Of a stretch of 64,000 nt of DNA, positions 1 through 64,000 are shown piece after piece. The stretch covers positions 62,001 through 126,000 of the forward strand of contig NZ_PRDS01000003.1 in assembly GCF_002927635.1 (NCBI RefSeq), read 5' to 3'. The position numbers were made by a program, and so were the translations under genes. This DNA comes from Albidovulum inexpectatum. Its GTDB lineage: Bacteria > Pseudomonadota > Alphaproteobacteria > Rhodobacterales > Rhodobacteraceae. The notes under the pieces are model-generated. The model worked only from the letters and a program-made list of their open reading frames with translations, did no database searches and was not told the origin of the DNA. The number at the start of each line of letters is the position of its first letter. Position 1 is the stretch's first letter.

Positions 1-1
1 C

Positions 2-253
2 GAGATGCGCGAGCTGCAGGCCGAAATCGGTCAGTTGAACGAAAGCCTTGCCGTGCTGCGCGCCGAATGGGCCTATCTCAACCGGCCGGATCGTCTGCGC
101 GAACTGGCCGACATCAATTTCGCCCGCCTCGGGCTGTTGCCCCTGGATCCGCGGCAATTCGGTCGCGTGGCGGATGTCGGCTATCCGGCCCCCGACCTGC
201 CGCCGATCACCAAGCCGGTCGATACGGTTGCAACGCAGGATCTGACGCAATGA
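2..253 (+). CDS. ftsL: Cell division protein FtsL, C-terminal part (5' end outside window)
   Basis: This is the tail of a small bitopic division protein that in the family forms a periplasmic coiled coil with FtsB and FtsQ at the septum. The visible 83 codons begin inside the coiled coil (heptad-like [20 protein letters not shown]) and continue into the typical region with [12 protein letters not shown]. The N-terminal cytoplasmic stretch and membrane helix lie before the window. The stop overlaps the ftsI start (ATGA), so the two are translationally coupled. The call rests on this motif and on its place directly before ftsI. Confidence 0.85.
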
Positions 254-2034
254 CTCGCACGCCTCTACGTCCTCTTGCGCGCATTCTGGCCGCCCGGGCA
301 AAGGGCGAAAATCCCGACGCGATCGAACGCGAGAATATCCGTCTTCGGCACGAACAGATGCGCGACAAGGCGCGGATGCGGGCCGAAAGCCGGCTTTTGA
401 TCCTGTCGGTTGCATTTGTCATGGGCTTTGGCCTTGTTGGCGCGCGGATGGCATCGCTTGCCGCCTCTGAACCGTCAGAGCCGCAGGTTGCTTCGCATGG
501 CGCGGGAATCGTCGCGCAGCGCGCCGATATCGTCGACCGACGCGGCCGCATTCTGGCGACGAACCTTCTGACCCATTCGCTGTATGCGCAGCCGCCGCTG
601 ATGGTCGATCCGCAGCGCGCGGCACACGAACTGGCCGCGATCTTCCCGGACCTGGACGAGGATCGGCTGCTGAAGGATTTCACCGGCAAGCGCAAGTTTC
701 TGTGGATCAAGCGCCGCATCTCGCCCGAGCAGATGCAGGCCGTGCACGAGATCGGCGAGCCGGGGCTTCTGTTCGGCCCGCGCGAAATGCGCCTGTATCC
801 GAACGGGCCGCTGGCAGCCCATGTTCTTGGCGGTGCGGGGTTCGGGCGCGAAGGTGTGCGCGCGGCGGAAATCGTCGGACGCGCGGGGGTGGAAAAGACG
901 TTCGATGCCTGGCTGCGCGACCCCGCCAATGCCGGCAAGCCCCTGCAGCTGTCTCTGGATCTGACCGTGCAGGCCACGGTCGAAGAGGTCCTGGACGCGG
1001 GCATGAAGCTGATGAACGCCAAGGGCGCGACCGCCATCCTGATGGATGCCCATAACGGCGAGATCGTGGCAATGGCCTCGCTGCCCGATTTCGATCCGAA
1101 CGATCGGCCCTCTCCGCCCGTGTCGGGCGACCCTTCGGACAGCCCGTTGTTCAACCGCGCCGTGCAGGGCCTTTACGAGCTTGGGTCGACCTTCAAGCTG
1201 TTTGCCATCGCGCAGGCCGTCGATATGGGGCTGGTCAACCCCGATACGATGATCGACACCAAGGGGCCCCTGGTCTGGGGGCGTTTCAAGATTCGCGACT
1301 TCCACAATTACGGGCCCCAGCTTTCCGTCACCGATGTTCTGGTCAAGTCCTCGAATATCGGGACGGCGCGCATCGCGCTGCAGATCGGTGCGGTCAAGCA
1401 GCAGGAATTCCTGCGCGCGCTGGGCATGTTCGATCCCACCCCCGTCGAGCTGGTCGAGGCGCCGGGCGCCAAGCCCCTGCGCCCCGAAAAATGGCCCGAG
1501 ATCACGACGATGACCGTTTCCTACGGGCATGGAATCGCGGCAAGCCCGCTGCATCTGGCGGCGGCCTATGCCTCGCTTGTCAACGGCGGCACGCGGATCA
1601 CGCCGACATTGCTACGTCGAGATCATGTCGAACCGGGGCCGCGAATCATCTCGGAGCGTACCTCGGCGATCCTGCGGGACATGCTGCGACAGGTCGTTGC
1701 GCGCGGCACGGCCAGCTTCGGCGACGTGCCGGGCTATTCCGTCGGCGGCAAGACCGGCACGGCCGACAAGCCGCTGCGCACGGGCAAGGGCTATGCCAAG
1801 GACAAGGTGATCGCCACCTTCGCTTCGGTGTTTCCGACCACCGATCCGAAATACGTCCTTGTCGTCTCGCTGGACGAACCGGTCGAGACTTCGGGCGCCG
1901 AGCCGCGCCGCACCGCCGGATGGACGGCGGTACCCGTCGCGGCCGAGATCATCCGGCGCACCGCGCCCTTGCTGGGCCTTCGTCCGGAACTTGAACCCGT
2001 GGCCGATGCCGGGGTAATACGCGTCCGCAACTGA
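250..2034 (+). CDS. ftsI: Peptidoglycan D,D-transpeptidase FtsI (PBP3)
   Basis: Septal transpeptidase that cross-links peptidoglycan stem peptides in the periplasm during division. The 594-residue product has a short Arg-rich cytoplasmic start, a membrane helix at about 55-75, a dimerisation domain, and a transpeptidase domain with all three active-site motifs: STFK (S313, K316), SSN (367-369) and KTG (501-503). I chose the ATG at 250 because it overlaps the ftsL stop and gives the expected N-terminus. An in-frame start at 67 would run through ftsL. First complete gene of the ftsL-ftsI-murE-murF-mraY operon. Confidence 0.95.
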
Positions 2035-2060
2035 ACCCCGAATGCGCGGAGGGCCGGGCG

Positions 2061-3539
2061 ATGGCCGAAACAAAGACGCTTGCCGAGCTGGGCCTGACCG
2101 CACAGGGCGGGCGTGAGGCGCGCATAACGGGGCTGTCGGTGGACAGCCGGCAGGTCCGTCCCGGCCACCTGTTCGCGGCCCTGCCGGGCAGCACCATGCA
2201 TGGCGGCGAATTCATCCAATACGCATTGCGGATGGGTGCCGCGGCGATCCTGACCGACCGGGAAGGCGCCCGCATCGCCAGGGATGCGCTGGCCGGCGCG
2301 GATGCCGCGCTGATCGTCTCGGAAGACCCCCGGCAGGCGCTTGCCTGCGCCGCGGCGCTCTGGTTCGGCGCACAGCCCGAAACGATGGTCGCGGTCACGG
2401 GTACTTCGGGCAAGACATCGGTGGCCACGTTCACCCGTCAGATATGGCAGGCGCTGGGGCATTCGGCGATCAATCTGGGCACGATGGGCGTCCTGGGCGA
2501 TTTCGAGGCCCCTCTGGCCCATACCACGCCCGAACCGATCACCCTGCATCGCGTGCTGGCCGATGCCGCGCAGGCCGGCATCACCCATGCGGCAATGGAA
2601 GCTTCCAGTCACGGTCTTGACCAGCGGCGGCTTGACGGTGTGCGGCTGCAGGCCGCGGCCTTCACGAATTTCAGCCAGGATCATCTCGACTACCATGAGA
2701 CATTCGAGGCCTATTTCGCGGCCAAGGCTGGCCTGTTTGATCGCGTCCTGCCCAAGGACGGCATGGCCGTGGTCAATATCGACGACCCGCGCGGCCGCGA
2801 GATTCTGGAAATCGCGCGCGCGCGCGGCCAGCAGGTGATCACCGTGGGCCGCAATCCCGCGGCCGATCTGTCCATTGCCGCCCAGAGGTTCGATGCAACC
2901 GGGCAGGATCTGCGCTTCATGTGGAAGGGGCAGCCCCATCTTGTCCGGCTGGCGCTGATCGGCGGGTTCCAGGCCGAAAACGTCTTGGCCGCGGCGGGCC
3001 TGGCCATCGCCACGGGGGACGAGCCCGCGCGCGTATTCGCGACCCTGCCGGGCCTGACGACGGTGCGAGGGCGCATGCAGCTGGTCGCGCGCCGGGACAA
3101 CGGTGCGACCGTTTTCGTGGATTATTCGCACAAGCCCGGCGCTCTGGCGGCCGCGCTGCAATCCTTGCGCCCGCATGTCATGGGGCGCATCGTGGTGGTC
3201 TTTGGCGCGGGCGGGGATCGCGACCGGTCCAAGCGTCCGCTGATGGGAGAGGTTGCCGCGAAACACGCCGACCTGGTCATCGTGACCGACGACAATCCCA
3301 GAACCGAAGATCCCGCCTCGATCCGGGCCGAAGTCATGGCCGGCTGCCCCGAGGCCATCGAGGTCCCCGATCGGGCCGAGGCGATCCTGCGCGGCGTGGA
3401 CGCGCTGCTGCCGGGCGATGCGCTGCTGATCGCGGGCAAGGGGCATGAAACCGGCCAGATCATCGGCCATGATGTCTATCCCTTCGACGATGCCGAACAG
3501 GCCTCGGTCGCGGTGGCCGCTTTGGAGGGGCGCATCTGA
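2061..3539 (+). CDS. murE: UDP-MurNAc-L-Ala-D-Glu:meso-diaminopimelate ligase MurE
   Basis: Cytoplasmic ATP-dependent Mur ligase that adds meso-diaminopimelate to the UDP-MurNAc dipeptide. The 492-residue length is normal. The ATP loop GTSGKTS is at 114-120, and DNPR at 411-414 is the signature that selects diaminopimelate rather than lysine. The C-terminal ligase domain carries FVDYSHKPGAL and FGAGGDRDRSKRP. The stop overlaps the murF start (TGATG). The DNPR motif predicts ordinary Gram-negative peptidoglycan. Confidence 0.96.
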   Translation: MAETKTLAELGLTAQGGREARITGLSVDSRQVRPGHLFAALPGSTMHGGEFIQYALRMGAAAILTDREGARIARDALAGADAALIVSEDPRQALACAAALWFGAQPETMVAVTGTSGKTSVATFTRQIWQALGHSAINLGTMGVLGDFEAPLAHTTPEPITLHRVLADAAQAGITHAAMEASSHGLDQRRLDGVRLQAAAFTNFSQDHLDYHETFEAYFAAKAGLFDRVLPKDGMAVVNIDDPRGREILEIARARGQQVITVGRNPAADLSIAAQRFDATGQDLRFMWKGQPHLVRLALIGGFQAENVLAAAGLAIATGDEPARVFATLPGLTTVRGRMQLVARRDNGATVFVDYSHKPGALAAALQSLRPHVMGRIVVVFGAGGDRDRSKRPLMGEVAAKHADLVIVTDDNPRTEDPASIRAEVMAGCPEAIEVPDRAEAILRGVDALLPGDALLIAGKGHETGQIIGHDVYPFDDAEQASVAVAALEGRI

Positions 3540-4984
3540 TGTCGGCACTCTGGACCGGGGCCGAGGCGGCCCGTGCGATCGGCGGGCGCCTGACGCGCGA
3601 TTTCGAAATTGCGGGCCTGTCGATCGACACGCGAACGATCCGACCGGGCGAGATGTTCATCGCCCTGACAGACAGGCGGGACGGACACGACTTCGTTGCC
3701 GATGCGCTGGCGCGCGGGGCGTCGGGCGCGATGGTGTCGCGCGTGCCTGACAACGTGGATTCGGACGCGCCGCTGTTGATCGTGCCGGACGTTCTGCGCG
3801 CCTTGTGGGATCTGGGTGCCGCGGGTCGGGCGCGCACGGGGGCACGGGTCATCGCCGTCACGGGTTCGGTCGGCAAGACATCGACCAAGGAGATGCTGCG
3901 CGCCATGCTTTCGGGCCAGGGCCGGGTCCATGCCGCCGAAGCCAGCTTCAACAACCATTGGGGTGTGCCGCTGACCCTTGCGCGCATGCCCCGCGAAGCG
4001 GACTTCGCGGTGATCGAGATCGGCATGAACCGGCCCGGAGAGATCGCCCCGCTCGCCCGTCTTGCCCGTCCGCATGTCGCCATGATCACCACCGTGGCGC
4101 CGGCGCACCTGGAGGCCTTTGGCGAGATCGCCGGAATTGCGCGCGAGAAGTCGTCGATCTTCGAGGGGCTCGAGCCCGACGGCACGGCGATCATTCCATC
4201 CGGCCTGGAGACGACGCCGATTCTGGCCAAGGCGGCAGCGCGGGCATCCCGGATCATGACCTTCGGCGCAGAGCGCGAAGACGACTTTCGCCTGCTCGAG
4301 GTGATGGTTTCTCAGGACAGGACCGTGGCACGTGTCGGCCATGCCGACGGACAGGTATTGTTGCGCCTGAACGGTCCGGGACGGCATTTCGCCACGAACG
4401 CGCTGGGCGTTCTTGCGGTGGCCCGGGCGCTGGATCTGGACCTTGCCGTTTCGGCCTGCGATCTGGCCCGATGGCAGCCGCCAGCCGGGCGCGGACAGCG
4501 CGAGGTGATCCATCTGGACATCGTGAACCAGGAGCAGAGCTTCGACCTGATCGACGACGCATTCAATGCCAATCCCGCCTCCGTTTCGGCGGCGCTGGAC
4601 GTTCTGGCGTCGGCCAGGCCTCGGGACGGTATCGGACGTATCGGCCGGGGGCGGCGCATCGTCGTGCTGGGCGACATGCTGGAGCTGGGGCCGGACGAGA
4701 TCGATCTGCATCGCCAGATTGCGGCCCATCCGGCGATGACATCCATCGACATCGTGCATTGCGTGGGGCCAAGGATGCGCGCACTGTGGCAGGCGCTGCC
4801 CGACAGCCGTCGCGGGCTGTGGTTCGAAACGGCCGACGAGATGGCCCGCGTGGCGCATCGCATCGTCGATGCCGGCGACGTCGTGCTGGTCAAGGGATCC
4901 AAGGGGTCGCGCGTCAGCCAGGTGGTTGACGCGTTGCGGAAACTGGGGCAACCCGGCGCGGATCGCGCCCAAGGGAAAGAATAG
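3539..4984 (+). CDS. murF: UDP-MurNAc-tripeptide:D-Ala-D-Ala ligase MurF
   Basis: Cytoplasmic ligase that completes the UDP-MurNAc pentapeptide by adding D-Ala-D-Ala. The 481-residue protein has the ATP loop GSVGKTS at 109-115, the central motif NNHWGVPLTLAR and the C-terminal DAFNANP, a variant of the usual DxYNANP. It shares bases with the murE stop and is followed at once by mraY (TAG then ATG, no gap), so it is tightly co-translated. Confidence 0.96.
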   Translation: MSALWTGAEAARAIGGRLTRDFEIAGLSIDTRTIRPGEMFIALTDRRDGHDFVADALARGASGAMVSRVPDNVDSDAPLLIVPDVLRALWDLGAAGRARTGARVIAVTGSVGKTSTKEMLRAMLSGQGRVHAAEASFNNHWGVPLTLARMPREADFAVIEIGMNRPGEIAPLARLARPHVAMITTVAPAHLEAFGEIAGIAREKSSIFEGLEPDGTAIIPSGLETTPILAKAAARASRIMTFGAEREDDFRLLEVMVSQDRTVARVGHADGQVLLRLNGPGRHFATNALGVLAVARALDLDLAVSACDLARWQPPAGRGQREVIHLDIVNQEQSFDLIDDAFNANPASVSAALDVLASARPRDGIGRIGRGRRIVVLGDMLELGPDEIDLHRQIAAHPAMTSIDIVHCVGPRMRALWQALPDSRRGLWFETADEMARVAHRIVDAGDVVLVKGSKGSRVSQVVDALRKLGQPGADRAQGKE

Positions 4985-6067
4985 ATGCTGTATTGGCTGT
5001 CCAGCCTGTCCGAGGGCGGAGACGTCTTCAACCTGTTCCGTTACATCACGTTCCGCGCGGGGGCGGCGTTCTTCACCGCGCTGATATTCGGTTTCCTGTT
5101 CGGGCGGCCGCTGATCGACCTGTTGCGCCGCAAGCAGAAGCGTGGCCAGCCCATTCGCGAGGACGGTCCTGAAACCCACTTTGCCAAGGCCGGCACGCCG
5201 ACCATGGGCGGGCTTCTCATCCTTTCGGCGATGATCGTTTCGACCCTGCTTTGGGCGCGGCTCGACAATCCGTATATCTGGATCGTGCTCTTCGTGACTT
5301 GCGCCTATGGGCTGATCGGATTTGCCGACGACTATGCCAAGGTGTCGCGCCAGAACACGCGCGGCCTGTCCTCTCGGATGCGCCTTGCGCTGGGCTTCCT
5401 GATCGCCGGCTTCGCGGGCATGATGGCGGCGATGGTTCACCCCGAGCCCTTGGCGTGGAAGCTTGCCGTTCCGCTGTTCAAGGATGTTCTCTTGAACCTT
5501 GGCTGGTTCTTCGTGCCGTTCTCGATGATCGTGATTGTCGGTGCGGCGAATTCAGTCAACCTGACGGATGGTCTGGACGGACTGGCCGTCATGCCGGTGA
5601 TGATCGCGGCGGCAGCGCTGGGCATCATTGCCTATGCCGTGGGCCGTATCGACTTCACCGAATATCTGGGGGTTCATTACGTGCCCGGATCCGGGGAGAT
5701 CCTTGTCTTTTGCGCCGCGCTGATCGGCGGGGGGTTGGGATTCCTGTGGTACAACGCGCCGCCGGCCGCCGTGTTCATGGGCGATACCGGCTCGCTTGCG
5801 CTGGGCGGAGCGCTGGGGGCGATTGCCGTCGTGACGAAGCACGAAATTGTCCTCGCGATCGTCGGCGGCCTTTTCGTGGTCGAGGCGCTGTCGGTAATCA
5901 TCCAGGTTCTGTATTTCAAGCGCACGGGCAAAAGGGTCTTCTTGATGGCGCCGATCCATCACCACTTTGAAAAGAAGGGCTGGTCGGAGCCTCAGATCGT
6001 GATACGATTCTGGATCATCTCGCTGATCCTTGCGCTGATCGGTCTTGCGACGCTGAAATTGCGCTGA
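4985..6067 (+). CDS. mraY: Phospho-MurNAc-pentapeptide transferase MraY
   Basis: Integral membrane enzyme that moves phospho-MurNAc-pentapeptide to undecaprenyl phosphate, giving lipid I. The 360-residue protein has about ten membrane helices. It shows the family motifs [17 protein letters not shown], the magnesium-site segment [12 protein letters not shown] and the cytoplasmic IHHHFE. Last gene of the cluster here. The usual next genes (murD, ftsW, murG) are not present downstream in this window. Confidence 0.97.
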
Positions 6068-6146
6068 CCGGGGCGGAACGGGCTTTTGCGCCGCGCCTGA
6101 CAGGGTATGCTCTGCCCAAGGGGCGCGACTGTCAGGCAGGGAACCC

Positions 6147-6893
6147 ATGTCGCTCGTTCTGTATTCCGCATGGTATGGCGAGGCCGAACCGCTGAACGCG
6201 CAGGTGTTCGGACCGTTCGACAGCTGCCGCAGGGTGCTGTTCACCGACCGGCACGACCTGTCCCTTCCGGGGGTCGAAGTCATTCACGAGCCTGCCATGG
6301 GGCTGGACCCGGCGCGCGCTTCGCGTCGGGCAAAGCTGATGCCCCATCGCTATTTTCCCGATGCCGAATGGTCGATCTGGATCGACAACAAGAGCATTCT
6401 GCGCCGCGATCCGTGCGACCTGCTGGCAAGGCTGCAATCGGCAACCGACGCCGGCTTCCTTGCCTTTCCGCATTTCCGCCGCGACTGCGTCTATCAGGAA
6501 CTGCGCACTGCCTGGGAGCTGGGCCTCGATGATCCGCGCATCCTGCGCGAACGCGCCCGGACCTATCGGCAAGAAGGCATGCCCGAACATTTCGGCCTGA
6601 TCGAGGGGCATTTCCTGGTCCGTCGTCATAACGCCCCCGACATCGCCCGCTTTGGAGAGAGGTGGTTCGAACATGTGCTGCGCTTTTCGCGCCGCGACCA
6701 GGTGTCCTTTCCCTATCTCGCCTGGCGGTTGGGGCTGAGATACGAACCGATCACGATGCTTGACAGGCGCGATACGGTGACCTTCACGGTCTTCGACCGC
6801 AAGACGCGCAAGCCGGAATTCCGGCGCCACGACATGGCCCGCCAGATCGCCCGACGAATCTGGCACGGAATTCGGTCAGGGGGAAGAAAGTAA
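6147..6893 (+). CDS. DUF616 (TOD1/MUCI70-type) glycosyltransferase-like protein
   Basis: The 248-residue soluble protein resembles the DUF616/TOD1-type glycosyltransferase-like family. WSIWIDNKSILR near residues 70-82 fits the place of a metal-binding acidic motif. The C-terminal half has GLIEGHFLVRRH followed by SRRDQVSFPYLAWRLG, the family's most conserved block. There is no signal peptide or membrane helix. It follows mraY after 79 bases, and the YjbQ gene starts two bases after its stop. The substrate is unknown. Transfer to a surface or wall glycan is inference. Confidence 0.72.
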   Translation: MSLVLYSAWYGEAEPLNAQVFGPFDSCRRVLFTDRHDLSLPGVEVIHEPAMGLDPARASRRAKLMPHRYFPDAEWSIWIDNKSILRRDPCDLLARLQSATDAGFLAFPHFRRDCVYQELRTAWELGLDDPRILRERARTYRQEGMPEHFGLIEGHFLVRRHNAPDIARFGERWFEHVLRFSRRDQVSFPYLAWRLGLRYEPITMLDRRDTVTFTVFDRKTRKPEFRRHDMARQIARRIWHGIRSGGRK

Positions 6894-6895
6894 CG

Positions 6896-7315
6896 ATGCA
6901 GCGCATATTCGTGATCTCGACCCGGGGGGCGGGGCTGTATGAATTCACCCAGGACATACGCAAGTTCTGTGGGCCACTTGGCACGGGGCTTCTGACGCTG
7001 TTCGTTCGCCACACATCCTGTTCGCTGCTGATCCAGGAGAATGCCGATCCCGAGGTGCGTGACGACCTGGCCGAATTCCTGCGTCGTCTGGTTCCCGACG
7101 CCGACGATGCCTCGATGCGCTGGCTGCGCCATACCTATGAAGGCCCGGACGACATGCCGGCGCATATCAAGGCCGCGCTTTTGCCGGTGAGTATCTCGAT
7201 CCCGGTGGCAGAGGGGCGCCCGGCTCTGGGAACATGGCAGGGAGTCTACCTGTTCGAACATCGCCGAGCGCCCCATGACCGTCAGGTGGTGGCTCATTTT
7301 GTCCGCTCGACCTGA
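6896..7315 (+). CDS. YjbQ family protein (UPF0047; secondary thiamine-phosphate synthase)
   Basis: A 139-residue protein of the widespread YjbQ/UPF0047 family, small enzymes with weak thiamine-phosphate synthase activity whose main role is unclear. Family signatures are HTSCSLLIQENADPEV, the HTYEGPDDMPAHIK region and the C-terminal GTWQGVYLFEHR. It starts two bases after the preceding gene with a purine-rich ribosome site, so the two are probably cotranscribed. Confidence 0.9.
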   Translation: MQRIFVISTRGAGLYEFTQDIRKFCGPLGTGLLTLFVRHTSCSLLIQENADPEVRDDLAEFLRRLVPDADDASMRWLRHTYEGPDDMPAHIKAALLPVSISIPVAEGRPALGTWQGVYLFEHRRAPHDRQVVAHFVRST

Positions 7316-7559
7316 GGAGGATGGCGCGCGGACTCCGTTATGACGGTCGTACCGGGCGTCGCGGCACTTCAGATGCTGCGTCTTCCCGATCGAGCGAAAA
7401 TGCCCGCATTGCGCGTGCTGCGGCAGGGGAATGTGCGCGCACCTTTCCCCCCGGGATCGGGAATCGCGATCTGGTGGAGGAACATGCCCCCTACCCAAAG
7501 GATAGAGGTCGGCCTATAGTGCCTGTGGATAATGGGGGCTCTGGGCCAAGGGAGACGGG

Positions 7560-8027
7560 ATGCGCTGTCCGTTTTGCGGGAATATCGACACGCAGGTGAA
7601 GGATTCTAGACCGGCCGAGGATCATGTTGCGATCCGCCGCCGCCGCTTTTGCGCGGCTTGCGGGGGACGGTTCACCACCTATGAGCGGGTCCAGCTGCGC
7701 GATCTGGTCGTCATCAAGTCCAACGGACGGCGCGAGGACTTTGATCGGGCCAAGCTGGAGCGTTCGATCCGTATCGCCATGCAGAAACGCCCCATCGAAC
7801 CGGAACGGATCGACCAGATGATCTCGGGCATCGTGCGGCGGCTGGAATCTCTGGGCGAAACCGACATCCCGTCGAAGACGATCGGGGAAATCGTGATGGA
7901 GACGCTGGCGCGTATCGATACCGTCGCCTATGTGCGTTTCGCAAGCGTCTACAAGAACTTCCAGGCGGCAGACGATTTCGACAAGTTCGTATCGGAACTG
8001 CGCCCTTCAGTCGCGACCGAAGAGTGA
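7560..8027 (+). CDS. nrdR: Transcriptional repressor NrdR
   Basis: Regulator of ribonucleotide reductase genes. The 155-residue protein has the N-terminal zinc ribbon (CPFCG at 3-7 and CAACGGRF near 31-38) and a following ATP-cone domain that senses ATP/dATP. It is preceded by GGGAGACGG as ribosome site and by a possible -10 element TATAGT at 7515-7520. It overlaps ribD by four bases (GTGA), the common nrdR-ribD arrangement. No ribonucleotide reductase genes are in the window, so its targets lie elsewhere. Confidence 0.96.
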
Positions 8028-9121
8028 GCAGCAGGGTAGACCTGTATCACATGACCCATGCCCTGGGGCTTGCGCGCAGGGGGCTGGGTCGGGTGTGGCC
8101 CAACCCGGCGGTGGGCTGCGTGATCGTGCGCGACGGGCGCGTCGTCGGGCGAGGCTGGACCCAGCCCGGCGGACGCCCCCATGCCGAAACGGTTGCCTTG
8201 CAACAGGCGGGATCCCGTGCGCGGGGTGCGACGGCATACGTCACTTTGGAGCCATGCGCCCATCACGGCCGCACACCGCCCTGCGCCGAGGCGCTGATCG
8301 GCTCGGGCGTGGCCCGTGTCGTGACCGCGATTCAGGACCCCGATCCGCGCGTGGCCGGGCGCGGCCACCAGATGCTGCGCGATGCGGGGATCGTGGTCGA
8401 TACCGGCGTGTTGGCCGAAGAGGCACGCAGCTTGCAGCGGGGCTTCCTGACGCGCGTGACCGAGGGGCGGCCCATGGTCACGCTGAAGATGGCCTTCAGT
8501 CTGGATGGTCGGATCGCCACCGCCGGGGGCGAAAGCAAGTGGATCACCGGGGCGCTGGCGCGTCGCAGGGTTCATGCCATGCGTGCCAGCCATGACGCGA
8601 TTCTGGTCGGCGCGGGCACGGTGCGCGCCGATGATCCATCGTTGACCGTGCGGGATCTGGGTATCGACCATCAACCCGTGCGCGTCGTGGCCTCCGGCCT
8701 GCTGGACCTTCCGCTGGATGGCATGCTGGCCTCGACCGCGCGTGAGGTTCCGGTATGGATTCTGCATGGCCCCGAAGCCCCGGTGGAGCGGCGCGAGGCG
8801 TGGCTGCGGGCTGGCGCTGAACTGATCGAATGCCCCGCTGACGGCACCGGGCTTGGGGTCCGTTCGATGCTGGCAGCCCTGGGGGCCCGTGGCCTGACGC
8901 GCGTCTTCTGCGAGGGCGGGGGGCAGCTGGCCGCTGCCTTGGTCGAGGCCGGTCTGGTGGATGAAATCGCGGTTTTCTCGGCTGGCATCCTGCTGGGCGC
9001 GAATGGCCGGCCCGGCATCGGTGCGCTTGGCCTGGATCGATTGGGCGATGCGCCCCGCTATTGTCTCAAGGGTATCGAGGTCGTCGGGCAAGACACGCTT
9101 TGCCTGTGGCATCGCGCGTGA
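8024..9121 (+). CDS. ribD: Bifunctional riboflavin deaminase/reductase RibD
   Basis: Catalyses the second and third steps of riboflavin synthesis from GTP: deamination of the pyrimidine, then NADPH reduction of the ribosyl side chain. The deaminase domain is N-terminal, with the zinc motif HAE and [11 protein letters not shown] (about 50-90). The reductase domain follows from about 145 ([23 protein letters not shown]). At 365 residues the length is normal. The start is GTG, overlapping the nrdR stop. The remaining rib genes are not downstream. Confidence 0.96.
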
Positions 9122-9122
9122 C

Positions 9123-9144
9123 GGGGCGCGCGGCCGGCGCCCCG
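9123..9144. terminator. Hairpin between convergent ribD and GST genes
   Basis: GGGGCGC at 9123-9129 pairs with GCGCCCC at 9137-9143 around a seven-base loop, and the flanking C9122/G9144 can extend the stem. There is no T-run, so it is a weaker, possibly two-way terminator. Confidence 0.45.
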
Positions 9145-9154
9145 CCAAATCCGC

Positions 9155-9856
9155 TCAGCGCTTGAAAAGCACTTCCTGCGCCTTGCGGTTAGAGGTCAGG
9201 TCCGCCCGATTTTCGGCGCCAAGCGCGCGGCCACGCTGAACGGCGGGACGTGCGCCGACCTCTTCCAGCCAGCGCTTCATGTTCGGCTTGTCATCCAGGG
9301 TCTGGCCCTGGCCTTCCCACAACGAACACCAGCCCCACAGCGCCATGTCGGCGATCGAATAGAAATCGCCCGCGACATAGCGGTTGTCGGCCAGACGACG
9401 ATCAAGCACGCCGTAAAGCCGCGCGACCTCGCGTCGATAGCGTTCCTGCGCATAAGGCAGCACCTGCGGGGGTTCCATCGACGGGGCATATTTCAGGAAG
9501 TGGTGCGCCTGGCCCGCCATCGGGCCAACCCCGCCCACCTGCCAGAACAGCCATTCCTCGACCGCGACGCGCTCGCGTTCGTTCGTGCCATAGAATTTCC
9601 CCGTCTTGCGGGCGAGATATTGCAGGATCGCGCCGGACTCGAAGATCGAGATCGGAGCGCCATCAGGCCCATCGGGGTCGACGATGGCCGGCATCCGGTT
9701 GTTGGGCGAAATCTTCAGGAACTCGGGCTTGAACTGGTCGCCTGCGCCGATGTTGACGTAATGCACCTTGTAGGGCAGCTCCATCTCCTCCAATGCGATC
9801 GAGATTTTCCAGCCATTCGGCGTGGGCCAGTAGTAGAGTTCGATGGGTCTGGTCAT
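9155..9856 (-). CDS. Glutathione S-transferase family protein (YfcG-like)
   Basis: A 233-residue soluble protein with the glutathione-binding thioredoxin fold first (LYYWPTPNGWKISIALEEM; NNRMPAIVD; IFESGAILQYLA) and the helical domain second (VEEWLFWQVGGVGPMAGQ). The TPNGWK segment and PMAGQ fit the YfcG/YghU group, which mainly reduces disulfides with glutathione. A GGAG ribosome site precedes the start. It is divergent from riboswitch-controlled metZ and convergent with ribD. The substrate is not predictable. Confidence 0.88.
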   Translation of the reverse strand: MTRPIELYYWPTPNGWKISIALEEMELPYKVHYVNIGAGDQFKPEFLKISPNNRMPAIVDPDGPDGAPISIFESGAILQYLARKTGKFYGTNERERVAVEEWLFWQVGGVGPMAGQAHHFLKYAPSMEPPQVLPYAQERYRREVARLYGVLDRRLADNRYVAGDFYSIADMALWGWCSLWEGQGQTLDDKPNMKRWLEEVGARPAVQRGRALGAENRADLTSNRKAQEVLFKR

Positions 9857-10017
9857 GCTTGCTCTCCTTTTGCACCAACTTTGCCTCGCGTTGCTGCGGC
9901 TTCAAGTCCGGCCGTCGCGGAAGTTCGTGAATTCTTGCGCAGGCATTGTGCATCGGAATCGCCATGCCGATGCCAGCCGGCTGTTGACCCGGTCCTTCGC
10001 GCGCGCTATCGCCTGCG

Positions 10018-10072
10018 GCGTGGCGATTTGTTCACCGGATTGCGGGCCACGTTAAAGATGCCGCTAAAGAGG
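10018..10072 (+). promoter_or_regulatory. SAM-II riboswitch (metA motif) upstream of metZ
   Basis: The stretch has the SAM-II layout. GTGGC (10020-10024) pairs with GCCAC (10046-10050) as P1. The conserved GATTTG and CCGGATTGC lie inside. The 3' arm GTTAAAGATGCCGCTAAAGAGG matches the conserved TAAA and GCTAAA elements of the pseudoknot. SAM-II is known mainly from alphaproteobacteria before metA, metC and metZ. An intrinsic terminator follows 13 bases later, then metZ. SAM binding would lower methionine synthesis. Confidence 0.88.
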
Positions 10073-10084
10073 TAGGAGCAGGAC

Positions 10085-10112
10085 GCCCCGCCTTTACCGG
10101 TGGGGCTTTTTT
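10085..10112 (+). terminator. Intrinsic terminator between SAM-II aptamer and metZ
   Basis: An eight-pair stem, GCCCCGCC (10085-10092) with GGTGGGGC (10099-10106, one G-T pair), has a six-base loop and is followed by six T (10107-10112). Because it lies between the aptamer and the metZ start it is a plausible attenuator rather than an end-of-gene terminator. Confidence 0.85.
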
Positions 10113-10129
10113 GTGCCGAGGGACCCGCC

Positions 10130-11305
10130 ATGGCAGATTGGAAGACACGCACGAAACTGATCCACGAAGGCGCGCGGCGCAGCCAGTATGGCGAAATGTC
10201 CGAGGCGATCTTCCTGACACAGGGCTTCGTCTATGACAGCGCCGAACAGGCCGAGGCGCGTTTCATCGAGCTGGGCGAAGACGAATTCATCTATGCCCGT
10301 TACGGCAACCCGACCGTGCGGATATTCGAAGAGCGCATGGCGGCGCTTGAAGGCACCGAGGACGCGTTTGCCACCGCCAGCGGCATGGCGGCTGTGAATG
10401 GCGCGCTGACATCGCTGGTCAAGGCGGGCGACCATGTCGTGGCTGCCCGGGCGCTGTTTGGCTCCTGCCTCTATGTGCTGGAGCTGCTGGGACGGTTCGG
10501 CGTCGAGGTCACCTTTGTCGATGGGACCGACCTGGACCAGTGGCGCGCGGCGGTCCGTCCGGACACCAGGGCCGTCTTCCTGGAAAGCGTGTCGAACCCG
10601 ACGCTGGAGGTGGTGGACATCCGCGCGGTGGCCGATATCGCCCATGCCAACGGGGCGCTGGTCATCGTGGACAACGTCTTTGCCACGCCGGTCTTTTCGC
10701 GCGCGGTCGAACTTGGTGCCGATGTCGTCGTCTATTCGGCCACCAAGCATATCGATGGGGCGGGGCGGTGCCTTGGCGGCGTTGTCTGTGGCAGCCGGGA
10801 CTATATCCGCAAGGTGCTGGAACCCTATCTGAAGCATACCGGCGGCGCGCTGAGCCCCTTCAACGCCTGGGTCATGCTGAAGGGCATGGAGACGCTGGAC
10901 CTGCGCGTGCGGGCACAGGCCGCGACCGCGCAGGCCGTGGCCGAGGCGCTGAGCGGCCACCCGAAGCTGAGCCGCGTCATCTATCCGGGCCTGAAAGACC
11001 ATCCGCAGCACGATCTGGCGATGCAGCAGATGGGGGCCGGCGGTACCGTCGTCTCGCTTGACCTTGCGGGCGGCAAGGATGCGGCCTTTCGTTTCCTGAA
11101 TGCGCTGAGGATCGTGAAGATCTCGAACAATCTGGGGGACGCGAAGTCCATCGCGACGCATCCGGCGACGACGACCCATCAGCGTCTGCCCGACGACCAG
11201 AAGGCGCGTCTGGGCATTACGCCCGGGCTGGTGCGCCTGTCGCTTGGGCTCGAGGATACCGATGATCTGATCGGGGATCTTCTGACCGCCCTGCAGGCCG
11301 CATGA
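10130..11305 (+). CDS. metZ: O-succinylhomoserine sulfhydrylase MetZ
   Basis: PLP enzyme of the Cys/Met metabolism family that makes homocysteine directly from O-succinyl-homoserine and sulfide. The 391-residue protein shows YARYGNPTVRIFEERMAALEG, the PLP-lysine segment VVYSATKHIDG and SNNLGDAKSIATHPATTTH. I chose the ATG at 10130 (MADWKTR, GAGGG ribosome site). The in-frame GTG at 10100 falls inside the terminator hairpin. The SAM-II riboswitch upstream supports a methionine-pathway role. Confidence 0.93.
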   Translation: MADWKTRTKLIHEGARRSQYGEMSEAIFLTQGFVYDSAEQAEARFIELGEDEFIYARYGNPTVRIFEERMAALEGTEDAFATASGMAAVNGALTSLVKAGDHVVAARALFGSCLYVLELLGRFGVEVTFVDGTDLDQWRAAVRPDTRAVFLESVSNPTLEVVDIRAVADIAHANGALVIVDNVFATPVFSRAVELGADVVVYSATKHIDGAGRCLGGVVCGSRDYIRKVLEPYLKHTGGALSPFNAWVMLKGMETLDLRVRAQAATAQAVAEALSGHPKLSRVIYPGLKDHPQHDLAMQQMGAGGTVVSLDLAGGKDAAFRFLNALRIVKISNNLGDAKSIATHPATTTHQRLPDDQKARLGITPGLVRLSLGLEDTDDLIGDLLTALQAA

Positions 11306-11423
11306 TCACGCATGGCAACTGATCCGGTGTCGCAATCGGATCGTAAAAGGTTGCGAGTGCTTGGGTGGCGCGGCAACAGACCCTACATTATGTCAGCGGT
11401 CCCCGCACCCGAAGGAGGGCAGG

Positions 11424-12521
<1,098 letters not shown>

Positions 12522-12575
12522 TATCGTCACCGCGGCCTTGACGCCGAAAACGGCGGGGTGCATCCAGCATGCATC

Positions 12576-14024
12576 ATGCTGGACCTTCGCCCCGTAGGAT
12601 TTGTGGTCGGACTGGTCGTGGCCGCGCTGGGCGCGGTCATGGTCATGCCCATGTTCCTTGACCTTGCGCTGGGCGATCCGAACTGGCGGGCCTTTCAGGA
12701 GGCCGCGATTATCACGATCCTGTCCGGTGCATTCCTTTCGCTGGCCTGCCACCAGCCCGATGCGCCGCCGCCAAGCCTGCGGCAGGCCTTCCTTTTGACC
12801 ATTGGCATCTGGTTGACCTTGCCGGTGTTCGGCGCCTTGCCCTTCGTGATTGGCAAACCCGATGCGCGTTTTCTGGACGCGTGGTACGAGGCCGTCTCAG
12901 GCATAACGACGACCGGCGCGTCAGTTTTCGTCGACATCGACTCGCTGCCGGCAGGCGTTCACCTGTGGCGCGCGATGCTGAACTGGCTGGGCGGGCTTGG
13001 TATCGCGTTCATCGCCATGATCTTTCTGCCGGTCATGCGCGTGGGCGGCATGCAGTTCTTTCGCACCGAGGGCTTCGATACGTTCGGCAAGGTCCTGCCC
13101 CGCGCGCGCGATATCGCGATCGAGCTGTTCATGGTCTATTCCGGGCTGACATTGCTGTGCATCCTTGTCTATGCGGGGCTTGGCATGCCGCGCCTGGAGG
13201 CGCTGGATCACGGCCTGGCCACGATCGCGACGGGAGGATTTTCGCCGCGCGCGTCGTCTTTTGCGGGCTATGCCCCGCCGATCCATTATGCGGCGACGGC
13301 ATTCATGCTGCTGGGCAGTCTGCCCTATATCCGCTATGTCCAGCTGATGCGCGGAGACGCCCGGGCGCTGCTGGCCGATGCGCAGGTGCGTGGCTATCTG
13401 ACCTGGGTCGGATGCGCCGTGCTGGCGGTGTCCGTCTGGCGCGCGGCCACCTCGGATCAGGCCGCAGAGCCGGTTCTGCGCGAAACCATGTTCAACCTGG
13501 TGTCGGTGATGTCCTCGACGGGATTTTCCACCGAAACCTTTCCGTCCTGGGGCGGCTTTGCCATGATGGTCGCCTTCTGGCTGGGCATCGTCGGCGCCTG
13601 CTCGGGGTCAAGTGCGGCCGGTCTTTCGATCTTTCGCGTTCAGGTCTTGCTGCGCGGGGTCTGGGCCGAGATCAAGCGGATGCATGCCGCCCATCGCGTG
13701 GTTCCCCTGAAATATGACGGCCGCCCCGTCGATGCCGATACGATGGGCGCGATCACCCTGTATCTGGGCGCATTTCTGACGACGTTCGGCGTGATCGCCG
13801 TTCTGATCCTGGATACGGGCGTGGACGTTGAATCGGCGCTTCTGGCGGCGTGGACGACGATCGGAAATATCGGATATGGCTATGGCCCGCTTCTGGCGCG
13901 GACCGGCACATTCGTGGATTATCCCGACCTGGCCAAGATCCTGATGGCACTGGCCATGATCCTGGGGCGCCTGTCGCTCTTGTCGGTCTTCGTGATCGTG
14001 CTGCCGCGTTTCTGGCGGGTCTAG
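12576..14024 (+). CDS. trkH: TrkH-type potassium uptake channel, copy 1
   Basis: Integral membrane potassium-translocating subunit of the Trk/Ktr superfamily. The 482-residue protein has four pore repeats with filter-like segments (SGITTTGAS, IATGGFS, MSSTGFST, IGNIGYG). The ATG at 12576 gives MLDLRPVGFVVGL, matching the start of the next gene. The GTG at 12558 is less likely. It is followed by a second trkH 46 bases later. No trkA gating gene is nearby. Confidence 0.92.
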   Translation: MLDLRPVGFVVGLVVAALGAVMVMPMFLDLALGDPNWRAFQEAAIITILSGAFLSLACHQPDAPPPSLRQAFLLTIGIWLTLPVFGALPFVIGKPDARFLDAWYEAVSGITTTGASVFVDIDSLPAGVHLWRAMLNWLGGLGIAFIAMIFLPVMRVGGMQFFRTEGFDTFGKVLPRARDIAIELFMVYSGLTLLCILVYAGLGMPRLEALDHGLATIATGGFSPRASSFAGYAPPIHYAATAFMLLGSLPYIRYVQLMRGDARALLADAQVRGYLTWVGCAVLAVSVWRAATSDQAAEPVLRETMFNLVSVMSSTGFSTETFPSWGGFAMMVAFWLGIVGACSGSSAAGLSIFRVQVLLRGVWAEIKRMHAAHRVVPLKYDGRPVDADTMGAITLYLGAFLTTFGVIAVLILDTGVDVESALLAAWTTIGNIGYGYGPLLARTGTFVDYPDLAKILMALAMILGRLSLLSVFVIVLPRFWRV

Positions 14025-14070
14025 GGGGCGCCGTCTTGACACGTCGCGCGGGCAGGGGAAAGTCGTTCGA

Positions 14071-15519
14071 ATGATGGATCTTCGGCCCGTCGTCTATGTC
14101 ATTGGACTGCTAACCTGCGTTCTGGGTGCGACGATGGTCGTTCCCATGGGCGTGGACATCGCCGAACGCAATGGTCATTGGCCAGCCTTTGCCGAAAGCG
14201 CGATGATTTCGCTGGTCGTGGGTGGGGCCTTGGCCGTGGCCTCGGCCAATGGTCCGCGCGACCGGTTGACGCTGCAGCAAAGCTTTCTTCTGGCGACCGG
14301 AGTCTGGGTGGTCCTGCCGCTCTTCGGGGCCCTGCCGATGATCCTGGGCGCGACGGATGCGCGCGCTGTTGACGCGATTTTCGAAGCCATGTCGGGCCTT
14401 ACCACGACCGGTTCGACCGTGTTCACGGGGCTTGATGCCCTGCCACGAGGCCTGCTGCTCTGGCGGTCGATGCTGCAATGGTTCGGCGGGATCGGGATCG
14501 TCATCGTGGCGATGGTCTTCCTGCCCGAACTTCGGGTCGGTGGTATGCAGATCTTCCGGTCCGAGGCCTTTGACACTGGCGGCAAGATCCTGCCGCGCGC
14601 GGCCGAGATCGCGTCCAGGATCACCGCGATCTATGTCGGGCTGACGGTTCTTTGCACGCTGGCCTATATCGCGGTGGGCATGGATGGGTTCCAGGCGATC
14701 AATCACGCGCTGACCACGATGTCGACGGGGGGCTTTTCCACGGGCGACGCGTCGTTCGGCGCCTATCAGGGCTTGCCGGAATATGTCGCCTCGGTCTTCA
14801 TGGTGCTCGCCAGCCTGCCTTTTGTCCTGTACGTGCAGGCAATGGCAGGCAGGCTGCGACCGCTTTGGCAGGATCCGCAGGTGCGGGGCTTTCTTCAGGT
14901 GATTGCGGTTCTGGTGGCGGTGATCACGGCCTATCGGATCGTTGCCAATGGCGACCATTTCGAACATGCCCTGCGCGAGGCCCTGTTCAACGTGACCTCG
15001 ATCATCACGGGCACGGGCTATGCCAGCGTGGACTACCAGTTGTGGGGCGGCTTCCCGGTTGTTCTGTTCTTCTTCATTGGCCTGATCGGCGGCTGCGCCG
15101 GATCGACCTGCTGTTCGGTCAAGATCTTCCGCTACCAATTGCTGTTTGCGTCGATCCGGGTTGCGGTGCGGCGAATTCATGCCCCGCATTGCGTCCTGAC
15201 GCCACGCTATGCCGGTCAGCCGGTTGGCGAGGAAATCATGTCTTCGGTCATGAGTTTCTTTGGCGTCTTTGTGCTGGCTTTGGGACTGTTCGCCGTGGCG
15301 CTGGGGCTGACGGGGCTGGATTTCACGACGGCATTGTCCGGGGCGGCGACCGCCATCGCCAATGTCGGACCGGGGCTTGGCGATACGATCGGCCCCGCGG
15401 GAAACTTCGCCACGCTGAATGACGCGGCGAAGTGGATCCTGACATTTGCCATGCTGCTGGGGCGGCTGGAGCTGCTGGTCGTGCTGGTCCTGTTCCTGCC
15501 CCGCTTCTGGCGCGCATGA
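14071..15519 (+). CDS. trkH: TrkH-type potassium uptake channel, copy 2
   Basis: A second 482-residue TrkH homologue in tandem with copy 1. They match from the first residues (MDLRPVVYVIGLLTCVLGA) to the last (LVLFLPRFWRA). Pore segments are SGLTTTGST, MSTGGFST, ITGTGYAS and IANVGPG. Equal length and layout point to an old tandem duplication, now clearly diverged. The cytoplasmic TrkA partner must be encoded elsewhere. The gene ends six bases from the convergent pseudo-protease gene. Confidence 0.92.
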   Translation: MMDLRPVVYVIGLLTCVLGATMVVPMGVDIAERNGHWPAFAESAMISLVVGGALAVASANGPRDRLTLQQSFLLATGVWVVLPLFGALPMILGATDARAVDAIFEAMSGLTTTGSTVFTGLDALPRGLLLWRSMLQWFGGIGIVIVAMVFLPELRVGGMQIFRSEAFDTGGKILPRAAEIASRITAIYVGLTVLCTLAYIAVGMDGFQAINHALTTMSTGGFSTGDASFGAYQGLPEYVASVFMVLASLPFVLYVQAMAGRLRPLWQDPQVRGFLQVIAVLVAVITAYRIVANGDHFEHALREALFNVTSIITGTGYASVDYQLWGGFPVVLFFFIGLIGGCAGSTCCSVKIFRYQLLFASIRVAVRRIHAPHCVLTPRYAGQPVGEEIMSSVMSFFGVFVLALGLFAVALGLTGLDFTTALSGAATAIANVGPGLGDTIGPAGNFATLNDAAKWILTFAMLLGRLELLVVLVLFLPRFWRA

Positions 15520-15525
15520 CTGCGT

Positions 15526-17232
15526 TCAGTCCCAGCAGGATACAAGCACTGCCAGATCCCTGCCCAGCGCGGCCAGGTCTTCCGGTTCCATGGTCGCGAC
15601 CTGCCGAGCCGCTGTTTCGGTCGGGATGCCCGCATCCGAAAGAACCCGCAAGATGGCCGCGCCATCAAGGCTGAGCGTGACATTGCCGGGCAGGATGCGA
15701 TCGCCGCGTTGGGGCAGGACCATCCCGATGACCCCGCCCGCCATGTCGATGACCGGAGCACCGGCCTCTTGCGGGCGCGTGGCAAGGTCCAGCTGGTCCA
15801 GCTCGGGCTCGCCGCCCAGTCCCGACATCCGCGCGACGCGTCCCAAGGCGATGGTTGCCTGGTCCAGCGCGTCGCCATAGGCAAAGCCGGCGACGACAAT
15901 CTCGGCGCCCTCGGCGGCGTTGCCCAGTCGTGCGATGGCGCGGGGTGCGATGGGGTCCAGCGGGTGCAAGAGAGCCAGGCCGGCCTCTTCGTCGCGATGG
16001 ACGATGCGGGTGTCGATCCCGTCGCCGATCGTCACGCGGCCGCAGGCCGAAATCGGCTCCAGCGCCGTAGCGACAACACCATCGCGCGAGACGAAGAAGC
16101 CCGAAACCGCGCCAATGGGCCGGCGGACCCGCAAACCTGCCAGCATGTCACCGCTCGGAGCAAGCTGCGTTGCGGGTTCCGGCAGAACGGCGCCGTCAAG
16201 CGGTCGGAAGCTTGCCTGCATCTCTTCCAGCGCACGCTGGGCATTGCGATCCTGCTCGCGCGGCCAGATCAATGCAAAGCCCTTGATCGTGTTCCCGGCA
16301 AGATATGCCTCGACATGCGCCGCGCGGCTGTCGTTTGCGCCGTCGATCGTGAAATTGCGCGCGCGCAACCGGCGTTCGCCCTGGGTCGGGATCAGCGAAA
16401 GGCTCTGCATCACGTCATAAAGCGCCGACAGCGTGGTCTGGCTGCCCGGCATCGAAATCAGCAATGCGCGCATCCCCGATCCGTTGCGCGGCTTGTAATG
16501 CACGAAGGGCGGCTCGACCCTGTCGAACTCGACAAGGCCCAGGGGCAGGGTGATCTCGACCCCGGCAGAAGCTTCGGAAACGCTTTGCAAATTCAGCGCC
16601 GCGCGATCTGCGCGCCAATCCGACAGCAGCCGTTCGCGCTGGGCGGTGGTCAGAATGCCTGTCGGCTCGTATCCATGCGCGATCTGCCAGTCACGCATCG
16701 CTGCGCGCGTTCCGGGGCCGAAGGCGCCATCGATCATGCCCTTGTAATGCGCCTCCCAGCGCAGGGCTTCCTGCACCGCGCGACGCTCTTCGGGAAGCAG
16801 CAGGGCTTCGGCCGCGCGCGCCTCGGCCGGTGTCTGGTCGGCAGGCTCAAGTGTGGGGGAAGCCGGTGCGGCCTGCGGGGCCAGCGCCGTTCCCACCGCG
16901 CCATCGCGAGGCCAGAACCGCGCCGTGTATCGGCGGCCTTCCGTGACATAGGAATCCGACGGGATCAGGCCTTCGCGCTTGAGCGCCTGCATGCGCCGGC
17001 GCGCGCCTTCGGGCGTGTCGGGGCCAAGCGCAATTGCATACCAGCCGGTGGTCATCGCAAAACCCGCCACGTCGGGAAAGTCTGCGGCATAGTCGCGTGC
17101 ACGCAATTCCGCCTGGGCAAGGGTCGCGCGCGCCTCGACCTGAATCCAGGTCTGCTGGGCCATGGCTGCGCCCGCACTCATCACAAGAACCAGAACCTGA
17201 ATTGTCCTGGCCAGCACGCCCGAAATCCGCAT
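15526..17232 (-). CDS. Exported peptidoglycan-binding protein with degenerate trypsin-like domain
   Basis: The 568-residue protein begins with a signal peptide (cleavage likely after GAAMA). Next come a SPOR-like region (WIQVEARATLAQAELRARDY), a peptidoglycan-binding-1 domain (IDGAFGPGTRAAMRDWQ, about 185-210), a middle domain, and a C-terminal trypsin/HtrA-like fold. The expected catalytic motifs are missing: GVVATALEPI stands where the His motif should be, and QEAGAPVID where GxSGGP is expected. It is probably a non-catalytic envelope protein. I chose the ATG at 17232, preceded by AGGAG. The ORF could start at 17256. Confidence 0.75.
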   Translation of the reverse strand: MRISGVLARTIQVLVLVMSAGAAMAQQTWIQVEARATLAQAELRARDYAADFPDVAGFAMTTGWYAIALGPDTPEGARRRMQALKREGLIPSDSYVTEGRRYTARFWPRDGAVGTALAPQAAPASPTLEPADQTPAEARAAEALLLPEERRAVQEALRWEAHYKGMIDGAFGPGTRAAMRDWQIAHGYEPTGILTTAQRERLLSDWRADRAALNLQSVSEASAGVEITLPLGLVEFDRVEPPFVHYKPRNGSGMRALLISMPGSQTTLSALYDVMQSLSLIPTQGERRLRARNFTIDGANDSRAAHVEAYLAGNTIKGFALIWPREQDRNAQRALEEMQASFRPLDGAVLPEPATQLAPSGDMLAGLRVRRPIGAVSGFFVSRDGVVATALEPISACGRVTIGDGIDTRIVHRDEEAGLALLHPLDPIAPRAIARLGNAAEGAEIVVAGFAYGDALDQATIALGRVARMSGLGGEPELDQLDLATRPQEAGAPVIDMAGGVIGMVLPQRGDRILPGNVTLSLDGAAILRVLSDAGIPTETAARQVATMEPEDLAALGRDLAVLVSCWD

Positions 17233-17382
17233 ATTCGAAGAACTCCTGTTTCCCATCGGAACGAATTGGTCCCGAAACTATCAACCTGTGCGGCAAGGTC
17301 ACGGCCGAATCGTGCCTGCGCCGATTGACCGTGCCCCACCTGTTGCCTATTGAGAACGCGCTTTGGCGCAAGGACAAACCAG

Positions 17383-18303
17383 ATGAAACAGACCGCCCCA
17401 AGATCGTTCCAGGAAATCATCCTGCGGCTTCAGAACTATTGGGCCGACAAGGGCTGTGCCATTCTTCAGCCATATGACATGGAAGTTGGCGCGGGCACGT
17501 TCCACCCCGCAACCACCTTGCGATCGCTGGGCGCAAAGCCCTGGGCCGCGGCCTATGTCCAGCCTTCGCGCCGGCCGACCGATGGGCGCTATGGCGAGAA
17601 CCCGAACCGCCTGCAGCACTATTACCAGTATCAGGTCATCATCAAGCCCAGCCCGCCGGACCTGCAGGAGCTGTATCTGGGGTCGCTGGCCGCGATCGGA
17701 ATCGATTCCAGCCTGCATGACATCCGCTTTGTCGAGGACGACTGGGAAAGCCCCACCCTGGGCGCCTGGGGGCTGGGCTGGGAGGTCTGGTGCGACGGCA
17801 TGGAGGTCAGCCAGTTCACGTATTTCCAGCAGGTCGGGGGGCACGACTGCAAGCCGGTCTCGGGCGAGCTGACCTATGGCCTGGAACGTCTGGCGATGTA
17901 CGTGCTGGGGATCGACCACGTGATGGACATGCCATTCAATGATCCCGACGCGCCCATTCCGCTGACCTATGGCGATGTCTTCCGCCAGACCGAACGGGAA
18001 TACAGTCGCTGGAACTTCGAGCAGGCCGATACCGAGATGCTCTTGCGCCATTTCGAGGATGCCGAGGCCGAATGCGAGCGTATCCTTGCGGCGGCCGAAA
18101 CCGACAGCGCCGGGCGGCGCATCGTCATGGCCCACCCGGCCTATGACCAATGCATCAAGGCCAGCCACCTGTTCAACCTGCTGGACGCGCGCGGCGTGAT
18201 CTCGGTGACCGAGCGGCAGGCCTATATCGGCCGCGTGCGCACGCTGGCAAAGAAATGTGCCGACGCCTTCCTGCGCACGCCGGCCGCCGAGGAGGCCGCA
18301 TGA
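17383..18303 (+). CDS. glyQ: Glycyl-tRNA synthetase alpha subunit
   Basis: Catalytic subunit of the bacterial heterotetrameric class II glycyl-tRNA synthetase. The 306-residue protein is highly typical, with [38 protein letters not shown] and the motif 3 segment [26 protein letters not shown] is the expected N-terminus. A longer TTG start at 17350 is not needed. A small exported protein gene separates it from glyS, and all three are probably one operon. Confidence 0.97.
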
Positions 18304-18331
18304 CAGGCCGCAACCGCGGGGAGCGTTTCGC

Positions 18332-18802
18332 ATGAATGGCCGGATCGTTGCCGGTTTCCTGGTCGCCACGGCGCTGGCGGTCGGGGCGGGCGTGTACTAC
18401 ACGCAGGAATATGCCTATTACCGGACGATCCAGCCGGGAACCGAACGCGCCCGCATCCGCCTGACCGACCGCACCGGCGCGCTGCGCGACGTGCCGATCC
18501 GCGACTTTCAGGGGATCGATGCCGACAGCTCGCCACTGCGGTACCGGGCCTGCTTTCGCATTGATCTGCCCACCGAGGAACTGACGCGGGATTTCACGCC
18601 GTGGCCGCAGGCCGAGCCACGCATCGCCCCGCGCCATTTCCCATGTTTCGATGCCGTCCGGATCGGCAATGACCTCGAGGCCGGCCTTGCCCTTGCCTTT
18701 CTGGCCGAGCGTGACATCGCCCCCGGTGTGGATCGCGTCGTGGCGGTCTATCCCGATGGCCGGGCCTATGCCTGGCACCAACTGAATGAAAGCGCGGAAT
18801 AG
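18332..18802 (+). CDS. Small membrane-anchored protein between glyQ and glyS (DUF6446-like)
   Basis: A 156-residue protein with one N-terminal membrane helix (GRIVAGFLVATALAVGAGVYY) and a periplasmic domain with two Cys (YRACFRIDLP and RHFPCFDAV) that could form a disulfide. I believe it matches the DUF6446 family found at this place in Rhodobacterales, but cannot confirm. Function unknown. It starts 28 bases after glyQ and ends three bases before glyS. Nothing in the sequence links it to translation. Confidence 0.7.
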   Translation: MNGRIVAGFLVATALAVGAGVYYTQEYAYYRTIQPGTERARIRLTDRTGALRDVPIRDFQGIDADSSPLRYRACFRIDLPTEELTRDFTPWPQAEPRIAPRHFPCFDAVRIGNDLEAGLALAFLAERDIAPGVDRVVAVYPDGRAYAWHQLNESAE

Positions 18803-18805
18803 AAA

Positions 18806-20866
18806 ATGCCCGATCTACTGATTGAACTCTTCTCCGAGGAAATTCCCGCGCGGATGCAGCCCCGGGCGCGCGAAGACCTGAAGCGGATGGTCACCGATGG
18901 GTTGGTCGAGGCCGGCCTGACCTATGCCGGGGCGCATGCGCTTTCGACGCCGCGCCGTCTGACGCTGGCGGTCGAGGGGCTGGACGCCGCAAGCCGCCCC
19001 CAGCGCGAGGAGCGCAAGGGCCCTTCGGTCAACGCGCCCGAGGCAGCGCTGCAGGGCTTCCTGCGGTCGACGGGACTGACGATCGATCAGCTGGAGAAGC
19101 GTGACACCCCCAAGGGCAAGGCGTGGTTCGCGGTGATCGAACGCCCCGGACGGCCTGCCGCGGAAATCGTGGCCGAGGTCCTGGAATCGACCATCCGCAA
19201 CTTCCCGTGGCCAAAGTCGATGCGCTGGGGGTCAGGCGCGCTGCGCTGGGTGCGGCCGCTGCATTCGATCCTGTGCATATTGTCGGATGACGCGGGACAC
19301 GAGATCGTGCCTCTCGAGATCGACGGCATCCGCGCCGGCGACACGACGCGCGGCCACCGGTTCCTTGCGCCAGAGCCGTTTTCGGTAACCTCCTTCGAGG
19401 ATTATGCCGCAAAGCTGAAGCGCGCCAAGGTCATGCTGGACCCGGCAGAGCGCGAGGAGCATATCTGGCATGACGCCACCAACGCGGCCTTTGCCCAGGG
19501 GCTGGAGGTCGTCGAGGATCGCGGGCTTCTGACCGAGGTTGCGGGGCTGGTCGAATGGCCCGTCGTGCTGATGGGCCGGATCGATGATGCGTTTCTCGAC
19601 CTGCCGCCCGAGGTGCTGCAAACATCGATGCGCGAACATCAGAAGTTCTTTTCGGCCCGTGATCCGAAGACCGGCCGCATCGAGGCCTTCGTGACCGTTG
19701 CCAACAATGAAACGGCCGATCGCGGCGCCACGATCCTGAAGGGCAACCAGAAGGTTCTGTCGGCGCGGCTGTCCGACGCAAAGTTCTTTTGGGAGAACGA
19801 CTTGCGCACGGTTCATGACAAGGGTCTGGAAGGCATGGCCGAAGGCCTGCGCAATGTAACCTTCCACAACAGGCTGGGCAGCCAGTGGGACAGGATCGAG
19901 CGGATCGAGCGTCTGGCGCGCACGATTGCCCCGCAGGTCGGGGCATCGCCCGATCTGGCGGCCGAGGCCGCGCGGGTCGTCAAGGCCGACCTGCAATCGG
20001 CGATGGTGGGCGAATTCCCCGAACTTCAGGGCGTGATGGGGGTCTATTACGCCCGCGCCGCCGGCCTGCCCGAGGAAATCGCCAATGCCTGCCGCGCGCA
20101 TTACCAGCCGCTTGGCCCCAATGACGACGTTCCGACAGAGCCGGTCTCGGTCGCGGTGGCGCTGGCCGACAAGATCGACATGCTGACCGGCTTCTGGGCG
20201 ATCGACGAAAAGCCCACCGGGTCAAAGGACCCCTATGCCCTGCGCCGCGCCGCGCTGGGCGTGATCCGGCTGATTCTGACAAATGGGCTGAGACTGCAAC
20301 TGTCCCGCATATTTGCCGAAGCGAACCCACATGCTGACGCAGAAGACCTGCTCGCCTTCTTCCACGACCGGCTGAAGGTCCATCTGCGCGATCAGGGTAT
20401 CCGTCACGACGTCATCGACGCGGTGCTGGCGATGCCCGGAAATGACGACCTGACCCTGCTTGTCCGCCGCGCCACTGCGCTGGCCGATTTCCTGCGCACC
20501 GATGATGGCGAGAACCTGATCCAGGGTTTCAAGCGTGCCAACAACATCCTGACGCAGGCGGAGCAGAAGGATGGCGTGGAATATTCCTATGGCGCCGATC
20601 CCAAATTCGCCGAGACCGACGAAGAACGCGCCCTGTTCGCCGCGCTGGACGCCGCCGAGGCCGAGATTGCCCCTGCCATGAAGGCCGAAGATTTCGCCCC
20701 CGCCATGGCCGCAATGGCACGGCTGCGCGCGCCCATCGATGCCTTCTTCGAATCTGTCCAGGTCAATTCCGACAACGAGATCGTCCGGCGCAACCGGCTG
20801 AACCTGTTGTCCCGGATTCGCGCGATCTGTCTGCAGGTCGCCGACCTGACGCGGCTTGAGGGCTAG
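18806..20866 (+). CDS. glyS: Glycyl-tRNA synthetase beta subunit
   Basis: The tRNA-binding and processing subunit of glycyl-tRNA synthetase. The 686-residue protein opens with PDLLIELFSEEIPARMQPRA and contains PKSMRWGSGALRWVRPLHSI, LQTSMREHQKFFS and KDPYALRRAALGVIRL, all hallmarks of GlyS. A C-terminal anticodon-binding helical domain (LRAPIDAFFESVQVN) completes it. It lies three bases after the small ORF. Confidence 0.97.
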   Translation: MPDLLIELFSEEIPARMQPRAREDLKRMVTDGLVEAGLTYAGAHALSTPRRLTLAVEGLDAASRPQREERKGPSVNAPEAALQGFLRSTGLTIDQLEKRDTPKGKAWFAVIERPGRPAAEIVAEVLESTIRNFPWPKSMRWGSGALRWVRPLHSILCILSDDAGHEIVPLEIDGIRAGDTTRGHRFLAPEPFSVTSFEDYAAKLKRAKVMLDPAEREEHIWHDATNAAFAQGLEVVEDRGLLTEVAGLVEWPVVLMGRIDDAFLDLPPEVLQTSMREHQKFFSARDPKTGRIEAFVTVANNETADRGATILKGNQKVLSARLSDAKFFWENDLRTVHDKGLEGMAEGLRNVTFHNRLGSQWDRIERIERLARTIAPQVGASPDLAAEAARVVKADLQSAMVGEFPELQGVMGVYYARAAGLPEEIANACRAHYQPLGPNDDVPTEPVSVAVALADKIDMLTGFWAIDEKPTGSKDPYALRRAALGVIRLILTNGLRLQLSRIFAEANPHADAEDLLAFFHDRLKVHLRDQGIRHDVIDAVLAMPGNDDLTLLVRRATALADFLRTDDGENLIQGFKRANNILTQAEQKDGVEYSYGADPKFAETDEERALFAALDAAEAEIAPAMKAEDFAPAMAAMARLRAPIDAFFESVQVNSDNEIVRRNRLNLLSRIRAICLQVADLTRLEG

Positions 20867-20898
20867 GGGGCTTCGCGCCGGCAGGGCTTCGCGAAGAC

Positions 20899-20927
20899 TT
20901 GACGACTCTTCGCTTTGGGCCTAAACG
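20899..20927 (+). promoter_or_regulatory. Likely sigma-70 promoter of rpmB
   Basis: TTGACG (20899-20904) and TAAACG (20922-20927) are separated by 17 bases, about 90 bases before the L28 start. This fits a housekeeping promoter. Not confirmed by a mapped transcript. Confidence 0.5.
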
Positions 20928-21016
20928 GCGCGGACGGAATTCGCGGCGCTGCGCAGCAGGGCCCGCACAGGATTTGAACAGCCGGGCCACCGGCCCGAGA
21001 AACGAGGAACCAGACC

Positions 21017-21307
21017 ATGTCGCGCGTTTGCGAACTGACCGGCAAGGGCCCGATGACGGGCAACAATGTTAGCCACGCCAACAACAAGTCGCGCCGTCGC
21101 TTTCTGCCGAACCTGAACGAGGTCACGCTGATCTCGGACGCGCTTGGCCGTGCGTTCAAGCTGCGCATTTCGGCCGCTGCCCTGCGGACGGTTGACCATC
21201 GCGGTGGCCTGGACGCCTTCCTGGCCAAGGCCAAGGACGAAGAGCTGTCGCCCAAGGCCCTGAAGATCAAGAAGGAAATCGAAAAGGCGCAGCAGACCGC
21301 CGCCTGA
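21017..21307 (+). CDS. rpmB: 50S ribosomal protein L28
   Basis: A 96-residue protein of the large ribosomal subunit. The start [20 protein letters not shown] and the segment [16 protein letters not shown] are diagnostic. A long hairpin terminator follows. It is monocistronic, with its own promoter between glyS and this gene. Confidence 0.98.
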
Positions 21308-21333
21308 GCCGGTCCTGCATCCGTTTCATTCCG

Positions 21334-21359
21334 ACCCCGCCGCGGCAGCGCGGCGGGGT
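21334..21359 (+). terminator. Terminator after rpmB
   Basis: A perfect ten-pair stem, ACCCCGCCGC (21334-21343) with GCGGCGGGGT (21350-21359), has a six-base loop and is followed by a T-rich stretch 27 bases after the rpmB stop. Confidence 0.8.
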
Positions 21360-21412
21360 TGCTGCATTTTGGCCTATCGTCTTCTTGCCGGCCCTGCGAT
21401 AGACGAAGGCAC

Positions 21413-21784
21413 ATGAGGAATCGTCTGCCCAGACTGATCGCCGGGGTCGTCCTTGTGCTCTCGCTTGCCGCGATGGGCATGGGCGCGGCATGGGCCCGGG
21501 CCAGCATCCGTGCCGGGGGACAGGTGCTTGTCCTGTGTTCCTCGGGCGGGCCGATCCAGGTGACGCTTGACGGCAATGGCAAACCGACGGGACAGGTGCA
21601 TATCTGTCCCGATCTGGCGCTCGGTCTTGTTGCCGCGGTCTCGGCGTCACATCCTGATGTGCAGGCCGACGCAGATTTCGATCGTATCGCCTTTTTCACG
21701 GCAACCCGGCACCGCGTTGACCGCGCGTTGCCCAGACCTTCGGTTCGGGACCCTCCGTTCTTTTCGTTCGAAAGTGGCTGCTGA
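21413..21784 (+). CDS. Small secreted or membrane protein next to copper chaperone (DUF2946-like)
   Basis: A 123-residue protein with an N-terminal hydrophobic helix (RLIAGVVLVLSLAAMGMGAAWA) acting as signal or anchor, then a short domain with VLVLCSSGGPIQVTLDGNG and a second Cys in HICPDLALG. It resembles DUF2946-type proteins often found with copper-handling genes. It lies 23 bases before the PCu(A)C gene. A role in copper delivery is inference from that neighbour. Confidence 0.6.
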   Translation: MRNRLPRLIAGVVLVLSLAAMGMGAAWARASIRAGGQVLVLCSSGGPIQVTLDGNGKPTGQVHICPDLALGLVAAVSASHPDVQADADFDRIAFFTATRHRVDRALPRPSVRDPPFFSFESGC

Positions 21785-21807
21785 ATATCGAACGAAGGAG
21801 AAGTTGC

Positions 21808-22245
21808 ATGAAACTCAAGACGATTTGCGCCGCGGCCTTGTCCGCGATGTTTCTGGCCGCGCCTGCATTGGCCGACGGCATGATCTCGATCCATGACGCC
21901 TATGCCCGATTCATGCCCGGTGGCATGGCCGGCGCGGCCTTCATGGAGATCCGCAACGACGGCGCCGAGGACGACCGGCTGGTCGATGTACGCTCGCCCA
22001 TTGCCAAGCGGGTCGAGCTGCATACCCATGTGGCCGGCAATGACGGCGTGATGCAGATGATGCACGTTCCCGAGGGTTTTGAGGTCCCGGCCGCAGGCAG
22101 CCATGTGCTCGCCCGCGGCGGCGATCACGTCATGTTCATGGGCCTGGTCGAACGTCCGCGGGACGGTCAGACGATTCCCCTGACGCTGGTCTTTGAAAAG
22201 GCGGGCGAGATTACGATCGACGTGCCTGTCGACAACGCGCGCTGA
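21808..22245 (+). CDS. Periplasmic copper chaperone PCu(A)C
   Basis: The 145-residue exported protein (signal peptide ending PALA-DG) belongs to the PCu(A)C family, which binds Cu(I) and helps insert copper into the CuA site of cytochrome c oxidase. The Met/His ligand set is present: RVELHTHVAGNDGVMQMMHV followed by LARGGDHVMFMGL. It pairs with the upstream DUF2946-like gene. No oxidase genes are nearby. Confidence 0.9.
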   Translation: MKLKTICAAALSAMFLAAPALADGMISIHDAYARFMPGGMAGAAFMEIRNDGAEDDRLVDVRSPIAKRVELHTHVAGNDGVMQMMHVPEGFEVPAAGSHVLARGGDHVMFMGLVERPRDGQTIPLTLVFEKAGEITIDVPVDNAR

Positions 22246-22328
22246 TCTGACGATACCGGACGCGGGGCCTTGATTTTTCCCGCGTCCGGCTGCACTCGGA
22301 TGCGTCGATACGTCAACCGAGTCGTGTC

Positions 22329-22880
22329 ATGTTTGCTCCCTACACCGTTACCGAAGCCTTCACCCCCGAGGAATGCGCGCGGATCATCGCGCTTGCGCAA
22401 GACGCGCCCATGTCCGACGCCGGCCTTGTGCGCAACGAGACCGACCACAAGGTGCGGCGCTCTGAACTTGCCTGGCTGGACGAACGCGAGGGCGCGGGCT
22501 GGGTCATGGACCGAATCCTTTCCCTGGTCGCGCGCGTCAACCGCGAGGTCTTCGATTTCGCGCTGACGGAATTTGCCGAAAGCCCGCAGGTGGCGCGCTA
22601 TGGGGCCGACCGGCAGGGGCATTTCGGCTGGCATTCGGATATCGGGGCCGGCGCGGTCGCATCGCGGCGCAAGCTGACGATGGTCGTGCAGCTGTCCGAT
22701 CCGTCGGACTATCAGGGCGGCGTGTTGGAGCTGATGCACGACGCCAATATCCGCACGGCCGAACCCGCGCGTGGCGCGGCGACGTTCTTTCCCAGCTTTG
22801 TCCTGCATCGAGTAACGCCAGTGACGGCGGGTGAACGCTGGTCGCTGACGATCTGGGCGCATGGACCGGCATTCCGCTAG
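22329..22880 (+). CDS. 2-oxoglutarate/Fe(II)-dependent oxygenase family protein
   Basis: A 183-residue soluble protein with the double-stranded beta-helix and the metal triad HxD (FGWHSDIGAG) with a distal His (FVLHRVTPV). The 2-oxoglutarate-binding Arg is in GERWSLTIWAHG. It resembles PKHD/prolyl-hydroxylase-type dioxygenases. The substrate is unknown. It is convergent with pyrD, with six bases between the stops. Confidence 0.82.
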   Translation: MFAPYTVTEAFTPEECARIIALAQDAPMSDAGLVRNETDHKVRRSELAWLDEREGAGWVMDRILSLVARVNREVFDFALTEFAESPQVARYGADRQGHFGWHSDIGAGAVASRRKLTMVVQLSDPSDYQGGVLELMHDANIRTAEPARGAATFFPSFVLHRVTPVTAGERWSLTIWAHGPAFR

Positions 22881-22886
22881 GGGCGA

Positions 22887-23954
22887 TCAGTCGCCCTTCA
22901 TCCAGCGCGCGCGGTCCTGCCCGACGAGTTCGGAGATGTTGGCAATGCCGTCACGTTCCAGCATCGCGTCCAGATCGTGCAGGATACGCGGCACCAGCGA
23001 CAGGCCGTTCCAGACCAGGGCGGAATACAGCTGAACGGCCGACGCCCCGGCAAGGATCTTTTGCAACGCCTCTTCGGCCGATCCGACGCCGCCAACGCCG
23101 ATCAGCGGCAGGCGGCCCCGGGTCATGGCCGACAGGCGCGCGAGCACCCGGGTCGAGCGTTCGAACAGAGGCGCCCCGGACAGGCCACCCTTTTCGCCTG
23201 CATGGGCGCTGCGAAGTCCGTCGCGGGCAAGGGTGGTGTTGGTCGCGATGATCCCGTCGATGCGCGAGGACAGGGCGACTTCGGCGACATCCTCGATCTC
23301 GGCGGGTGTCAGGTCGGGTGCGATCTTCAGGAAGATCGGTATCGGCCGTGCCAGATCGTCCCGAGCCGCCGTGACCCCCGCAAGAAGGGCGGACAGCGCC
23401 TCGCGTCCCTGCAGGTCGCGCAGGCGTTCGGTATTGGGCGAAGAGACGTTGACGGTTGCGAAATCGACATGCGGCCCGCAGACGCGCAGAACCTGCAGGT
23501 AATCGGCGGCGCGGTCGTCCGAATCCTTGTTTGCGCCCAGATTGATGCCAACGGGAACATCGCGCCGGGCACGGGACAGACGCGATGCGATTGCCTCGGC
23601 GCCGTCATTGTTGAACCCGAACCGGTTGATGACGCCGCGATCCTCGGGCAGGCGGAACAGGCGCGGCCGCGGATTCCCCGGCTGCGGCCGCGGCGTCGCG
23701 GCGCCGACTTCGACAAAGCCGAAGCCTGCCCGAGTCAGGGGGCCGACCACCTCGGCATTCTTGTCATAGCCCGCGGCAAGGCCAAGGGGGTTCGGCAGGT
23801 CCAGCCCGGCGATGGTCGTCGCCAGACGGGGCGATGTGACCGGACCGGGCAGGGGAACAAGCCCCAACCGCAGCGCGCGGATCGACAGGCCATGCGCGCG
23901 CTCCGGGTCCATCCTGTGCAGCAGCCACAGGCCGGCGGTTTCGATGATGCTCAC
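22887..23954 (-). CDS. pyrD: Dihydroorotate dehydrogenase (quinone), class 2
   Basis: Membrane-associated FMN enzyme of pyrimidine synthesis, oxidising dihydroorotate to orotate with quinone as acceptor. The 355-residue protein has the class 2 N-terminal helices ([21 protein letters not shown]), [16 protein letters not shown], the catalytic-loop [15 protein letters not shown] and C-terminal [11 protein letters not shown]. The start is GTG, overlapping the preceding stop by four bases (GTGA). An ATG 57 bases upstream lies inside the neighbour. Confidence 0.95.
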
Positions 23955-24289
23955 AGCATGCCCTCGGGAAAGATATGGCCGGTTGCGCCAAGCGGCAGCG
24001 ACTTGTCCCACACGACGTCTTCGAGACGCAGCTCCCGGTAGAGATGGGGGAACAGATCCCCACCGCGCGACGGCTCCCAGCGCAGCGCATCGCCCAGTCT
24101 TTCGGTCTCGACCGCGACGAGGACGAGGTCGCTTTCTTGTGCAAAGTGGCGCGCGGCCGTTTCGGCGACCTGCTGGGCGGTCGAGAAATGGATATAGCCA
24201 TCGGCCAGATCGACGGGCGCGCCCCGGGTGAAACCGGCGCGTTTCAGTTCATCCCATTCGGGGCGACGAAAGATCTTGTAGATCAGCAT
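23951..24289 (-). CDS. DUF952 family protein
   Basis: A 112-residue soluble protein of the DUF952 family, with [34 protein letters not shown] and [20 protein letters not shown] as conserved segments. The fold is related to ADP-ribosyltransferases, but the function is not established. I chose MLIYKIF at 24289 as start because the family begins there. The ORF extends to 24397. Translationally coupled to pyrD. Confidence 0.8.
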
Positions 24290-24424
24290 GGGCCTGTCTT
24301 GCCCCGATGAGGGAGGCTGGTCAATGGCCATGGATGCCGTCACATGACCTTTGGGAATCTTTGACATGGTGGGCCCGGATGCGCAGTCTGGGCGCATCAG
24401 GATTTCGTTTCACAGGGGGACACC

Positions 24425-25939
24425 ATGAAACCGACCGGATTGCGCGCGGCTGCATTCCTGCTTGGCGCGACCGCGCTGGCCTCGCCGGCGATGGCCGAAA
24501 CCGTCAAGATCACCATTCTTGGCGTCGGCGATGCCTATGAATTCCACGAAGAGGATGGCCGCGGCGGCTTTGCCCGCCTGAACGCTGTTGCGCGTGCCGA
24601 GCGCGCGGCCAACCCCAACACGCTGTATCTGTTCGACGGCGACATGCTGTCGCCCTCGCTGCTGTCGGGCTTCGACAAGGGGCAGAACACGATCGACCTG
24701 ACGAATATCGTGCCCTTTGATCTGGCCGTTCCGGGCAACCACGAATTCGACTTTGGCCCGGAAAACTTCATCGAGAAGATGAAGGCGTCGAAATACCCCT
24801 GGGCAGCGATCAACATCACCAATGCCGATGGCTCGCCCGTGGAAGGTCTTGGCGGGGTGACCTGGAAAGAACTGGCCGGCCTGAATATCGCGCTGATCCC
24901 GGTCGCGCAGGACACCACCCCGCAAGTGTCGAGCCCGGGCGACCTGAAATTCCTGCCGACGGTCGAAACCGGCGTCGCTGCGGCCCGCAAGTCCCGCGAG
25001 GAAGGCGCCGATCTGGTGATCGGGGTGGTGCAGACAGACATGGAAAACGACCGCGCCCTGATTGCCAGCCATGCCTTCGACGTCATCGTCTCGGGCGACG
25101 ACCATTCCTATGCCACGGCCTATGACGGGGTGACGGCCTATGTCGAAACCTCGATGGACGCGCGGTTCCTGGCGCCGATCGACCTGATGGTCGAGATCGG
25201 CACCGATCGCGACGGCAACCGCAAGATCGAATGGGTGCCGCATTTCCGCTTCATCGACACCGCGATGGTCGAGCCCGATCCCGAAACGCAGGCCAAGGTG
25301 GACGAGTTCAAGGCCCAACTGGATGCCAGCCTGAATGTCGAGATCGGCGTGACCGAGGTTCCGCTGGATTCGCGACGCAATGTCGTGCGCGCCGAAGAGG
25401 CCGCGATCGGCAACCTGATCGCCGATGCGATGCGCGAGGCCACCGGGGCCGAGATTGCCATCACCAATGGCGGCGGCATCCGCGGCGACCGCACCTATGA
25501 CGCAGGCACCGTTCTGACCCGTCGGGACATCCTGACCGAACTGCCGTTCGGAAACGTCACCGTCGTCACCGAGCTGCCGGGCAGCCAGATCCTGGCCGCG
25601 CTGGAGAATGGTGTCAGCCAGGTGGAAAAGGGATCGGGTCGCTTCCCGCAGGTTTCGGGCATCAGCTTTGCGTTCGACCCCTCGGCTCCTGCCGGATCGC
25701 GTGTCTCGGACGTGAAGGTGGGGGGTGAGCCGCTGGATCCGGATCGCATCTATACCGTCGCCACCAATGACTACATGCTGGGCGGCGGTGACGGCTACTC
25801 TGCGCTGGGCGGCGGCCGGGTCGTCATCAATGCCGGCAATGGCAACCTGATGGCGAACGACGTGATCGACTACATCGCCAGGACCGGCAAGGTCACAACC
25901 CGGGTCGAGGGACGCATCCGCAAGCTGGGCGCGAACTGA
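24425..25939 (+). CDS. Exported 5'-nucleotidase-type metallophosphoesterase
   Basis: A 504-residue periplasmic protein (signal ending PAMA-ET) with an N-terminal calcineurin-like phosphoesterase domain and a C-terminal 5'-nucleotidase domain (ITNGGGIRG; NDYMLGGGDGYSALGG). Metal motifs GD (FDGDMLS) and GNHEFDFG are intact. The first motif reads GDAYEF rather than DxH, and the usual GHTH reads GDDH. The Tyr variant also occurs in an NDVY-type subfamily, so activity may persist with altered metal use. A strong terminator follows. Confidence 0.83.
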   Translation: MKPTGLRAAAFLLGATALASPAMAETVKITILGVGDAYEFHEEDGRGGFARLNAVARAERAANPNTLYLFDGDMLSPSLLSGFDKGQNTIDLTNIVPFDLAVPGNHEFDFGPENFIEKMKASKYPWAAINITNADGSPVEGLGGVTWKELAGLNIALIPVAQDTTPQVSSPGDLKFLPTVETGVAAARKSREEGADLVIGVVQTDMENDRALIASHAFDVIVSGDDHSYATAYDGVTAYVETSMDARFLAPIDLMVEIGTDRDGNRKIEWVPHFRFIDTAMVEPDPETQAKVDEFKAQLDASLNVEIGVTEVPLDSRRNVVRAEEAAIGNLIADAMREATGAEIAITNGGGIRGDRTYDAGTVLTRRDILTELPFGNVTVVTELPGSQILAALENGVSQVEKGSGRFPQVSGISFAFDPSAPAGSRVSDVKVGGEPLDPDRIYTVATNDYMLGGGDGYSALGGGRVVINAGNGNLMANDVIDYIARTGKVTTRVEGRIRKLGAN

Positions 25940-25960
25940 TCGCAGCACAGCCGAAGGTGA

Positions 25961-25988
25961 GGGGCGGTCCGGGCGGGCCGCCCCTTTT
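25961..25988 (+). terminator. Terminator after the phosphoesterase gene
   Basis: A ten-pair stem, GGGGCGGTCC (25961-25970) with GGGCCGCCCC (25975-25984, one G-T pair), has a four-base loop and is followed by TTTT. Confidence 0.85.
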
Positions 25989-26095
25989 CGCGGAATTGCC
26001 GTCCGCTGCGCCCTGCGAGGTGCAGCCGCCACCCCCGGAATGCCGGGCAGGCGTCGCCCGCCACGGCCGGCGCCACGGGCCGGGGAAATGGGGAA

Positions 26096-26848
26096 TCACT
26101 TCTCCGTGGACGTGGTCGATGTGCCATCCTCGATCGCGCCCCCGTTCGCGCGACCTGCGCGCCATGTCTCGTCCGAAAGGGGAAGGCGCATGCCGCAGAT
26201 GCGGTTCATCGCATCGGTCCGGGGCTGAACACCTGTCAACGCGACTTCGAGGTCGTGCATGTCCTGCATGGTGGCGCAGGCTGCGGCCATCTCGACGGTC
26301 GTTGCCGCGACGATGGCGCCGACGCCATACAGGGGTACCGCCTCGGCAAACATCGCTGAAAAATTCACACTGGCGGCGCGTGCCGTGCGCGCGGTGACGG
26401 CTTGGGCGACGTCCGTCACCGCCGCTTTCAGCGGCACCTTTCGCCCGCGAAAGTCTACTTCGTGCCCGGACCGTTCGAGTTCGGCGATGCGTCCCTCAAG
26501 GATCTGCATGTTGCGCAGCAGCGTCCGGTTCAGGTCGCGCTGCGCGGCCAGATCGGCCCGACTGCGGGTCAGATCGTCTTCCAGCGCCGTTACTCGGGCC
26601 TGTGCCGCGTTCAGGCCAGCCTCCAGCCCGGCGATCTGGGCGCGCGAGCGCGACTGGACCGTGGACAGGCCCGTGGCGCCATGAATGATGTCCGAAAACG
26701 CGGCATTGACCGGGTCCAGCGTCAGGCTTGCCACGTTGAGCGCAACCATCGCGACCAGGACCAGCATCGCCGCACCGTTGCGCAGCAGGCGCAGAATGGC
26801 GCGCATGCCGCGCCAGCCAAGGCGCAGCAGGCTTGCGATCATCTTCAT
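26096..26848 (-). CDS. Membrane-anchored coiled-coil protein, unknown function
   Basis: I do not recognise a family. The 250-residue product has a basic N-terminus and a membrane helix at about 23-45 (NGAAMLVLVAMVALNVASL). A coiled coil follows at about 70-130 (IAGLEAGLNAAQARVTALED and on). A more hydrophobic segment with two Cys lies near 185-220 (VEMAAACATMQD; RICGMRLPLS). It lies 80 bases downstream of metG on the same strand and may be co-transcribed. Confidence 0.6.
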   Translation of the reverse strand: MKMIASLLRLGWRGMRAILRLLRNGAAMLVLVAMVALNVASLTLDPVNAAFSDIIHGATGLSTVQSRSRAQIAGLEAGLNAAQARVTALEDDLTRSRADLAAQRDLNRTLLRNMQILEGRIAELERSGHEVDFRGRKVPLKAAVTDVAQAVTARTARAASVNFSAMFAEAVPLYGVGAIVAATTVEMAAACATMQDMHDLEVALTGVQPRTDAMNRICGMRLPLSDETWRAGRANGGAIEDGTSTTSTEK

Positions 26849-26928
26849 CGTTTCTACCCCTCCCCAGTCTTGCGACAGAGGTTAGGGGCGCGACATGCGG
26901 CTGCCAAGTGGCAACGGCGGGTCAGCGT

Positions 26929-28647
26929 TCAGTCGCGCCGCCCGGCGAAGCGGTGCTGCCATTCCTCGCGCTCTTCGTCCGAGATCTTGCGGAACAGGAC
27001 ATCCGGTGTCTCGAATTCATGGCCCGGGTGCAGGGCGCTCAGGGCATCGGCGATGGCGCCGGGCCAGGCCCAGTCGTCGCTGCGCATGGCCTTCATCATC
27101 GCGGCCGCGGCATCGGGGATGAAGGGTTCCGACAGCACGGCGTAAAGCCGCACGAGGTTCAGGCCCAGCCGGACGATGGCCGCGGCGCGCTCGGGGTCGG
27201 TCTTGAACACGCTCCAGGGGGCGGCTGATTGCAGATATTCGTTGCCCGCCGCCCAGATCGCGCGCAGCTCGGTCGCGGCCTTGCGGATCTCGATGGCCTC
27301 CATGTGGGCCTCGTAGGCGCGAACGCGGCGCTCCAGATCCTCGATCAGGGCGCGCTCGGCCGCGCCGATCTCGCCGCCTTCGGGCAGGGCTTCGCCGAAT
27401 TTCGAGCGGCAGAACTTGGTGATCCGGCTGACGAAGTTGCCCAGAACGTCGGCGAGGTCCTTGTTCACCGAAACCTGGAAGTTCTCCCAGGTGAATTCGC
27501 TGTCCGCACTTTCGGGAGCGTGGCTTAGCAGCCACCAGCGCCAGTAATCCGCCGGCAGGATCGACAGCGCCTGATCCATGAACACGCCCCGACCCTGGCT
27601 GGTCGAGAACTGGCCGCCGTCATAGTTCAGGTAGTTGAAGCTCTTGATGTAATCGACCAGCTTCCAGGGCTCGCGCGAGCCCATGATCGTGGCCGGGAAC
27701 GAGAGCGTGTGGAACGGCACGTTGTCCTTGCCCATGAACTGGACATAGCGGACATCCTCGGCGCCCTCGTCCAGCCGCCACCAGCGCCGCCATGCGGCAT
27801 CGTCCAGACCCTTCGCATCCGCCCATTCGGCGGTGCCGGCGATGTATTCGATGGGCGCGTCGAACCAGACATAGAAGACCTTGCCCTCCATGCCTTCCCA
27901 CGGTGCGCCCGGGAACTGCGCGGGCACCCCCCAGGACAGGTCGCGCGTGATGCCGCGGTCCTGCAAGCCGTCGCCGTCATGCAGCCATTTCTTTGCAATC
28001 GAGGTCGTCAGGATGGGCCAGTCGGTCTTGCTGTCGATCCAGGCCTCGATTTCGTCCTTGAGCGCGCGCTGGCGCAAATAGAGGTGACGGGTTTCGCGCA
28101 ACTCCAGCTCGGTCGAGCCCGAGATCGCCGAGCGCGGATTGATGAGATCCGTCGGGTCGAGCTGCTTGGTGCAGTTTTCGCACTGGTCGCCGCGGGCCTT
28201 TTCGTAACCGCAATTGGGGCAGGTGCCCTCGATATAGCGGTCGGGCAGGAAGCGGTTGTCGGCGATCGAGAAGAACTGCCGCTCGGTCACGACCTCGATG
28301 AAGCCGTTCTCGGCCAGGCGGCGCGCGAAATGCTGGGTCAGGGCGTGGTTGCGCGCGCTGGACGAACGACCGAAATGGTCGAAGGACAGGCGGAAGCCGC
28401 GGGCCAGTTCGGCCTGCACTTCGTGCATCTCGGCGCAGTATTCGGCGACCGGCTTGCCGGCCTTGGCGGCGGCCAGCTCGGCGGGGGTGCCGTGTTCGTC
28501 GGTGGCGCAGATGAACATCACCTCGTGCCCGCGCGCGCGGCAATAGCGGGCATAGAGATCGGCGGGCAACTGGCTGCCCACGAGGTTTCCCAGGTGCTTG
28601 ATGCCGTTGATGTACGGAATAGCCGAGGTGATGAGAATCCGTGCCAT
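26929..28647 (-). CDS. metG: Methionyl-tRNA synthetase
   Basis: Class I aminoacyl-tRNA synthetase charging tRNA-Met. The 572-residue protein has the HIGH-type motif in [13 protein letters not shown] and a four-Cys zinc knuckle ([17 protein letters not shown]). The KMSKS position reads [13 protein letters not shown], where relatives of this archaeal-like MetRS group usually keep a Lys before FST. It lacks the C-terminal EMAP-type extension. Probably in one operon with the MFS gene upstream. Confidence 0.94.
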
Positions 28648-28712
28648 GCGCGCGCCTTTCCATCCTTTGGGTTGGCACGATTTAGCGGCTTTGATCGGAA
28701 AGGGCCAGAGGG

Positions 28713-29936
28713 TCAGTCACCGCTGCGCGATCTGCCCAGAAGGCGACCGATCAGAAAGCTGGTGCGGGGCGTATAGACATAGCGCGTGCGCCCCGATGGC
28801 GCGGGGCCGACAAGCGCGCGCACCGCGCCAAAGACAAGAAGGCCGACATGGATCGCCGCGATGAAGGCAAACATGGCTGCCGGGCCGAAGGCATCGATCA
28901 GCCCCGAGGAAATCACGGGCGAGGCAATCGCGCCGATCGCATAGAGGAACATCAGCGCGGCCGACAGTTCGACCCTTTCGTCGTCCGAGGCGAAATCATG
29001 GGCATGGGCTGTGGCGACCGAATAGATGGGCATGGTGGCCGCGCCGAACAGACCTGCGGCCAGGAAGACGGGCGCGGTTCCCATCGTCGCCGTGCCGACC
29101 GTCACCGCACAGGAAAGGGCGGCAGCGGCAGACAGCCACATCAGCACCGTGCGGCGATCGTGTTTATCCGCAAGCCAGCCTAGGGGAAATTGCGCAAGCG
29201 CCCCGCCCAGCACGAAGGCCGCGAGGAAAAGCGCGATCATGTCGGCGGTCAGACCGACCTGCAGACCATAGACCGGCCCGACCATGCGGAACGCCGCCGA
29301 GGACACGCCCGAGACGATCACGCCCGCGGCCGCGAGCGGAGAGCGCGCCCAGGCCATGGCCGGTCGCAGCCGTGGCGCCGGTGGAGTGGCGGGCTGAACG
29401 GCGCGGGTGATTGCCAGCGGCAGAAGCGCGGCGCAGCAGATGATTGCCAGCAGGTTGTAGGAAAAGTAGGTCGCCGGGCTCAGCACCCCGATCACCAGCT
29501 GCGCGGCCAGCGAGCCGCTGACATCGACGACGCGATACAGCGCGATCGCCCGGCCGCGGGTTTCATTCGTGACCTTGGCCTGCAACCAGGCCTCGATCAC
29601 GGTATAGCAGCCGGCAACGCAAAGACCCGATCCCAGGCGCAGAATCGCCCAGGCCAGGGGATCGACCACCATCATGTGCGCGATCAGCCCGATCGTCCCG
29701 GCGGCGGTGAATGCCGCGAAGGCGCGCGAATGGCCGACGCTGCCCATCAGCCGTGGCGCCCACCAGCAGCCGATGAAAAACCCCATGAAATGGGCCGAGC
29801 CCAGCATGCCGATCTGGGCCGTGGTGAATCCAAGCTGTGCGCCCGACAAGGCATCAAGTGGCGCCACGCCCCCCGTGCCCAGTTGCAGCAGGATGACGGA
29901 CAGGAACAGGGCGACGAGCGAGACGAGAATGCGCAT
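28713..29936 (-). CDS. MFS transporter (YcaD-type)
   Basis: A 407-residue membrane protein with about twelve helices. The N-terminal half has [22 protein letters not shown] and [18 protein letters not shown], and the centre has [20 protein letters not shown], which fit the YcaD/UMF1-like branch of the major facilitator superfamily. The substrate is unknown. It lies between an ImuA-like gene and metG on the same strand. Confidence 0.82.
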
Positions 29937-29976
29937 CCTGAGCCTTGCGAATCATGACCCGTTTGGGTGGCTGCCG

Positions 29977-30708
29977 TCAGCCTGTCGCAAGCCCTTGCGC
30001 CGCGCCAGAGGAAATCGTTGACGCAGCGGGCTCGGCGGCATCCTTGGCGCCGTGGCCGGCCGTGGCCAGACGCAGCGCGCCGGTGTCGTGGTCCTGATGC
30101 AGGGTCCAGCTGCGGGGCGGGGCGGTGCGGTCATGCAGGCGGTCCAGCCGCCATCGGCTGTGATCGCGTTCATGGCGCGGGACCATGCGCCATCGGCTTT
30201 CCACGCCGCGCGCGCCGCCCGCGCCGGGCGTCAGGATCAGCCCGGTCGGTGTCACGGCGCCCTCGGCAGCGCCGGTTTCTGCCGCCAGTTGCAACCGGCG
30301 GATTGGCGTCAGACCCGGAGGCCGCGGCACTTCGGCCACGACCAGCCGGGCCGCCCCGCAGCGCAGGCTTTCCTCCATGCACCACAGAAGATCCTCGGGC
30401 CGGCGGGGCGTGACCAGGACCAGTCGCCCCGGATCGATGAAAGGCAGGATTCCTTCCGGAAACAACCGCTCGGGCAGCCAGGCGGGGCGCAGCCAAAGGA
30501 TGGGATCGCGCCCCGGATCATCCCCCGCGCGCAACCGTCCGTCGTGTGCGGCACCCGCCACGATCAGGGCCAGCGTGCGTCGGGCTGGGCCGCAGAATTC
30601 ATGCACCCGCGCCCGGGTCAGAGACAATTCGCCCAGAAAGGACAGACGCGCGCGCGGCCCCTTTGGCCCAAGGCGTGCCATCAGCCCGGCAAGATCACGA
30701 TTCGACAT
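29977..30708 (-). CDS. ImuA-like (RecA/SulA-related) protein without ImuB partner
   Basis: The 243-residue product resembles ImuA. It shows ILWLRPAWLPERLFPEGILP, then LVLVTPRRPEDLLWCMEESL and GLTPIRRLQLAAETG, the order of conserved ImuA segments. In the family ImuA works with ImuB and DnaE2 in error-prone DNA synthesis after damage. Neither partner gene is here. No intact Walker A loop is visible. I placed the start at 30708. A longer start at 30792 is possible but reaches toward the divergent gene. The C-terminal 40 residues are not conserved-looking. Confidence 0.6.
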   Translation of the reverse strand: MSNRDLAGLMARLGPKGPRARLSFLGELSLTRARVHEFCGPARRTLALIVAGAAHDGRLRAGDDPGRDPILWLRPAWLPERLFPEGILPFIDPGRLVLVTPRRPEDLLWCMEESLRCGAARLVVAEVPRPPGLTPIRRLQLAAETGAAEGAVTPTGLILTPGAGGARGVESRWRMVPRHERDHSRWRLDRLHDRTAPPRSWTLHQDHDTGALRLATAGHGAKDAAEPAASTISSGAAQGLATG

Positions 30709-30824
30709 GAGGACAGGGTATTTTGTTCTGCATATGCTCTCAAGCGTCTGGATGACATGCGTCTTCCGTTCGGTCACACTGGGGCGGCCCATCCGGGCAG
30801 AACACAGGAAATGGGGAGGAACGC

Positions 30825-31259
30825 ATGACCAGATTCGCTGCTGCCTGCGCGGCGCTCGCGCTTTGTGCCGGTTCGGCCTGGGCCGAGGGCAAGACGCATT
30901 ACCTGGCCATCCATGTCGACCAGAACGACCCGGCCGTCATGAACATGGCACTGAACAACGCGCAGAACGTGCACGATTACTATGCCGCACAGGGCGACAA
31001 GGTGGTGATCGAGATGGTCGCCTATGGTCCCGGCCTTGCGATGTATGTCGAGGGAGAAAGCCCCGTTGAGGATCGTATCTCGGCCATGTCGCTGGAGCTG
31101 TCGGACATTTCCTTTGCCGCCTGCGGTAACACGCTGGCCGGACTGAAGAAGAAGCGCGGAACCGACGTGGCGCTGATCAGTGAGGCCAGGGTCGTGCCGT
31201 CCGGCGTCGTGCGGCTGATGGAACTGCAGGAACAGGGCTACGCCTATATCCGGCCCTGA
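30825..31259 (+). CDS. Exported DsrE-like protein
   Basis: A 144-residue protein with a signal peptide (cleavage likely after GSAWA) and a DsrE/F-like alpha-beta domain (THYLAIHVDQNDPAVMNMAL; VVIEMVAYGPGLAMYVEG; DISFAACGNTLAGL). The single Cys in FAACGNTL sits where DsrE proteins carry a sulfur-relay Cys. Good ribosome site (GGGGAGGA). A role in sulfur or thiol chemistry in the periplasm is family-based inference. Confidence 0.72.
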   Translation: MTRFAAACAALALCAGSAWAEGKTHYLAIHVDQNDPAVMNMALNNAQNVHDYYAAQGDKVVIEMVAYGPGLAMYVEGESPVEDRISAMSLELSDISFAACGNTLAGLKKKRGTDVALISEARVVPSGVVRLMELQEQGYAYIRP

Positions 31260-31331
31260 GCGTCCCGTCCCCTTGCCATGCCGGTTTCCGGCGCTAGGTT
31301 CGCCCGGCATGGCAAGAAACGGGGGCAGACG

Positions 31332-32375
31332 ATGAAAAAGGTGACGTTGGGCGCGAATGGCCCTGAAGTATCGGTGCTGTGTCTTGGCACCATGACATGG
31401 GGAAACCAGACCGCCGAGCCGGAAGCCCATGCCCAGATCGATGCCGCTGCCGAACGGGGCGTGAATTTCATGGACACGGCCGAGATGTATCCGGTCAATC
31501 CGGTGCGGCGGGAAACCGTGGGGCGGACCGAAGAGATCATCGGCAACTGGATCGCGCGCGGTGGCCGGCGCGAAGACTGGATCATCGCGACCAAGATCGC
31601 GGGCGAAGGATCGGTCGCGCGCGAGGATGGCGAGATCATCGACGCACGCAGTATCCGCAAGGCGCTGGAGGGGTCGCTGCGCCGCTTGCGGACGGATCAT
31701 GTGGACCTGTACCAGTTCCACTGGCCCAATCGCGGCAGCTACATGTTCCGACAGAACTGGCATTTCGATCCGTCGCGGCAGGACCGGGCGCAAATCCTTG
31801 ACAATATGGCCGAATGCCTGCGCACGCTGGACGACCTGGTGCGCGAGGGCAAGATCCGTCACTGGGGTCTGTCGAACGAAAGCGCCTGGGGCATGGCGAT
31901 GTGGATTCGCCTGGCAGAAGAGGGGGCGGGCCCCCGGCCGGTGTCTGTGCAGAACGAATATTCGCTGTTGTGCCGCCTGTATGACACCGACCTGGCCGAA
32001 CTTGGCCATAACGAGCGCATCACCCTGCTGGCCTATTCGCCGCTCGCTGCGGGCCTGCTGACGGGCAAGTATTCGGGAGATGCGATCCCGGAGGGCTCGC
32101 GCAGGTCACTGAACCCCAAGCTGGGTGGACGCATCACGCCGCGCGTCTGGGGTGCGATCGACGCCTATCTGGACATCGCGCGACAGGCGGGGCTGGACCC
32201 GGTTCACATGGCGCTGGCATGGACCCTGACGCGGCCTTTCCCCACCATCCCGATCTTCGGTGCAACGACGCTGGCGCAGCTTGACCATGCGCTGGGCGCG
32301 GCGGATGTCGTCCTGCCACAGGATGTCCTGAAGGCGATCGACGCGGCGCATCGCAATCACCCCATGCCCTATTGA
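31332..32375 (+). CDS. NADP-dependent aldo/keto reductase (Tas-like)
   Basis: A 347-residue TIM-barrel oxidoreductase. The catalytic Tyr is in FMDTAEMYPVNPV and the active-site His region is DHVDLYQFHWPNR. Cofactor-site segments are LLAYSPLAAGLLTGKY and PIFGATTLAQLDHAL. The insertion VNPVRRETVGRTEEIIGNWI is typical of the Tas group. I chose MKKVTLG at 31332. The physiological substrate is unknown. Confidence 0.9.
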   Translation: MKKVTLGANGPEVSVLCLGTMTWGNQTAEPEAHAQIDAAAERGVNFMDTAEMYPVNPVRRETVGRTEEIIGNWIARGGRREDWIIATKIAGEGSVAREDGEIIDARSIRKALEGSLRRLRTDHVDLYQFHWPNRGSYMFRQNWHFDPSRQDRAQILDNMAECLRTLDDLVREGKIRHWGLSNESAWGMAMWIRLAEEGAGPRPVSVQNEYSLLCRLYDTDLAELGHNERITLLAYSPLAAGLLTGKYSGDAIPEGSRRSLNPKLGGRITPRVWGAIDAYLDIARQAGLDPVHMALAWTLTRPFPTIPIFGATTLAQLDHALGAADVVLPQDVLKAIDAAHRNHPMPY

Positions 32376-32430
32376 CGCCGATCTGTCCGGGCGCGACTGT
32401 GCGTGCGGGCAATCCTTTGGCGAGGGCGAC

Positions 32431-32922
32431 ATGCGACGACTGGCTATTGCATTGGCACTGATGCTGGCCGCGTGCGATACGCCGCCGGCCGAGCCCGCGG
32501 CCGGCATGTCGTCCTCGGCCGTTTTCGACCCGTCGCGCTTTGTGGATGTCTGGCACATCGTGGCCGAGATCGCGCCCGGCCCGGCCTGCGGTCCGCGGGC
32601 CGAGACGTGGACGGCAACCGCCTCTGGGCAGTTTCGCGTGACGGGAACCATCTGCGGACCGACAGGGGCGCGCGCCTTCCTGGCAAATGCGCGCATGACC
32701 GGTCCGGGCCGCATGGCGCGAACATTCCCGGATGGCCGCAGCGAAGACTTGTGGGTTCTGTGGGTCGATGCCGATTACCGGCTTGCCGTGATCGGCACCC
32801 CCTCGCGCGCCTTTGCCCGTATCCTTGCTCGGCGCCCGCAACCTTCGGGCGATCTGCTGCAGGCAGCGCACGATGTCCTGCGGTTCAACGGATACGACCC
32901 GGCAATGCTGCGCAACCCGTAA
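32431..32922 (+). CDS. Lipocalin-family outer-membrane lipoprotein
   Basis: A 163-residue protein with a lipoprotein signal (LMLAAC, Cys near 15) and a lipocalin-like barrel. DPSRFVDVWHIVAEIAP fits the GxW-type first strand, DLWVLWVDADYRLAVIGTPS is the later strand pair, and FARILARRPQPS follows. Related to Blc-type lipocalins that bind lipids in the envelope. The ligand is unknown. Confidence 0.72.
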   Translation: MRRLAIALALMLAACDTPPAEPAAGMSSSAVFDPSRFVDVWHIVAEIAPGPACGPRAETWTATASGQFRVTGTICGPTGARAFLANARMTGPGRMARTFPDGRSEDLWVLWVDADYRLAVIGTPSRAFARILARRPQPSGDLLQAAHDVLRFNGYDPAMLRNP

Positions 32923-32992
32923 GCGTTCCTCCGGCCGTACGAATTGTTGCAGCGTTACACCACCAGACGCTGAATGCGGGGGGGGTGGTGAC

Positions 32993-33002
32993 GTTACGTA
33001 AC
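32993..33002. promoter_or_regulatory. Perfect palindrome upstream of the outer-membrane factor gene
   Basis: GTTACGTAAC is a perfect ten-base palindrome about 70 bases before the start of the TolC-family gene, with a related half (CGTTAC) at 32953. It may be an operator for the secretion locus, but no regulator can be assigned. Confidence 0.3.
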
Positions 33003-33072
33003 CGTATTGCTTTGGTGATTCGGGCAGCCGGTGCTAGCGTGTGAGATATTACGGGCAGCATTCGGAAAGATC

Positions 33073-34455
33073 ATGAAGAATTCATTTCAGTTTGTCGGTG
33101 CGATTGGTCTTGTTGCGTCCTGTTCCATGGTCGGGCCGGATTATCGCGCCCCGAAAATGGCCGTGTCGCAGAGTTTCGTGAATGGCGGCTCGTCGCCGCT
33201 GCGTGCCGCTGCGCAAGATCGCTGGTGGGCCGGTTTGAACGATTCCATTTTGAACGAGTTTGCCGCGCGCGGTCTGGGGCAGAATCTGGACATCCGTTCG
33301 GCACAGGCGCGGATTGCGCAGGCGCGGGCGGCGCTGGGGCGGACGGGGCTTGCCTCGCAGGTGTCGGGCGATCTTTCGGCCAGGGCGGCGCGCGAAAGGG
33401 ATACCGCCGGCCAGATCGACGAGACGGGTTCGGCCCGGGCGGACGCGGCCTATGTGTTCGACCTGTTTGGCGGCATTCGCCGCGGGCAGCAGGCCGCGCA
33501 GGCCAGCCTGCAGGCGGCCGAATACGATGCAGGAACGGTCCGGTTGGCCTATCTGGCGGATCTGACCGATGCCTATGTCAACGCGCGGTATTTCCAGAAC
33601 GCCGCCTGGATCACGCGCAAGTCCATCGCGTCGCGGCGTGAGACCCTGGACCTGGTCTCGCGGCAGGTTTCGGCGGGCGAAGCGACCTCGCTCGACCAAT
33701 CCCAGGCGCGCGCCCTGCTGCGAAGTGCGGAAGCCGCCTTGCCCGGATACCAGGCGGGATTCGAGGCCAATGTGTTCCGCATTGCCACGCTGCTGGCCGA
33801 GCCCGCGGGGCCGATCATGGCGCGCATGACGAAAGGCGCGGGCCAGCCCGTGCCTGCCGCGATGCCGGCAACCGGGACGCCCGCCGACCTGCTGCGCAAC
33901 CGTCCCGACATCCGGCGTGCCGAGCGGGAGCTTGCCGCTGCGACCGCCCAGATCGGCGTCGCCGAGGCGCAGCTCTACCCGTCGCTGACGCTTTCGGGAT
34001 TCATCACCTCGGGTGAGGATCGCGCCTGGGCCTTTGGCCCGGCCCTGCGCCTGCCGGTCTTGAACCGCGGCATCCTGACGGCGAACCGCGATGTCGCCCG
34101 CGCCCGGGCGCAGGAGGCCGAGATCGCATGGCGCGCCAGCGTCCTGCGCGCCGTCGAAGAGGTGCAGGAGGCGCAATCCGCGACGCGCTACTGGCGGCGA
34201 CAGGTCTCGGCGCAGCGTGCGGCCGTTCAGGCCAGTGAAGAGGTGCTGGACCTGTCGCGGCGCTCATATGCGGCGGGCGAGATCGTCCTGAACGATGTGC
34301 TGGATGCAGAGCGGCGCGCGCTGGATGCGCGGCTTGCCCTGGCCCAGGTGCTGCGCGAGCTGGCGCGCAGCTGGACCCGGTTGCAGATCGCGACGGGCAG
34401 GGGCTGGATGGATGCGGCGCCTGCACCGGGTGCGCAGGTCGCCTCGGCCGAATGA
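33073..34455 (+). CDS. Outer-membrane efflux/secretion lipoprotein (TolC/NodT family)
   Basis: A 460-residue outer-membrane factor, whose trimers form the exit duct of tripartite pumps and type I secretion. The N-terminus is a lipoprotein signal (GLVASCSMVGPDYRAP, the usual OprM/NodT start), followed by two repeats of coiled-coil hairpins and strands. LLRNRPDIRRAERELAAATAQIGVAEAQLYPSL is split across the conserved centre. It converges with the type I secretion adaptor and exporter genes, so it is the likely outer-membrane partner. I chose MKNSFQF at 33073. Confidence 0.88.
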   Translation: MKNSFQFVGAIGLVASCSMVGPDYRAPKMAVSQSFVNGGSSPLRAAAQDRWWAGLNDSILNEFAARGLGQNLDIRSAQARIAQARAALGRTGLASQVSGDLSARAARERDTAGQIDETGSARADAAYVFDLFGGIRRGQQAAQASLQAAEYDAGTVRLAYLADLTDAYVNARYFQNAAWITRKSIASRRETLDLVSRQVSAGEATSLDQSQARALLRSAEAALPGYQAGFEANVFRIATLLAEPAGPIMARMTKGAGQPVPAAMPATGTPADLLRNRPDIRRAERELAAATAQIGVAEAQLYPSLTLSGFITSGEDRAWAFGPALRLPVLNRGILTANRDVARARAQEAEIAWRASVLRAVEEVQEAQSATRYWRRQVSAQRAAVQASEEVLDLSRRSYAAGEIVLNDVLDAERRALDARLALAQVLRELARSWTRLQIATGRGWMDAAPAPGAQVASAE

Positions 34456-34475
34456 AAGCAGGACATGTGGCGCGG

Positions 34476-34501
34476 CGGCGATCGGGATCATCCGGTCGCC
34501 G
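34476..34501. terminator. Hairpin between convergent outer-membrane factor and adaptor genes
   Basis: CGGCGATCGG (34476-34485) pairs with CCGGTCGCCG (34492-34501, one G-T pair) around a six-base loop in the 54-base gap. Likely a two-way terminator. Confidence 0.6.
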
Positions 34502-34509
34502 TTGTCGTT

Positions 34510-35868
34510 TCATTCCTCGCGGAAGGCGCGCGCCATGCTGTCGACGATCGGCTTGGCGATGTATTGGGCAAAAGTGCGCTCTTCGGTCTTGATCATGACC
34601 TGCACGGGCATGCCGGGGCGAGGCTGGAAATTGTGCACGCGGCCCAGCTCCTCGGACGGAAGCGACACGCGCACGACATAGACCTCGCGCGCATTTGGCT
34701 GATCGAAGCCCTGCGCAACGGCATCGGCCGAAACATAGGTCACGGTTCCGTTCAGGATCGGGGTCGTCCGCTGGTTCAGGCCGACCAGCCGCACGGTGGC
34801 CGGCTGACCCACCTTGACCGTGTCGATGTCCTGCCGCAGCACCAGTGTCTCGATGATCAGGGGCGCGTCGTTGGGCAGGATCTCGGCAATCGGACGGCCA
34901 GGCTCGATGACGCCGCCCGGCGTGTGATAGAAAAGCCGCACGACGGTGCCCGTCACGGGGGCCAGGACTTCGGTCCGCGACAGGATGTTGTCGGCCTTGC
35001 GGATCTGTTCGCGCACGCTTTCAAGCTCGGCCTGGACCGATTGCAGTTCGGTCAATGCGGCGCGGCTGTATTCGTCGCGCGTCTTCTGCATCTGGGTCAG
35101 ATACTTTGCCCGCATCTCCCCGATTTCCTCGAGCTCGGCTTCGACGCGGCCCAATTGGCCCAGGGTTTCCAGGCGGGACCGTTTGAGCGCGGTGACCTCG
35201 GCGCGTCGTGTCAGTCCGGAATCCAGCAGCGCATCCTTTGCCTTCAGTTCCTCGTCGATCAGGGCAAGCTGGGCCTGCAGCGAGTCGCGCAGGCGAGAAT
35301 AGCCGCGATGTCGCGCGTCTATGGCGTCGACGTTCTGTTGCAGCAGCGTCAGATCGTTCATCAGGCCCGACCTGGCGATCGTGAAGGATTGGCGCTGGCT
35401 ATCGATGATGGCGGCAATTTCGGGATCGGCCGCTTCGGCAAGAATTGATTCGGGCAGCACAAGTACATCGCGATCCAGATGCTGGGCAAGCAGCCGGGCC
35501 TCGGTTGCCTCGAGCCGCAACTGGCGCAGATAGAGCTCGCGCCGCGTCGCTTCGGCAATGGTTTCGTCAAGGCGCAACAACGTGTCGCCCACCTGCACCT
35601 GATCGCCCTCGGAGACAAGGATTTCCTGGATGATACCCCCTTCGAGGTGCTGGACGATCTTGTTCTGGCCCGTGGCGACGAAACTGCCCTGCGAGATCAC
35701 CGCGGCGGCAAGCGGCGCCCGAAACGCCCAGACGCCGAAGCCGCCGAAGGCGAAGACCAACAGGGCAAGCCCGAAGGTCGCATGCCGCGCGATGGACCTG
35801 GGAACCTCTGCATACCAGTCCTCGGTTTCGCCGGGGGCAGCGCCGGTCGGTACCAGTTCAGTCGTCAT
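34510..35868 (-). CDS. Type I secretion membrane-fusion adaptor (HlyD family)
   Basis: A 452-residue adaptor linking the inner-membrane ABC exporter to TolC. It has a short cytoplasmic start and one membrane helix at about 30-50 (FGLALLVFAFGGFGVWAF). The lipoyl half-motif GGIIQEILVSEGDQVQVGDTLLRLD follows, then a long periplasmic coiled coil (about 100-290), the second half-motif LAPVTGTVVRLF, and the C-terminal beta domain ending PGMPVQVMIKTEERTFAQYI. This is the PrtE/HlyD-type layout. The ATG at 35868 overlaps the exporter gene by 11 bases. Confidence 0.93.
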   Translation of the reverse strand: MTTELVPTGAAPGETEDWYAEVPRSIARHATFGLALLVFAFGGFGVWAFRAPLAAAVISQGSFVATGQNKIVQHLEGGIIQEILVSEGDQVQVGDTLLRLDETIAEATRRELYLRQLRLEATEARLLAQHLDRDVLVLPESILAEAADPEIAAIIDSQRQSFTIARSGLMNDLTLLQQNVDAIDARHRGYSRLRDSLQAQLALIDEELKAKDALLDSGLTRRAEVTALKRSRLETLGQLGRVEAELEEIGEMRAKYLTQMQKTRDEYSRAALTELQSVQAELESVREQIRKADNILSRTEVLAPVTGTVVRLFYHTPGGVIEPGRPIAEILPNDAPLIIETLVLRQDIDTVKVGQPATVRLVGLNQRTTPILNGTVTYVSADAVAQGFDQPNAREVYVVRVSLPSEELGRVHNFQPRPGMPVQVMIKTEERTFAQYIAKPIVDSMARAFREE

Positions 35869-37900
35869 CCTTTTCCCCCTTGTCGTCCTGTAGGCCCCTT
35901 GCACCGGAATCCAGCGCGGCTTTTGGCGTGTTGCGGCCGTTCAGGCGCGCCAGGACTTCCTCGCGCTTGCCAAACAAGGCGATATTTCCGTTGGCCAACA
36001 GCATGATCTTGTCTACGACATTCAGCAGGGCGGGCTTTTGCGTGATCACCACGCAGGTAATGCCGTTCGCGCGCGCATGTTCGATGGCGCGCGCAAGCGC
36101 CTTGTCGCCGGCCACGTCCAGGTTCGAGTTCGGCTCGTCCAGAACCAGAAGGCGCGGGTCGCCAAAGAAGGCCCGTGCCAGCGCGATACGCTGTTTCTGG
36201 CCGCCCGACAGGGGAGAGCCGTCAGCGGCGACCATCGTTTCATATCCCTGCGGCAATTGCGCGATCATGTCGTGCACATCGGCCAGAACGGCGGCCCGGT
36301 GGATCTGGTCGTCGGTCGCATCCTCGCGCATGCGCGCGATGTTCTGCTTGATCGTTCCGGGGAACAGCTGCACGTCCTGCGGCAGATAGCCGATATTTTC
36401 CCCCAGCTGGCGCGGGTCCCAGTTGCGCAGGTCCATCAGGTCCAGCCGCACATTGCCCGAGGTCGGCAGGATCGACCCCACCAGCATCTTGCCCAGCGTC
36501 GTCTTTCCCGCACCGGAATTGCCGATGACCGCAAGCGTTTCACCGGGATTGAGCGAAAACGAGATGCCGTTCAGGATGACCTGCTTGGTGCCGCCGGGAA
36601 TGTAGAGCAGGCGCTCGACATCCAGACGGCCTTCGGGACGCGGCAGGCGCAGGCGTTCGTACTGATACCGCGAGCCGGTCAAGAGACGCGAAATGCGGTC
36701 ATAGGCCGCGCGGGTCAGAAGGAATGCGTGCCAACCGTCGATTGCGCCCTCGACCGGCGCCAGGGCGCGGCCCGCGACGATCGAGGCGGCGATGACCATG
36801 CCGCCGGTCATCTCGCCCTGCAGGGCAAGATAGGCGCCCCAGCCAAGCATGCCGACCTGGGTCAACAGCCGGATCGCCCGCGACACGGCGGCCGAGATGA
36901 TATTGCGGTCCTGGGCATGGACCTGCGCGGTCAGCGAATTGGCCGTGTCCTTGCCCCAGATCCTTACGGCTTCCGGGATCATGGCCATCGCATTGATGAC
37001 CTGCGAATTCCGTGCCATCGAATCCAGATGCAGATTGGCGCGCGACTGGGCCATCGTTGCCTTCGAGAAATGCCCCGCGGTCACGCGCTGGTTCACGACC
37101 GCAATGACGAATAGGGCGATCGCGGTGCACAGAACGATCAGCCCCAGGTCTGGGTGGATCAACCAGATCACCAGCATGAAGAGCGGGGCAAAGGGAATGT
37201 CCAGGAAGGACAGAAGCGTGCCCGAGACAAGAAAGCCGCGCAGCTGCTGCAGATCGCCAAGGGTCTGGTATTCGCGCGCGCTGCCGGAAAGCGAGGCATG
37301 CGCCGCAGCCGACAGGATGGGCGCGCCCAGCCGGGCCGCGACCTCGACGGCCGTGCGCATCAGCATGAAGCGCCGGATCGCGTCGAACATCGCCTGCAAC
37401 AGGACTGCGCCGACGATCACGACCGTCAGCATGATCAGCGTATCCACCGACCGGCTGGTCAGGACGCGGTCCGAGATCTGGAACAGGTAGATCGGGATTG
37501 CAAGGATCAGCAGGTTGGTCGCGCAGGTCAGGACAAAGACCATGAAGATGTTTCGTCGCACGGCGGCCAGGCCACGCTTGAGCGCCGCGCCGAAGTCTTC
37601 GGGATCAACGCGGCGATGGAACTTCTTGCCGCCGCCACCGCCACCTCCGCCCGAGGGCGGATCGGGAGGATCGCGGCGTGCCATGGGGCTGGACGAGCCC
37701 TCGATCGTCTGGCCAATCCGCGGCTTGCTTCCCGTATCGGGCATTCTGCCCTTGGATTCGGCCGGCTTCACGCGCATCTCCGGCTTCAGTTCAAGCACGG
37801 TTTCGCGGGGCCGGACCCTTGCGCCTTCGCGTCGGCTGGAAAACCGAAGGGGGGCATCGCGGCCATCCGTCGCGTCCATCGGGTCGTTGATATCCCTCAC
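35858..37900 (-). CDS. Type I secretion ABC exporter (PrtD family)
   Basis: A 680-residue fused membrane/ATPase subunit. An unusual cytoplasmic extension of about 110 residues contains an eight-Gly run and PP-rich segment (near 75-92), with no C39 peptidase motif. The transmembrane domain spans about 115-400. The ATPase domain has Walker A GNSGAGKT (460-467), signature LSGGQKQ (564-570), Walker B LLVLDEP (584-590) and D-loop SNLD. The H-loop His is replaced by Gln (VVITQKP, near 620). It exports unprocessed substrates with C-terminal signals. The neighbouring large acidic proteins are the obvious candidates. Confidence 0.93.
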   Translation of the reverse strand: MRDINDPMDATDGRDAPLRFSSRREGARVRPRETVLELKPEMRVKPAESKGRMPDTGSKPRIGQTIEGSSSPMARRDPPDPPSGGGGGGGGKKFHRRVDPEDFGAALKRGLAAVRRNIFMVFVLTCATNLLILAIPIYLFQISDRVLTSRSVDTLIMLTVVIVGAVLLQAMFDAIRRFMLMRTAVEVAARLGAPILSAAAHASLSGSAREYQTLGDLQQLRGFLVSGTLLSFLDIPFAPLFMLVIWLIHPDLGLIVLCTAIALFVIAVVNQRVTAGHFSKATMAQSRANLHLDSMARNSQVINAMAMIPEAVRIWGKDTANSLTAQVHAQDRNIISAAVSRAIRLLTQVGMLGWGAYLALQGEMTGGMVIAASIVAGRALAPVEGAIDGWHAFLLTRAAYDRISRLLTGSRYQYERLRLPRPEGRLDVERLLYIPGGTKQVILNGISFSLNPGETLAVIGNSGAGKTTLGKMLVGSILPTSGNVRLDLMDLRNWDPRQLGENIGYLPQDVQLFPGTIKQNIARMREDATDDQIHRAAVLADVHDMIAQLPQGYETMVAADGSPLSGGQKQRIALARAFFGDPRLLVLDEPNSNLDVAGDKALARAIEHARANGITCVVITQKPALLNVVDKIMLLANGNIALFGKREEVLARLNGRNTPKAALDSGARGLQDDKGEKDDD

Positions 37901-37919
37901 GCTTCGCTCCCTTGAATGA

Positions 37920-39896
37920 TTACGAAAGGGCCGATTGCATCACGTCCAGATTGCCGGCATCTGCTGGTATCGGCGCAATCGCATCGGCGTCATCGGTCGC
38001 GACCGGATTGCCATCGATCATGTCGGGTGAAAGGAATGCGGCGACGGCTTCGTTGGTCAGAGCGGTCAATGCGACCCCATCGGGCAACGAGTCCATGTCG
38101 ATGAGCTCGGCCTGGTGAATCAGCGCGTCCGAATAGACGTCACCGCCGGCCAGAACCGTCGAGTCGATGCCGAGATCCTCGATCGTCGCGGCGTTCAGCA
38201 TGGCGTTCGACCCGGAGTTCACCGTCAGGTCGCCACCCGAGGCCAGGATGTCGGCCAGGGCCGCCTGAACCTGGTCGGCATCGCCAAGATGCGTGACCTG
38301 CTGGATTGCGTTGAACTCGATCAGATCGCCCGAGATATACAGCACCGACAGCGCGTCCTTGCCGGCGAAGAGGGCATCCTTGGCCACGGCGTCCGAGATG
38401 TCGCTGGCGCCCGCGGCCAGAGCGTCGAGATCGGCACGGAAGGGATCGGTCATCGCAATGGTCGTGTCGATCCCCGTTTCGCAGATCGCGGCCGCGTTCA
38501 TCAGCAGGTTGTCGCCTCCTTCGACGATGGCATCGCCCCAGCCGTCGCCCAGGATCACGTCATCGTCGTGCAAGACGTTCACCTGCTCGATGAAGTTCAT
38601 CGAGATCATGTCGCCGCCGACGATGATCAGGTCATAGTGGAATCCAAGCTCGATCAGTGAGGTGTAGTTTCCAAGCGCGTTTTCACCCAGGCCGATACTT
38701 GTATTCGACCCGGTCAGGACGACCTGCGCGCAATCGTTGTCGGTTGCGAAGATGTGGCTTTGAACCCAGTTCTCCAGCACCACGTCACCATCGACCCGCT
38801 CGACCTGCCAATGCTGCGGAAATACCGGATCGGCGGCCGGCCGGGACACGGGTTCCGCATCGTCCGGAGCCGACGAGACGGATTCGATCTTGGCCGCGTT
38901 GATCGTCGCCGATGGGGTTCCCGGAGCGCCCGGCCCGAAATCCTGATCGGAAAGGACATTCACCTGCGAGATGATATTCACCTGGATGACATCGCCGGCA
39001 ACGGCAATCACCTCGGCATCGACCCAGTTCTTGACGATATGCGCCTCGTTCGCGGTCAGGTTTTCGCCGGTCGAGACATGGTGCCCGTCCTCGACCGCAA
39101 AGGGGCTGACGGGAAGGGCTATCTCGGTTACGCCATCGGTATCGTCCGTCTCTGCGTTCTGCATCGAGCGGGGAAGGCTGTCGTTGAAATCGGGTATTTC
39201 CTCGGCCGCTTCGCCATTCACGAAGATTCCCGCCAAGGCTTCGCCCTGAATTACCGCGACATGCGCGCCTTCGGGCGCGGCTTCGGTCACCAATTGGGCC
39301 TCGGCGAACGCGGCCAGAATCGCATCCGCCGAGGGGATGTGACCGGGTTCCATCAGTTCGGACAATCCGAAACCAAGAGAGTCGGCCACGACCGCCAGTT
39401 CCATGAGCTCGGCGGTAAATGCGTCCGGGTCGACGAAATGGAGATCATCGTCGAAGACCAGGATATCGTTGTCATTCATGTGTATCGTCTGCACCGTCAC
39501 GGTCACGACGGTATTCGGCAAGGGAATCTCCCAGCGCAGGACGATCGCGGATGTCGGGTTGAGCATCTCGGGGTCCGGCGTGGGTGTCTCGACCTGCGCG
39601 GAAATTTCGGCTGGTGTCGGCTGCGTCGCAGGCTGGAGCTCGGCCACCGGGGTCGGCACGAATTCACGGGCAGGGGACTGGGCCGTTCCCATGGCGCTGC
39701 CCGAAACCTCGACGCCCTGCAATTCATGCGGCGCGCGGAAGGAGATGGTAACCTTTACCAGGTCGGAATCTTCGGTGTTTTCGGGGGGGCGAGCGCGAAA
39801 GCTGTCATACGCGTCGCGCAGCCGCATCTCTTCGATTTCAACCTGAAAAAGACCAATGAAATGGGCGATTGCTTCCGTCGTTCTGTCCAGGGGCAT
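37920..39896 (-). CDS. Large acidic repeat protein, candidate type I secretion substrate or accessory
   Basis: A 658-residue acidic protein with no signal peptide and no membrane helix. The first 60 residues form a small domain (AIAHFIGLFQVEIEEMRLRD; LVKVTISFRAPHELQG), followed by a Pro/Thr/Glu-rich linker. From about 300 it carries three imperfect repeats: AGDVIQVNIISQVNVLSD, GGDMISMNFIEQVNVLHD and SGDLIEFNAIQQVTHLGD (starting near 300, 427, 522). Each is followed by an NAAxI element (333, 467, 568). The pattern suggests stacked beta strands. It starts with a good GGAGG site, 19 bases upstream of the exporter gene. Function unknown. Confidence 0.75.
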   Translation of the reverse strand: MPLDRTTEAIAHFIGLFQVEIEEMRLRDAYDSFRARPPENTEDSDLVKVTISFRAPHELQGVEVSGSAMGTAQSPAREFVPTPVAELQPATQPTPAEISAQVETPTPDPEMLNPTSAIVLRWEIPLPNTVVTVTVQTIHMNDNDILVFDDDLHFVDPDAFTAELMELAVVADSLGFGLSELMEPGHIPSADAILAAFAEAQLVTEAAPEGAHVAVIQGEALAGIFVNGEAAEEIPDFNDSLPRSMQNAETDDTDGVTEIALPVSPFAVEDGHHVSTGENLTANEAHIVKNWVDAEVIAVAGDVIQVNIISQVNVLSDQDFGPGAPGTPSATINAAKIESVSSAPDDAEPVSRPAADPVFPQHWQVERVDGDVVLENWVQSHIFATDNDCAQVVLTGSNTSIGLGENALGNYTSLIELGFHYDLIIVGGDMISMNFIEQVNVLHDDDVILGDGWGDAIVEGGDNLLMNAAAICETGIDTTIAMTDPFRADLDALAAGASDISDAVAKDALFAGKDALSVLYISGDLIEFNAIQQVTHLGDADQVQAALADILASGGDLTVNSGSNAMLNAATIEDLGIDSTVLAGGDVYSDALIHQAELIDMDSLPDGVALTALTNEAVAAFLSPDMIDGNPVATDDADAIAPIPADAGNLDVMQSALS

Positions 39897-39957
39897 CGTT
39901 CTGCCCTCCGTTTGTCGGATTCCGGAAAATACCGGACTGCGTCATGAAAAAGGGGAG

Positions 39958-39979
39958 CGGGGCCGGTCAACCGGCCCCG
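39958..39979 (-). terminator. Hairpin between the two large secreted-protein genes
   Basis: CGGGGCCGG (39958-39966) pairs perfectly with CCGGCCCCG (39971-39979) around a TCAA loop. On the minus strand it is followed by CTCCCCTTTTTC. It lies just after the 677-residue gene stop and would partly insulate the downstream exporter genes. Confidence 0.75.
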
Positions 39980-39994
39980 TCCGTTGGTTTCGTC

Positions 39995-42028
39995 TCAGGC
40001 GTCGTCGCCGATCACCGTCGAGTTGAGGTCGCCACCGACAACGGTCATGTCGACCGAGTTGCTGAGCACATTGGCGCCCATCACGATGCTCTGGTTGAAC
40101 GCCGCCAGGTCCAGCGTGCCCGAGGCATCGGCGCTCGACGAGCCATTGACGTAACCGTCATCGCCGTTGTTCGAGCCCCACATGCCGGCCGTGCCGCCTG
40201 CGCCGCCGTCACCGTTCATCGCGGTACCGCCGCCGCCGCCGCCGGACATCACGTCGCCGCCGTCAAGGCCAAGGCCGGACATCGTCGAGCTGGACGTGCC
40301 CGCGCCTGTCACGGCGTTCGAGGCATCGTCGTCCGAGCTTGCGTTGCCGCCATAGCCGGCGATCGCCTCGGCCATGGAGTCGGCCGCGCCGCTGGTGTCG
40401 ATGTCGCTGAACAGGTCGGCCATGCCACCCGCGCCGCCAGCCGCATCGGCCGTCCCGGTGCCGCCGACATCCGACATCGCCGACGCATCAGATGCGTTGG
40501 ACCCGTCGCCGCCGTTGCCAGCACCAGTGCCGGTTCCGGTACCGTCACCGTTCACGGCATTGTCGGCCGCATTGTCACCGCCTGCGCCAGCAGACGAGGT
40601 GCCCATGCCCGAACCCGAGCCATTGCCGGTGCCGTCGCCGGACGTGCCTGTGCCATCACCGCCATCGCCAGCGGGGGCATCGGCCGTACCGGTACCAGTG
40701 CCACCGGCTTCAGCGCCAGACTCTGCGCCGCTTTCACCGCCGTCGCCAGCCGTCGCGTCGGAGTCGCCAAGACCCAGACCAACGCCCAAGAGACCCAGTC
40801 CCAGGCCGACGCCAGAGATCGCGCCGGCATCGCCACCGTCGCCACCCGTGCTTGTGGAGCCGCTGCTGCTGGTTCCGCTGCCGGTTCCCGTGGCGTCCGC
40901 ATCGCTGTCGCCGCCATCACCGCCATCGCCCGACGACCCGGTCATGCCAAGACCGGCGCCAAGCCCGGCGCCCATCGCACCGGAGTCACCGCCATCGGCG
41001 TCCGAATTCGCGGTGGAGCCCCCGCTGGAGCCGACGCCCGTTCCGGTCCCTGTTCCGGTCCCGTTACCGCCCGACGCATTGCCGTTGGACGAGTCGGACA
41101 TCGCGCCGCCAAGCCCCAGGCCAACGCCCAGGCCAAAGCCCGCGCCGCCGTCGCCGCCGGTGCCGGTATTGGTCGAGTCCGAACCGGAATCGTTGCTGGC
41201 GTCGCTGTGGCTGTCGGCATCGCCACCGTCGCCGCCTTCGCTGTCGCTATCGGTCTCGGCCGAGCCCATGCCCATGCCCATTGCGCCCGAATGCGACATC
41301 GCATGGCCGCCGTCTCCGGCTTCGCCATCGGCATCACCGCCATCGGCATAGGCGTCGCTGCCGCCATAGCTTCCGCCACCCGTGGCATCGATACCTTCCT
41401 CGGCATAGGCATCACCGCCGTGGGCGCTGCCGCTGTTGCTGAAGTCGCCGCTGTTCTCAACGGTCGGGTTCATGAGGTGGTCGTTGTCCTCGAGATTCAG
41501 CGACTGAGCATTGAAGGTCGCCGAGAGGGACCCGCCGCCGGAATCCAGGCCGTTCAGCACATCGGTAATCGTGCTGTCGTTGCCCGGGTCATAGGACAGA
41601 TCGCGACCGGCACCAATGACGTCACCACCGACCGACGAGTTGTCGATGTCGTTGATGTCGTCGTCGCGCGGAATCCATTCGCCACCGCCGAAGTCGATAT
41701 TGATCGAGTTCGTGTTGGTGTTGCTGTCGTCCCCACCATTGGTGTTGGACTGCTGCTGCTGCTGGCTTTGCTCCTGGCCCTGCTCCTGACCCTGTTCCTG
41801 GTTGGTCGAGGAGCGGTTCGAATTGGAATTGCTCGCGTCAGCAGAGGACGACGATTCCGACCCGGCCTCGGAAGACGCCTCGGCGCCTGCTTCGGCATTC
41901 GCCTCGGCGCCAGCTTCGGCGCCGGATTCAGAAGAAGACGAGGAGGTCGCCGAAGCGTCGTCGTCTTCGCGGATGTCGATGTCGATGTCGATATCGTGAT
42001 CATCCATGCCAAAAATTCTGCGGTCCAT
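39995..42028 (-). CDS. Asp/Gly/Ser-rich low-complexity protein, candidate type I secretion substrate
   Basis: The 677-residue product starts MDRRIFGMDDHDIDIDIDIR, runs through Ser/Glu/Ala-rich and Gln-rich (EQGQEQGQEQSQQQQQ) tracts, then a short ordered region (EWIPRDDDINDIDNSSVGGD), and then hundreds of residues of Gly, Asp, Ser, Thr and Ala. Motifs such as GGDGGD, GTGTGTG and runs of GLGLGLG recur three or four times. I see no Lys and no Cys, and no GGxGxD RTX nonapeptide. The C-terminus (LAAFNQSIVMGANVLSNSVD and on) is strand-rich and nearly uncharged, as in type I signals. The start at 42028 has GGAG seven bases upstream. A long reading frame on the other strand is a composition artefact. 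Confidence 0.72.
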   Translation of the reverse strand: MDRRIFGMDDHDIDIDIDIREDDDASATSSSSSESGAEAGAEANAEAGAEASSEAGSESSSSADASNSNSNRSSTNQEQGQEQGQEQSQQQQQSNTNGGDDSNTNTNSINIDFGGGEWIPRDDDINDIDNSSVGGDVIGAGRDLSYDPGNDSTITDVLNGLDSGGGSLSATFNAQSLNLEDNDHLMNPTVENSGDFSNSGSAHGGDAYAEEGIDATGGGSYGGSDAYADGGDADGEAGDGGHAMSHSGAMGMGMGSAETDSDSEGGDGGDADSHSDASNDSGSDSTNTGTGGDGGAGFGLGVGLGLGGAMSDSSNGNASGGNGTGTGTGTGVGSSGGSTANSDADGGDSGAMGAGLGAGLGMTGSSGDGGDGGDSDADATGTGSGTSSSGSTSTGGDGGDAGAISGVGLGLGLLGVGLGLGDSDATAGDGGESGAESGAEAGGTGTGTADAPAGDGGDGTGTSGDGTGNGSGSGMGTSSAGAGGDNAADNAVNGDGTGTGTGAGNGGDGSNASDASAMSDVGGTGTADAAGGAGGMADLFSDIDTSGAADSMAEAIAGYGGNASSDDDASNAVTGAGTSSSTMSGLGLDGGDVMSGGGGGGTAMNGDGGAGGTAGMWGSNNGDDGYVNGSSSADASGTLDLAAFNQSIVMGANVLSNSVDMTVVGGDLNSTVIGDDA

Positions 42029-42738
42029 AATGATCTCCATTGATCAAATGCCAGCACGATCCGACCGCCATTCATCTGCCAGGCGGTATGGGCAATGTGC
42101 TGAAGGTTTCAACTTGATCCGGCTGGTTCGAGCGATGCCGAAGCATCAAGGGCCGCCAACCGATGCGGCCAGGACATCAATATTCCCCCCTTTCAAAAAT
42201 GTTTCCGCCAAGAACCGATGCGGACCTTTAATAAGCAGCCGATCAAATAAATACGTACTGGTGACAGGCTTGAAATGCGCCGCACCGGAAACAAAGTCAG
42301 GCTACCAATCGAGCCCATTGGAATGATTGCACCGAGTCAGGCTTTCGGAAAGCTGTCGAAAGGTGCTAGTGCAGCAATGCAAGGGCTTGCAACGTGCGTC
42401 CGGGCGTATAAGTGCCCTGATTGACAAGGTATATTCAAGATTTCGACATATTTTTGACACGCCGATTCTGGCGCTTCATATTAATCGTTTGATTTATGGA
42501 AAAAGGTTTTATCCAATCTGTATCAAGTCCATTGGCAAGATCTGTCGGGGCCGTCCAGGTCGTTCAGGAGATCATTCAAGTAATTGTAATAATTTGGTAA
42601 AAAGTCGCGCGGAAGGATCGGATTCCGTCGGTGAAAGCCATGGTTTCCGCAAGCTGGAAAATTGGTTATACTGATCGACAGTTGTTCTTTCGACCTATTT
42701 CAAGAATGTCGGTCCATATGCCGGCGGGGAAATTTATT
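42029..42738. other. AT-richer intergenic region between the secretion genes and the regulator
   Basis: This 710-base gap holds no convincing gene and is visibly richer in A and T than its surroundings. Seen in it are two direct copies of AGTCAGGCT (42295-42303 and 42335-42343, 40 bases apart), an inverted repeat TGCAAGGGCTTGCA (42378-42391), and a TTGACA at 42421 with AT-rich sequence after it. It must contain divergent promoters for the secretion operon (left) and the LuxR-type gene (right). Start sites cannot be fixed by eye. Confidence 0.6.
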
Positions 42739-43446
42739 ATGAAGTCCGACCGCGATCATCGATCCGGCGGCGCCGGAACAGACAGGGTTCTGTTCATAGG
42801 GAGTGCGCTTGCCTTTCCGGAAGTGACGCTGCGCCTTGTGCGTGCCGAGTTTGAAGGCGTCGAAGTCAGCCGGTTCGACACGATCGAACAGGCGATCGAC
42901 GCCGGCCAGGCTGCGAGCGTCCGAATGGTTGTCCTCGATCAGAAATTTACCGAAGATCTTGCGGATATTCACGACCTCGCCAGGTCCACCTTTGGCAATG
43001 CGCATGTCGTGCTTGCCTATGACGATGTCAGTATCGCACGGCCCGTGTTTCAACGACAGCAGGCAGGCATGGGTCTGTCGGGGCTGAGATTCATTCCAAT
43101 GCATTCGGCCGTGGGATCCTGGATATCCATCCTGCGGCTTCTGATGGCGGGCGAGGTGCTGGTTCCCGGCGACCTGATCCAGCCATTTGCGATGAATGAT
43201 TCAATGAATGGTGCTGCCGACGCCTCCGGAAATCCCTCGCTGACGCGTCGGGAAATCGAGGTGCTCAGGCTGGTGGCGCAGGGGCATCGCAACAAGACGA
43301 TCGCAGCGATGCTGGACGTTTCCGAACATACCGTGAAGCTGCACATTCATCACCTGATGCGCAAGATCGGGGTTGGAAATCGGACGGCGGCTGCAAACTG
43401 GTTCATGCAGAACGGTCACGCCGGTGACGAGGAGGGCCCCGCATGA
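42739..43446 (+). CDS. LuxR-family regulator with degenerate receiver domain
   Basis: A 235-residue protein. The first 130 residues fold-match a receiver (RVLFIGSALAFPEVTLRLVR; VRMVVLDQKFTEDLADIHDL), but the acidic pair that binds magnesium is absent (FIGSAL). The C-terminal GerE/LuxR helix-turn-helix is clear: LTRREIEVLRLVAQGHRNKT followed by VSEHTVKLHIHHLMRKIGV. This layout recalls CsgD/VpsT-type biofilm regulators. I chose MKSDRDH at 42739 (GGGGAAAT upstream). Starts at 42631, 42706 and 42718 are possible. Divergent from the secretion operon, its likely target. Confidence 0.82.
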   Translation: MKSDRDHRSGGAGTDRVLFIGSALAFPEVTLRLVRAEFEGVEVSRFDTIEQAIDAGQAASVRMVVLDQKFTEDLADIHDLARSTFGNAHVVLAYDDVSIARPVFQRQQAGMGLSGLRFIPMHSAVGSWISILRLLMAGEVLVPGDLIQPFAMNDSMNGAADASGNPSLTRREIEVLRLVAQGHRNKTIAAMLDVSEHTVKLHIHHLMRKIGVGNRTAAANWFMQNGHAGDEEGPA

Positions 43447-43940
43447 TCCGCCCACCCGATGAGTCCTTCGATCAGGCGCTGCTGCTGATTGGCAAGCTGA
43501 ATTACACCTGGACCAATACGGAAAGCGTTCTGGTTCATCTGATCGCGGGCCTGGCCGGCGTGGACAAGGACATCGCGGTCATCATCTTTCTGACGCTGAA
43601 CACGACGCGCGCGCGGGTCGATCTGGTCGAACGCCTGGCCAAGCTGGGCCGGGTGCCGGATGAGGAACGCGATCGGGTTCTGGCGGCGACACGGCGCCTT
43701 GTCTCGCTGGGGGCAGAGCGCAACCGATACAATCATTCGATCTATGCGTTCGATCCCGAAACGGGCAGCGTGCGCACGATCATGATGCGCATTGCCGATC
43801 GCCGGGATCAGATTCGTGTGGGCAAATCGACCGACCTGGACATTGCGGCGATGGAACGGATCCGCTCGGCGATCGACGATCTTGGAAAGCTCAACCGCGA
43901 GTTCTGGGCCATCATCCGCGACTTCGGATATCCTGCATGA
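43443..43940 (+). CDS. Conserved-looking protein of unknown function in the secretion locus
   Basis: I do not recognise a family. The 165-residue soluble, mostly helical protein has LLIGKLNYTWTNTESVLVHL near the start, TTRARVDLVERLAKLG and RLVSLGAERNRYNHSIYAFD in the middle, and DDLGKLNREFWAIIRDFGY at the end. The NRYNH segment resembles helical proteins annotated as HEPN-like or abortive-infection-type, but too weakly to assign. It overlaps the LuxR stop by four bases (ATGA), so the two are co-translated. Confidence 0.65.
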   Translation: MIRPPDESFDQALLLIGKLNYTWTNTESVLVHLIAGLAGVDKDIAVIIFLTLNTTRARVDLVERLAKLGRVPDEERDRVLAATRRLVSLGAERNRYNHSIYAFDPETGSVRTIMMRIADRRDQIRVGKSTDLDIAAMERIRSAIDDLGKLNREFWAIIRDFGYPA

Positions 43941-43988
43941 GTGACCGGCATGTCGAGCTATCCGGCCCGCGGCGACAGGGGGCAGACC

Positions 43989-45776
43989 ATGTTGCGTGAA
44001 AGTCTGGCATCGGGGCGCGACAGCGGTCCTCTTTCCCGCGCTGTTGCGCAGGCAGAGATCTTCGTCGGTCCGATGCAGGATGTCGCCCTGGATCGACTGC
44101 GCTTTGCGCTGCGCTCGCGGGCGGCACTGACCGTCTTTACCGGGGTTCCCGGCGCCGGGCGTTCGCGGCTGCTTGATGCATTGGTGGCCGGAGAGGCCGG
44201 CGATCTGCCGGTCGTGCTGCTTGACGGCGCCAAGATCCCGCCCGAAGGATTGGCGGGTTCGGTCCTGCGCGCGTTCGGTCATGACGGCCGGTCTGGCGGG
44301 GATGAAGTTCACCGTGTTGCACTTGCCCATGCGCAATCGGGTCACATTCCGGTGGTCGTGATTGACGACGCCGATGCGATGGATCGATCGTCTCTGGCCG
44401 AGATTGCCGACATGATCGGGCCTGATCCCGAGGAACGGCCGCTGTTCAAGTTCATCCTGACCGGTCCGCCGCAGCTTTATGAAGCGCTGCGCATGGAACT
44501 GCCGGAACTCGTCGGCCCCAGCGTGTCGCTCGACCCGATGGGCAAGGAAGATGCCGCGGCGTTCATCCGGCATGCATTGCGCGCCGCCGGGTTCGGGCCG
44601 GACAAGATGTGCGGTGAAGCGATCGAGGAAGTCGTGAAATGCGGCGGGGGGATCGCGGCGCGGATCCTGTCGATATGTGATGCCTGTCTTGAAACGGTGG
44701 ATCGGAATACACCCGTCGCGGATCGCAGTACCGTGCGTCGGGCCATCATCGCGCGCGGCATCCGGGCCGCGCCGGCCTTGCCCAAAGCCGCCGAAGATGC
44801 ACGGGGACAGACCGATCCGCTGCCGATCTCCGATCCGGACATGACGCGGGACGAGGACGTTGCCGGACCCGCGGCAAGGATGACGCGCGCGATGCGGGCT
44901 CTGCGCGGATCGAGAGGGGAAAAAGCCCCACCCGTGGCGGCTGCCGGGCAAACCGATGACGCGGCCGCGCCGATCGCGTTCGTGCGGCGAAGCCAGAACG
45001 ATGCCGCGCAGGCCGCGCCGGGCAAGGACGACGCCACGCCCCGCCGAACATGGACAGGTCTGATCATGGCCGTGCTGGTTGGCCTCGTCCTGATGCTTGC
45101 CATGAGTCAGCGCGATCGGATCGCCTTGCTTCTGGCAAGCGTTGCGGATCGCCCCGAAGGCCTGGATCAGGCGCAGCCGATTTCACCTCCACCTGCCCAG
45201 ACCGTGGCCCGTATCGAACGAATTTCGGCGTCGCTGCGAAATGTGCCTGCGGGTGCCGAGTCGCGATTCCGTCTTGGCGTCGATCTTGGCCTGTCGGATC
45301 CGCAGGCGGCGGTCGTCGCCTATTCTCTGGCCGCGCTCTTGGGCCATGACCGTGCCGCCTATTACCTTGGCCAGATTTTCGAAGCCGGTGAGGGCGTTGC
45401 AAGCGATCCCCTGCTGGCGGCACGATGGTATCGTCAGTCACGGCTGATGCCCGCGGCGGCCATGTCGCAAACCGCAGGCACAGCCGTGCCCGGCGGCGAT
45501 GCGCCAGGACCGCCACAGCCCTTGTATTCGGGTTTTGACGCATCGGGTGCCGCAGAGTTCGTCTGGGCTCCCGGTCGCGGGGCTGTCGCTGACCATTTCC
45601 GGCTGGATTTCGCGGACCGATCCGGGAACATCGTCGACTCGATCGCGCCCATCGAATTGTCCGCCACGCGTGTCACCGTGCCACAACAGGCTGCCTATTG
45701 GCGCGTTGCTGCCGTCGGCGCAGGCGCCAACAGGGCGCAGGCCCAATCGCCCTGGCTTCCGATCACTGCTCGGTAA
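43989..45776 (+). CDS. Membrane-anchored AAA ATPase-like (ExeA-type)/SEL1/beta-domain fusion
   Basis: A 595-residue protein. An ExeA/GspA-like AAA module (about 20-250) has Walker A GVPGAGRS with Arg for the catalytic Lys and Walker B VVVIDDAD. A charged disordered linker follows, then one membrane helix (about 355-373, WTGLIMAVLVGLVLMLAMS), a SEL1-type repeat (AAYYLGQIFEAGEGVASDPL and on) and a C-terminal beta domain (AAYWRVAAVGAG). It would join a cytoplasmic NTP-binding part to a periplasmic protein-binding part. The ATG at 43989 has AGGGGG six bases upstream. The frame opens at 43941. Likely an operon with the LuxR gene. Confidence 0.75.
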   Translation: MLRESLASGRDSGPLSRAVAQAEIFVGPMQDVALDRLRFALRSRAALTVFTGVPGAGRSRLLDALVAGEAGDLPVVLLDGAKIPPEGLAGSVLRAFGHDGRSGGDEVHRVALAHAQSGHIPVVVIDDADAMDRSSLAEIADMIGPDPEERPLFKFILTGPPQLYEALRMELPELVGPSVSLDPMGKEDAAAFIRHALRAAGFGPDKMCGEAIEEVVKCGGGIAARILSICDACLETVDRNTPVADRSTVRRAIIARGIRAAPALPKAAEDARGQTDPLPISDPDMTRDEDVAGPAARMTRAMRALRGSRGEKAPPVAAAGQTDDAAAPIAFVRRSQNDAAQAAPGKDDATPRRTWTGLIMAVLVGLVLMLAMSQRDRIALLLASVADRPEGLDQAQPISPPPAQTVARIERISASLRNVPAGAESRFRLGVDLGLSDPQAAVVAYSLAALLGHDRAAYYLGQIFEAGEGVASDPLLAARWYRQSRLMPAAAMSQTAGTAVPGGDAPGPPQPLYSGFDASGAAEFVWAPGRGAVADHFRLDFADRSGNIVDSIAPIELSATRVTVPQQAAYWRVAAVGAGANRAQAQSPWLPITAR

Positions 45777-46587
45777 GGTTTGCCCCCATGGTGCAGGCAT
45801 CTCTCGCTGCGGTGCATTCCGAGATCGACGCCGCCAGCCTTCCGATCTCATCCCGCAGCATCTGCGCTTGAACATCAAGTTCCGCTGCTTCGGCGCGCGC
45901 CATGGCCGAACGACGCTCGAGTGCTGCAAGTCCTTCGGCAAGCTCTCGTCTGCGCGTCTCTTGCGCTTTCAATTCGGCCAACACAACATTCAATTGCGCC
46001 AGCGCCTTGGCTGCACGTTCGACCGCCAGCTGGCGGTCGAACTCAAGATCTTCGAGTTCCGATTTCGTCCGATGCAGCTCGGCCCTGGCCGATACCGTCT
46101 GATCTGCCAGCGCAGCAATCTCGTCGCGTCTGGCCTGGATGGCCAGCGATGTTTCCTGGGCCTCCGCGCGCGCCGCGTCGGCTTCGGCCAGCGCCGCCTG
46201 GCGTGCCATTCGGGCCTGTTCGGCCTGCTCCCCCGCGGCGCGCAATTCGTCCTCGGCCTTGGCGATCTTGTCTTCCATGGCGCGAAGGGCTGCATGAAGC
46301 TCGCTCAATCGTGCGGTGTCAGCCGCCTTTGACTGGCCCATGGCCGCCATGTCGCGCCCAAGTTTCTGCAGGCGGGCGCTGGCATCTTCGATTTCGGCAA
46401 GCAGCCTGTCGCGGTCGCGCTGCGCGGCCGTGATCTCATCCTTCAGTGCCAACAGGATCCGGCGCAGCGCGGCGGGGTTGTCGACCGACGGGCCCGGGGC
46501 CGATGCAATCTGTTGGCCCTGGATCGTGACCGGCGCAAGACAGGCTGCCACGATCGCGATGGCGCGAAAAATACGGGCGCCGTTCAT
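45763..46587 (-). CDS. Exported coiled-coil protein, unknown function
   Basis: A 274-residue protein with a signal peptide or N-terminal anchor (IFRAIAIVAACLAPVTIQGQ) and a nearly continuous coiled coil from about 45 to 250, rich in Ala, Glu, Arg (LAALERRSAMARAEAAELDV). It ends with two Cys (SECTAARDACTMGA). The layout recalls periplasmic helical spacer proteins, but no family is recognised. The stop overlaps the end of the convergent AAA-SEL1 gene by 14 bases. The start at 46587 is preferred over an upstream extension to 46758. Confidence 0.65.
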   Translation of the reverse strand: MNGARIFRAIAIVAACLAPVTIQGQQIASAPGPSVDNPAALRRILLALKDEITAAQRDRDRLLAEIEDASARLQKLGRDMAAMGQSKAADTARLSELHAALRAMEDKIAKAEDELRAAGEQAEQARMARQAALAEADAARAEAQETSLAIQARRDEIAALADQTVSARAELHRTKSELEDLEFDRQLAVERAAKALAQLNVVLAELKAQETRRRELAEGLAALERRSAMARAEAAELDVQAQMLRDEIGRLAASISECTAARDACTMGANLTEQ

Positions 46588-46830
46588 GGAAATACCCTGG
46601 CTGACAAAATTGAACCCGACCAATCCGGCAAGGCAATTCCAAGTGTCGCACGAATCGACAAGCCCTGTCGAATCCCCGGGGTCTGCCACCGGTGGTCGTC
46701 CCGGCGCCGGGACCATTGCACCATTACCGCGGGCGATCCGCGCGACCACCCCGGGCACGGCATTTCAAGGCCACGGTCATCGACAAGCACAGATCGCGCC
46801 CGGGCCCCATCAGGTCGGGGACGATGTGAA

Positions 46831-46856
46831 GCGGCCCCGGAAAGGCCCGGGGCCGC
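46831..46856 (-). terminator. Terminator after csbD
   Basis: GCGGCCCCGG (46831-46840) pairs perfectly with CCGGGGCCGC (46847-46856) around a six-base loop, 28 bases beyond the csbD stop. The rest of the gap to 46587 shows no gene. Confidence 0.7.
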
Positions 46857-46883
46857 GATGTTCGATCAAGGTTGCAATGACGA

Positions 46884-47081
46884 TCAGAGCGATTTCATCC
46901 ACTCGTCAACTTCGCGCTCGGCTTCTTCCTTGGTCTTGCCATAGCGCTGCTGAAGGCGGCCCACCAGCTCTTCACGGCGACCTTCGATCTGGTCCAGTTC
47001 GTCGTCGGTCAGCTCGCCCCATTTGGCCTGAACCTTGCCTTTCAGCTCTTTCCACTTTCCCTGAATCATGTCCCAGTTCAT
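46884..47081 (-). CDS. CsbD family stress protein
   Basis: A 65-residue hydrophilic protein typical of the CsbD family (MNWDMIQGKWKELKGKVQAK, then WGELTDDELDQIEGRREELV). The family is induced by general stress in many bacteria, and its biochemical role is unknown. The start has a GGAG site. A perfect EcfG promoter lies 69 bases upstream, which puts it under the general stress response coded a few kilobases away. Confidence 0.95.
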   Translation of the reverse strand: MNWDMIQGKWKELKGKVQAKWGELTDDELDQIEGRREELVGRLQQRYGKTKEEAEREVDEWMKSL

Positions 47082-47149
47082 GGCGTTTCTCCTGCATCGT
47101 GGTGGTTTGACGAGTCCGGGGCGACGGTTCATGCCCCGCTCATGAAACA

Positions 47150-47174
47150 AACGCGGCACAATCCATTCGGTTCC
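47150..47174 (-). promoter_or_regulatory. EcfG-type stress promoter of csbD
   Basis: On the minus strand GGAAC (47174-47170), 16 bases, then CGTT (47153-47150). This equals the alphaproteobacterial EcfG consensus and points to csbD. Confidence 0.85.
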
Positions 47175-47219
47175 CTGCTTCATGTTGCCGCTGCGTGGAA
47201 AATATTCCTGGTCGCGAAG

Positions 47220-47245
47220 GGAACCCCGGCTGGGCGGCAGGCGTT
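47220..47245 (+). promoter_or_regulatory. EcfG-type stress promoter of the AI-2E-family permease gene
   Basis: GGAAC (47220-47224), 17 bases, then CGTT (47242-47245), 52 bases before the GTG start. Divergent from the csbD promoter, with 45 bases between the two -35 elements. Confidence 0.82.
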
Positions 47246-47297
47246 GGCATGACGCGGCAAACTCTCTGGCGCCGGTGGCCATCAAGGAGCGGAAACA

Positions 47298-48359
47298 GTG
47301 CGGACCGACACAAATCGCGTCGCGATCGGTGCGATCGCCATCATACTGACTGTGGCCGCCCTGATGCGGGCCGAAGAGATCCTGGCGCCTGTCACTCTTG
47401 CGCTGACGGCCGGAATTGTCATGTCGCCGCTGTCCGATTGGTGGGACCGGGTCAGGCTGCCGCGCGTCCTAGGGGCGATGGCGTCTCTGGCCGTGGCCTT
47501 GTTCGTGATCGTTGCGGGGGGCGCGCTGCTGTATCCAGTGGTTGACCGGCTGGTGACGATGGCGCCGAAGGTCTGGGCCGATCTTCGGGAAACCGTTGCC
47601 GCGATGCGCGACATGGCCGAAAGCGTCGAGTCGATCAAGGATGACATCGCGATGGCGGTCGACAGTCAGGCAGTCGCCGCGCCAGCCGCGGTATCGGCCG
47701 AAGCCGAGATGCCCATTCCGTCCGTCACTGACGCGCTTTTCCTGGCCCCGTCGATCCTTGCGCAGGTCCTGATCTTCGCGGGCACGTTGTTCTTCTTCGT
47801 CCTGACCCGGTCCGAGATCTATGACTGGGTCGCGCGATTTCTTGCGCGGCAGGATCAGCCGCCGGCCCACGTCAGCACACGCCTGATGCGCGCAGAGCGA
47901 CGGGTTTCGCGCTATTTCGTGACGATTTCCCTGATCAATCTGGGGCTGGGCGCGGCGACGGCAGCGCTGCTATACGCGCTTGGTCTGCCCGGCGCGGTCG
48001 TCTTTGGCCTGCTGGCGGCGCTGGCCAATTTCATCCTTTACCTTGGTCCTGCCGTGGTCGTCGTGACCCTGGCCTATGCCGGGATTGCTGCCTTCGACGG
48101 CCTTTTCGCGATCCTGCCTGCCCTGGGATTTGCCGGGCTCAACATCCTTGAGGGCCAGTTCGTCACGCCCGCCCTGGTGGGGCAAAGCCTGAAGGTCAAT
48201 CCGCTGATCGTCTTTCTGGCGGTCGTCTTCGGCATGTGGTTGTGGGGTGCGCCGGGCGGCATCGTTGCCATTCCCCTGTTGTTGTGGATCCGCGCCCTTG
48301 TCGAAGATCACGATGCCGAAGCGCGTCTCATTGGAATCGCGCCCGCCGCGCGGGACTGA
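47298..48359 (+). CDS. AI-2E family (PerM/YdiK-type) permease
   Basis: A 353-residue membrane protein with about eight helices in the family's order: paired N-terminal helices (AAEEILAPV-like segment), a large soluble insert (about 90-150), and the C-terminal block ALANFILYLGPAVVVVTLAY with LNILEGQFVTPALVGQSLKV and NPLIVFLAVVFGMWLWGAPG. The family includes exporters of AI-2, sodium/proton antiporters and many of unknown substrate. GTG start with AAGGAGCGG upstream. Under an EcfG promoter. Confidence 0.88.
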   Translation: MRTDTNRVAIGAIAIILTVAALMRAEEILAPVTLALTAGIVMSPLSDWWDRVRLPRVLGAMASLAVALFVIVAGGALLYPVVDRLVTMAPKVWADLRETVAAMRDMAESVESIKDDIAMAVDSQAVAAPAAVSAEAEMPIPSVTDALFLAPSILAQVLIFAGTLFFFVLTRSEIYDWVARFLARQDQPPAHVSTRLMRAERRVSRYFVTISLINLGLGAATAALLYALGLPGAVVFGLLAALANFILYLGPAVVVVTLAYAGIAAFDGLFAILPALGFAGLNILEGQFVTPALVGQSLKVNPLIVFLAVVFGMWLWGAPGGIVAIPLLLWIRALVEDHDAEARLIGIAPAARD

Positions 48360-48366
48360 TCGATCG

Positions 48367-49944
48367 TCAGACCATCTCGTCGGGTAGAACGGGAACGGGC
48401 GCCGCCCATCGTTCAGTCGCCTTCAAATCGAAGGGCAGCACGAAGCCGCGGCGGTTCTCCGGGCGATTGCGCGCATTCTCGAACGCCAGGGCACGCCACG
48501 CGCCAATCGCGCGGCACGGATCGAAGAATTCCTCGCCCGCATTCTCGGGCAGCCAGTGCGCCAGGATGCGTCGGCGCAATTCGTGTACCTGAACATGATT
48601 TCGCAGCACGACGCCCGCCTCGGTGTCCCAACGCAGGCTGCGGCCGTTCAGGTTCGCCGAAGACACGATCGCCGCGCGATCGTCGAAGATCGATACCTTG
48701 GAATGGATATAGACCAGGGGCGCGCCGCACAGGCTGGCGCGCTCATGCGTTCCATCCTTCGCGGGCTCGACGGGACAGGGCCGGGCGGGGGCCCCGACGA
48801 ACATGCGGTTGCCGAAGGCCCGGCGCAGGATCCGCAGCGAGCGCGCCTGAAGCCATTCGCCCAGGCGCGTGTCGATATCGTCGCTGTTGTCGAAGGCCAC
48901 ATCGTCCGGGGCCGCGGGCAGCATGACAATCAGGCACAAGGCCGGTTTCTCGCGCGCCACTTGCGCCAATTGGCGGGCAAAGTCGCGATCGCGCAGATAC
49001 TGGGTTTCCAGGTAGATCAGCCGACTGCTCTGCCGGGCCAGCGCGATATGCCGATCCAGGATTTCGGTGCGGATGGGGCGCGGTCCGAAATGCAGCAGCC
49101 CCGGCCGAGGGGCCGAGATCGTTCGGATCAGATGCCGCGTGGCCTCGGGCCGCGTCGTCCCGGCGGTCAGGGCGATGAAACGCTCGACATGGGTCTGGGC
49201 CTCGCGGGCCGCCGGGCCGTCCAGCATGATCTGAACGTCCTGCCAGGTGTCGGGGCCCGGCCGGTCGTGCGCGGGCGTGTCATAGCGCCGTTCGTTCAGG
49301 TCCAGCCCGCCGATATAGACAAGCCGCCGGTCGAACACCGCGATCTTCTGGTGGTGCGTCGCGGGAAACAGCGCAGGCGGTGGCCAATAGGGCGCCCGCA
49401 GGGTGCCGTCGTCTGTCCGCTTCAGACGCGCCGCAAGTCCAGGCATCTCGACCAGGGCGTTTCGGCGCGCGCCCTCATCCAGGCCATTCAGCCAGGCTGC
49501 GTGGTGAACCAGGTGTCGGCGCACCAAAGGCCAGGTCAGAACGCGGGGCACAAGCCCGGTCCGCGCGCTGTGCATGGCGGCGACCACGTCCAGATCGGCC
49601 GTCTTGCCCGCGCATTCCCGCGCCGCGCACAGGATGCGCATGCTGCGCCAGGTCAGGCGATGCAGTTCGGGGCGGGCAATGGGGTCGAAGTCGGAAATGG
49701 CAAGGCGGATGCGCACCCCGCGCTTCAGCGTCGCAACGATCAGGTCGAACCAGGTCTGTCCGATGCGCCGAGCTTCGGGCGACCGCAATCGGGTCATGGG
49801 ATCGAAGATGCGAAAGCAGGCCCAGATTTCCGTTTGCGAGTCCAGAAAGGCCCGTTCGAGCGCCGGATAGCCCTCGGCCGCCGTGATCAACACGCGAAAG
49901 CCCGAGGAGCGGCTGGGTCGGAAATGGGCCATGCTGCGTTTCAT
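48367..49944 (-). CDS. Phospholipase D-like protein (cardiolipin synthase type)
   Basis: About 525 residues with two HKD half-sites: THHQKIAVFDRRLVYIGGLD near 196-216 and YIHSKVSIFDDRAAIVSSAN near 430. These form the active site of phosphatidyl-transferring enzymes. No membrane helix is visible, unlike classical cardiolipin synthases. The substrate may be phosphatidylglycerol or another lipid. The ATG at 49944 is uncertain because the GGAG is very close. 49932 or a TTG at 49959 are alternatives. It has its own EcfG promoter and lies downstream of the stress kinase. Confidence 0.87.
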   Translation of the reverse strand: MKRSMAHFRPSRSSGFRVLITAAEGYPALERAFLDSQTEIWACFRIFDPMTRLRSPEARRIGQTWFDLIVATLKRGVRIRLAISDFDPIARPELHRLTWRSMRILCAARECAGKTADLDVVAAMHSARTGLVPRVLTWPLVRRHLVHHAAWLNGLDEGARRNALVEMPGLAARLKRTDDGTLRAPYWPPPALFPATHHQKIAVFDRRLVYIGGLDLNERRYDTPAHDRPGPDTWQDVQIMLDGPAAREAQTHVERFIALTAGTTRPEATRHLIRTISAPRPGLLHFGPRPIRTEILDRHIALARQSSRLIYLETQYLRDRDFARQLAQVAREKPALCLIVMLPAAPDDVAFDNSDDIDTRLGEWLQARSLRILRRAFGNRMFVGAPARPCPVEPAKDGTHERASLCGAPLVYIHSKVSIFDDRAAIVSSANLNGRSLRWDTEAGVVLRNHVQVHELRRRILAHWLPENAGEEFFDPCRAIGAWRALAFENARNRPENRRGFVLPFDLKATERWAAPVPVLPDEMV

Positions 49945-49985
49945 CGCTCCGTTCGACAATCATGGGCAAGGGCATTGCCCGAGAC

Positions 49986-50011
49986 AACGCCCCTTCGCCC
50001 TGTCGGGTTCC
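49986..50011 (-). promoter_or_regulatory. EcfG-type stress promoter of the phospholipase D-like gene
   Basis: On the minus strand GGAAC (50011-50007), 17 bases, then CGTT (49989-49986). It sits at the stop of the kinase gene, 42 bases before the likely start. Confidence 0.78.
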
Positions 50012-50012
50012 C

Positions 50013-51761
50013 TCACGAGGCTGGAACGGGATCATCCCGCGTGTCGCTGGTCGAGTCGTCGGCGACATTTCTGGGGCGAAAGACAAGGGTCACGCGATAG
50101 GTGCCTTCAGAGACGTCCTTCACCAGCTCTCCGTCAAGTTGGGTGGCAAAGGCGTCAAGCAATTGCCCACCCAGCCCGCCATCGAAGCTGGGCGCTTCGG
50201 GGTCGTCGTCGCCCACGACGGAATTGGCCAGTTCGACCTCGATCCTGCCATCGGATGTCTGGCGCAGGGCAATCGAGACCTGTGGAGGCCGGTCGGACGG
50301 GCTGCCGGCATATTTGAAGGCATTCGTCAGGGCCTCGGTCACGAACAGCGCGACGGGAACCGCCTGTTCGGGATCAAGCGTTACGGGGGCAAGATCCTCG
50401 ACCAATTCCACGCGACGTTCGGGATCGGCGAACATGCCCGAAAGCTGACGAACGATCCCGTGAACCAGCTCATCCAGCCGGATCATCGCAAGCGATGAGG
50501 ATTGGTAGAGCAGCCGATGCACGTCGGCCAGGCTTGTCACGCGCGCCTGCAGACGCTGCAGCAATGCGCGCGACTCTGCCGTGCGTGCCCGGCGCATCTT
50601 CAGGTTCATGATCGAGGCGATCAGTTGCAGGTTGTTCTTGACCCGGTGGTGGACCTCGCGCAGCAGCACTTCCTTTTCGGCCAGCGCGGTTTCCAGTTCG
50701 GCCTCTTCGGTGCGGATCGTCTCGGCCATCCGCTCGAAAGCGGCTGCAAGCGAGCGCAGCTCCTGTGGCGCCCGGGTCAGACCGGCAGGCAGTGGCGCAT
50801 TCCGGTTCTCGCCGAATTCGTCGATAGCCCGGTTCAACGTGCGCACATGTCGCACGACCAGGCGTTCCGCGGCAAACAGGGCAATGACCAGGCTGACGAT
50901 CCACATGGCCAGGGGCAGAAGGATCGGACCCGCCGCATGGGCCGCGCCCAGTTCCGGCACGGCGGATCGGGGCCAGATCGACAAGGCGTAATACTGTCCC
51001 AACGATAACGGGACGAGCGCGAATATCGCCGACTTTCCGGCAGCCGTTTCGTCCAGAAATACCCGCTCCGGATGGCCAACAAGGTCGGCAAGCGTCACGC
51101 CCCCTGGCAGGGATTGGCCCACCTCTTCCAGATCTTGCTGGGTGGACAGGATACGCCCGGTTCGGTCGAACAGGATCAGATCGTCGGCTGTGGCATTGCC
51201 GATCCGGGGCGGGGTGGCATTGACCTTCGAATAAGGAACGGAGACGGCAACATGGGCTGCGACGCGGCCGGTTGCGTCGCGGATCGGATGCTGGATGAAC
51301 AGCACATCCTCGCCCGAAAAGGGGGCATCAAGCAGCATGCCCGCAAGGCGCGTCTCGGCCCCCAGAAACTGGCGCGCGCCTTCGGCGAAGGGGCGGTCGC
51401 CAAGATCGCCCTGGGACGAACACATGAAGCGACCATTCACGTCATACTGGACGATGAAGGAAAACAGGGCCGAGTCGCGGCCCAGTGTCCGCAGGATGTC
51501 GTTGCACCGCTCTGGCGTGACAGGGCCGGCCGGGGCAAGGATCCGGGCCAGCGTTTCGGTCACGCCGGTGGCGCGCTCCATCGCGATCAGCTCTTCGGTC
51601 GTGGCGCGACGCGTGGCGCCAAGCACCGTGTCTTCGGCCCGTGCGCGTGCCTCGCGGCTAAGCGCGGTGGATTGCAAGGACGCAACAAGGCCCAGGGGCA
51701 ACAATGCGAACGCCAGCATCAAGGCCAGGCGCCCGCCCAGATGAGACAGGAAAGGGCTCAT
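50013..51761 (-). CDS. HisKA_2 sensor histidine kinase of the general stress response
   Basis: A 582-residue membrane kinase. It has an N-terminal helix (LALMLAFALLPLGLVASL), a periplasmic sensor of about 250 residues with PAS/Cache-like features (VAAHVAVSVPYSKV; DLILFDRTGRILSTQQ), a second helix near 280-300, a HAMP-like segment, and a HisKA_2 box with the phospho-His in EVLLREVHHRVKNNLQLIAS. A HATPase domain follows (ALFVTEALTNAFKYAG). Kinases of this type phosphorylate PhyR. It is downstream of nepR-ecfG in one operon. The signal is unknown. Confidence 0.9.
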   Translation of the reverse strand: MSPFLSHLGGRLALMLAFALLPLGLVASLQSTALSREARARAEDTVLGATRRATTEELIAMERATGVTETLARILAPAGPVTPERCNDILRTLGRDSALFSFIVQYDVNGRFMCSSQGDLGDRPFAEGARQFLGAETRLAGMLLDAPFSGEDVLFIQHPIRDATGRVAAHVAVSVPYSKVNATPPRIGNATADDLILFDRTGRILSTQQDLEEVGQSLPGGVTLADLVGHPERVFLDETAAGKSAIFALVPLSLGQYYALSIWPRSAVPELGAAHAAGPILLPLAMWIVSLVIALFAAERLVVRHVRTLNRAIDEFGENRNAPLPAGLTRAPQELRSLAAAFERMAETIRTEEAELETALAEKEVLLREVHHRVKNNLQLIASIMNLKMRRARTAESRALLQRLQARVTSLADVHRLLYQSSSLAMIRLDELVHGIVRQLSGMFADPERRVELVEDLAPVTLDPEQAVPVALFVTEALTNAFKYAGSPSDRPPQVSIALRQTSDGRIEVELANSVVGDDDPEAPSFDGGLGGQLLDAFATQLDGELVKDVSEGTYRVTLVFRPRNVADDSTSDTRDDPVPAS

Positions 51762-51766
51762 GCGGG

Positions 51767-52327
51767 TCAGGTCACGGTAAAGGTCGAATTGGAAAGGGCC
51801 GCGCGGGTGCCGGTTTCGGCCTCGATCACCGGGCTTTCCCCGTCATCCAGCCCCATCAGCTCGGCCAGGCGCTTGCGCGCGCGGTTCACGCGGCTCTTGA
51901 TCGTACCGACCGCCACGCCAAGCATGTTCGCGACGTCTTCATAGGAAAAGCCTTCGGCGCCGACGAGAACAAGAACCTCGCGATGTTCGTCGGAAAGCTG
52001 CGCAAAGGCACGTTCGAAATCGGACATGGCCAGGTGGCCGTCATGTGACGGGCCCACGGCCATGCCACGGGTGTGAATGCTGTCCGGGTCCGAGACCTCG
52101 CGCCGGCGCTTGCGCCCGCGCGAGTAATAGGCGTTGCGCAGGATGGTGAACAGCCAGGCGCGCAGGTTGGTGCCCTGTTCGAACTTGTCGAAGTTGGACC
52201 AGGCCTTGACGATGGCCTCCTGGACCAGGTCGTCGGCATCGGCGGGGTTGCGCGACAGGCTGAGCGCAAAGGCCCGCAATGCCGGCACATGGTCCACTAT
52301 GGCGTCACGCGGATCGACGTCGCTCAT
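51767..52327 (-). CDS. ecfG: ECF sigma factor EcfG (general stress sigma)
   Basis: A 186-residue sigma factor with region 2 (ADADDLVQEAIVKAWSNFDK; LRAWLFTILRNAYYSRGRKR) and region 4 (LSDEHREVLVLVGAEGFSYE; GVAVGTIKSRVNRARKRLAE). The sequence and neighbourhood (nepR overlapping upstream, kinase five bases downstream, phyR divergent) identify the ECF15/EcfG group. NepR holds it inactive until phosphorylated PhyR captures NepR. It then reads GGAAC/CGTT promoters, of which ten occur here. Confidence 0.95.
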   Translation of the reverse strand: MSDVDPRDAIVDHVPALRAFALSLSRNPADADDLVQEAIVKAWSNFDKFEQGTNLRAWLFTILRNAYYSRGRKRRREVSDPDSIHTRGMAVGPSHDGHLAMSDFERAFAQLSDEHREVLVLVGAEGFSYEDVANMLGVAVGTIKSRVNRARKRLAELMGLDDGESPVIEAETGTRAALSNSTFTVT

Positions 52328-52551
52328 TTCGTCGCGCCCTTCCGTTTCAGTTGCTCGATCAACTGGGTAAACCGTTCGGGTACCTGCTCTTCCAGCATGC
52401 GGCTATAGACGCGACGAAGGTTTTCCTCGATCTCGTCATCCGTCCTGTCCTTGCGGGGCTGGTCCCGATGCTGGTTCTGGGCGCCCGACTTCGACCGGTC
52501 CGCCGCGAGCCGGGCGCCATTTGCCGAATGCGTATTCTTCTGCTGTTCCAT
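52324..52551 (-). CDS. nepR: Anti-sigma factor NepR
   Basis: A 75-residue protein with the two-helix NepR core DDEIEENLRRVYSRMLEEQV followed by PERFTQLIEQLKRK. In the family this clamps EcfG and is released by phosphorylated PhyR. The start MEQQKNTHS at 52551 gives a normal size. The frame is open further upstream to 52782, across the stress promoters, which is not credible. Four-base overlap with ecfG couples their translation, suiting a sigma/anti-sigma pair. Confidence 0.92.
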   Translation of the reverse strand: MEQQKNTHSANGARLAADRSKSGAQNQHRDQPRKDRTDDEIEENLRRVYSRMLEEQVPERFTQLIEQLKRKGATK

Positions 52552-52706
52552 GCCTTCTGCCTTGTCCTTGATGGGCTTTGGGACCGCGTCCGGTCCCGCC
52601 CCGATGCCATGAGCCGTCTGTTCCGTTCCCCGTCGTCGTCCCCGGCTGGCCGTGGGCGCACGCCGGGACATGTTATCCGCTTTGCGAAAAAATTTCTCTC
52701 GCACGC

Positions 52707-52731
52707 GGAACTCAACGCGCGGATCTGCGTT
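52707..52731 (+). promoter_or_regulatory. EcfG-type stress promoter of phyR
   Basis: GGAAC (52707-52711), 16 bases, then CGTT (52728-52731), 44 bases before the phyR start. It interlocks with the nepR promoter on the other strand. Confidence 0.9.
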
Positions 52732-52738
52732 TGGTTCC
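52714..52738 (-). promoter_or_regulatory. EcfG-type stress promoter of nepR-ecfG-kinase
   Basis: On the minus strand GGAAC (52738-52734), 16 bases, then CGTT (52717-52714). It shares 18 base pairs with the phyR promoter, so the two cannot be occupied freely at once. It makes the sigma operon autoregulated. The rest of the 223-base gap has no gene. Confidence 0.9.
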
Positions 52739-52774
52739 CGCAGATGCAAAAATTTTTGAACGGAGCCGACACAG

Positions 52775-53593
52775 ATGAACACGACCGATCAGGCCGATCT
52801 TGCACAAAGGGTGGCCGAGGCGCTGCCGTATCTGCGCCGTCACGCGCGCGCGCTGACCGGTAGTCAGGAAACCGGCGACCGCTATGCAGCCGCCGCGCTC
52901 GAGGCGATCCTGGCCGAAGAGTCGCTTCAGGAGGAACTGCAGCGTGAGTCCGACCCCCGCATTGGGCTGTTCAGGGTCTTCCATTCCGTCTGGGCGTCGG
53001 CCGGCGCACCGGTTGGGGTGCCCGACTCGCCGCTTTCGGAACGCGCCCAGCGACGGTTGTCGGCCCTGACGCCGCGTTCGCGCGAGGCCCTGTTGCTGCA
53101 TTCGATCGAGGGTTTCACGCCCGAGGAAATCGGCCGCGTGATGGAGGTCGAGCCCGATCATGCCCGCGAACTGGTGCAGATCGCCCGCTCCGAGATGAAA
53201 AAGGCCGTATCCGGCAAGGTCATGGTGATCGAGGATGAACCCGTCATCGCCATGGACATCTGCGCCATTGTCGAGGAGATGGGCCACGCCGTGACGGGCG
53301 TGGCGCGAACGCATGCGCAGGCGCTGGATCTTGCCGGGCGGGAAAAGCCCGACCTGATCCTGGCCGACATCCAGCTGGCGGACAATTCCTCGGGGATCGA
53401 TGCCGTCAATGACATCCTGGCGCAGTTCGACGACCTGCCGGTGATCTTCATCACGGCCTTCCCCGAAAGGCTATTGACCGGGGCGCGGCCCGAACCGGCC
53501 TTCCTGATTTCGAAACCCTACCAGGAAGACCAGGTTCGCTCGGCTGTCAGCCAGGCGATGTTCTTTTCCTCGACCGAGACGCTGTTTTCATAA
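52775..53593 (+). CDS. phyR: General stress response regulator PhyR (anti-anti-sigma)
   Basis: A 272-residue protein with an EcfG-like mimic domain first (about 5-140; LRRHARALTGSQETGDRYAA; LLLHSIEGFTPEEIGRVM) and a receiver second (146-262). Receiver residues are intact: E153/D154 acidic pocket, phospho-Asp D198 in ILADIQL, T227 and K247. Phosphorylation frees the sigma-like domain to bind NepR. A perfect EcfG promoter precedes it and a hairpin terminator follows. Confidence 0.97.
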   Translation: MNTTDQADLAQRVAEALPYLRRHARALTGSQETGDRYAAAALEAILAEESLQEELQRESDPRIGLFRVFHSVWASAGAPVGVPDSPLSERAQRRLSALTPRSREALLLHSIEGFTPEEIGRVMEVEPDHARELVQIARSEMKKAVSGKVMVIEDEPVIAMDICAIVEEMGHAVTGVARTHAQALDLAGREKPDLILADIQLADNSSGIDAVNDILAQFDDLPVIFITAFPERLLTGARPEPAFLISKPYQEDQVRSAVSQAMFFSSTETLFS

Positions 53594-53602
53594 GGCCCGG
53601 GA

Positions 53603-53623
53603 CCGCGGGGTCTTGCCCCGCGG
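53603..53623 (+). terminator. Hairpin after phyR
   Basis: CCGCGGGG (53603-53610) pairs perfectly with CCCCGCGG (53616-53623) around TCTTG, ten bases beyond the stop. No strong T-run. Confidence 0.6.
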
Positions 53624-53782
53624 AACCATGGCGCCGCGTGAACCTTTCGTGTTCCCGTGCGTTGAGGTCTTGACGGGGCAGGACACAGGAATGTGGCCCG
53701 GGTGTCAGGCCCCGCAGTCAACGCATGGGAAGGCAGGATGAAGCGGCAACGTCGGCATAGACGGCAAAATGGTTGCGAAGCA

Positions 53783-54157
53783 TCATTCGGACAGCGCAGC
53801 CTGCAAGACCTGTTCCAGCGTGTTGGCGGTGAACGGACGTTCAAGGACGACAAAGCCGCGCTCGCGCCCCCGCTGTTCGGCAGCTTCGCCCACAAGGATG
53901 ACCCGCGTTCCCCAGTTTCGAAACGCTTCGCCCAGCGGGCCGCATTCAAGCTGATCGGGGTCGGCCTCGACGATTGCCAGATCGATACGCCTGGGGTTTC
54001 CGATGGTCTCGATGGCCTCTTGAAGGCATCGCGCGTGAATGACGTCACATTGCATCCCGCCGACGGCGCGCAGCGTTTCGCAGATGTCGGTCGCGACGAT
54101 GATGTTCTTCATGATGACCAGCGCGACGTGCCGGCCATGATCCTGCGCACCGATCAT
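53783..54157 (-). CDS. Stand-alone degenerate receiver protein
   Basis: A 124-residue protein with receiver-like order (VALVIMKNIIVATDICETLR; DLAIVEADP; RVILVG; FVVLERPF) but altered in every catalytic spot: no acidic pair after strand 1 (MKN), Glu64 where the phospho-Asp should be, and Arg instead of the conserved Lys before PF. The start at 54157 has AGGGGG eight bases upstream. It lies between phyR and a Crp/Fnr gene. It may act as a fixed-state binding protein in stress signalling (inference). Confidence 0.72.
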   Translation of the reverse strand: MIGAQDHGRHVALVIMKNIIVATDICETLRAVGGMQCDVIHARCLQEAIETIGNPRRIDLAIVEADPDQLECGPLGEAFRNWGTRVILVGEAAEQRGRERGFVVLERPFTANTLEQVLQAALSE

Positions 54158-54242
54158 GTATCGTCCCCCTTTCGGGAGTGTCTAACACGGGCCGCGCGAA
54201 AGGGAATTAAACTGTGACAAGTCCGATGAGGAAAGTTTCACG

Positions 54243-54974
54243 ATGGCCGACATAAGATGCACAGACTGTCCGTTGCGCAAATGCGACCTCTTCGTGCCCT
54301 TCTCGGATACCGAGATCATCGCGCAGCAAAGGTTCAAGTCGGGCGAACTGACCGCCGATCGCGGGACCGTCCTGCTGATGGAGGGGTCGTCCTCTCCCCA
54401 GCTCTTTACCGTGCTGGAAGGGATGGGCCTTCGTTACAAGACTCTTGAAGATGGCAGCCGGCAGGTTCTGAACTTTGTCTTTCCTGGCGACTTCATTGGT
54501 CTTCAGGCCGGCGTGATGGGAGAGATGCGCCATTCGGTGGAAGCCGTCACGCGCATGCGGCTGTGCGTGTTTCGTCGTCAGGACATATGGCAATTGTTTC
54601 GCGAAACACCTGAACGCGCCTATGACCTGACCTGGGTCGCGGCGGTCGAGGAACATTTCCTGGGTGAGGCCGTCGCCACCTTGGGACAGCGCAGCGCGAT
54701 GGAGCGGATTGCCTGGGCTTTCCTGCGCATCTTCCGCCGGCTGGAGGCGCTTGGCCTGTCCACCGGCACATCCGTGCCTCTGCCCTTTCGGCAGCAGGAT
54801 CTGGCGGATGCGCTGGGCCTGTCGGTGGTTCATGCCAACAAGACGCTCAAGCGGCTCGAGGAGCGGCAGCTTGCATCATGGCGCGGAGGGCGGCTGAGCA
54901 TCGGCGATTTCAAGGAACTTGCGCGGATCGGTCTGACCGATGACGAGCCCCCGGCGAAGCGGCCGCTGATGTAG
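54243..54974 (+). CDS. Crp/Fnr-family transcriptional regulator
   Basis: A 243-residue protein with an N-terminal Cys cluster (CTDCPLRKC, residues 6-14), a cyclic-nucleotide-type sensor barrel (GTVLLMEGSSSPQLFTVLEG; FVFPGDFIGLQAG) and a C-terminal winged helix (FRQQDLADALGLSVVHANKT). The short Cys cluster recalls the N-terminus of Fnr/FixK relatives but lacks the usual further Cys, so an iron-sulfur site is unproven. No EcfG site is seen upstream. Confidence 0.88.
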   Translation: MADIRCTDCPLRKCDLFVPFSDTEIIAQQRFKSGELTADRGTVLLMEGSSSPQLFTVLEGMGLRYKTLEDGSRQVLNFVFPGDFIGLQAGVMGEMRHSVEAVTRMRLCVFRRQDIWQLFRETPERAYDLTWVAAVEEHFLGEAVATLGQRSAMERIAWAFLRIFRRLEALGLSTGTSVPLPFRQQDLADALGLSVVHANKTLKRLEERQLASWRGGRLSIGDFKELARIGLTDDEPPAKRPLM

Positions 54975-54989
54975 AATGGCGCGCCCAAG

Positions 54990-55125
54990 CGAGCGCCGAG
55001 AACTGGATCGCGCCGGCATATCGTCATGTCTGCCTGTCGTGCCCTGCCGCCCGAACGCTCGTCTGTTTTCGTCGCATGGATCTTGCCCTCGGTGCTTGAA
55101 GCGGTGCCGGGCGGGTTCCCATATC
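54990..55125 (-). ncRNA. Candidate EcfG-driven small RNA (or 17-codon peptide) with no recognised gene
   Basis: A perfect EcfG promoter (55154-55130, minus strand) points leftward into the 265-base gap beyond the Crp/Fnr gene, where I recognise no protein gene. The only short frame with a plausible start encodes a 17-residue basic peptide ending at 55024. GC-rich inverted segments near 54990-55020 could end a transcript. EcfG-dependent small RNAs are known in other alphaproteobacteria (for example GsrN in Caulobacter). The extent given is a guess. Confidence 0.35.
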
Positions 55126-55129
55126 GATA

Positions 55130-55154
55130 AACGACAGGACGGGCGGCCGGTTCC
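55130..55154 (-). promoter_or_regulatory. Orphan EcfG-type stress promoter
   Basis: On the minus strand GGAAC (55154-55150), 16 bases, then CGTT (55133-55130). It lies back to back with the host-attachment operon promoter: the two -35 boxes form the palindrome GGTTCCGCCGGAACC. Confidence 0.75.
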
Positions 55155-55157
55155 GCC

Positions 55158-55182
55158 GGAACCGGCCGCGCCCCGGGACGTT
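55158..55182 (+). promoter_or_regulatory. EcfG-type stress promoter of the host-attachment/MgtC/DUF4112 operon
   Basis: GGAAC (55158-55162), 16 bases, then CGTT (55179-55182), 58 bases before the first start. Confidence 0.85.
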
Positions 55183-55239
55183 GGAAACCAGACATGATGC
55201 CGGGATCTTCCCGGCCTGACGGAGAGGGAGACAGGTTTC

Positions 55240-55701
55240 ATGACCAGAACCAGGCTGAAGGATGGTGACTGGATCGTCGTTGCCGATGGCGAAAAGGCGC
55301 TGTTCCTGCGCAATCTGACCGATCACGAGAACCCGCATTTCCAGGTCGTGCGCGTGAAGGAGCAGGACAACCCGCCGAACCGCGACCAGGCGACGGATCG
55401 TCCCGGCCGGATGCCCGATGCGGGTCCGGGCCAGCGTTCGGCCCTGGACGAAGCCGACTTCCATCGCCTGGCCAAGGAACGCTTTGCCGAGGATCTGGCC
55501 GAGATCCTGTACAAGCGGGCGGTGGCGGGCGCCTATGACCGGCTGATCGTGGTCGCCAGCCCGATGGTTCTGGGCGTCCTGCGCGAGAACTGGCACGACG
55601 AGGTCAGAAAGCGCCTGGTCGCCGAGATCCCCAAGACCCTGACCAATCACCCGATCGACGAGATCGAGCGCATGGTCAAGGAAAGCCTCGACGAAGCCTG
55701 A
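55240..55701 (+). CDS. Host attachment family protein (baeRF-like)
   Basis: A 153-residue soluble protein of the family annotated as host attachment protein (AtsE-like), related to archaeal/eukaryotic release factor-1 domains. Conserved parts are WIVVADGEKALFLRNL, FHRLAKERFAEDLAEILYKR, AYDRLIVVASPMVLGVLREN and VAEIPKTLTNHPIDEIERMV. The biochemical role is not settled. The family is often stress-induced. First gene of a three-gene operon under an EcfG promoter. Confidence 0.85.
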   Translation: MTRTRLKDGDWIVVADGEKALFLRNLTDHENPHFQVVRVKEQDNPPNRDQATDRPGRMPDAGPGQRSALDEADFHRLAKERFAEDLAEILYKRAVAGAYDRLIVVASPMVLGVLRENWHDEVRKRLVAEIPKTLTNHPIDEIERMVKESLDEA

Positions 55702-55704
55702 ACC

Positions 55705-56184
55705 ATGGGGCCGATCGAAACAGACGCGTTTGTCTGGCGGCTTGGCGCGGCGATCCTGTGCGGGCTGATCCTTGGGATCGACCGCGAGCTGCGCAACAAG
55801 CCTTTGGGGCTGCGTTCCTACGTCATCGTCTGTGCCGCATCGGCGGCCTGGGCGATGACCGCGATCGACTTCGCCTTTCAGATGGCCCGCGCCCAGCCGG
55901 ACCTTGCCGCCGACCCGACCCGGGTGATTCAGGGGCTGGTCGGCGCGATCGGCTTTCTTGGCGCGGGCGCGATCCTTTCGCGCAAGCAGGACGGCCATTT
56001 GAAGGGAGTCGCGTCGGGCGCCACGATATGGGCGTCGGGTGCGGTCGGCATGGCGTGCGGCACGGGCCAGATCGTCCATGCGCTGATCGTGTCGGTGGCA
56101 TTGGCGCTGGTTCTGAACCTGTATGAATTCGCCGTCCGGCGTCTTGGTCCAGCAAATGCGTCGATGCCGAGGGACGACCGATGA
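55705..56184 (+). CDS. MgtC/SapB family membrane protein
   Basis: A 159-residue protein with four or five membrane helices and the MgtC signature: RLGAAILCGLILGIDRELRN, KPLGLRSYVIVCAASAAWAM, GLVGAIGFLGAGAILSRKQD and GVASGATIWASGAVGMACGT. It lacks the long C-terminal ACT-like domain of MgtC proper, as in SapB. Family members support growth under magnesium limitation or envelope stress. It begins three bases after the previous stop. Confidence 0.9.
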   Translation: MGPIETDAFVWRLGAAILCGLILGIDRELRNKPLGLRSYVIVCAASAAWAMTAIDFAFQMARAQPDLAADPTRVIQGLVGAIGFLGAGAILSRKQDGHLKGVASGATIWASGAVGMACGTGQIVHALIVSVALALVLNLYEFAVRRLGPANASMPRDDR

Positions 56185-56612
56185 GCGACGCGAAGACGCA
56201 AGCCCCCATGCAGGAGCCCGGTCATGACCGCGCTCTGATCCGCGCCCGCAGGCTGGCCCGGCTGCTGGACGCGCGACTGGGCATCCCCGGGACAAGGCTG
56301 CGGTTCGGGCTGGATTCGATCCTGGGGCTTGTCCCCGGCTTGGGCGACGTCGCAACCCTGGCTGCGGGGGCTTATATCCTGCATGCAGGCTGGAGGCTGG
56401 GCGTGCCATGGCCCGGTCTTGCCCGGATGGCGGGCAACCTCGCGCTGGACGCGGTGGTGGGCTCGGTTCCCCTGCTTGGGGACGTTTTCGATTTCGCGTT
56501 CAAGGCAAATCTGCGCAACGTCGCCGTGATCGAACGCCATCTGGCCCAGTGTTCCGGCCTCGACGCGCGCGGGCCGCGACCGGGCGCGATGGGCTATTCC
56601 TCGTCCGACTGA
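56181..56612 (+). CDS. DUF4112 domain protein
   Basis: A 143-residue protein with the DUF4112 pattern: ARRLARLLDARLGIPGTRLR, FGLDSILGLVPGLGDVATLA and LDAVVGSVPLLGDVFDFAFK followed by NLRNVAVIERHL. Two short hydrophobic segments suggest membrane association. Function unknown. It overlaps the MgtC stop by four bases, and its own end overlaps the convergent channel gene by 19 bases. Confidence 0.85.
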   Translation: MSDAKTQAPMQEPGHDRALIRARRLARLLDARLGIPGTRLRFGLDSILGLVPGLGDVATLAAGAYILHAGWRLGVPWPGLARMAGNLALDAVVGSVPLLGDVFDFAFKANLRNVAVIERHLAQCSGLDARGPRPGAMGYSSSD

Positions 56613-57973
56613 CTGTTCAGAAGGTTGCCCTCTTCACCCGCCTGACGGCGCTCTTCCTGAGCAACCGCTCGGGTGGGGTCGGCGGCGGCCTCGGGATGTG
56701 CGGCCCTGGGCAGCCTGGTCGTGACGGTCATGCCCTTCTCGGCGCCCGATGACCTTGCGTCGTCTTCGCGCGCGGGCGCGGAGGAAGAGGTAAGCGTGCC
56801 CGATTGCGACTCGAGCTTGAGCCGATAGATCGGCTCGGGCAGGCCAAAGCCGTTTTCCTCCAACGCGACCTTGGCGGCCTCGATCGCGGCGCCGCGGGCC
56901 TTGTTGAAGTCGGTGCGGGTCTGATCCACCCAGCCGGTGAAGGTCAGGACAACATTGGAATCGCCCACGTCCTGTATCCAGGCCGCTACGGGCGGATCGT
57001 TCAGCACGAAGTCAAGCCTTTCGATGGCCGCAATGCCCGTGGCAAGCGCCGTGCTGTGATCGGCTTCTGCATCGACGCCCAGCTGGAACTCGAACCGGCG
57101 GTTCGGCGCGCGCGTGTAATTGACGATCCTGCCCTTGAAGACCGTCGTATTGGGTATGCGGATATGGTTTCCGTCGGGTGAGATCAGAATTGTCGCGCGC
57201 GATGTCAGCCGGGCGACACGGCCCAGATCACCTTCGATCTCGACCAGGTCATCCGGCCGAAAGGGCTGGCGCAGGCTCAGCAGCAGCGACGCGATGAAAT
57301 TCTCGACCGTGTCGCGAACGGCAAAGCCGACCGCCAGGCCGACGAGACCCGCCGCCCCCAGGACCGCACCCAGCAGCGCGGTGGCGTTCAGGATCTCCAG
57401 CGCCACCACCACGCCCAGGATCACGAAGACAAGGCGACCGACCATGCGATAGACGTCGGCCACGAAGGAGTTGGGGGCAAGCCGTTGCCACGGAATGACA
57501 CGGACGACCAGCCATCCTCCCGTCAGCGCAATGGCAAGCCCTGCGGCGGTGGCAACCAGCAGCACGGGCAGGCTGGCCAGGATGTCGCGCCCCCGCGCGG
57601 CAAGACGATCCCATGCAGGCGCCAGACGTTGCTCGATATCGCCGCCGATCTCGGTTGCGTTCTCGACGGCGACGACACCTTCGATACGCCCGGCCAGCTC
57701 TTCCAGCTGCGCCTTTGACGTGGCGTCCAGGACCGTTCCTTCCAGTCGTACGACACCATCGGACACGGTAACGGTGACCTCATCGTACTGGCCGAGAGCC
57801 TCCAGGATGTGACGCAGGCGCGTGGAAATCTGTTCGTCCAGCTTGCCATCGCCACCATCCAGCGCGATCGGCGCAGGCTCGGCCGGCGGCTGGTCCTGCG
57901 CCATGGCGCCGGATGTGCCAAGCCCGACCAGCGCCAAACCGGCGACAAGGATCAGGACGCGAAGTCGGGTCAT
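56594..57973 (-). CDS. BON-domain mechanosensitive (MscS-type) channel
   Basis: A 459-residue membrane protein with a signal or first helix (VLILVAGLALVGLGTSGAMA), then a BON domain (about 45-110; ILEALGQYDEVTVTVSDGVV), which in other proteins binds phospholipid. Three membrane helices follow, with the MscS pore pattern GAVLGAAGLVGLAVGFAVRD. The MscS beta and C-terminal domains end it (GDLGRVARLTSRATILISPD; IPNTTVFKGRIVNYTR). It opens under membrane tension. It overlaps the DUF2254 stop by four bases and shares its EcfG promoter. Confidence 0.9.
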   Translation of the reverse strand: MTRLRVLILVAGLALVGLGTSGAMAQDQPPAEPAPIALDGGDGKLDEQISTRLRHILEALGQYDEVTVTVSDGVVRLEGTVLDATSKAQLEELAGRIEGVVAVENATEIGGDIEQRLAPAWDRLAARGRDILASLPVLLVATAAGLAIALTGGWLVVRVIPWQRLAPNSFVADVYRMVGRLVFVILGVVVALEILNATALLGAVLGAAGLVGLAVGFAVRDTVENFIASLLLSLRQPFRPDDLVEIEGDLGRVARLTSRATILISPDGNHIRIPNTTVFKGRIVNYTRAPNRRFEFQLGVDAEADHSTALATGIAAIERLDFVLNDPPVAAWIQDVGDSNVVLTFTGWVDQTRTDFNKARGAAIEAAKVALEENGFGLPEPIYRLKLESQSGTLTSSSAPAREDDARSSGAEKGMTVTTRLPRAAHPEAAADPTRAVAQEERRQAGEEGNLLNSQSDEE

Positions 57974-59190
57974 GGGGTTTCCTCCGCTTTCAGTTGGTGC
58001 GCCAGGCGCGCGGCCGCCTTCGCGATTTCACCGCCCGCCTGATCTTGCAGACGCCGCAGGATGTCCGACAGGGCCGCGCGCGCGATCGCGTCCTGCCGCG
58101 CATAGGGCAGGCAGGCGCCCAGCGATCTTTCGACCAGATCCTCAGGGCGGGGAGCGGGCAGGACCAGCAGCGCGGGCGGAGTGTCGATCTGTCCGATTCC
58201 CTCGCGCGCGGCGCGCAGCAGGGCTGCCATCATCCAGTCCATGCAATAGACCGCCGTGTAGGGGTCGTTGATACCCGGCGACAACGCCCGAACCGCGACC
58301 TCGACCAGCTGATCGATCAGAAATCCGACATCCTGTTCCTCGGTCCGGTCGTCTCCAATGGCCAATGTCGCCTGCAGTCGCTGGATCAGGTCGTCCGACC
58401 TTTCTGCGCCGACGATCTCGAACGCGGGGTCGTCGGCCGATACGAATCGGCCCGGCGGCGGCAACAGGGTGATCCGCGCGCCCGCATCGACCGCGATCTG
58501 CGCCATGCCGTCGGGATCGTAGGCCTGGATATGGCCGCTTGTGCCTGCGGGGGCGTGCCAGATGGGCGCATCACGTACCGGAGACAACCCCTGGGCGCAT
58601 TCGGGGATCTGGGGAACGATCTCGGTCACGCGCCGGCACAATCGGCGTCCCAATGCCGAGATGATATGCGAGACGTTGATCGTTTCGGGCACGTGGTGGA
58701 CGAAGAAGATCATCGTGCCCACCGACAGAAACGCCATCACGATGGCAATCAGCAAGGAAATGCGCGGCACATAGGCCCCCGTGCCGTCCGGGCCGCGCGC
58801 CTCGACCCCGCGCAGGACAAGCATCGCAAAGACGAAGGTGGCGATGAGAATCCCCAGGCTCCACTGGCTGCCCCGATCGCGCATGAAGTTCCCGATCAGG
58901 CGCGGGCCGTATTGGCCCGATGCAAAGGTCACCGCGACCATCGTGATCGAAAACATCATGCCCGCAACGCCGATGCTGCTGGATGCGATCAGGCTGAGCG
59001 TGTTGCGCGCATCCTCGGGCGCCGAGACCAGCCTGTCGCCCAGAAAATCCTCGACCCAGGGCAGGGCATCGATCCATGCTAGCCCTTCGGCGGCGATCCC
59101 CGCAACAAGCGCAAGGCCCGCCGGCACGGCCCAGTAGCTGGCGCGGATCTCATAGATGATCTTGCGCAGCCGAGCGCTGGAAAGCTTCAT
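57970..59190 (-). CDS. DUF2254 family membrane protein
   Basis: A 406-residue protein with four membrane helices in the first 150 residues. The family core is GVAGMMFSITMVAVTFASGQ followed by YGPRLIGNFMRDRGSQWSLG. A large soluble C-terminal part contains DVGFLIDQLVEVAVRALSPG and INDPYTAVYCMDW. Function unknown. I chose MKLSSARL at 59190 (AAGGGAC upstream) rather than 59214. First gene of an EcfG-driven operon with the MscS-type channel, which suggests an envelope stress role. Confidence 0.87.
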   Translation of the reverse strand: MKLSSARLRKIIYEIRASYWAVPAGLALVAGIAAEGLAWIDALPWVEDFLGDRLVSAPEDARNTLSLIASSSIGVAGMMFSITMVAVTFASGQYGPRLIGNFMRDRGSQWSLGILIATFVFAMLVLRGVEARGPDGTGAYVPRISLLIAIVMAFLSVGTMIFFVHHVPETINVSHIISALGRRLCRRVTEIVPQIPECAQGLSPVRDAPIWHAPAGTSGHIQAYDPDGMAQIAVDAGARITLLPPPGRFVSADDPAFEIVGAERSDDLIQRLQATLAIGDDRTEEQDVGFLIDQLVEVAVRALSPGINDPYTAVYCMDWMMAALLRAAREGIGQIDTPPALLVLPAPRPEDLVERSLGACLPYARQDAIARAALSDILRRLQDQAGGEIAKAAARLAHQLKAEETP

Positions 59191-59247
59191 GTCCCTTGCC
59201 CCTTTGCACCGCAATCTTGCGTGATTCCGCGCAGCATCCCGTCAGGT

Positions 59248-59272
59248 AACGTACGCCGAACGGTTTGGTTCC
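59248..59272 (-). promoter_or_regulatory. EcfG-type stress promoter of the DUF2254-mechanosensitive channel operon
   Basis: On the minus strand GGAAC (59272-59268), 16 bases, then CGTT (59251-59248), 58 bases before the start. Confidence 0.85.
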
Positions 59273-59296
59273 CCAAAAAAATATTGCGATCCGAGC

Positions 59297-59322
59297 GGAA
59301 CTGCCGCGCAGGGCGGCACGTT
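59297..59322 (+). promoter_or_regulatory. EcfG-type stress promoter of the PLDc_N-yihY-dps operon
   Basis: GGAAC (59297-59301), 17 bases, then CGTT (59319-59322). The untranslated leader would be about 120 bases. Divergent from the DUF2254 promoter. Confidence 0.78.
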
Positions 59323-59451
59323 TTCCTTGTGCAAATTGTCGGGTCGGATCGCCGCGCGAATATCGGTCAGCCGATATGAGCATTCGCAGTCACGCGACCG
59401 GGCCGGCCTGGATCCAACGCGCGAACGGGCGCAACATCAAGGAGACGTTCC

Positions 59452-59643
59452 ATGTTTGAATATGCCGGTATCGGAGGCTTCATCCTGCTGGTTCTGGATG
59501 TCTGGGCGATCGTTTCGATCCTGTCGTCCTCTTCCAGCACGGGCAACAAGGTCCTGTGGACATTGCTGGTGATCCTGCTGCCCCTTGTCGGCTTCATCAT
59601 CTGGCTGATTGCCGGGCCACGTTCTGCGCGCGCGGGCGCGTGA
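59452..59643 (+). CDS. Small two-helix membrane protein (PLDc_N type)
   Basis: A 63-residue protein with two membrane helices (GIGGFILLVLDVWAIVSILS; VLWTLLVILLPLVGFIIWLI). The second helix ends in WLIAGPR, the mark of the phospholipase D N-terminal (PLDc_N) family, normally fused to cardiolipin synthases but here alone. GGAGACG precedes the start. First gene of an EcfG operon with yihY and dps. A link to the phospholipase D-like protein at 48367-49944, which lacks this domain, is possible. Confidence 0.82.
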   Translation: MFEYAGIGGFILLVLDVWAIVSILSSSSSTGNKVLWTLLVILLPLVGFIIWLIAGPRSARAGA

Positions 59644-59662
59644 GTTGGCGGCATCGACCGGG

Positions 59663-60535
59663 ATGAGCAGGCCACGGGAAATCTGGGCGTTCACCCGCGC
59701 GGTGATCGATACGATGTCCGCCAAGCGGATCCCGTTGATCGCGTCGGGTGTCGCCTTCCACGCGATGTTCGCGTTGTTTCCTGCCCTTACGGCCCTGATC
59801 ACATTGTGGGGGATTTTCGCCGATCCCGCGATCGTGCGGGCTCAGATCGAAGCCTTTGACGCAGTCATGCCCCCTGACATCCGGAATCTGGTAACAGATC
59901 AGCTGACTTCGATCGCGGCGTCGCGGCCCCAGACCTTGGGATGGGCCGGGCTTGCGTCGGTTCTGCTGTCGATCTGGTCGGCCAGGGCCGGGACTGCCGC
60001 GCTGATCCAAGGGCTGAATGCCATTCACGAAGTGCCGGACCGGTCGATGCTGAACCATTATCGGGCGACGATCGGCCTGACGGCGGCGCTGGTCGCCATT
60101 GCGATCGTGGTTCTGGCCGCCGTCGTCGCGCTTCCGGTCGTGCTGGCTTTCCTTCCGCTTGGGCCGCTTGCCGAAATCGTGCTGCAAACCCTGCGTTGGG
60201 TCGTGCTGGCCGCGATCATGATCGGTGGGGCAGGGATCGTCTATCGCATCGGCCCGAACCGTGATGACCAGGACATGTCCTGGCTGAGCCCCGGCGCGAT
60301 CATCGCGGTTCTGGCCTGGCTGGTCGTGTCGGCGGCGTTCTCGATCTATCTGGGTCGGTTTGGATCCTACAACCAGACTTATGGAACGCTGGGCGCGGTC
60401 ATCGCGTTGATGATGTGGCTGTACCTGTCGGCGCTGCTGCTGCTTCTGGGCGCGGCGATCAACATGCAGATCCGTGCCAACCGGCGAACCGGGGCCGGTA
60501 CGCCAACCACAACCGGAAAGGAGATACAGACATGA
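59663..60535 (+). CDS. YihY/BrkB family inner-membrane protein
   Basis: A 290-residue protein with six membrane helices and the YihY pattern: RIPLIASGVAFHAMFALFPA, LASVLLSIWSARAGTAALIQ with GLNAIHEV, and YGTLGAVIALMMWLYLSALL with LLLGAAIN. Often called virulence factor BrkB. A transport role is suspected but unproven. The ATG at 59663 follows the previous stop by 19 bases. The stop overlaps the dps start. Confidence 0.9.
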   Translation: MSRPREIWAFTRAVIDTMSAKRIPLIASGVAFHAMFALFPALTALITLWGIFADPAIVRAQIEAFDAVMPPDIRNLVTDQLTSIAASRPQTLGWAGLASVLLSIWSARAGTAALIQGLNAIHEVPDRSMLNHYRATIGLTAALVAIAIVVLAAVVALPVVLAFLPLGPLAEIVLQTLRWVVLAAIMIGGAGIVYRIGPNRDDQDMSWLSPGAIIAVLAWLVVSAAFSIYLGRFGSYNQTYGTLGAVIALMMWLYLSALLLLLGAAINMQIRANRRTGAGTPTTTGKEIQT

Positions 60536-61029
60536 GTGACAAGCTGGACATCACACCGTCGAACGAAAAGGTCGATACGGGGGTCGAAAAGGCGTCCGCC
60601 ATCGCCAGCGAACTGGCCAAGGTGCTGGCCGATACCTATAGGCTGGTCTTCAAGACCCATGCCTATCACTGGAATGTCGAGGGTCCGCTGTTCTACTCGA
60701 TCCATAACCTGACCGAGGCGCAGTACGAGGACATGTTTACCGCCGCCGATGAGCTGGCCGAACGTATCCGGGCCCTGGGCAAACTTGCCCCGGCGCGGTT
60801 GGCGGATGTCACCAAGGCCTCCGTCATCAAGGATGCCGACGATCTGCCGTCGGCGATCGCGATGTGCGAGGAACTGGCCAGGGATCATGAGCGCGTGGCC
60901 AAGCGATTCCATGACGTGATCAAGGTTGCCGAGGACAACAACGATCCGGTCACGGCCGATCTGGCCACGGCGCGCTCGGCCTTTCACGAACAGGCGGCGT
61001 GGATGCTGCGCGCGATCGCCAAAAGCTGA
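60532..61029 (+). CDS. dps: Dps-family ferritin-like DNA protection protein
   Basis: A 165-residue protein expected to form a 12-subunit shell that oxidises and stores iron with peroxide, shielding DNA. The intersubunit ferroxidase ligands lie in KTHAYHWNVEGPLFYSIHNL and EDMFTAADELAERIRALG (His, His, Asp, Glu pattern intact). Good AAAGGAG site. Third gene of the operon and followed by a strong terminator. Typical general-stress effector. Confidence 0.93.
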   Translation: MSDKLDITPSNEKVDTGVEKASAIASELAKVLADTYRLVFKTHAYHWNVEGPLFYSIHNLTEAQYEDMFTAADELAERIRALGKLAPARLADVTKASVIKDADDLPSAIAMCEELARDHERVAKRFHDVIKVAEDNNDPVTADLATARSAFHEQAAWMLRAIAKS

Positions 61030-61047
61030 ACAATATCAAATGTATGC

Positions 61048-61079
61048 AAAAAGGCCGGGCGGCGATGCCCGGCCTTTTT
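61048..61079 (+). terminator. Terminator after dps
   Basis: AAAAAGGCCGGGC (61048-61060) pairs perfectly with GCCCGGCCTTTTT (61067-61079) around a six-base loop. A textbook intrinsic terminator, able to work on both strands. Confidence 0.93.
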
Positions 61080-61125
61080 CTTGCGCGGATCGGTGCGCGA
61101 TGACCCGATGAATCGGCCGGCGACA

Positions 61126-61150
61126 GGAACCCTTGCTCGGCTGGGGCGTT
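61126..61150 (+). promoter_or_regulatory. EcfG-type stress promoter of the 61218-63149 operon
   Basis: GGAAC (61126-61130), 16 bases, then CGTT (61147-61150), 68 bases before the first start. Confidence 0.85.
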
Positions 61151-61217
61151 GTCCTTGTGAACGGCGCGACGAACGGCGCCTTTGCCCGAAATGGCCCAGC
61201 CAAGGAGGAACCCCATC

Positions 61218-61772
61218 ATGACCGATCGCAGGAACAAGACGATTCACGACAAAGAGGACGATCTGACGACCGAAGGCGTGGCTGAAAAGGTCGCCAGTGA
61301 AGCGGCCAAGGCGCGCGAGGCCGTCAAGGACAAGGCCCAGCAAGCCGCCGAGATGGCGCGAACGAAGGCCCGCGAGGTCGCCGACACAGCCCGCGACACC
61401 GCCGCGGACCGGGTGGAAACGGCCGCCGAGGCCGCCGAAGCCGCGAGCGAACGCCTGCCCGCGGGTTCGCTAGAGGAGCGGGCGATGGAGAGGGTGGCCT
61501 CGAGCATTCGGGACGCCGCGCAAGCGATCTCGCAGACCCGCCTTGACGCCGTGCTGGGCGATGTCGAACGCATCGCGCGCCGCAACCCGGTTGCCTTTGC
61601 CGCAACCGCCGCGGTCCTGGGCTTTGCCGTGGCGCGCATGGTCAAGGCCAGCGAGCGCCGCGCACATGATCCCGACCATTCTGGCGGGCCGGACTGGAAG
61701 CGCCCGTTGCCGACGGCGACCAGCCCCGCGGCCTATCGCGGCAGCCAGTTGCCGCGGAGGGTGGGGCAATGA
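61218..61772 (+). CDS. Amphipathic-helix stress protein (LEA/YtxH-like)
   Basis: A 184-residue protein dominated by Ala/Lys/Glu/Asp amphipathic helix repeats of the LEA/apolipoprotein type (EAAKAREAVKDKAQQAAEMA and on, about 25-85). A single hydrophobic helix near 125-140 follows (NPVAFAATAAVLGFAVARMV), as in DUF883/YtxH-type membrane-surface proteins. No signal peptide. AAGGAGG precedes the start. First gene of a three-gene EcfG operon with a holin-like protein and a DUF3618 protein. Confidence 0.72.
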   Translation: MTDRRNKTIHDKEDDLTTEGVAEKVASEAAKAREAVKDKAQQAAEMARTKAREVADTARDTAADRVETAAEAAEAASERLPAGSLEERAMERVASSIRDAAQAISQTRLDAVLGDVERIARRNPVAFAATAAVLGFAVARMVKASERRAHDPDHSGGPDWKRPLPTATSPAAYRGSQLPRRVGQ

Positions 61773-62170
61773 ACCACGATCCGCGCGAGGCACCGAGTTT
61801 CGGCATGCTGGCCGCTCGGGTCATCGATCATGTGACCGGATTGGTCCGCAAGGAAATCCGGCTGGCGCGGGCCGAAGCGGCCGAGAAGCTGAGGGTCGCG
61901 CGGCGTGGGATCGTGAACCTTGTCGCCGCTGCGATCATGGCCCTGGTCGGGCTGATCGTTCTGTCCGATGCGGCCGTGGCGGCCCTGGTGATCGAAGGGG
62001 GCATTGCGCCCCATTGGGCTGCCCTGATCGTTGCGGGTGCGATCCTGATCATCGCGATTGTACTGGGTCTGAACGCGCGCGCCGCACTTTCGCCCGACAC
62101 CCTGAAACCTCAACGCACGCTAAGGCAGCTTGGCCTTGGCGACAAGACCAAGGAGACAAGACATGGCTGA
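61769..62170 (+). CDS. Phage_holin_3_6-type membrane protein
   Basis: A 133-residue protein with an amphipathic N-terminus (HVTGLVRKEIRLARAEAAEK preceded by VID) and two membrane helices (NLVAAAIMALVGLIVLSDAA; WAALIVAGAILIIAIVLGLN). This is the Phage_holin_3_6/YqjE family, which is not a phage protein in this setting but a small stress or envelope protein usually beside YqjD/DUF883 and DUF3618 genes. It overlaps both neighbours (four and eight bases). Confidence 0.82.
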   Translation: MNHDPREAPSFGMLAARVIDHVTGLVRKEIRLARAEAAEKLRVARRGIVNLVAAAIMALVGLIVLSDAAVAALVIEGGIAPHWAALIVAGAILIIAIVLGLNARAALSPDTLKPQRTLRQLGLGDKTKETRHG

Positions 62171-63149
62171 AGCCACCCTTACCCCTGACCAGATTGAACG
62201 TGAAATCGAAGCCGAGCGCGGAGCCTTGCGTCGCACGCTCCAGGATGCAGCCCAGCTTGTACCGGGATCGGCAATGGCCGGCGATGTCCAGAAAGCGCTT
62301 GGCCGTTTGGCCGAAGACGCGGCCGAGCGCCTTCCGCGCACGATCCGTGACAACCCTTTGCCCGCGGCACTGATCGCCGCCGGTGTGGGCTGGCTGACAT
62401 GGTCGCTGCTGCGCGGTGATCGCGACGGCGCGACCGGTGAAGGCACGGGTGGAGCTTATGGCTTTGTCGGCGAAGGCCAGGCAGCGCGCCCGCGCGTCGC
62501 CAGCGCTTCGGGCGCGGTTGCCGCGCCCTTGGATGACAGTGACGACCGGTTCTCTGAAAGCGCCCGCGCCGACACCAGCATCGCAACGCGCGCCCAGCAG
62601 ATTGCCGAAGACTGGGGTGAGCGGCTGTCCGGGAATGCCGAGGCCCTGTCCCAATGGCTGAGCGAGGGGACCGAGAAGATGTCGGAAGCCGCTCGGGCGC
62701 GTGTCATCGCTGCGCGGCAAAAGGCCTTGGACGCCCAGGTTCAAATGGAGCGCGCAGCCCGCAATGCGCGCCGGCAGATCTCGCGCACGGTCGAACAACA
62801 GCCGCTGCTGCCGGGCGTCGTTGGCTTCGTTGCCGGCCTTGTCCTTGGCGCCGTGATGCCCTCGACCCGGCGTGAGGATGAAATGTTGGGCCCATGGCGG
62901 GATCGTGCCTTTGACGAGGCGGAACGGATTTTCCGCGAGGAGTCGCAAAAACTGGCCCGCGTCGCCGAAGCGACGGTCGAGGAGGGGCGCAAGATCCTGG
63001 ACGAGACTCTGGAAACCGCGCGCGAGTCTGTCCCCGAAGGCGACAAGGCCGTCGAAGGCGCGCTCGACAAGACGAAATCGGCCGCCGAACGCCTGGCCGA
63101 GACAGCACGACACGAGGCCGAGCGCCAGAACCTCGGCAAGATCGGCTGA
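62163..63149 (+). CDS. DUF3618 domain envelope protein
   Basis: A 328-residue protein starting with the DUF3618 motif (TPDQIEREIEAERGALRRTL). It has a short hydrophobic helix near 60-80 (NPLPAALIAAGVGWLTWSLL), a disordered linker, a helical region (about 150-220) and a second hydrophobic segment (GVVGFVAGLVLGAVMP, near 225). A long Glu/Lys/Ala amphipathic tail closes it. Probably membrane-bound through the two hydrophobic segments. The ATG at 62163 has GGAG. Function unknown, likely envelope stress. Confidence 0.78.
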   Translation: MAEATLTPDQIEREIEAERGALRRTLQDAAQLVPGSAMAGDVQKALGRLAEDAAERLPRTIRDNPLPAALIAAGVGWLTWSLLRGDRDGATGEGTGGAYGFVGEGQAARPRVASASGAVAAPLDDSDDRFSESARADTSIATRAQQIAEDWGERLSGNAEALSQWLSEGTEKMSEAARARVIAARQKALDAQVQMERAARNARRQISRTVEQQPLLPGVVGFVAGLVLGAVMPSTRREDEMLGPWRDRAFDEAERIFREESQKLARVAEATVEEGRKILDETLETARESVPEGDKAVEGALDKTKSAAERLAETARHEAERQNLGKIG

Positions 63150-63174
63150 TCGCGCGTCCAGACGGACATGTGGG

Positions 63175-63203
63175 AAGGCCGCCGGTCTCGGGCCGGCGGC
63201 CTT
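63175..63203 (+). terminator. Terminator after the DUF3618 gene
   Basis: AAGGCCGCCGG (63175-63185) pairs perfectly with CCGGCGGCCTT (63193-63203) around a seven-base loop. The remaining bases to 63326 show no gene. Confidence 0.8.
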
Positions 63204-63326
63204 CGTGTGCGTTGACGATTTGCGTTGTCGGGCCGTGCCGCGTTGCGCGGTCTGAGAGCGCCGTTCGACCGGATCGGGGACCGGCCATGAGAAACACCCG
63301 CCGGTTGTCCCGAAGGGGGAACGGCC

Positions 63327-64000
63327 TCATGGTAAACCGCTGCCGACGTGCTGGCCGGAAAGGCGATCAAGATCGACAGCCTGACGGAGTGCGCCTGACC
63401 CGTCTTCAACGTGACAGCAGTCCGCGGCGGTGGGCAGCAGGTGCAGACGCGCGGCATGTGGGCGACGGAACCTTGTGACGTTCGTCTCGGCCATGGGTAC
63501 GTGCACCGGATTGGTCAGGACCAGGACGGGCAGCAATTCGGCCGCGTCGGCCTGCGCGGTCAGTTTGCCGTGCGCCGTCTTGTCCCAGAAGAACGGGCGC
63601 GTGATCCATTCGTACAGGGCCTTGTAGGACGACAAGGCCGCCAGCGGGAAATAAAGATGAAGCGTCGGCACCCATGGCATCAGGTGACGATGCGGGCTGC
63701 CGCGCGTGGCCCACAGGCCCGCAGAGATGTTCGCGGCCTCGGCCAGCAGGAACAAGCCGGTCAGCGCGACCACGATCCAGCCCGGCATGTAGGGCGAAAG
63801 GGGATGAGGCAAACCCAGTGCCAGCATCCAGAAGGACCAGAGCACCGGCGCAAGCGCCGCCTGGGACAACGACCCAAGGAACAGGATCTGGACCCCCATG
63901 AACTTCCAGGCCCCAAGTTCGCGCCAAAGCCGCAGGGGCGAGCGCATATGCGTGGCCCAGGTCACCGCGTATCCCTTTTGCCAGCGCGACCGCTGCCGTA
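63327..64000 (-). CDS. Processive family 2 glycosyltransferase, C-terminal part (truncated by window end)
   Basis: The frame runs off the right edge. Just inside it, the segment RQRSRWQKGY carries the QxxRW motif of processive inverting glycosyltransferases (cellulose-synthase-like), followed by TWATHMRSPLRLWRELG. Three or four membrane helices come next (FMGVQILFLGSLSQAALAPV; GWIVVALTGLFLLAEAANIS; LYFPLAALSSYKALYEWITR), then the usual ending FFWDKTAHGK. About 60 further residues after that are not typical of the family. The catalytic domain lies outside the window. The product polysaccharide is unknown. Confidence 0.82.
   Translation of the reverse strand, partial: RQRSRWQKGYAVTWATHMRSPLRLWRELGAWKFMGVQILFLGSLSQAALAPVLWSFWMLALGLPHPLSPYMPGWIVVALTGLFLLAEAANISAGLWATRGSPHRHLMPWVPTLHLYFPLAALSSYKALYEWITRPFFWDKTAHGKLTAQADAAELLPVLVLTNPVHVPMAETNVTRFRRPHAARLHLLPTAADCCHVEDGSGALRQAVDLDRLSGQHVGSGLP

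Follow-up and report, generated by a model that had tools for sequence, protein, structure and literature searches.

The window, i.e. the whole stretch of 64,000 nucleotides that was analysed, shows a stress-response island with matches to an EcfG-type sigma factor, NepR, PhyR, a HisKA_2 histidine kinase, CsbD and other Pfam families. The locus under study lies in this island and contains the genes of a Crp/Fnr-type regulator, a host-attachment/baeRF family 12 protein and an MgtC-family protein, with a gap downstream of the regulator gene (Table 1). The host-attachment protein matches PF18856 with 172.5 bits (cut-off 27.7) and PF10116 with 134.2 bits (cut-off 26.7). According to NCBIfam, the Crp/Fnr regulator reaches 75 of the 300 bits needed for the FnrL cut-off and is therefore far below it. 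Furthermore, each of the 11 orthologous Fnr loci of congeners (L093-L103) has a PhyR gene in its flank, and the regulator is an unnamed member with a link to the stress island. Between PhyR and Fnr, six of these congeners (L095-L100) show an EcfG motif before a gene which by eye is Dps-like; such a gene is missing from this place in the window.

Table 1. Coordinates of the features at the locus, of the second copy on contig C4 and of the RNA candidates in congeners.
Feature	Sequence	Position	Strand	Observation
Crp/Fnr-type regulator	window	54243..54974	+	Pfam/NCBIfam; convergent with the orphan promoter
Gap, breakpoint to Fnr stop	window	54975..55078	-	lacks any trace of the 67-codon gene; neither excess RNA structure nor a strong terminator
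17-codon frame	window	55077..55024	-	starts 2 nt past the breakpoint; tail of open frame 55024-56409 (-)
Initial ~45 nt of the predicted minus transcript	window	55079..55123	-	common to the leader of the 67-codon gene on C4
Duplicated segment (bidirectional promoter and host-attachment/baeRF12 gene)	window	55079..55709		alignment with C4
Orphan sigma-EcfG-type promoter motif, GGAAC-N16-CGTT	window	55130..55154	-	25/25 identical to motif at C4:294798-294822, same genome
EcfG motif of the host-attachment gene	window	55158..55182	+	C4 copy: -35 and -10 unchanged; spacer with 2 substitutions and 1 indel
Host-attachment/baeRF family 12 protein, 153 aa	window	55240..55701	+	Pfam
MgtC-family protein	window	55705..56184	+	duplicated segment extends into its first five bases, ATGGG (right-hand end)
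67-codon gene (p66)	C4 (L001)	6900-7103	+	open frame; good ribosome-binding site by eye
Three-hairpin C-rich-loop RNA candidate	L101 (G010)	1361-1496	+	EcfG motif, then RNA
Three-hairpin C-rich-loop RNA candidate	L102 (G014)	2363..2227	-	EcfG motif, then RNA
Three-hairpin C-rich-loop RNA candidate	L103 (G003)	2381..2240	-	EcfG motif, then RNA
Weaker RNA candidate	L094 (G002)	1173-1324	+	EcfG motif, then RNA

In Alphaproteobacteria, promoters of the general stress response sigma factor, sigma-EcfG, have the consensus GGAAC-N16-CGTT. A pattern scan of the window found a perfect match on the minus strand, GGAACCGGCCGCCCGTCCTGTCGTT, back to back with the plus-strand motif GGAACCGGCCGCGCCCCGGGACGTT in front of the host-attachment gene. 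The -35 elements of both motifs together form the palindrome GGTTCCGCCGGAACC, and the minus motif leads toward the Fnr stop codon, with a predicted transcription start near 55123. This arrangement of motifs, palindrome and direction agrees with the preliminary description of the locus. The minus motif shows both elements of a sigma-EcfG promoter, GGAAC and CGTT, at a distance of 16 nt, within the 16-17 nt of such promoters, and like other such promoters of Alphaproteobacteria it lies in an EcfG/NepR/PhyR island; however, no gene follows it.

The window contains 12 EcfG motifs in relation to a shuffle mean of 1.71, and 12 or more were found in none of 100 shuffles (spacer 15-18). Three further pairs of these motifs, on opposite strands and leading outward, are located in the stress island. 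Across the whole genome the motif is not enriched (58 occurrences versus 55 of the reversed pattern, spacer 16-17), and therefore a single perfect match is weak evidence. Nevertheless, because motifs cluster in the stress-response island and an identical copy of the orphan site precedes a gene, the site is a credible sigma-EcfG-type promoter on sequence grounds, and it possibly fires.

The identical copy of this 25-bp motif, also back to back with a second motif, was found by a genome-wide motif scan on contig C4 of the same genome. It belongs to a longer duplication: window positions 55079-55709 recur at C4:294242-294873 (positions 6874-6243 of stretch L001) with 98% identity, i.e. 12 differences in 632 aligned columns. 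Nine of the differences fall within the 161 noncoding bases that precede the gene, and three within the 462-base host-attachment gene itself. None of the 25 bases of the orphan promoter differs between the copies, against nine of the 161 noncoding bases, although these numbers are too small to show selection. On C4, 76 nt separate the motif from a 67-codon open frame downstream of it, and of these the 25 nt next to the start codon of this gene lie outside the shared block; in the window, the gene is absent from the position directly downstream of the motif. The genome shows one good copy of the 67-codon gene, that of C4 (100% identity; next match E 0.05). Searches of 394 family genomes, 22 genus genomes and plasmid records gave no further locus with the 632-bp segment, and the best match of the host-attachment gene outside this genome has 72% DNA identity (394 family genomes), while the best match of its protein in the 22 genus genomes has 61% identity.

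Loci with the host-attachment gene were collected from 37 places in named genome records (one of them, L059, is a match of 31 residues only), from genus and family genomes and from neighbourhood stretches; the named loci suggest that the genomes belong to Rhodobacteraceae. With a threshold of E <= 1e-5, after removal of rows sharing their first 150 bases and leaving out the weaker matches L076, L078 and L082, a relative of the 67-codon gene is present in 50 distinct loci, including the C4 locus of this genome; two of the loci come from the neighbourhood stretches. Where a locus was retrieved through the host-attachment protein, or through window DNA with that gene, the neighbourhood is given by construction, but strand and motif are not. 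The 67-codon gene is located upstream of the host-attachment gene and on the same strand in 49 of the 50 loci, and is divergent only in this genome. An EcfG motif (GGAAC, spacer 15-17, CGTT or GGTT) was found within 160 bp upstream of the gene in 32 of the 50 loci, in relation to two of 50 for the reversed motif; in the relatives alone the motif is present in 31 of 49. Its distance to the start codon ranges between 47 and 88 bp in the 31 motif-bearing loci of relatives, and is 101 bp on C4. A DUF4112 gene precedes both the 67-codon and the host-attachment genes in L050-L057 and L113, and therefore the 67-codon gene is not necessarily the first of the unit. Some host-attachment loci do not show the 67-codon gene in the examined flank, and some of these, such as L027, L042, L044 and L047, have an EcfG motif of their own. 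Searches of Pfam and NCBIfam at E 0.1 gave no match for the 67-codon protein; it is a conserved, unnamed protein which the upstream motifs tie to the EcfG regulon. The C4 copy thus contains the same two genes and upstream EcfG motif as the unit of the relatives (EcfG motif, 67-codon gene, host-attachment/baeRF12 gene); however, the two genes are divergent on C4 and the 67-codon gene is missing from the window copy.

These data bear on the possibility that the minus motif is not a promoter, in which case its -35 palindrome would serve the host-attachment promoter as an operator or hairpin, and its -10 element would be due to chance. The absence of genome-wide enrichment is in line with this reading, and the palindrome supplies half of a second motif for free, but the same 25 bp precede a gene whose relatives carry the motif in most loci, and the other outward pairs of the island repeat the arrangement, so that we consider it unlikely.

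The preliminary description placed in the gap no recognised gene except a 17-codon frame. The gap is confirmed, while the frame forms the end of a longer open frame on the same strand. Beyond the breakpoint (55079), neither the DNA (p 0.83) nor any of three protein frames (p 0.07-0.35) showed a remnant of the 67-codon gene, and a decayed copy of this gene was therefore rejected. A second genomic copy of the gap was not found beyond the 52 shared bases (next match E 0.07). Expression of the 17-codon peptide from the orphan promoter could be suggested by the position of its ATG, approximately 46 nt from the predicted start site; however, no clear ribosome-binding site is seen by eye, the frame belongs to a long antisense frame and its product shows no detectable relation to the 67-codon protein (p 0.35), which makes this explanation highly improbable.

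The preliminary description also proposed that the orphan promoter drives a stress small RNA, and here its promoter half stands while its RNA half does not. Folding of three minus-strand stretches of the window gave z values of +0.77, +0.91 and +0.48 in relation to shuffles, i.e. no excess structure, and the terminator search gave one weak site (54860..54846), inside the Fnr gene, where shuffles give 1.2. At curated thresholds, the only Rfam match in the window, and thus none in the gap, is a SAM-alpha riboswitch at 10010-10088 on the plus strand (RF00521, 58.8 bits); permissive thresholds gave five matches in 54600-55300, all far under their gathering scores.

GsrN is a small RNA of Caulobacter controlled by sigma-T, with a 5' hairpin that exposes a C-rich loop, and its homologues are typically located near the EcfG/NepR/PhyR genes (PMC5869019). 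The same paper places the homologues in Caulobacteraceae, rhizobia and their kin, and nowhere in its text is Rhodobacter named (PMC5869019). The window shares with the GsrN locus an EcfG-type promoter close to the core genes of the stress response, but differs from it in that its minus strand shows no 5' hairpin with an exposed C-rich loop, no excess structure and no strong terminator. No EcfG-controlled small RNA of Rhodobacteraceae was found in the literature, judged by title and with subscription journals mostly outside the coverage, so that novelty is unproven, and no description of gsrN in connection with Rhodobacteraceae was found in the literature covered.

The equivalent place was then compared in relatives. 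Matches to the Fnr gene were found in 107 of 394 family genomes at E <= 1e-60, and loci were taken from the best 30 of these; together with the genus, excluding eight genus rows of approximately 30-34% identity, 41 Fnr loci were examined, 12 of the genus (this genome included) and 29 further loci of the family; one of the 41 has a flank of 58 bp only. In nine of the 41 loci, among them the window, an EcfG motif within 500 bp points toward Fnr; the reversed motif is present in none. In three congeners (L101-L103), and weakly in a fourth (L094), this motif leads into a candidate structured RNA of about 110 nt, located just downstream of the Crp/Fnr gene and facing it. The motif stands 137-161 bp from the Fnr stop codon in L101-L103 and 325 bp in L094. 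In the first three loci, the predicted first hairpin has the loop AUGUCCCUUUG, AUGUCCCCUUG or UUGUCCCCUUG and is followed by a second and then by a strong third hairpin, with seven U after the third in L103; the loop in L094 is UGUGUCCCC. Cut at the third hairpin, the folding z values are -5.24 (L101), -3.80 (L102), -4.80 (L103) and -4.36 (L094). When 150 nt with more downstream DNA are folded, the best fold of L102 and L103 does not contain the first hairpin, which speaks slightly against that hairpin. Read by eye, the third hairpin shows two two-sided changes between L102 and L103 (U-A/G-C and G-C/A-U), and the second hairpins of these two loci differ in sequence but pair in both. Pairwise similarity among L101, L102 and L103 was significant in each case (p 0.002), and L094 was similar to L101 (p 0.008) and L102 (p 0.006) but not to L103 (p 0.86).

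A covariance model (R1) was built from the first 50 nt of L101-L103 only, with the structure supplied by hand; L094 was kept out since early alignments put its hairpins out of register. In the 22 genus genomes, strong matches were limited to L101-L103 (next best E 0.0035), and in the 394 family genomes, which include one of the three source genomes, only that one was recovered (next best E 0.001). No EcfG motif stands just upstream of the 17 weaker genus matches that were checked, out of 25, nor is one in place at the five weaker family matches. With R1, the gap gave no match and the rest of the window none under E 0.6, and the gap showed no similarity to the candidates of L101-L103 and L094 (p 0.58-0.96). 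Elsewhere in this genome, the best R1 match (E 0.066, on C2) lacks an upstream EcfG motif and was rejected. The loci L093, L154, L156 and L158 also show an EcfG motif facing Fnr, without such an RNA: the motifs of L156 and L158 appear by eye to be 3' ends of neighbouring coding frames, and that of L093 is followed by a frame for a small protein which by eye resembles entericidin. The RNA candidate is narrow in distribution and distinct from the window, and it is closer to GsrN than the window is. If real, it would extend GsrN-like, EcfG-controlled regulation to Rhodobacteraceae, and it is a more interesting lead than the stranded promoter.

The small-RNA idea thus fits the locus in relatives and fails in the window, where structure, terminator, Rfam and the comparison with relatives led to its rejection. 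A functional, stress-induced small RNA similar to GsrN, acting in trans or antisense to the Fnr 3' end, would explain a perfect motif within a stress-response island, and the candidates behind an EcfG motif in relatives and the usual neighbourhood of GsrN homologues are in its favour. Against it, besides the negative searches, the identical motif precedes a protein gene on C4, and we regard it as improbable. A broader version is a long shot: the genus would have a stress-RNA slot downstream of Fnr, filled in three or four congeners by an EcfG-driven, GsrN-like RNA of about 110 nt with three hairpins and a GUCCC(C)-type loop, and the window would be this slot with the RNA body replaced, its stress-induced convergent transcript still tuning Fnr.

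The orphan site is instead probably the stranded outward half of a duplicated bidirectional sigma-EcfG promoter. A segment of 0.63 kb, with the two-way promoter and the host-attachment gene, is present twice in the genome. On C4, the outward promoter would transcribe the 67-codon gene under stress; in the window, only approximately 45 nt of the shared segment follow the predicted start site, which would leave the promoter stranded. If it fires, it would give a stretch of RNA that is neither translated nor structured and converges with the Fnr mRNA, and this RNA would most likely have no function of its own. A perfect sigma-factor motif beside nothing can therefore arise with a duplicated segment, which calls for caution in promoter-based prediction of small RNAs, and we suggest searching the same genome for a second copy of such motifs.

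That the window shows a promoter without product holds for either direction of copying, but if the orphan is to count as a relic of the promoter of the 67-codon gene, C4 or a common source that already contained this gene must be the older. A history compatible with the stranded promoter, to which we give somewhat less than an even chance, is that the segment was copied from the window to C4, where the 67-codon gene captured the outward half, which replaced its own promoter; the orphan would then have had some earlier role. In line with this, the segment ends in ATGGG, the MgtC start, in both copies, the MgtC genes of two relatives also begin with ATGGG, and the motif-to-start distance on C4 is the longest of the 32 motif-bearing loci. 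However, the five shared bases may be due to chance or microhomology, and the nearest two MgtC relatives (G276 and G160) show no host-attachment gene in approximately 1.5 kb upstream. Because these two carry the order MgtC, small gene, DUF4112 without it, the host-attachment gene looks inserted in the window. The unshared leader of the 67-codon gene on C4 resembles the leaders of its relatives solely through the ribosome-binding site.

The small gene between MgtC and DUF4112 was seen in the two nearest MgtC relatives (L185 and L186) in comparison with window positions 55705-56612. A relative of this gene is located on C4 (L001, 5961-6149), beside the second host-attachment copy, and for this reason both loci, that of the window and that of C4, have been rearranged.
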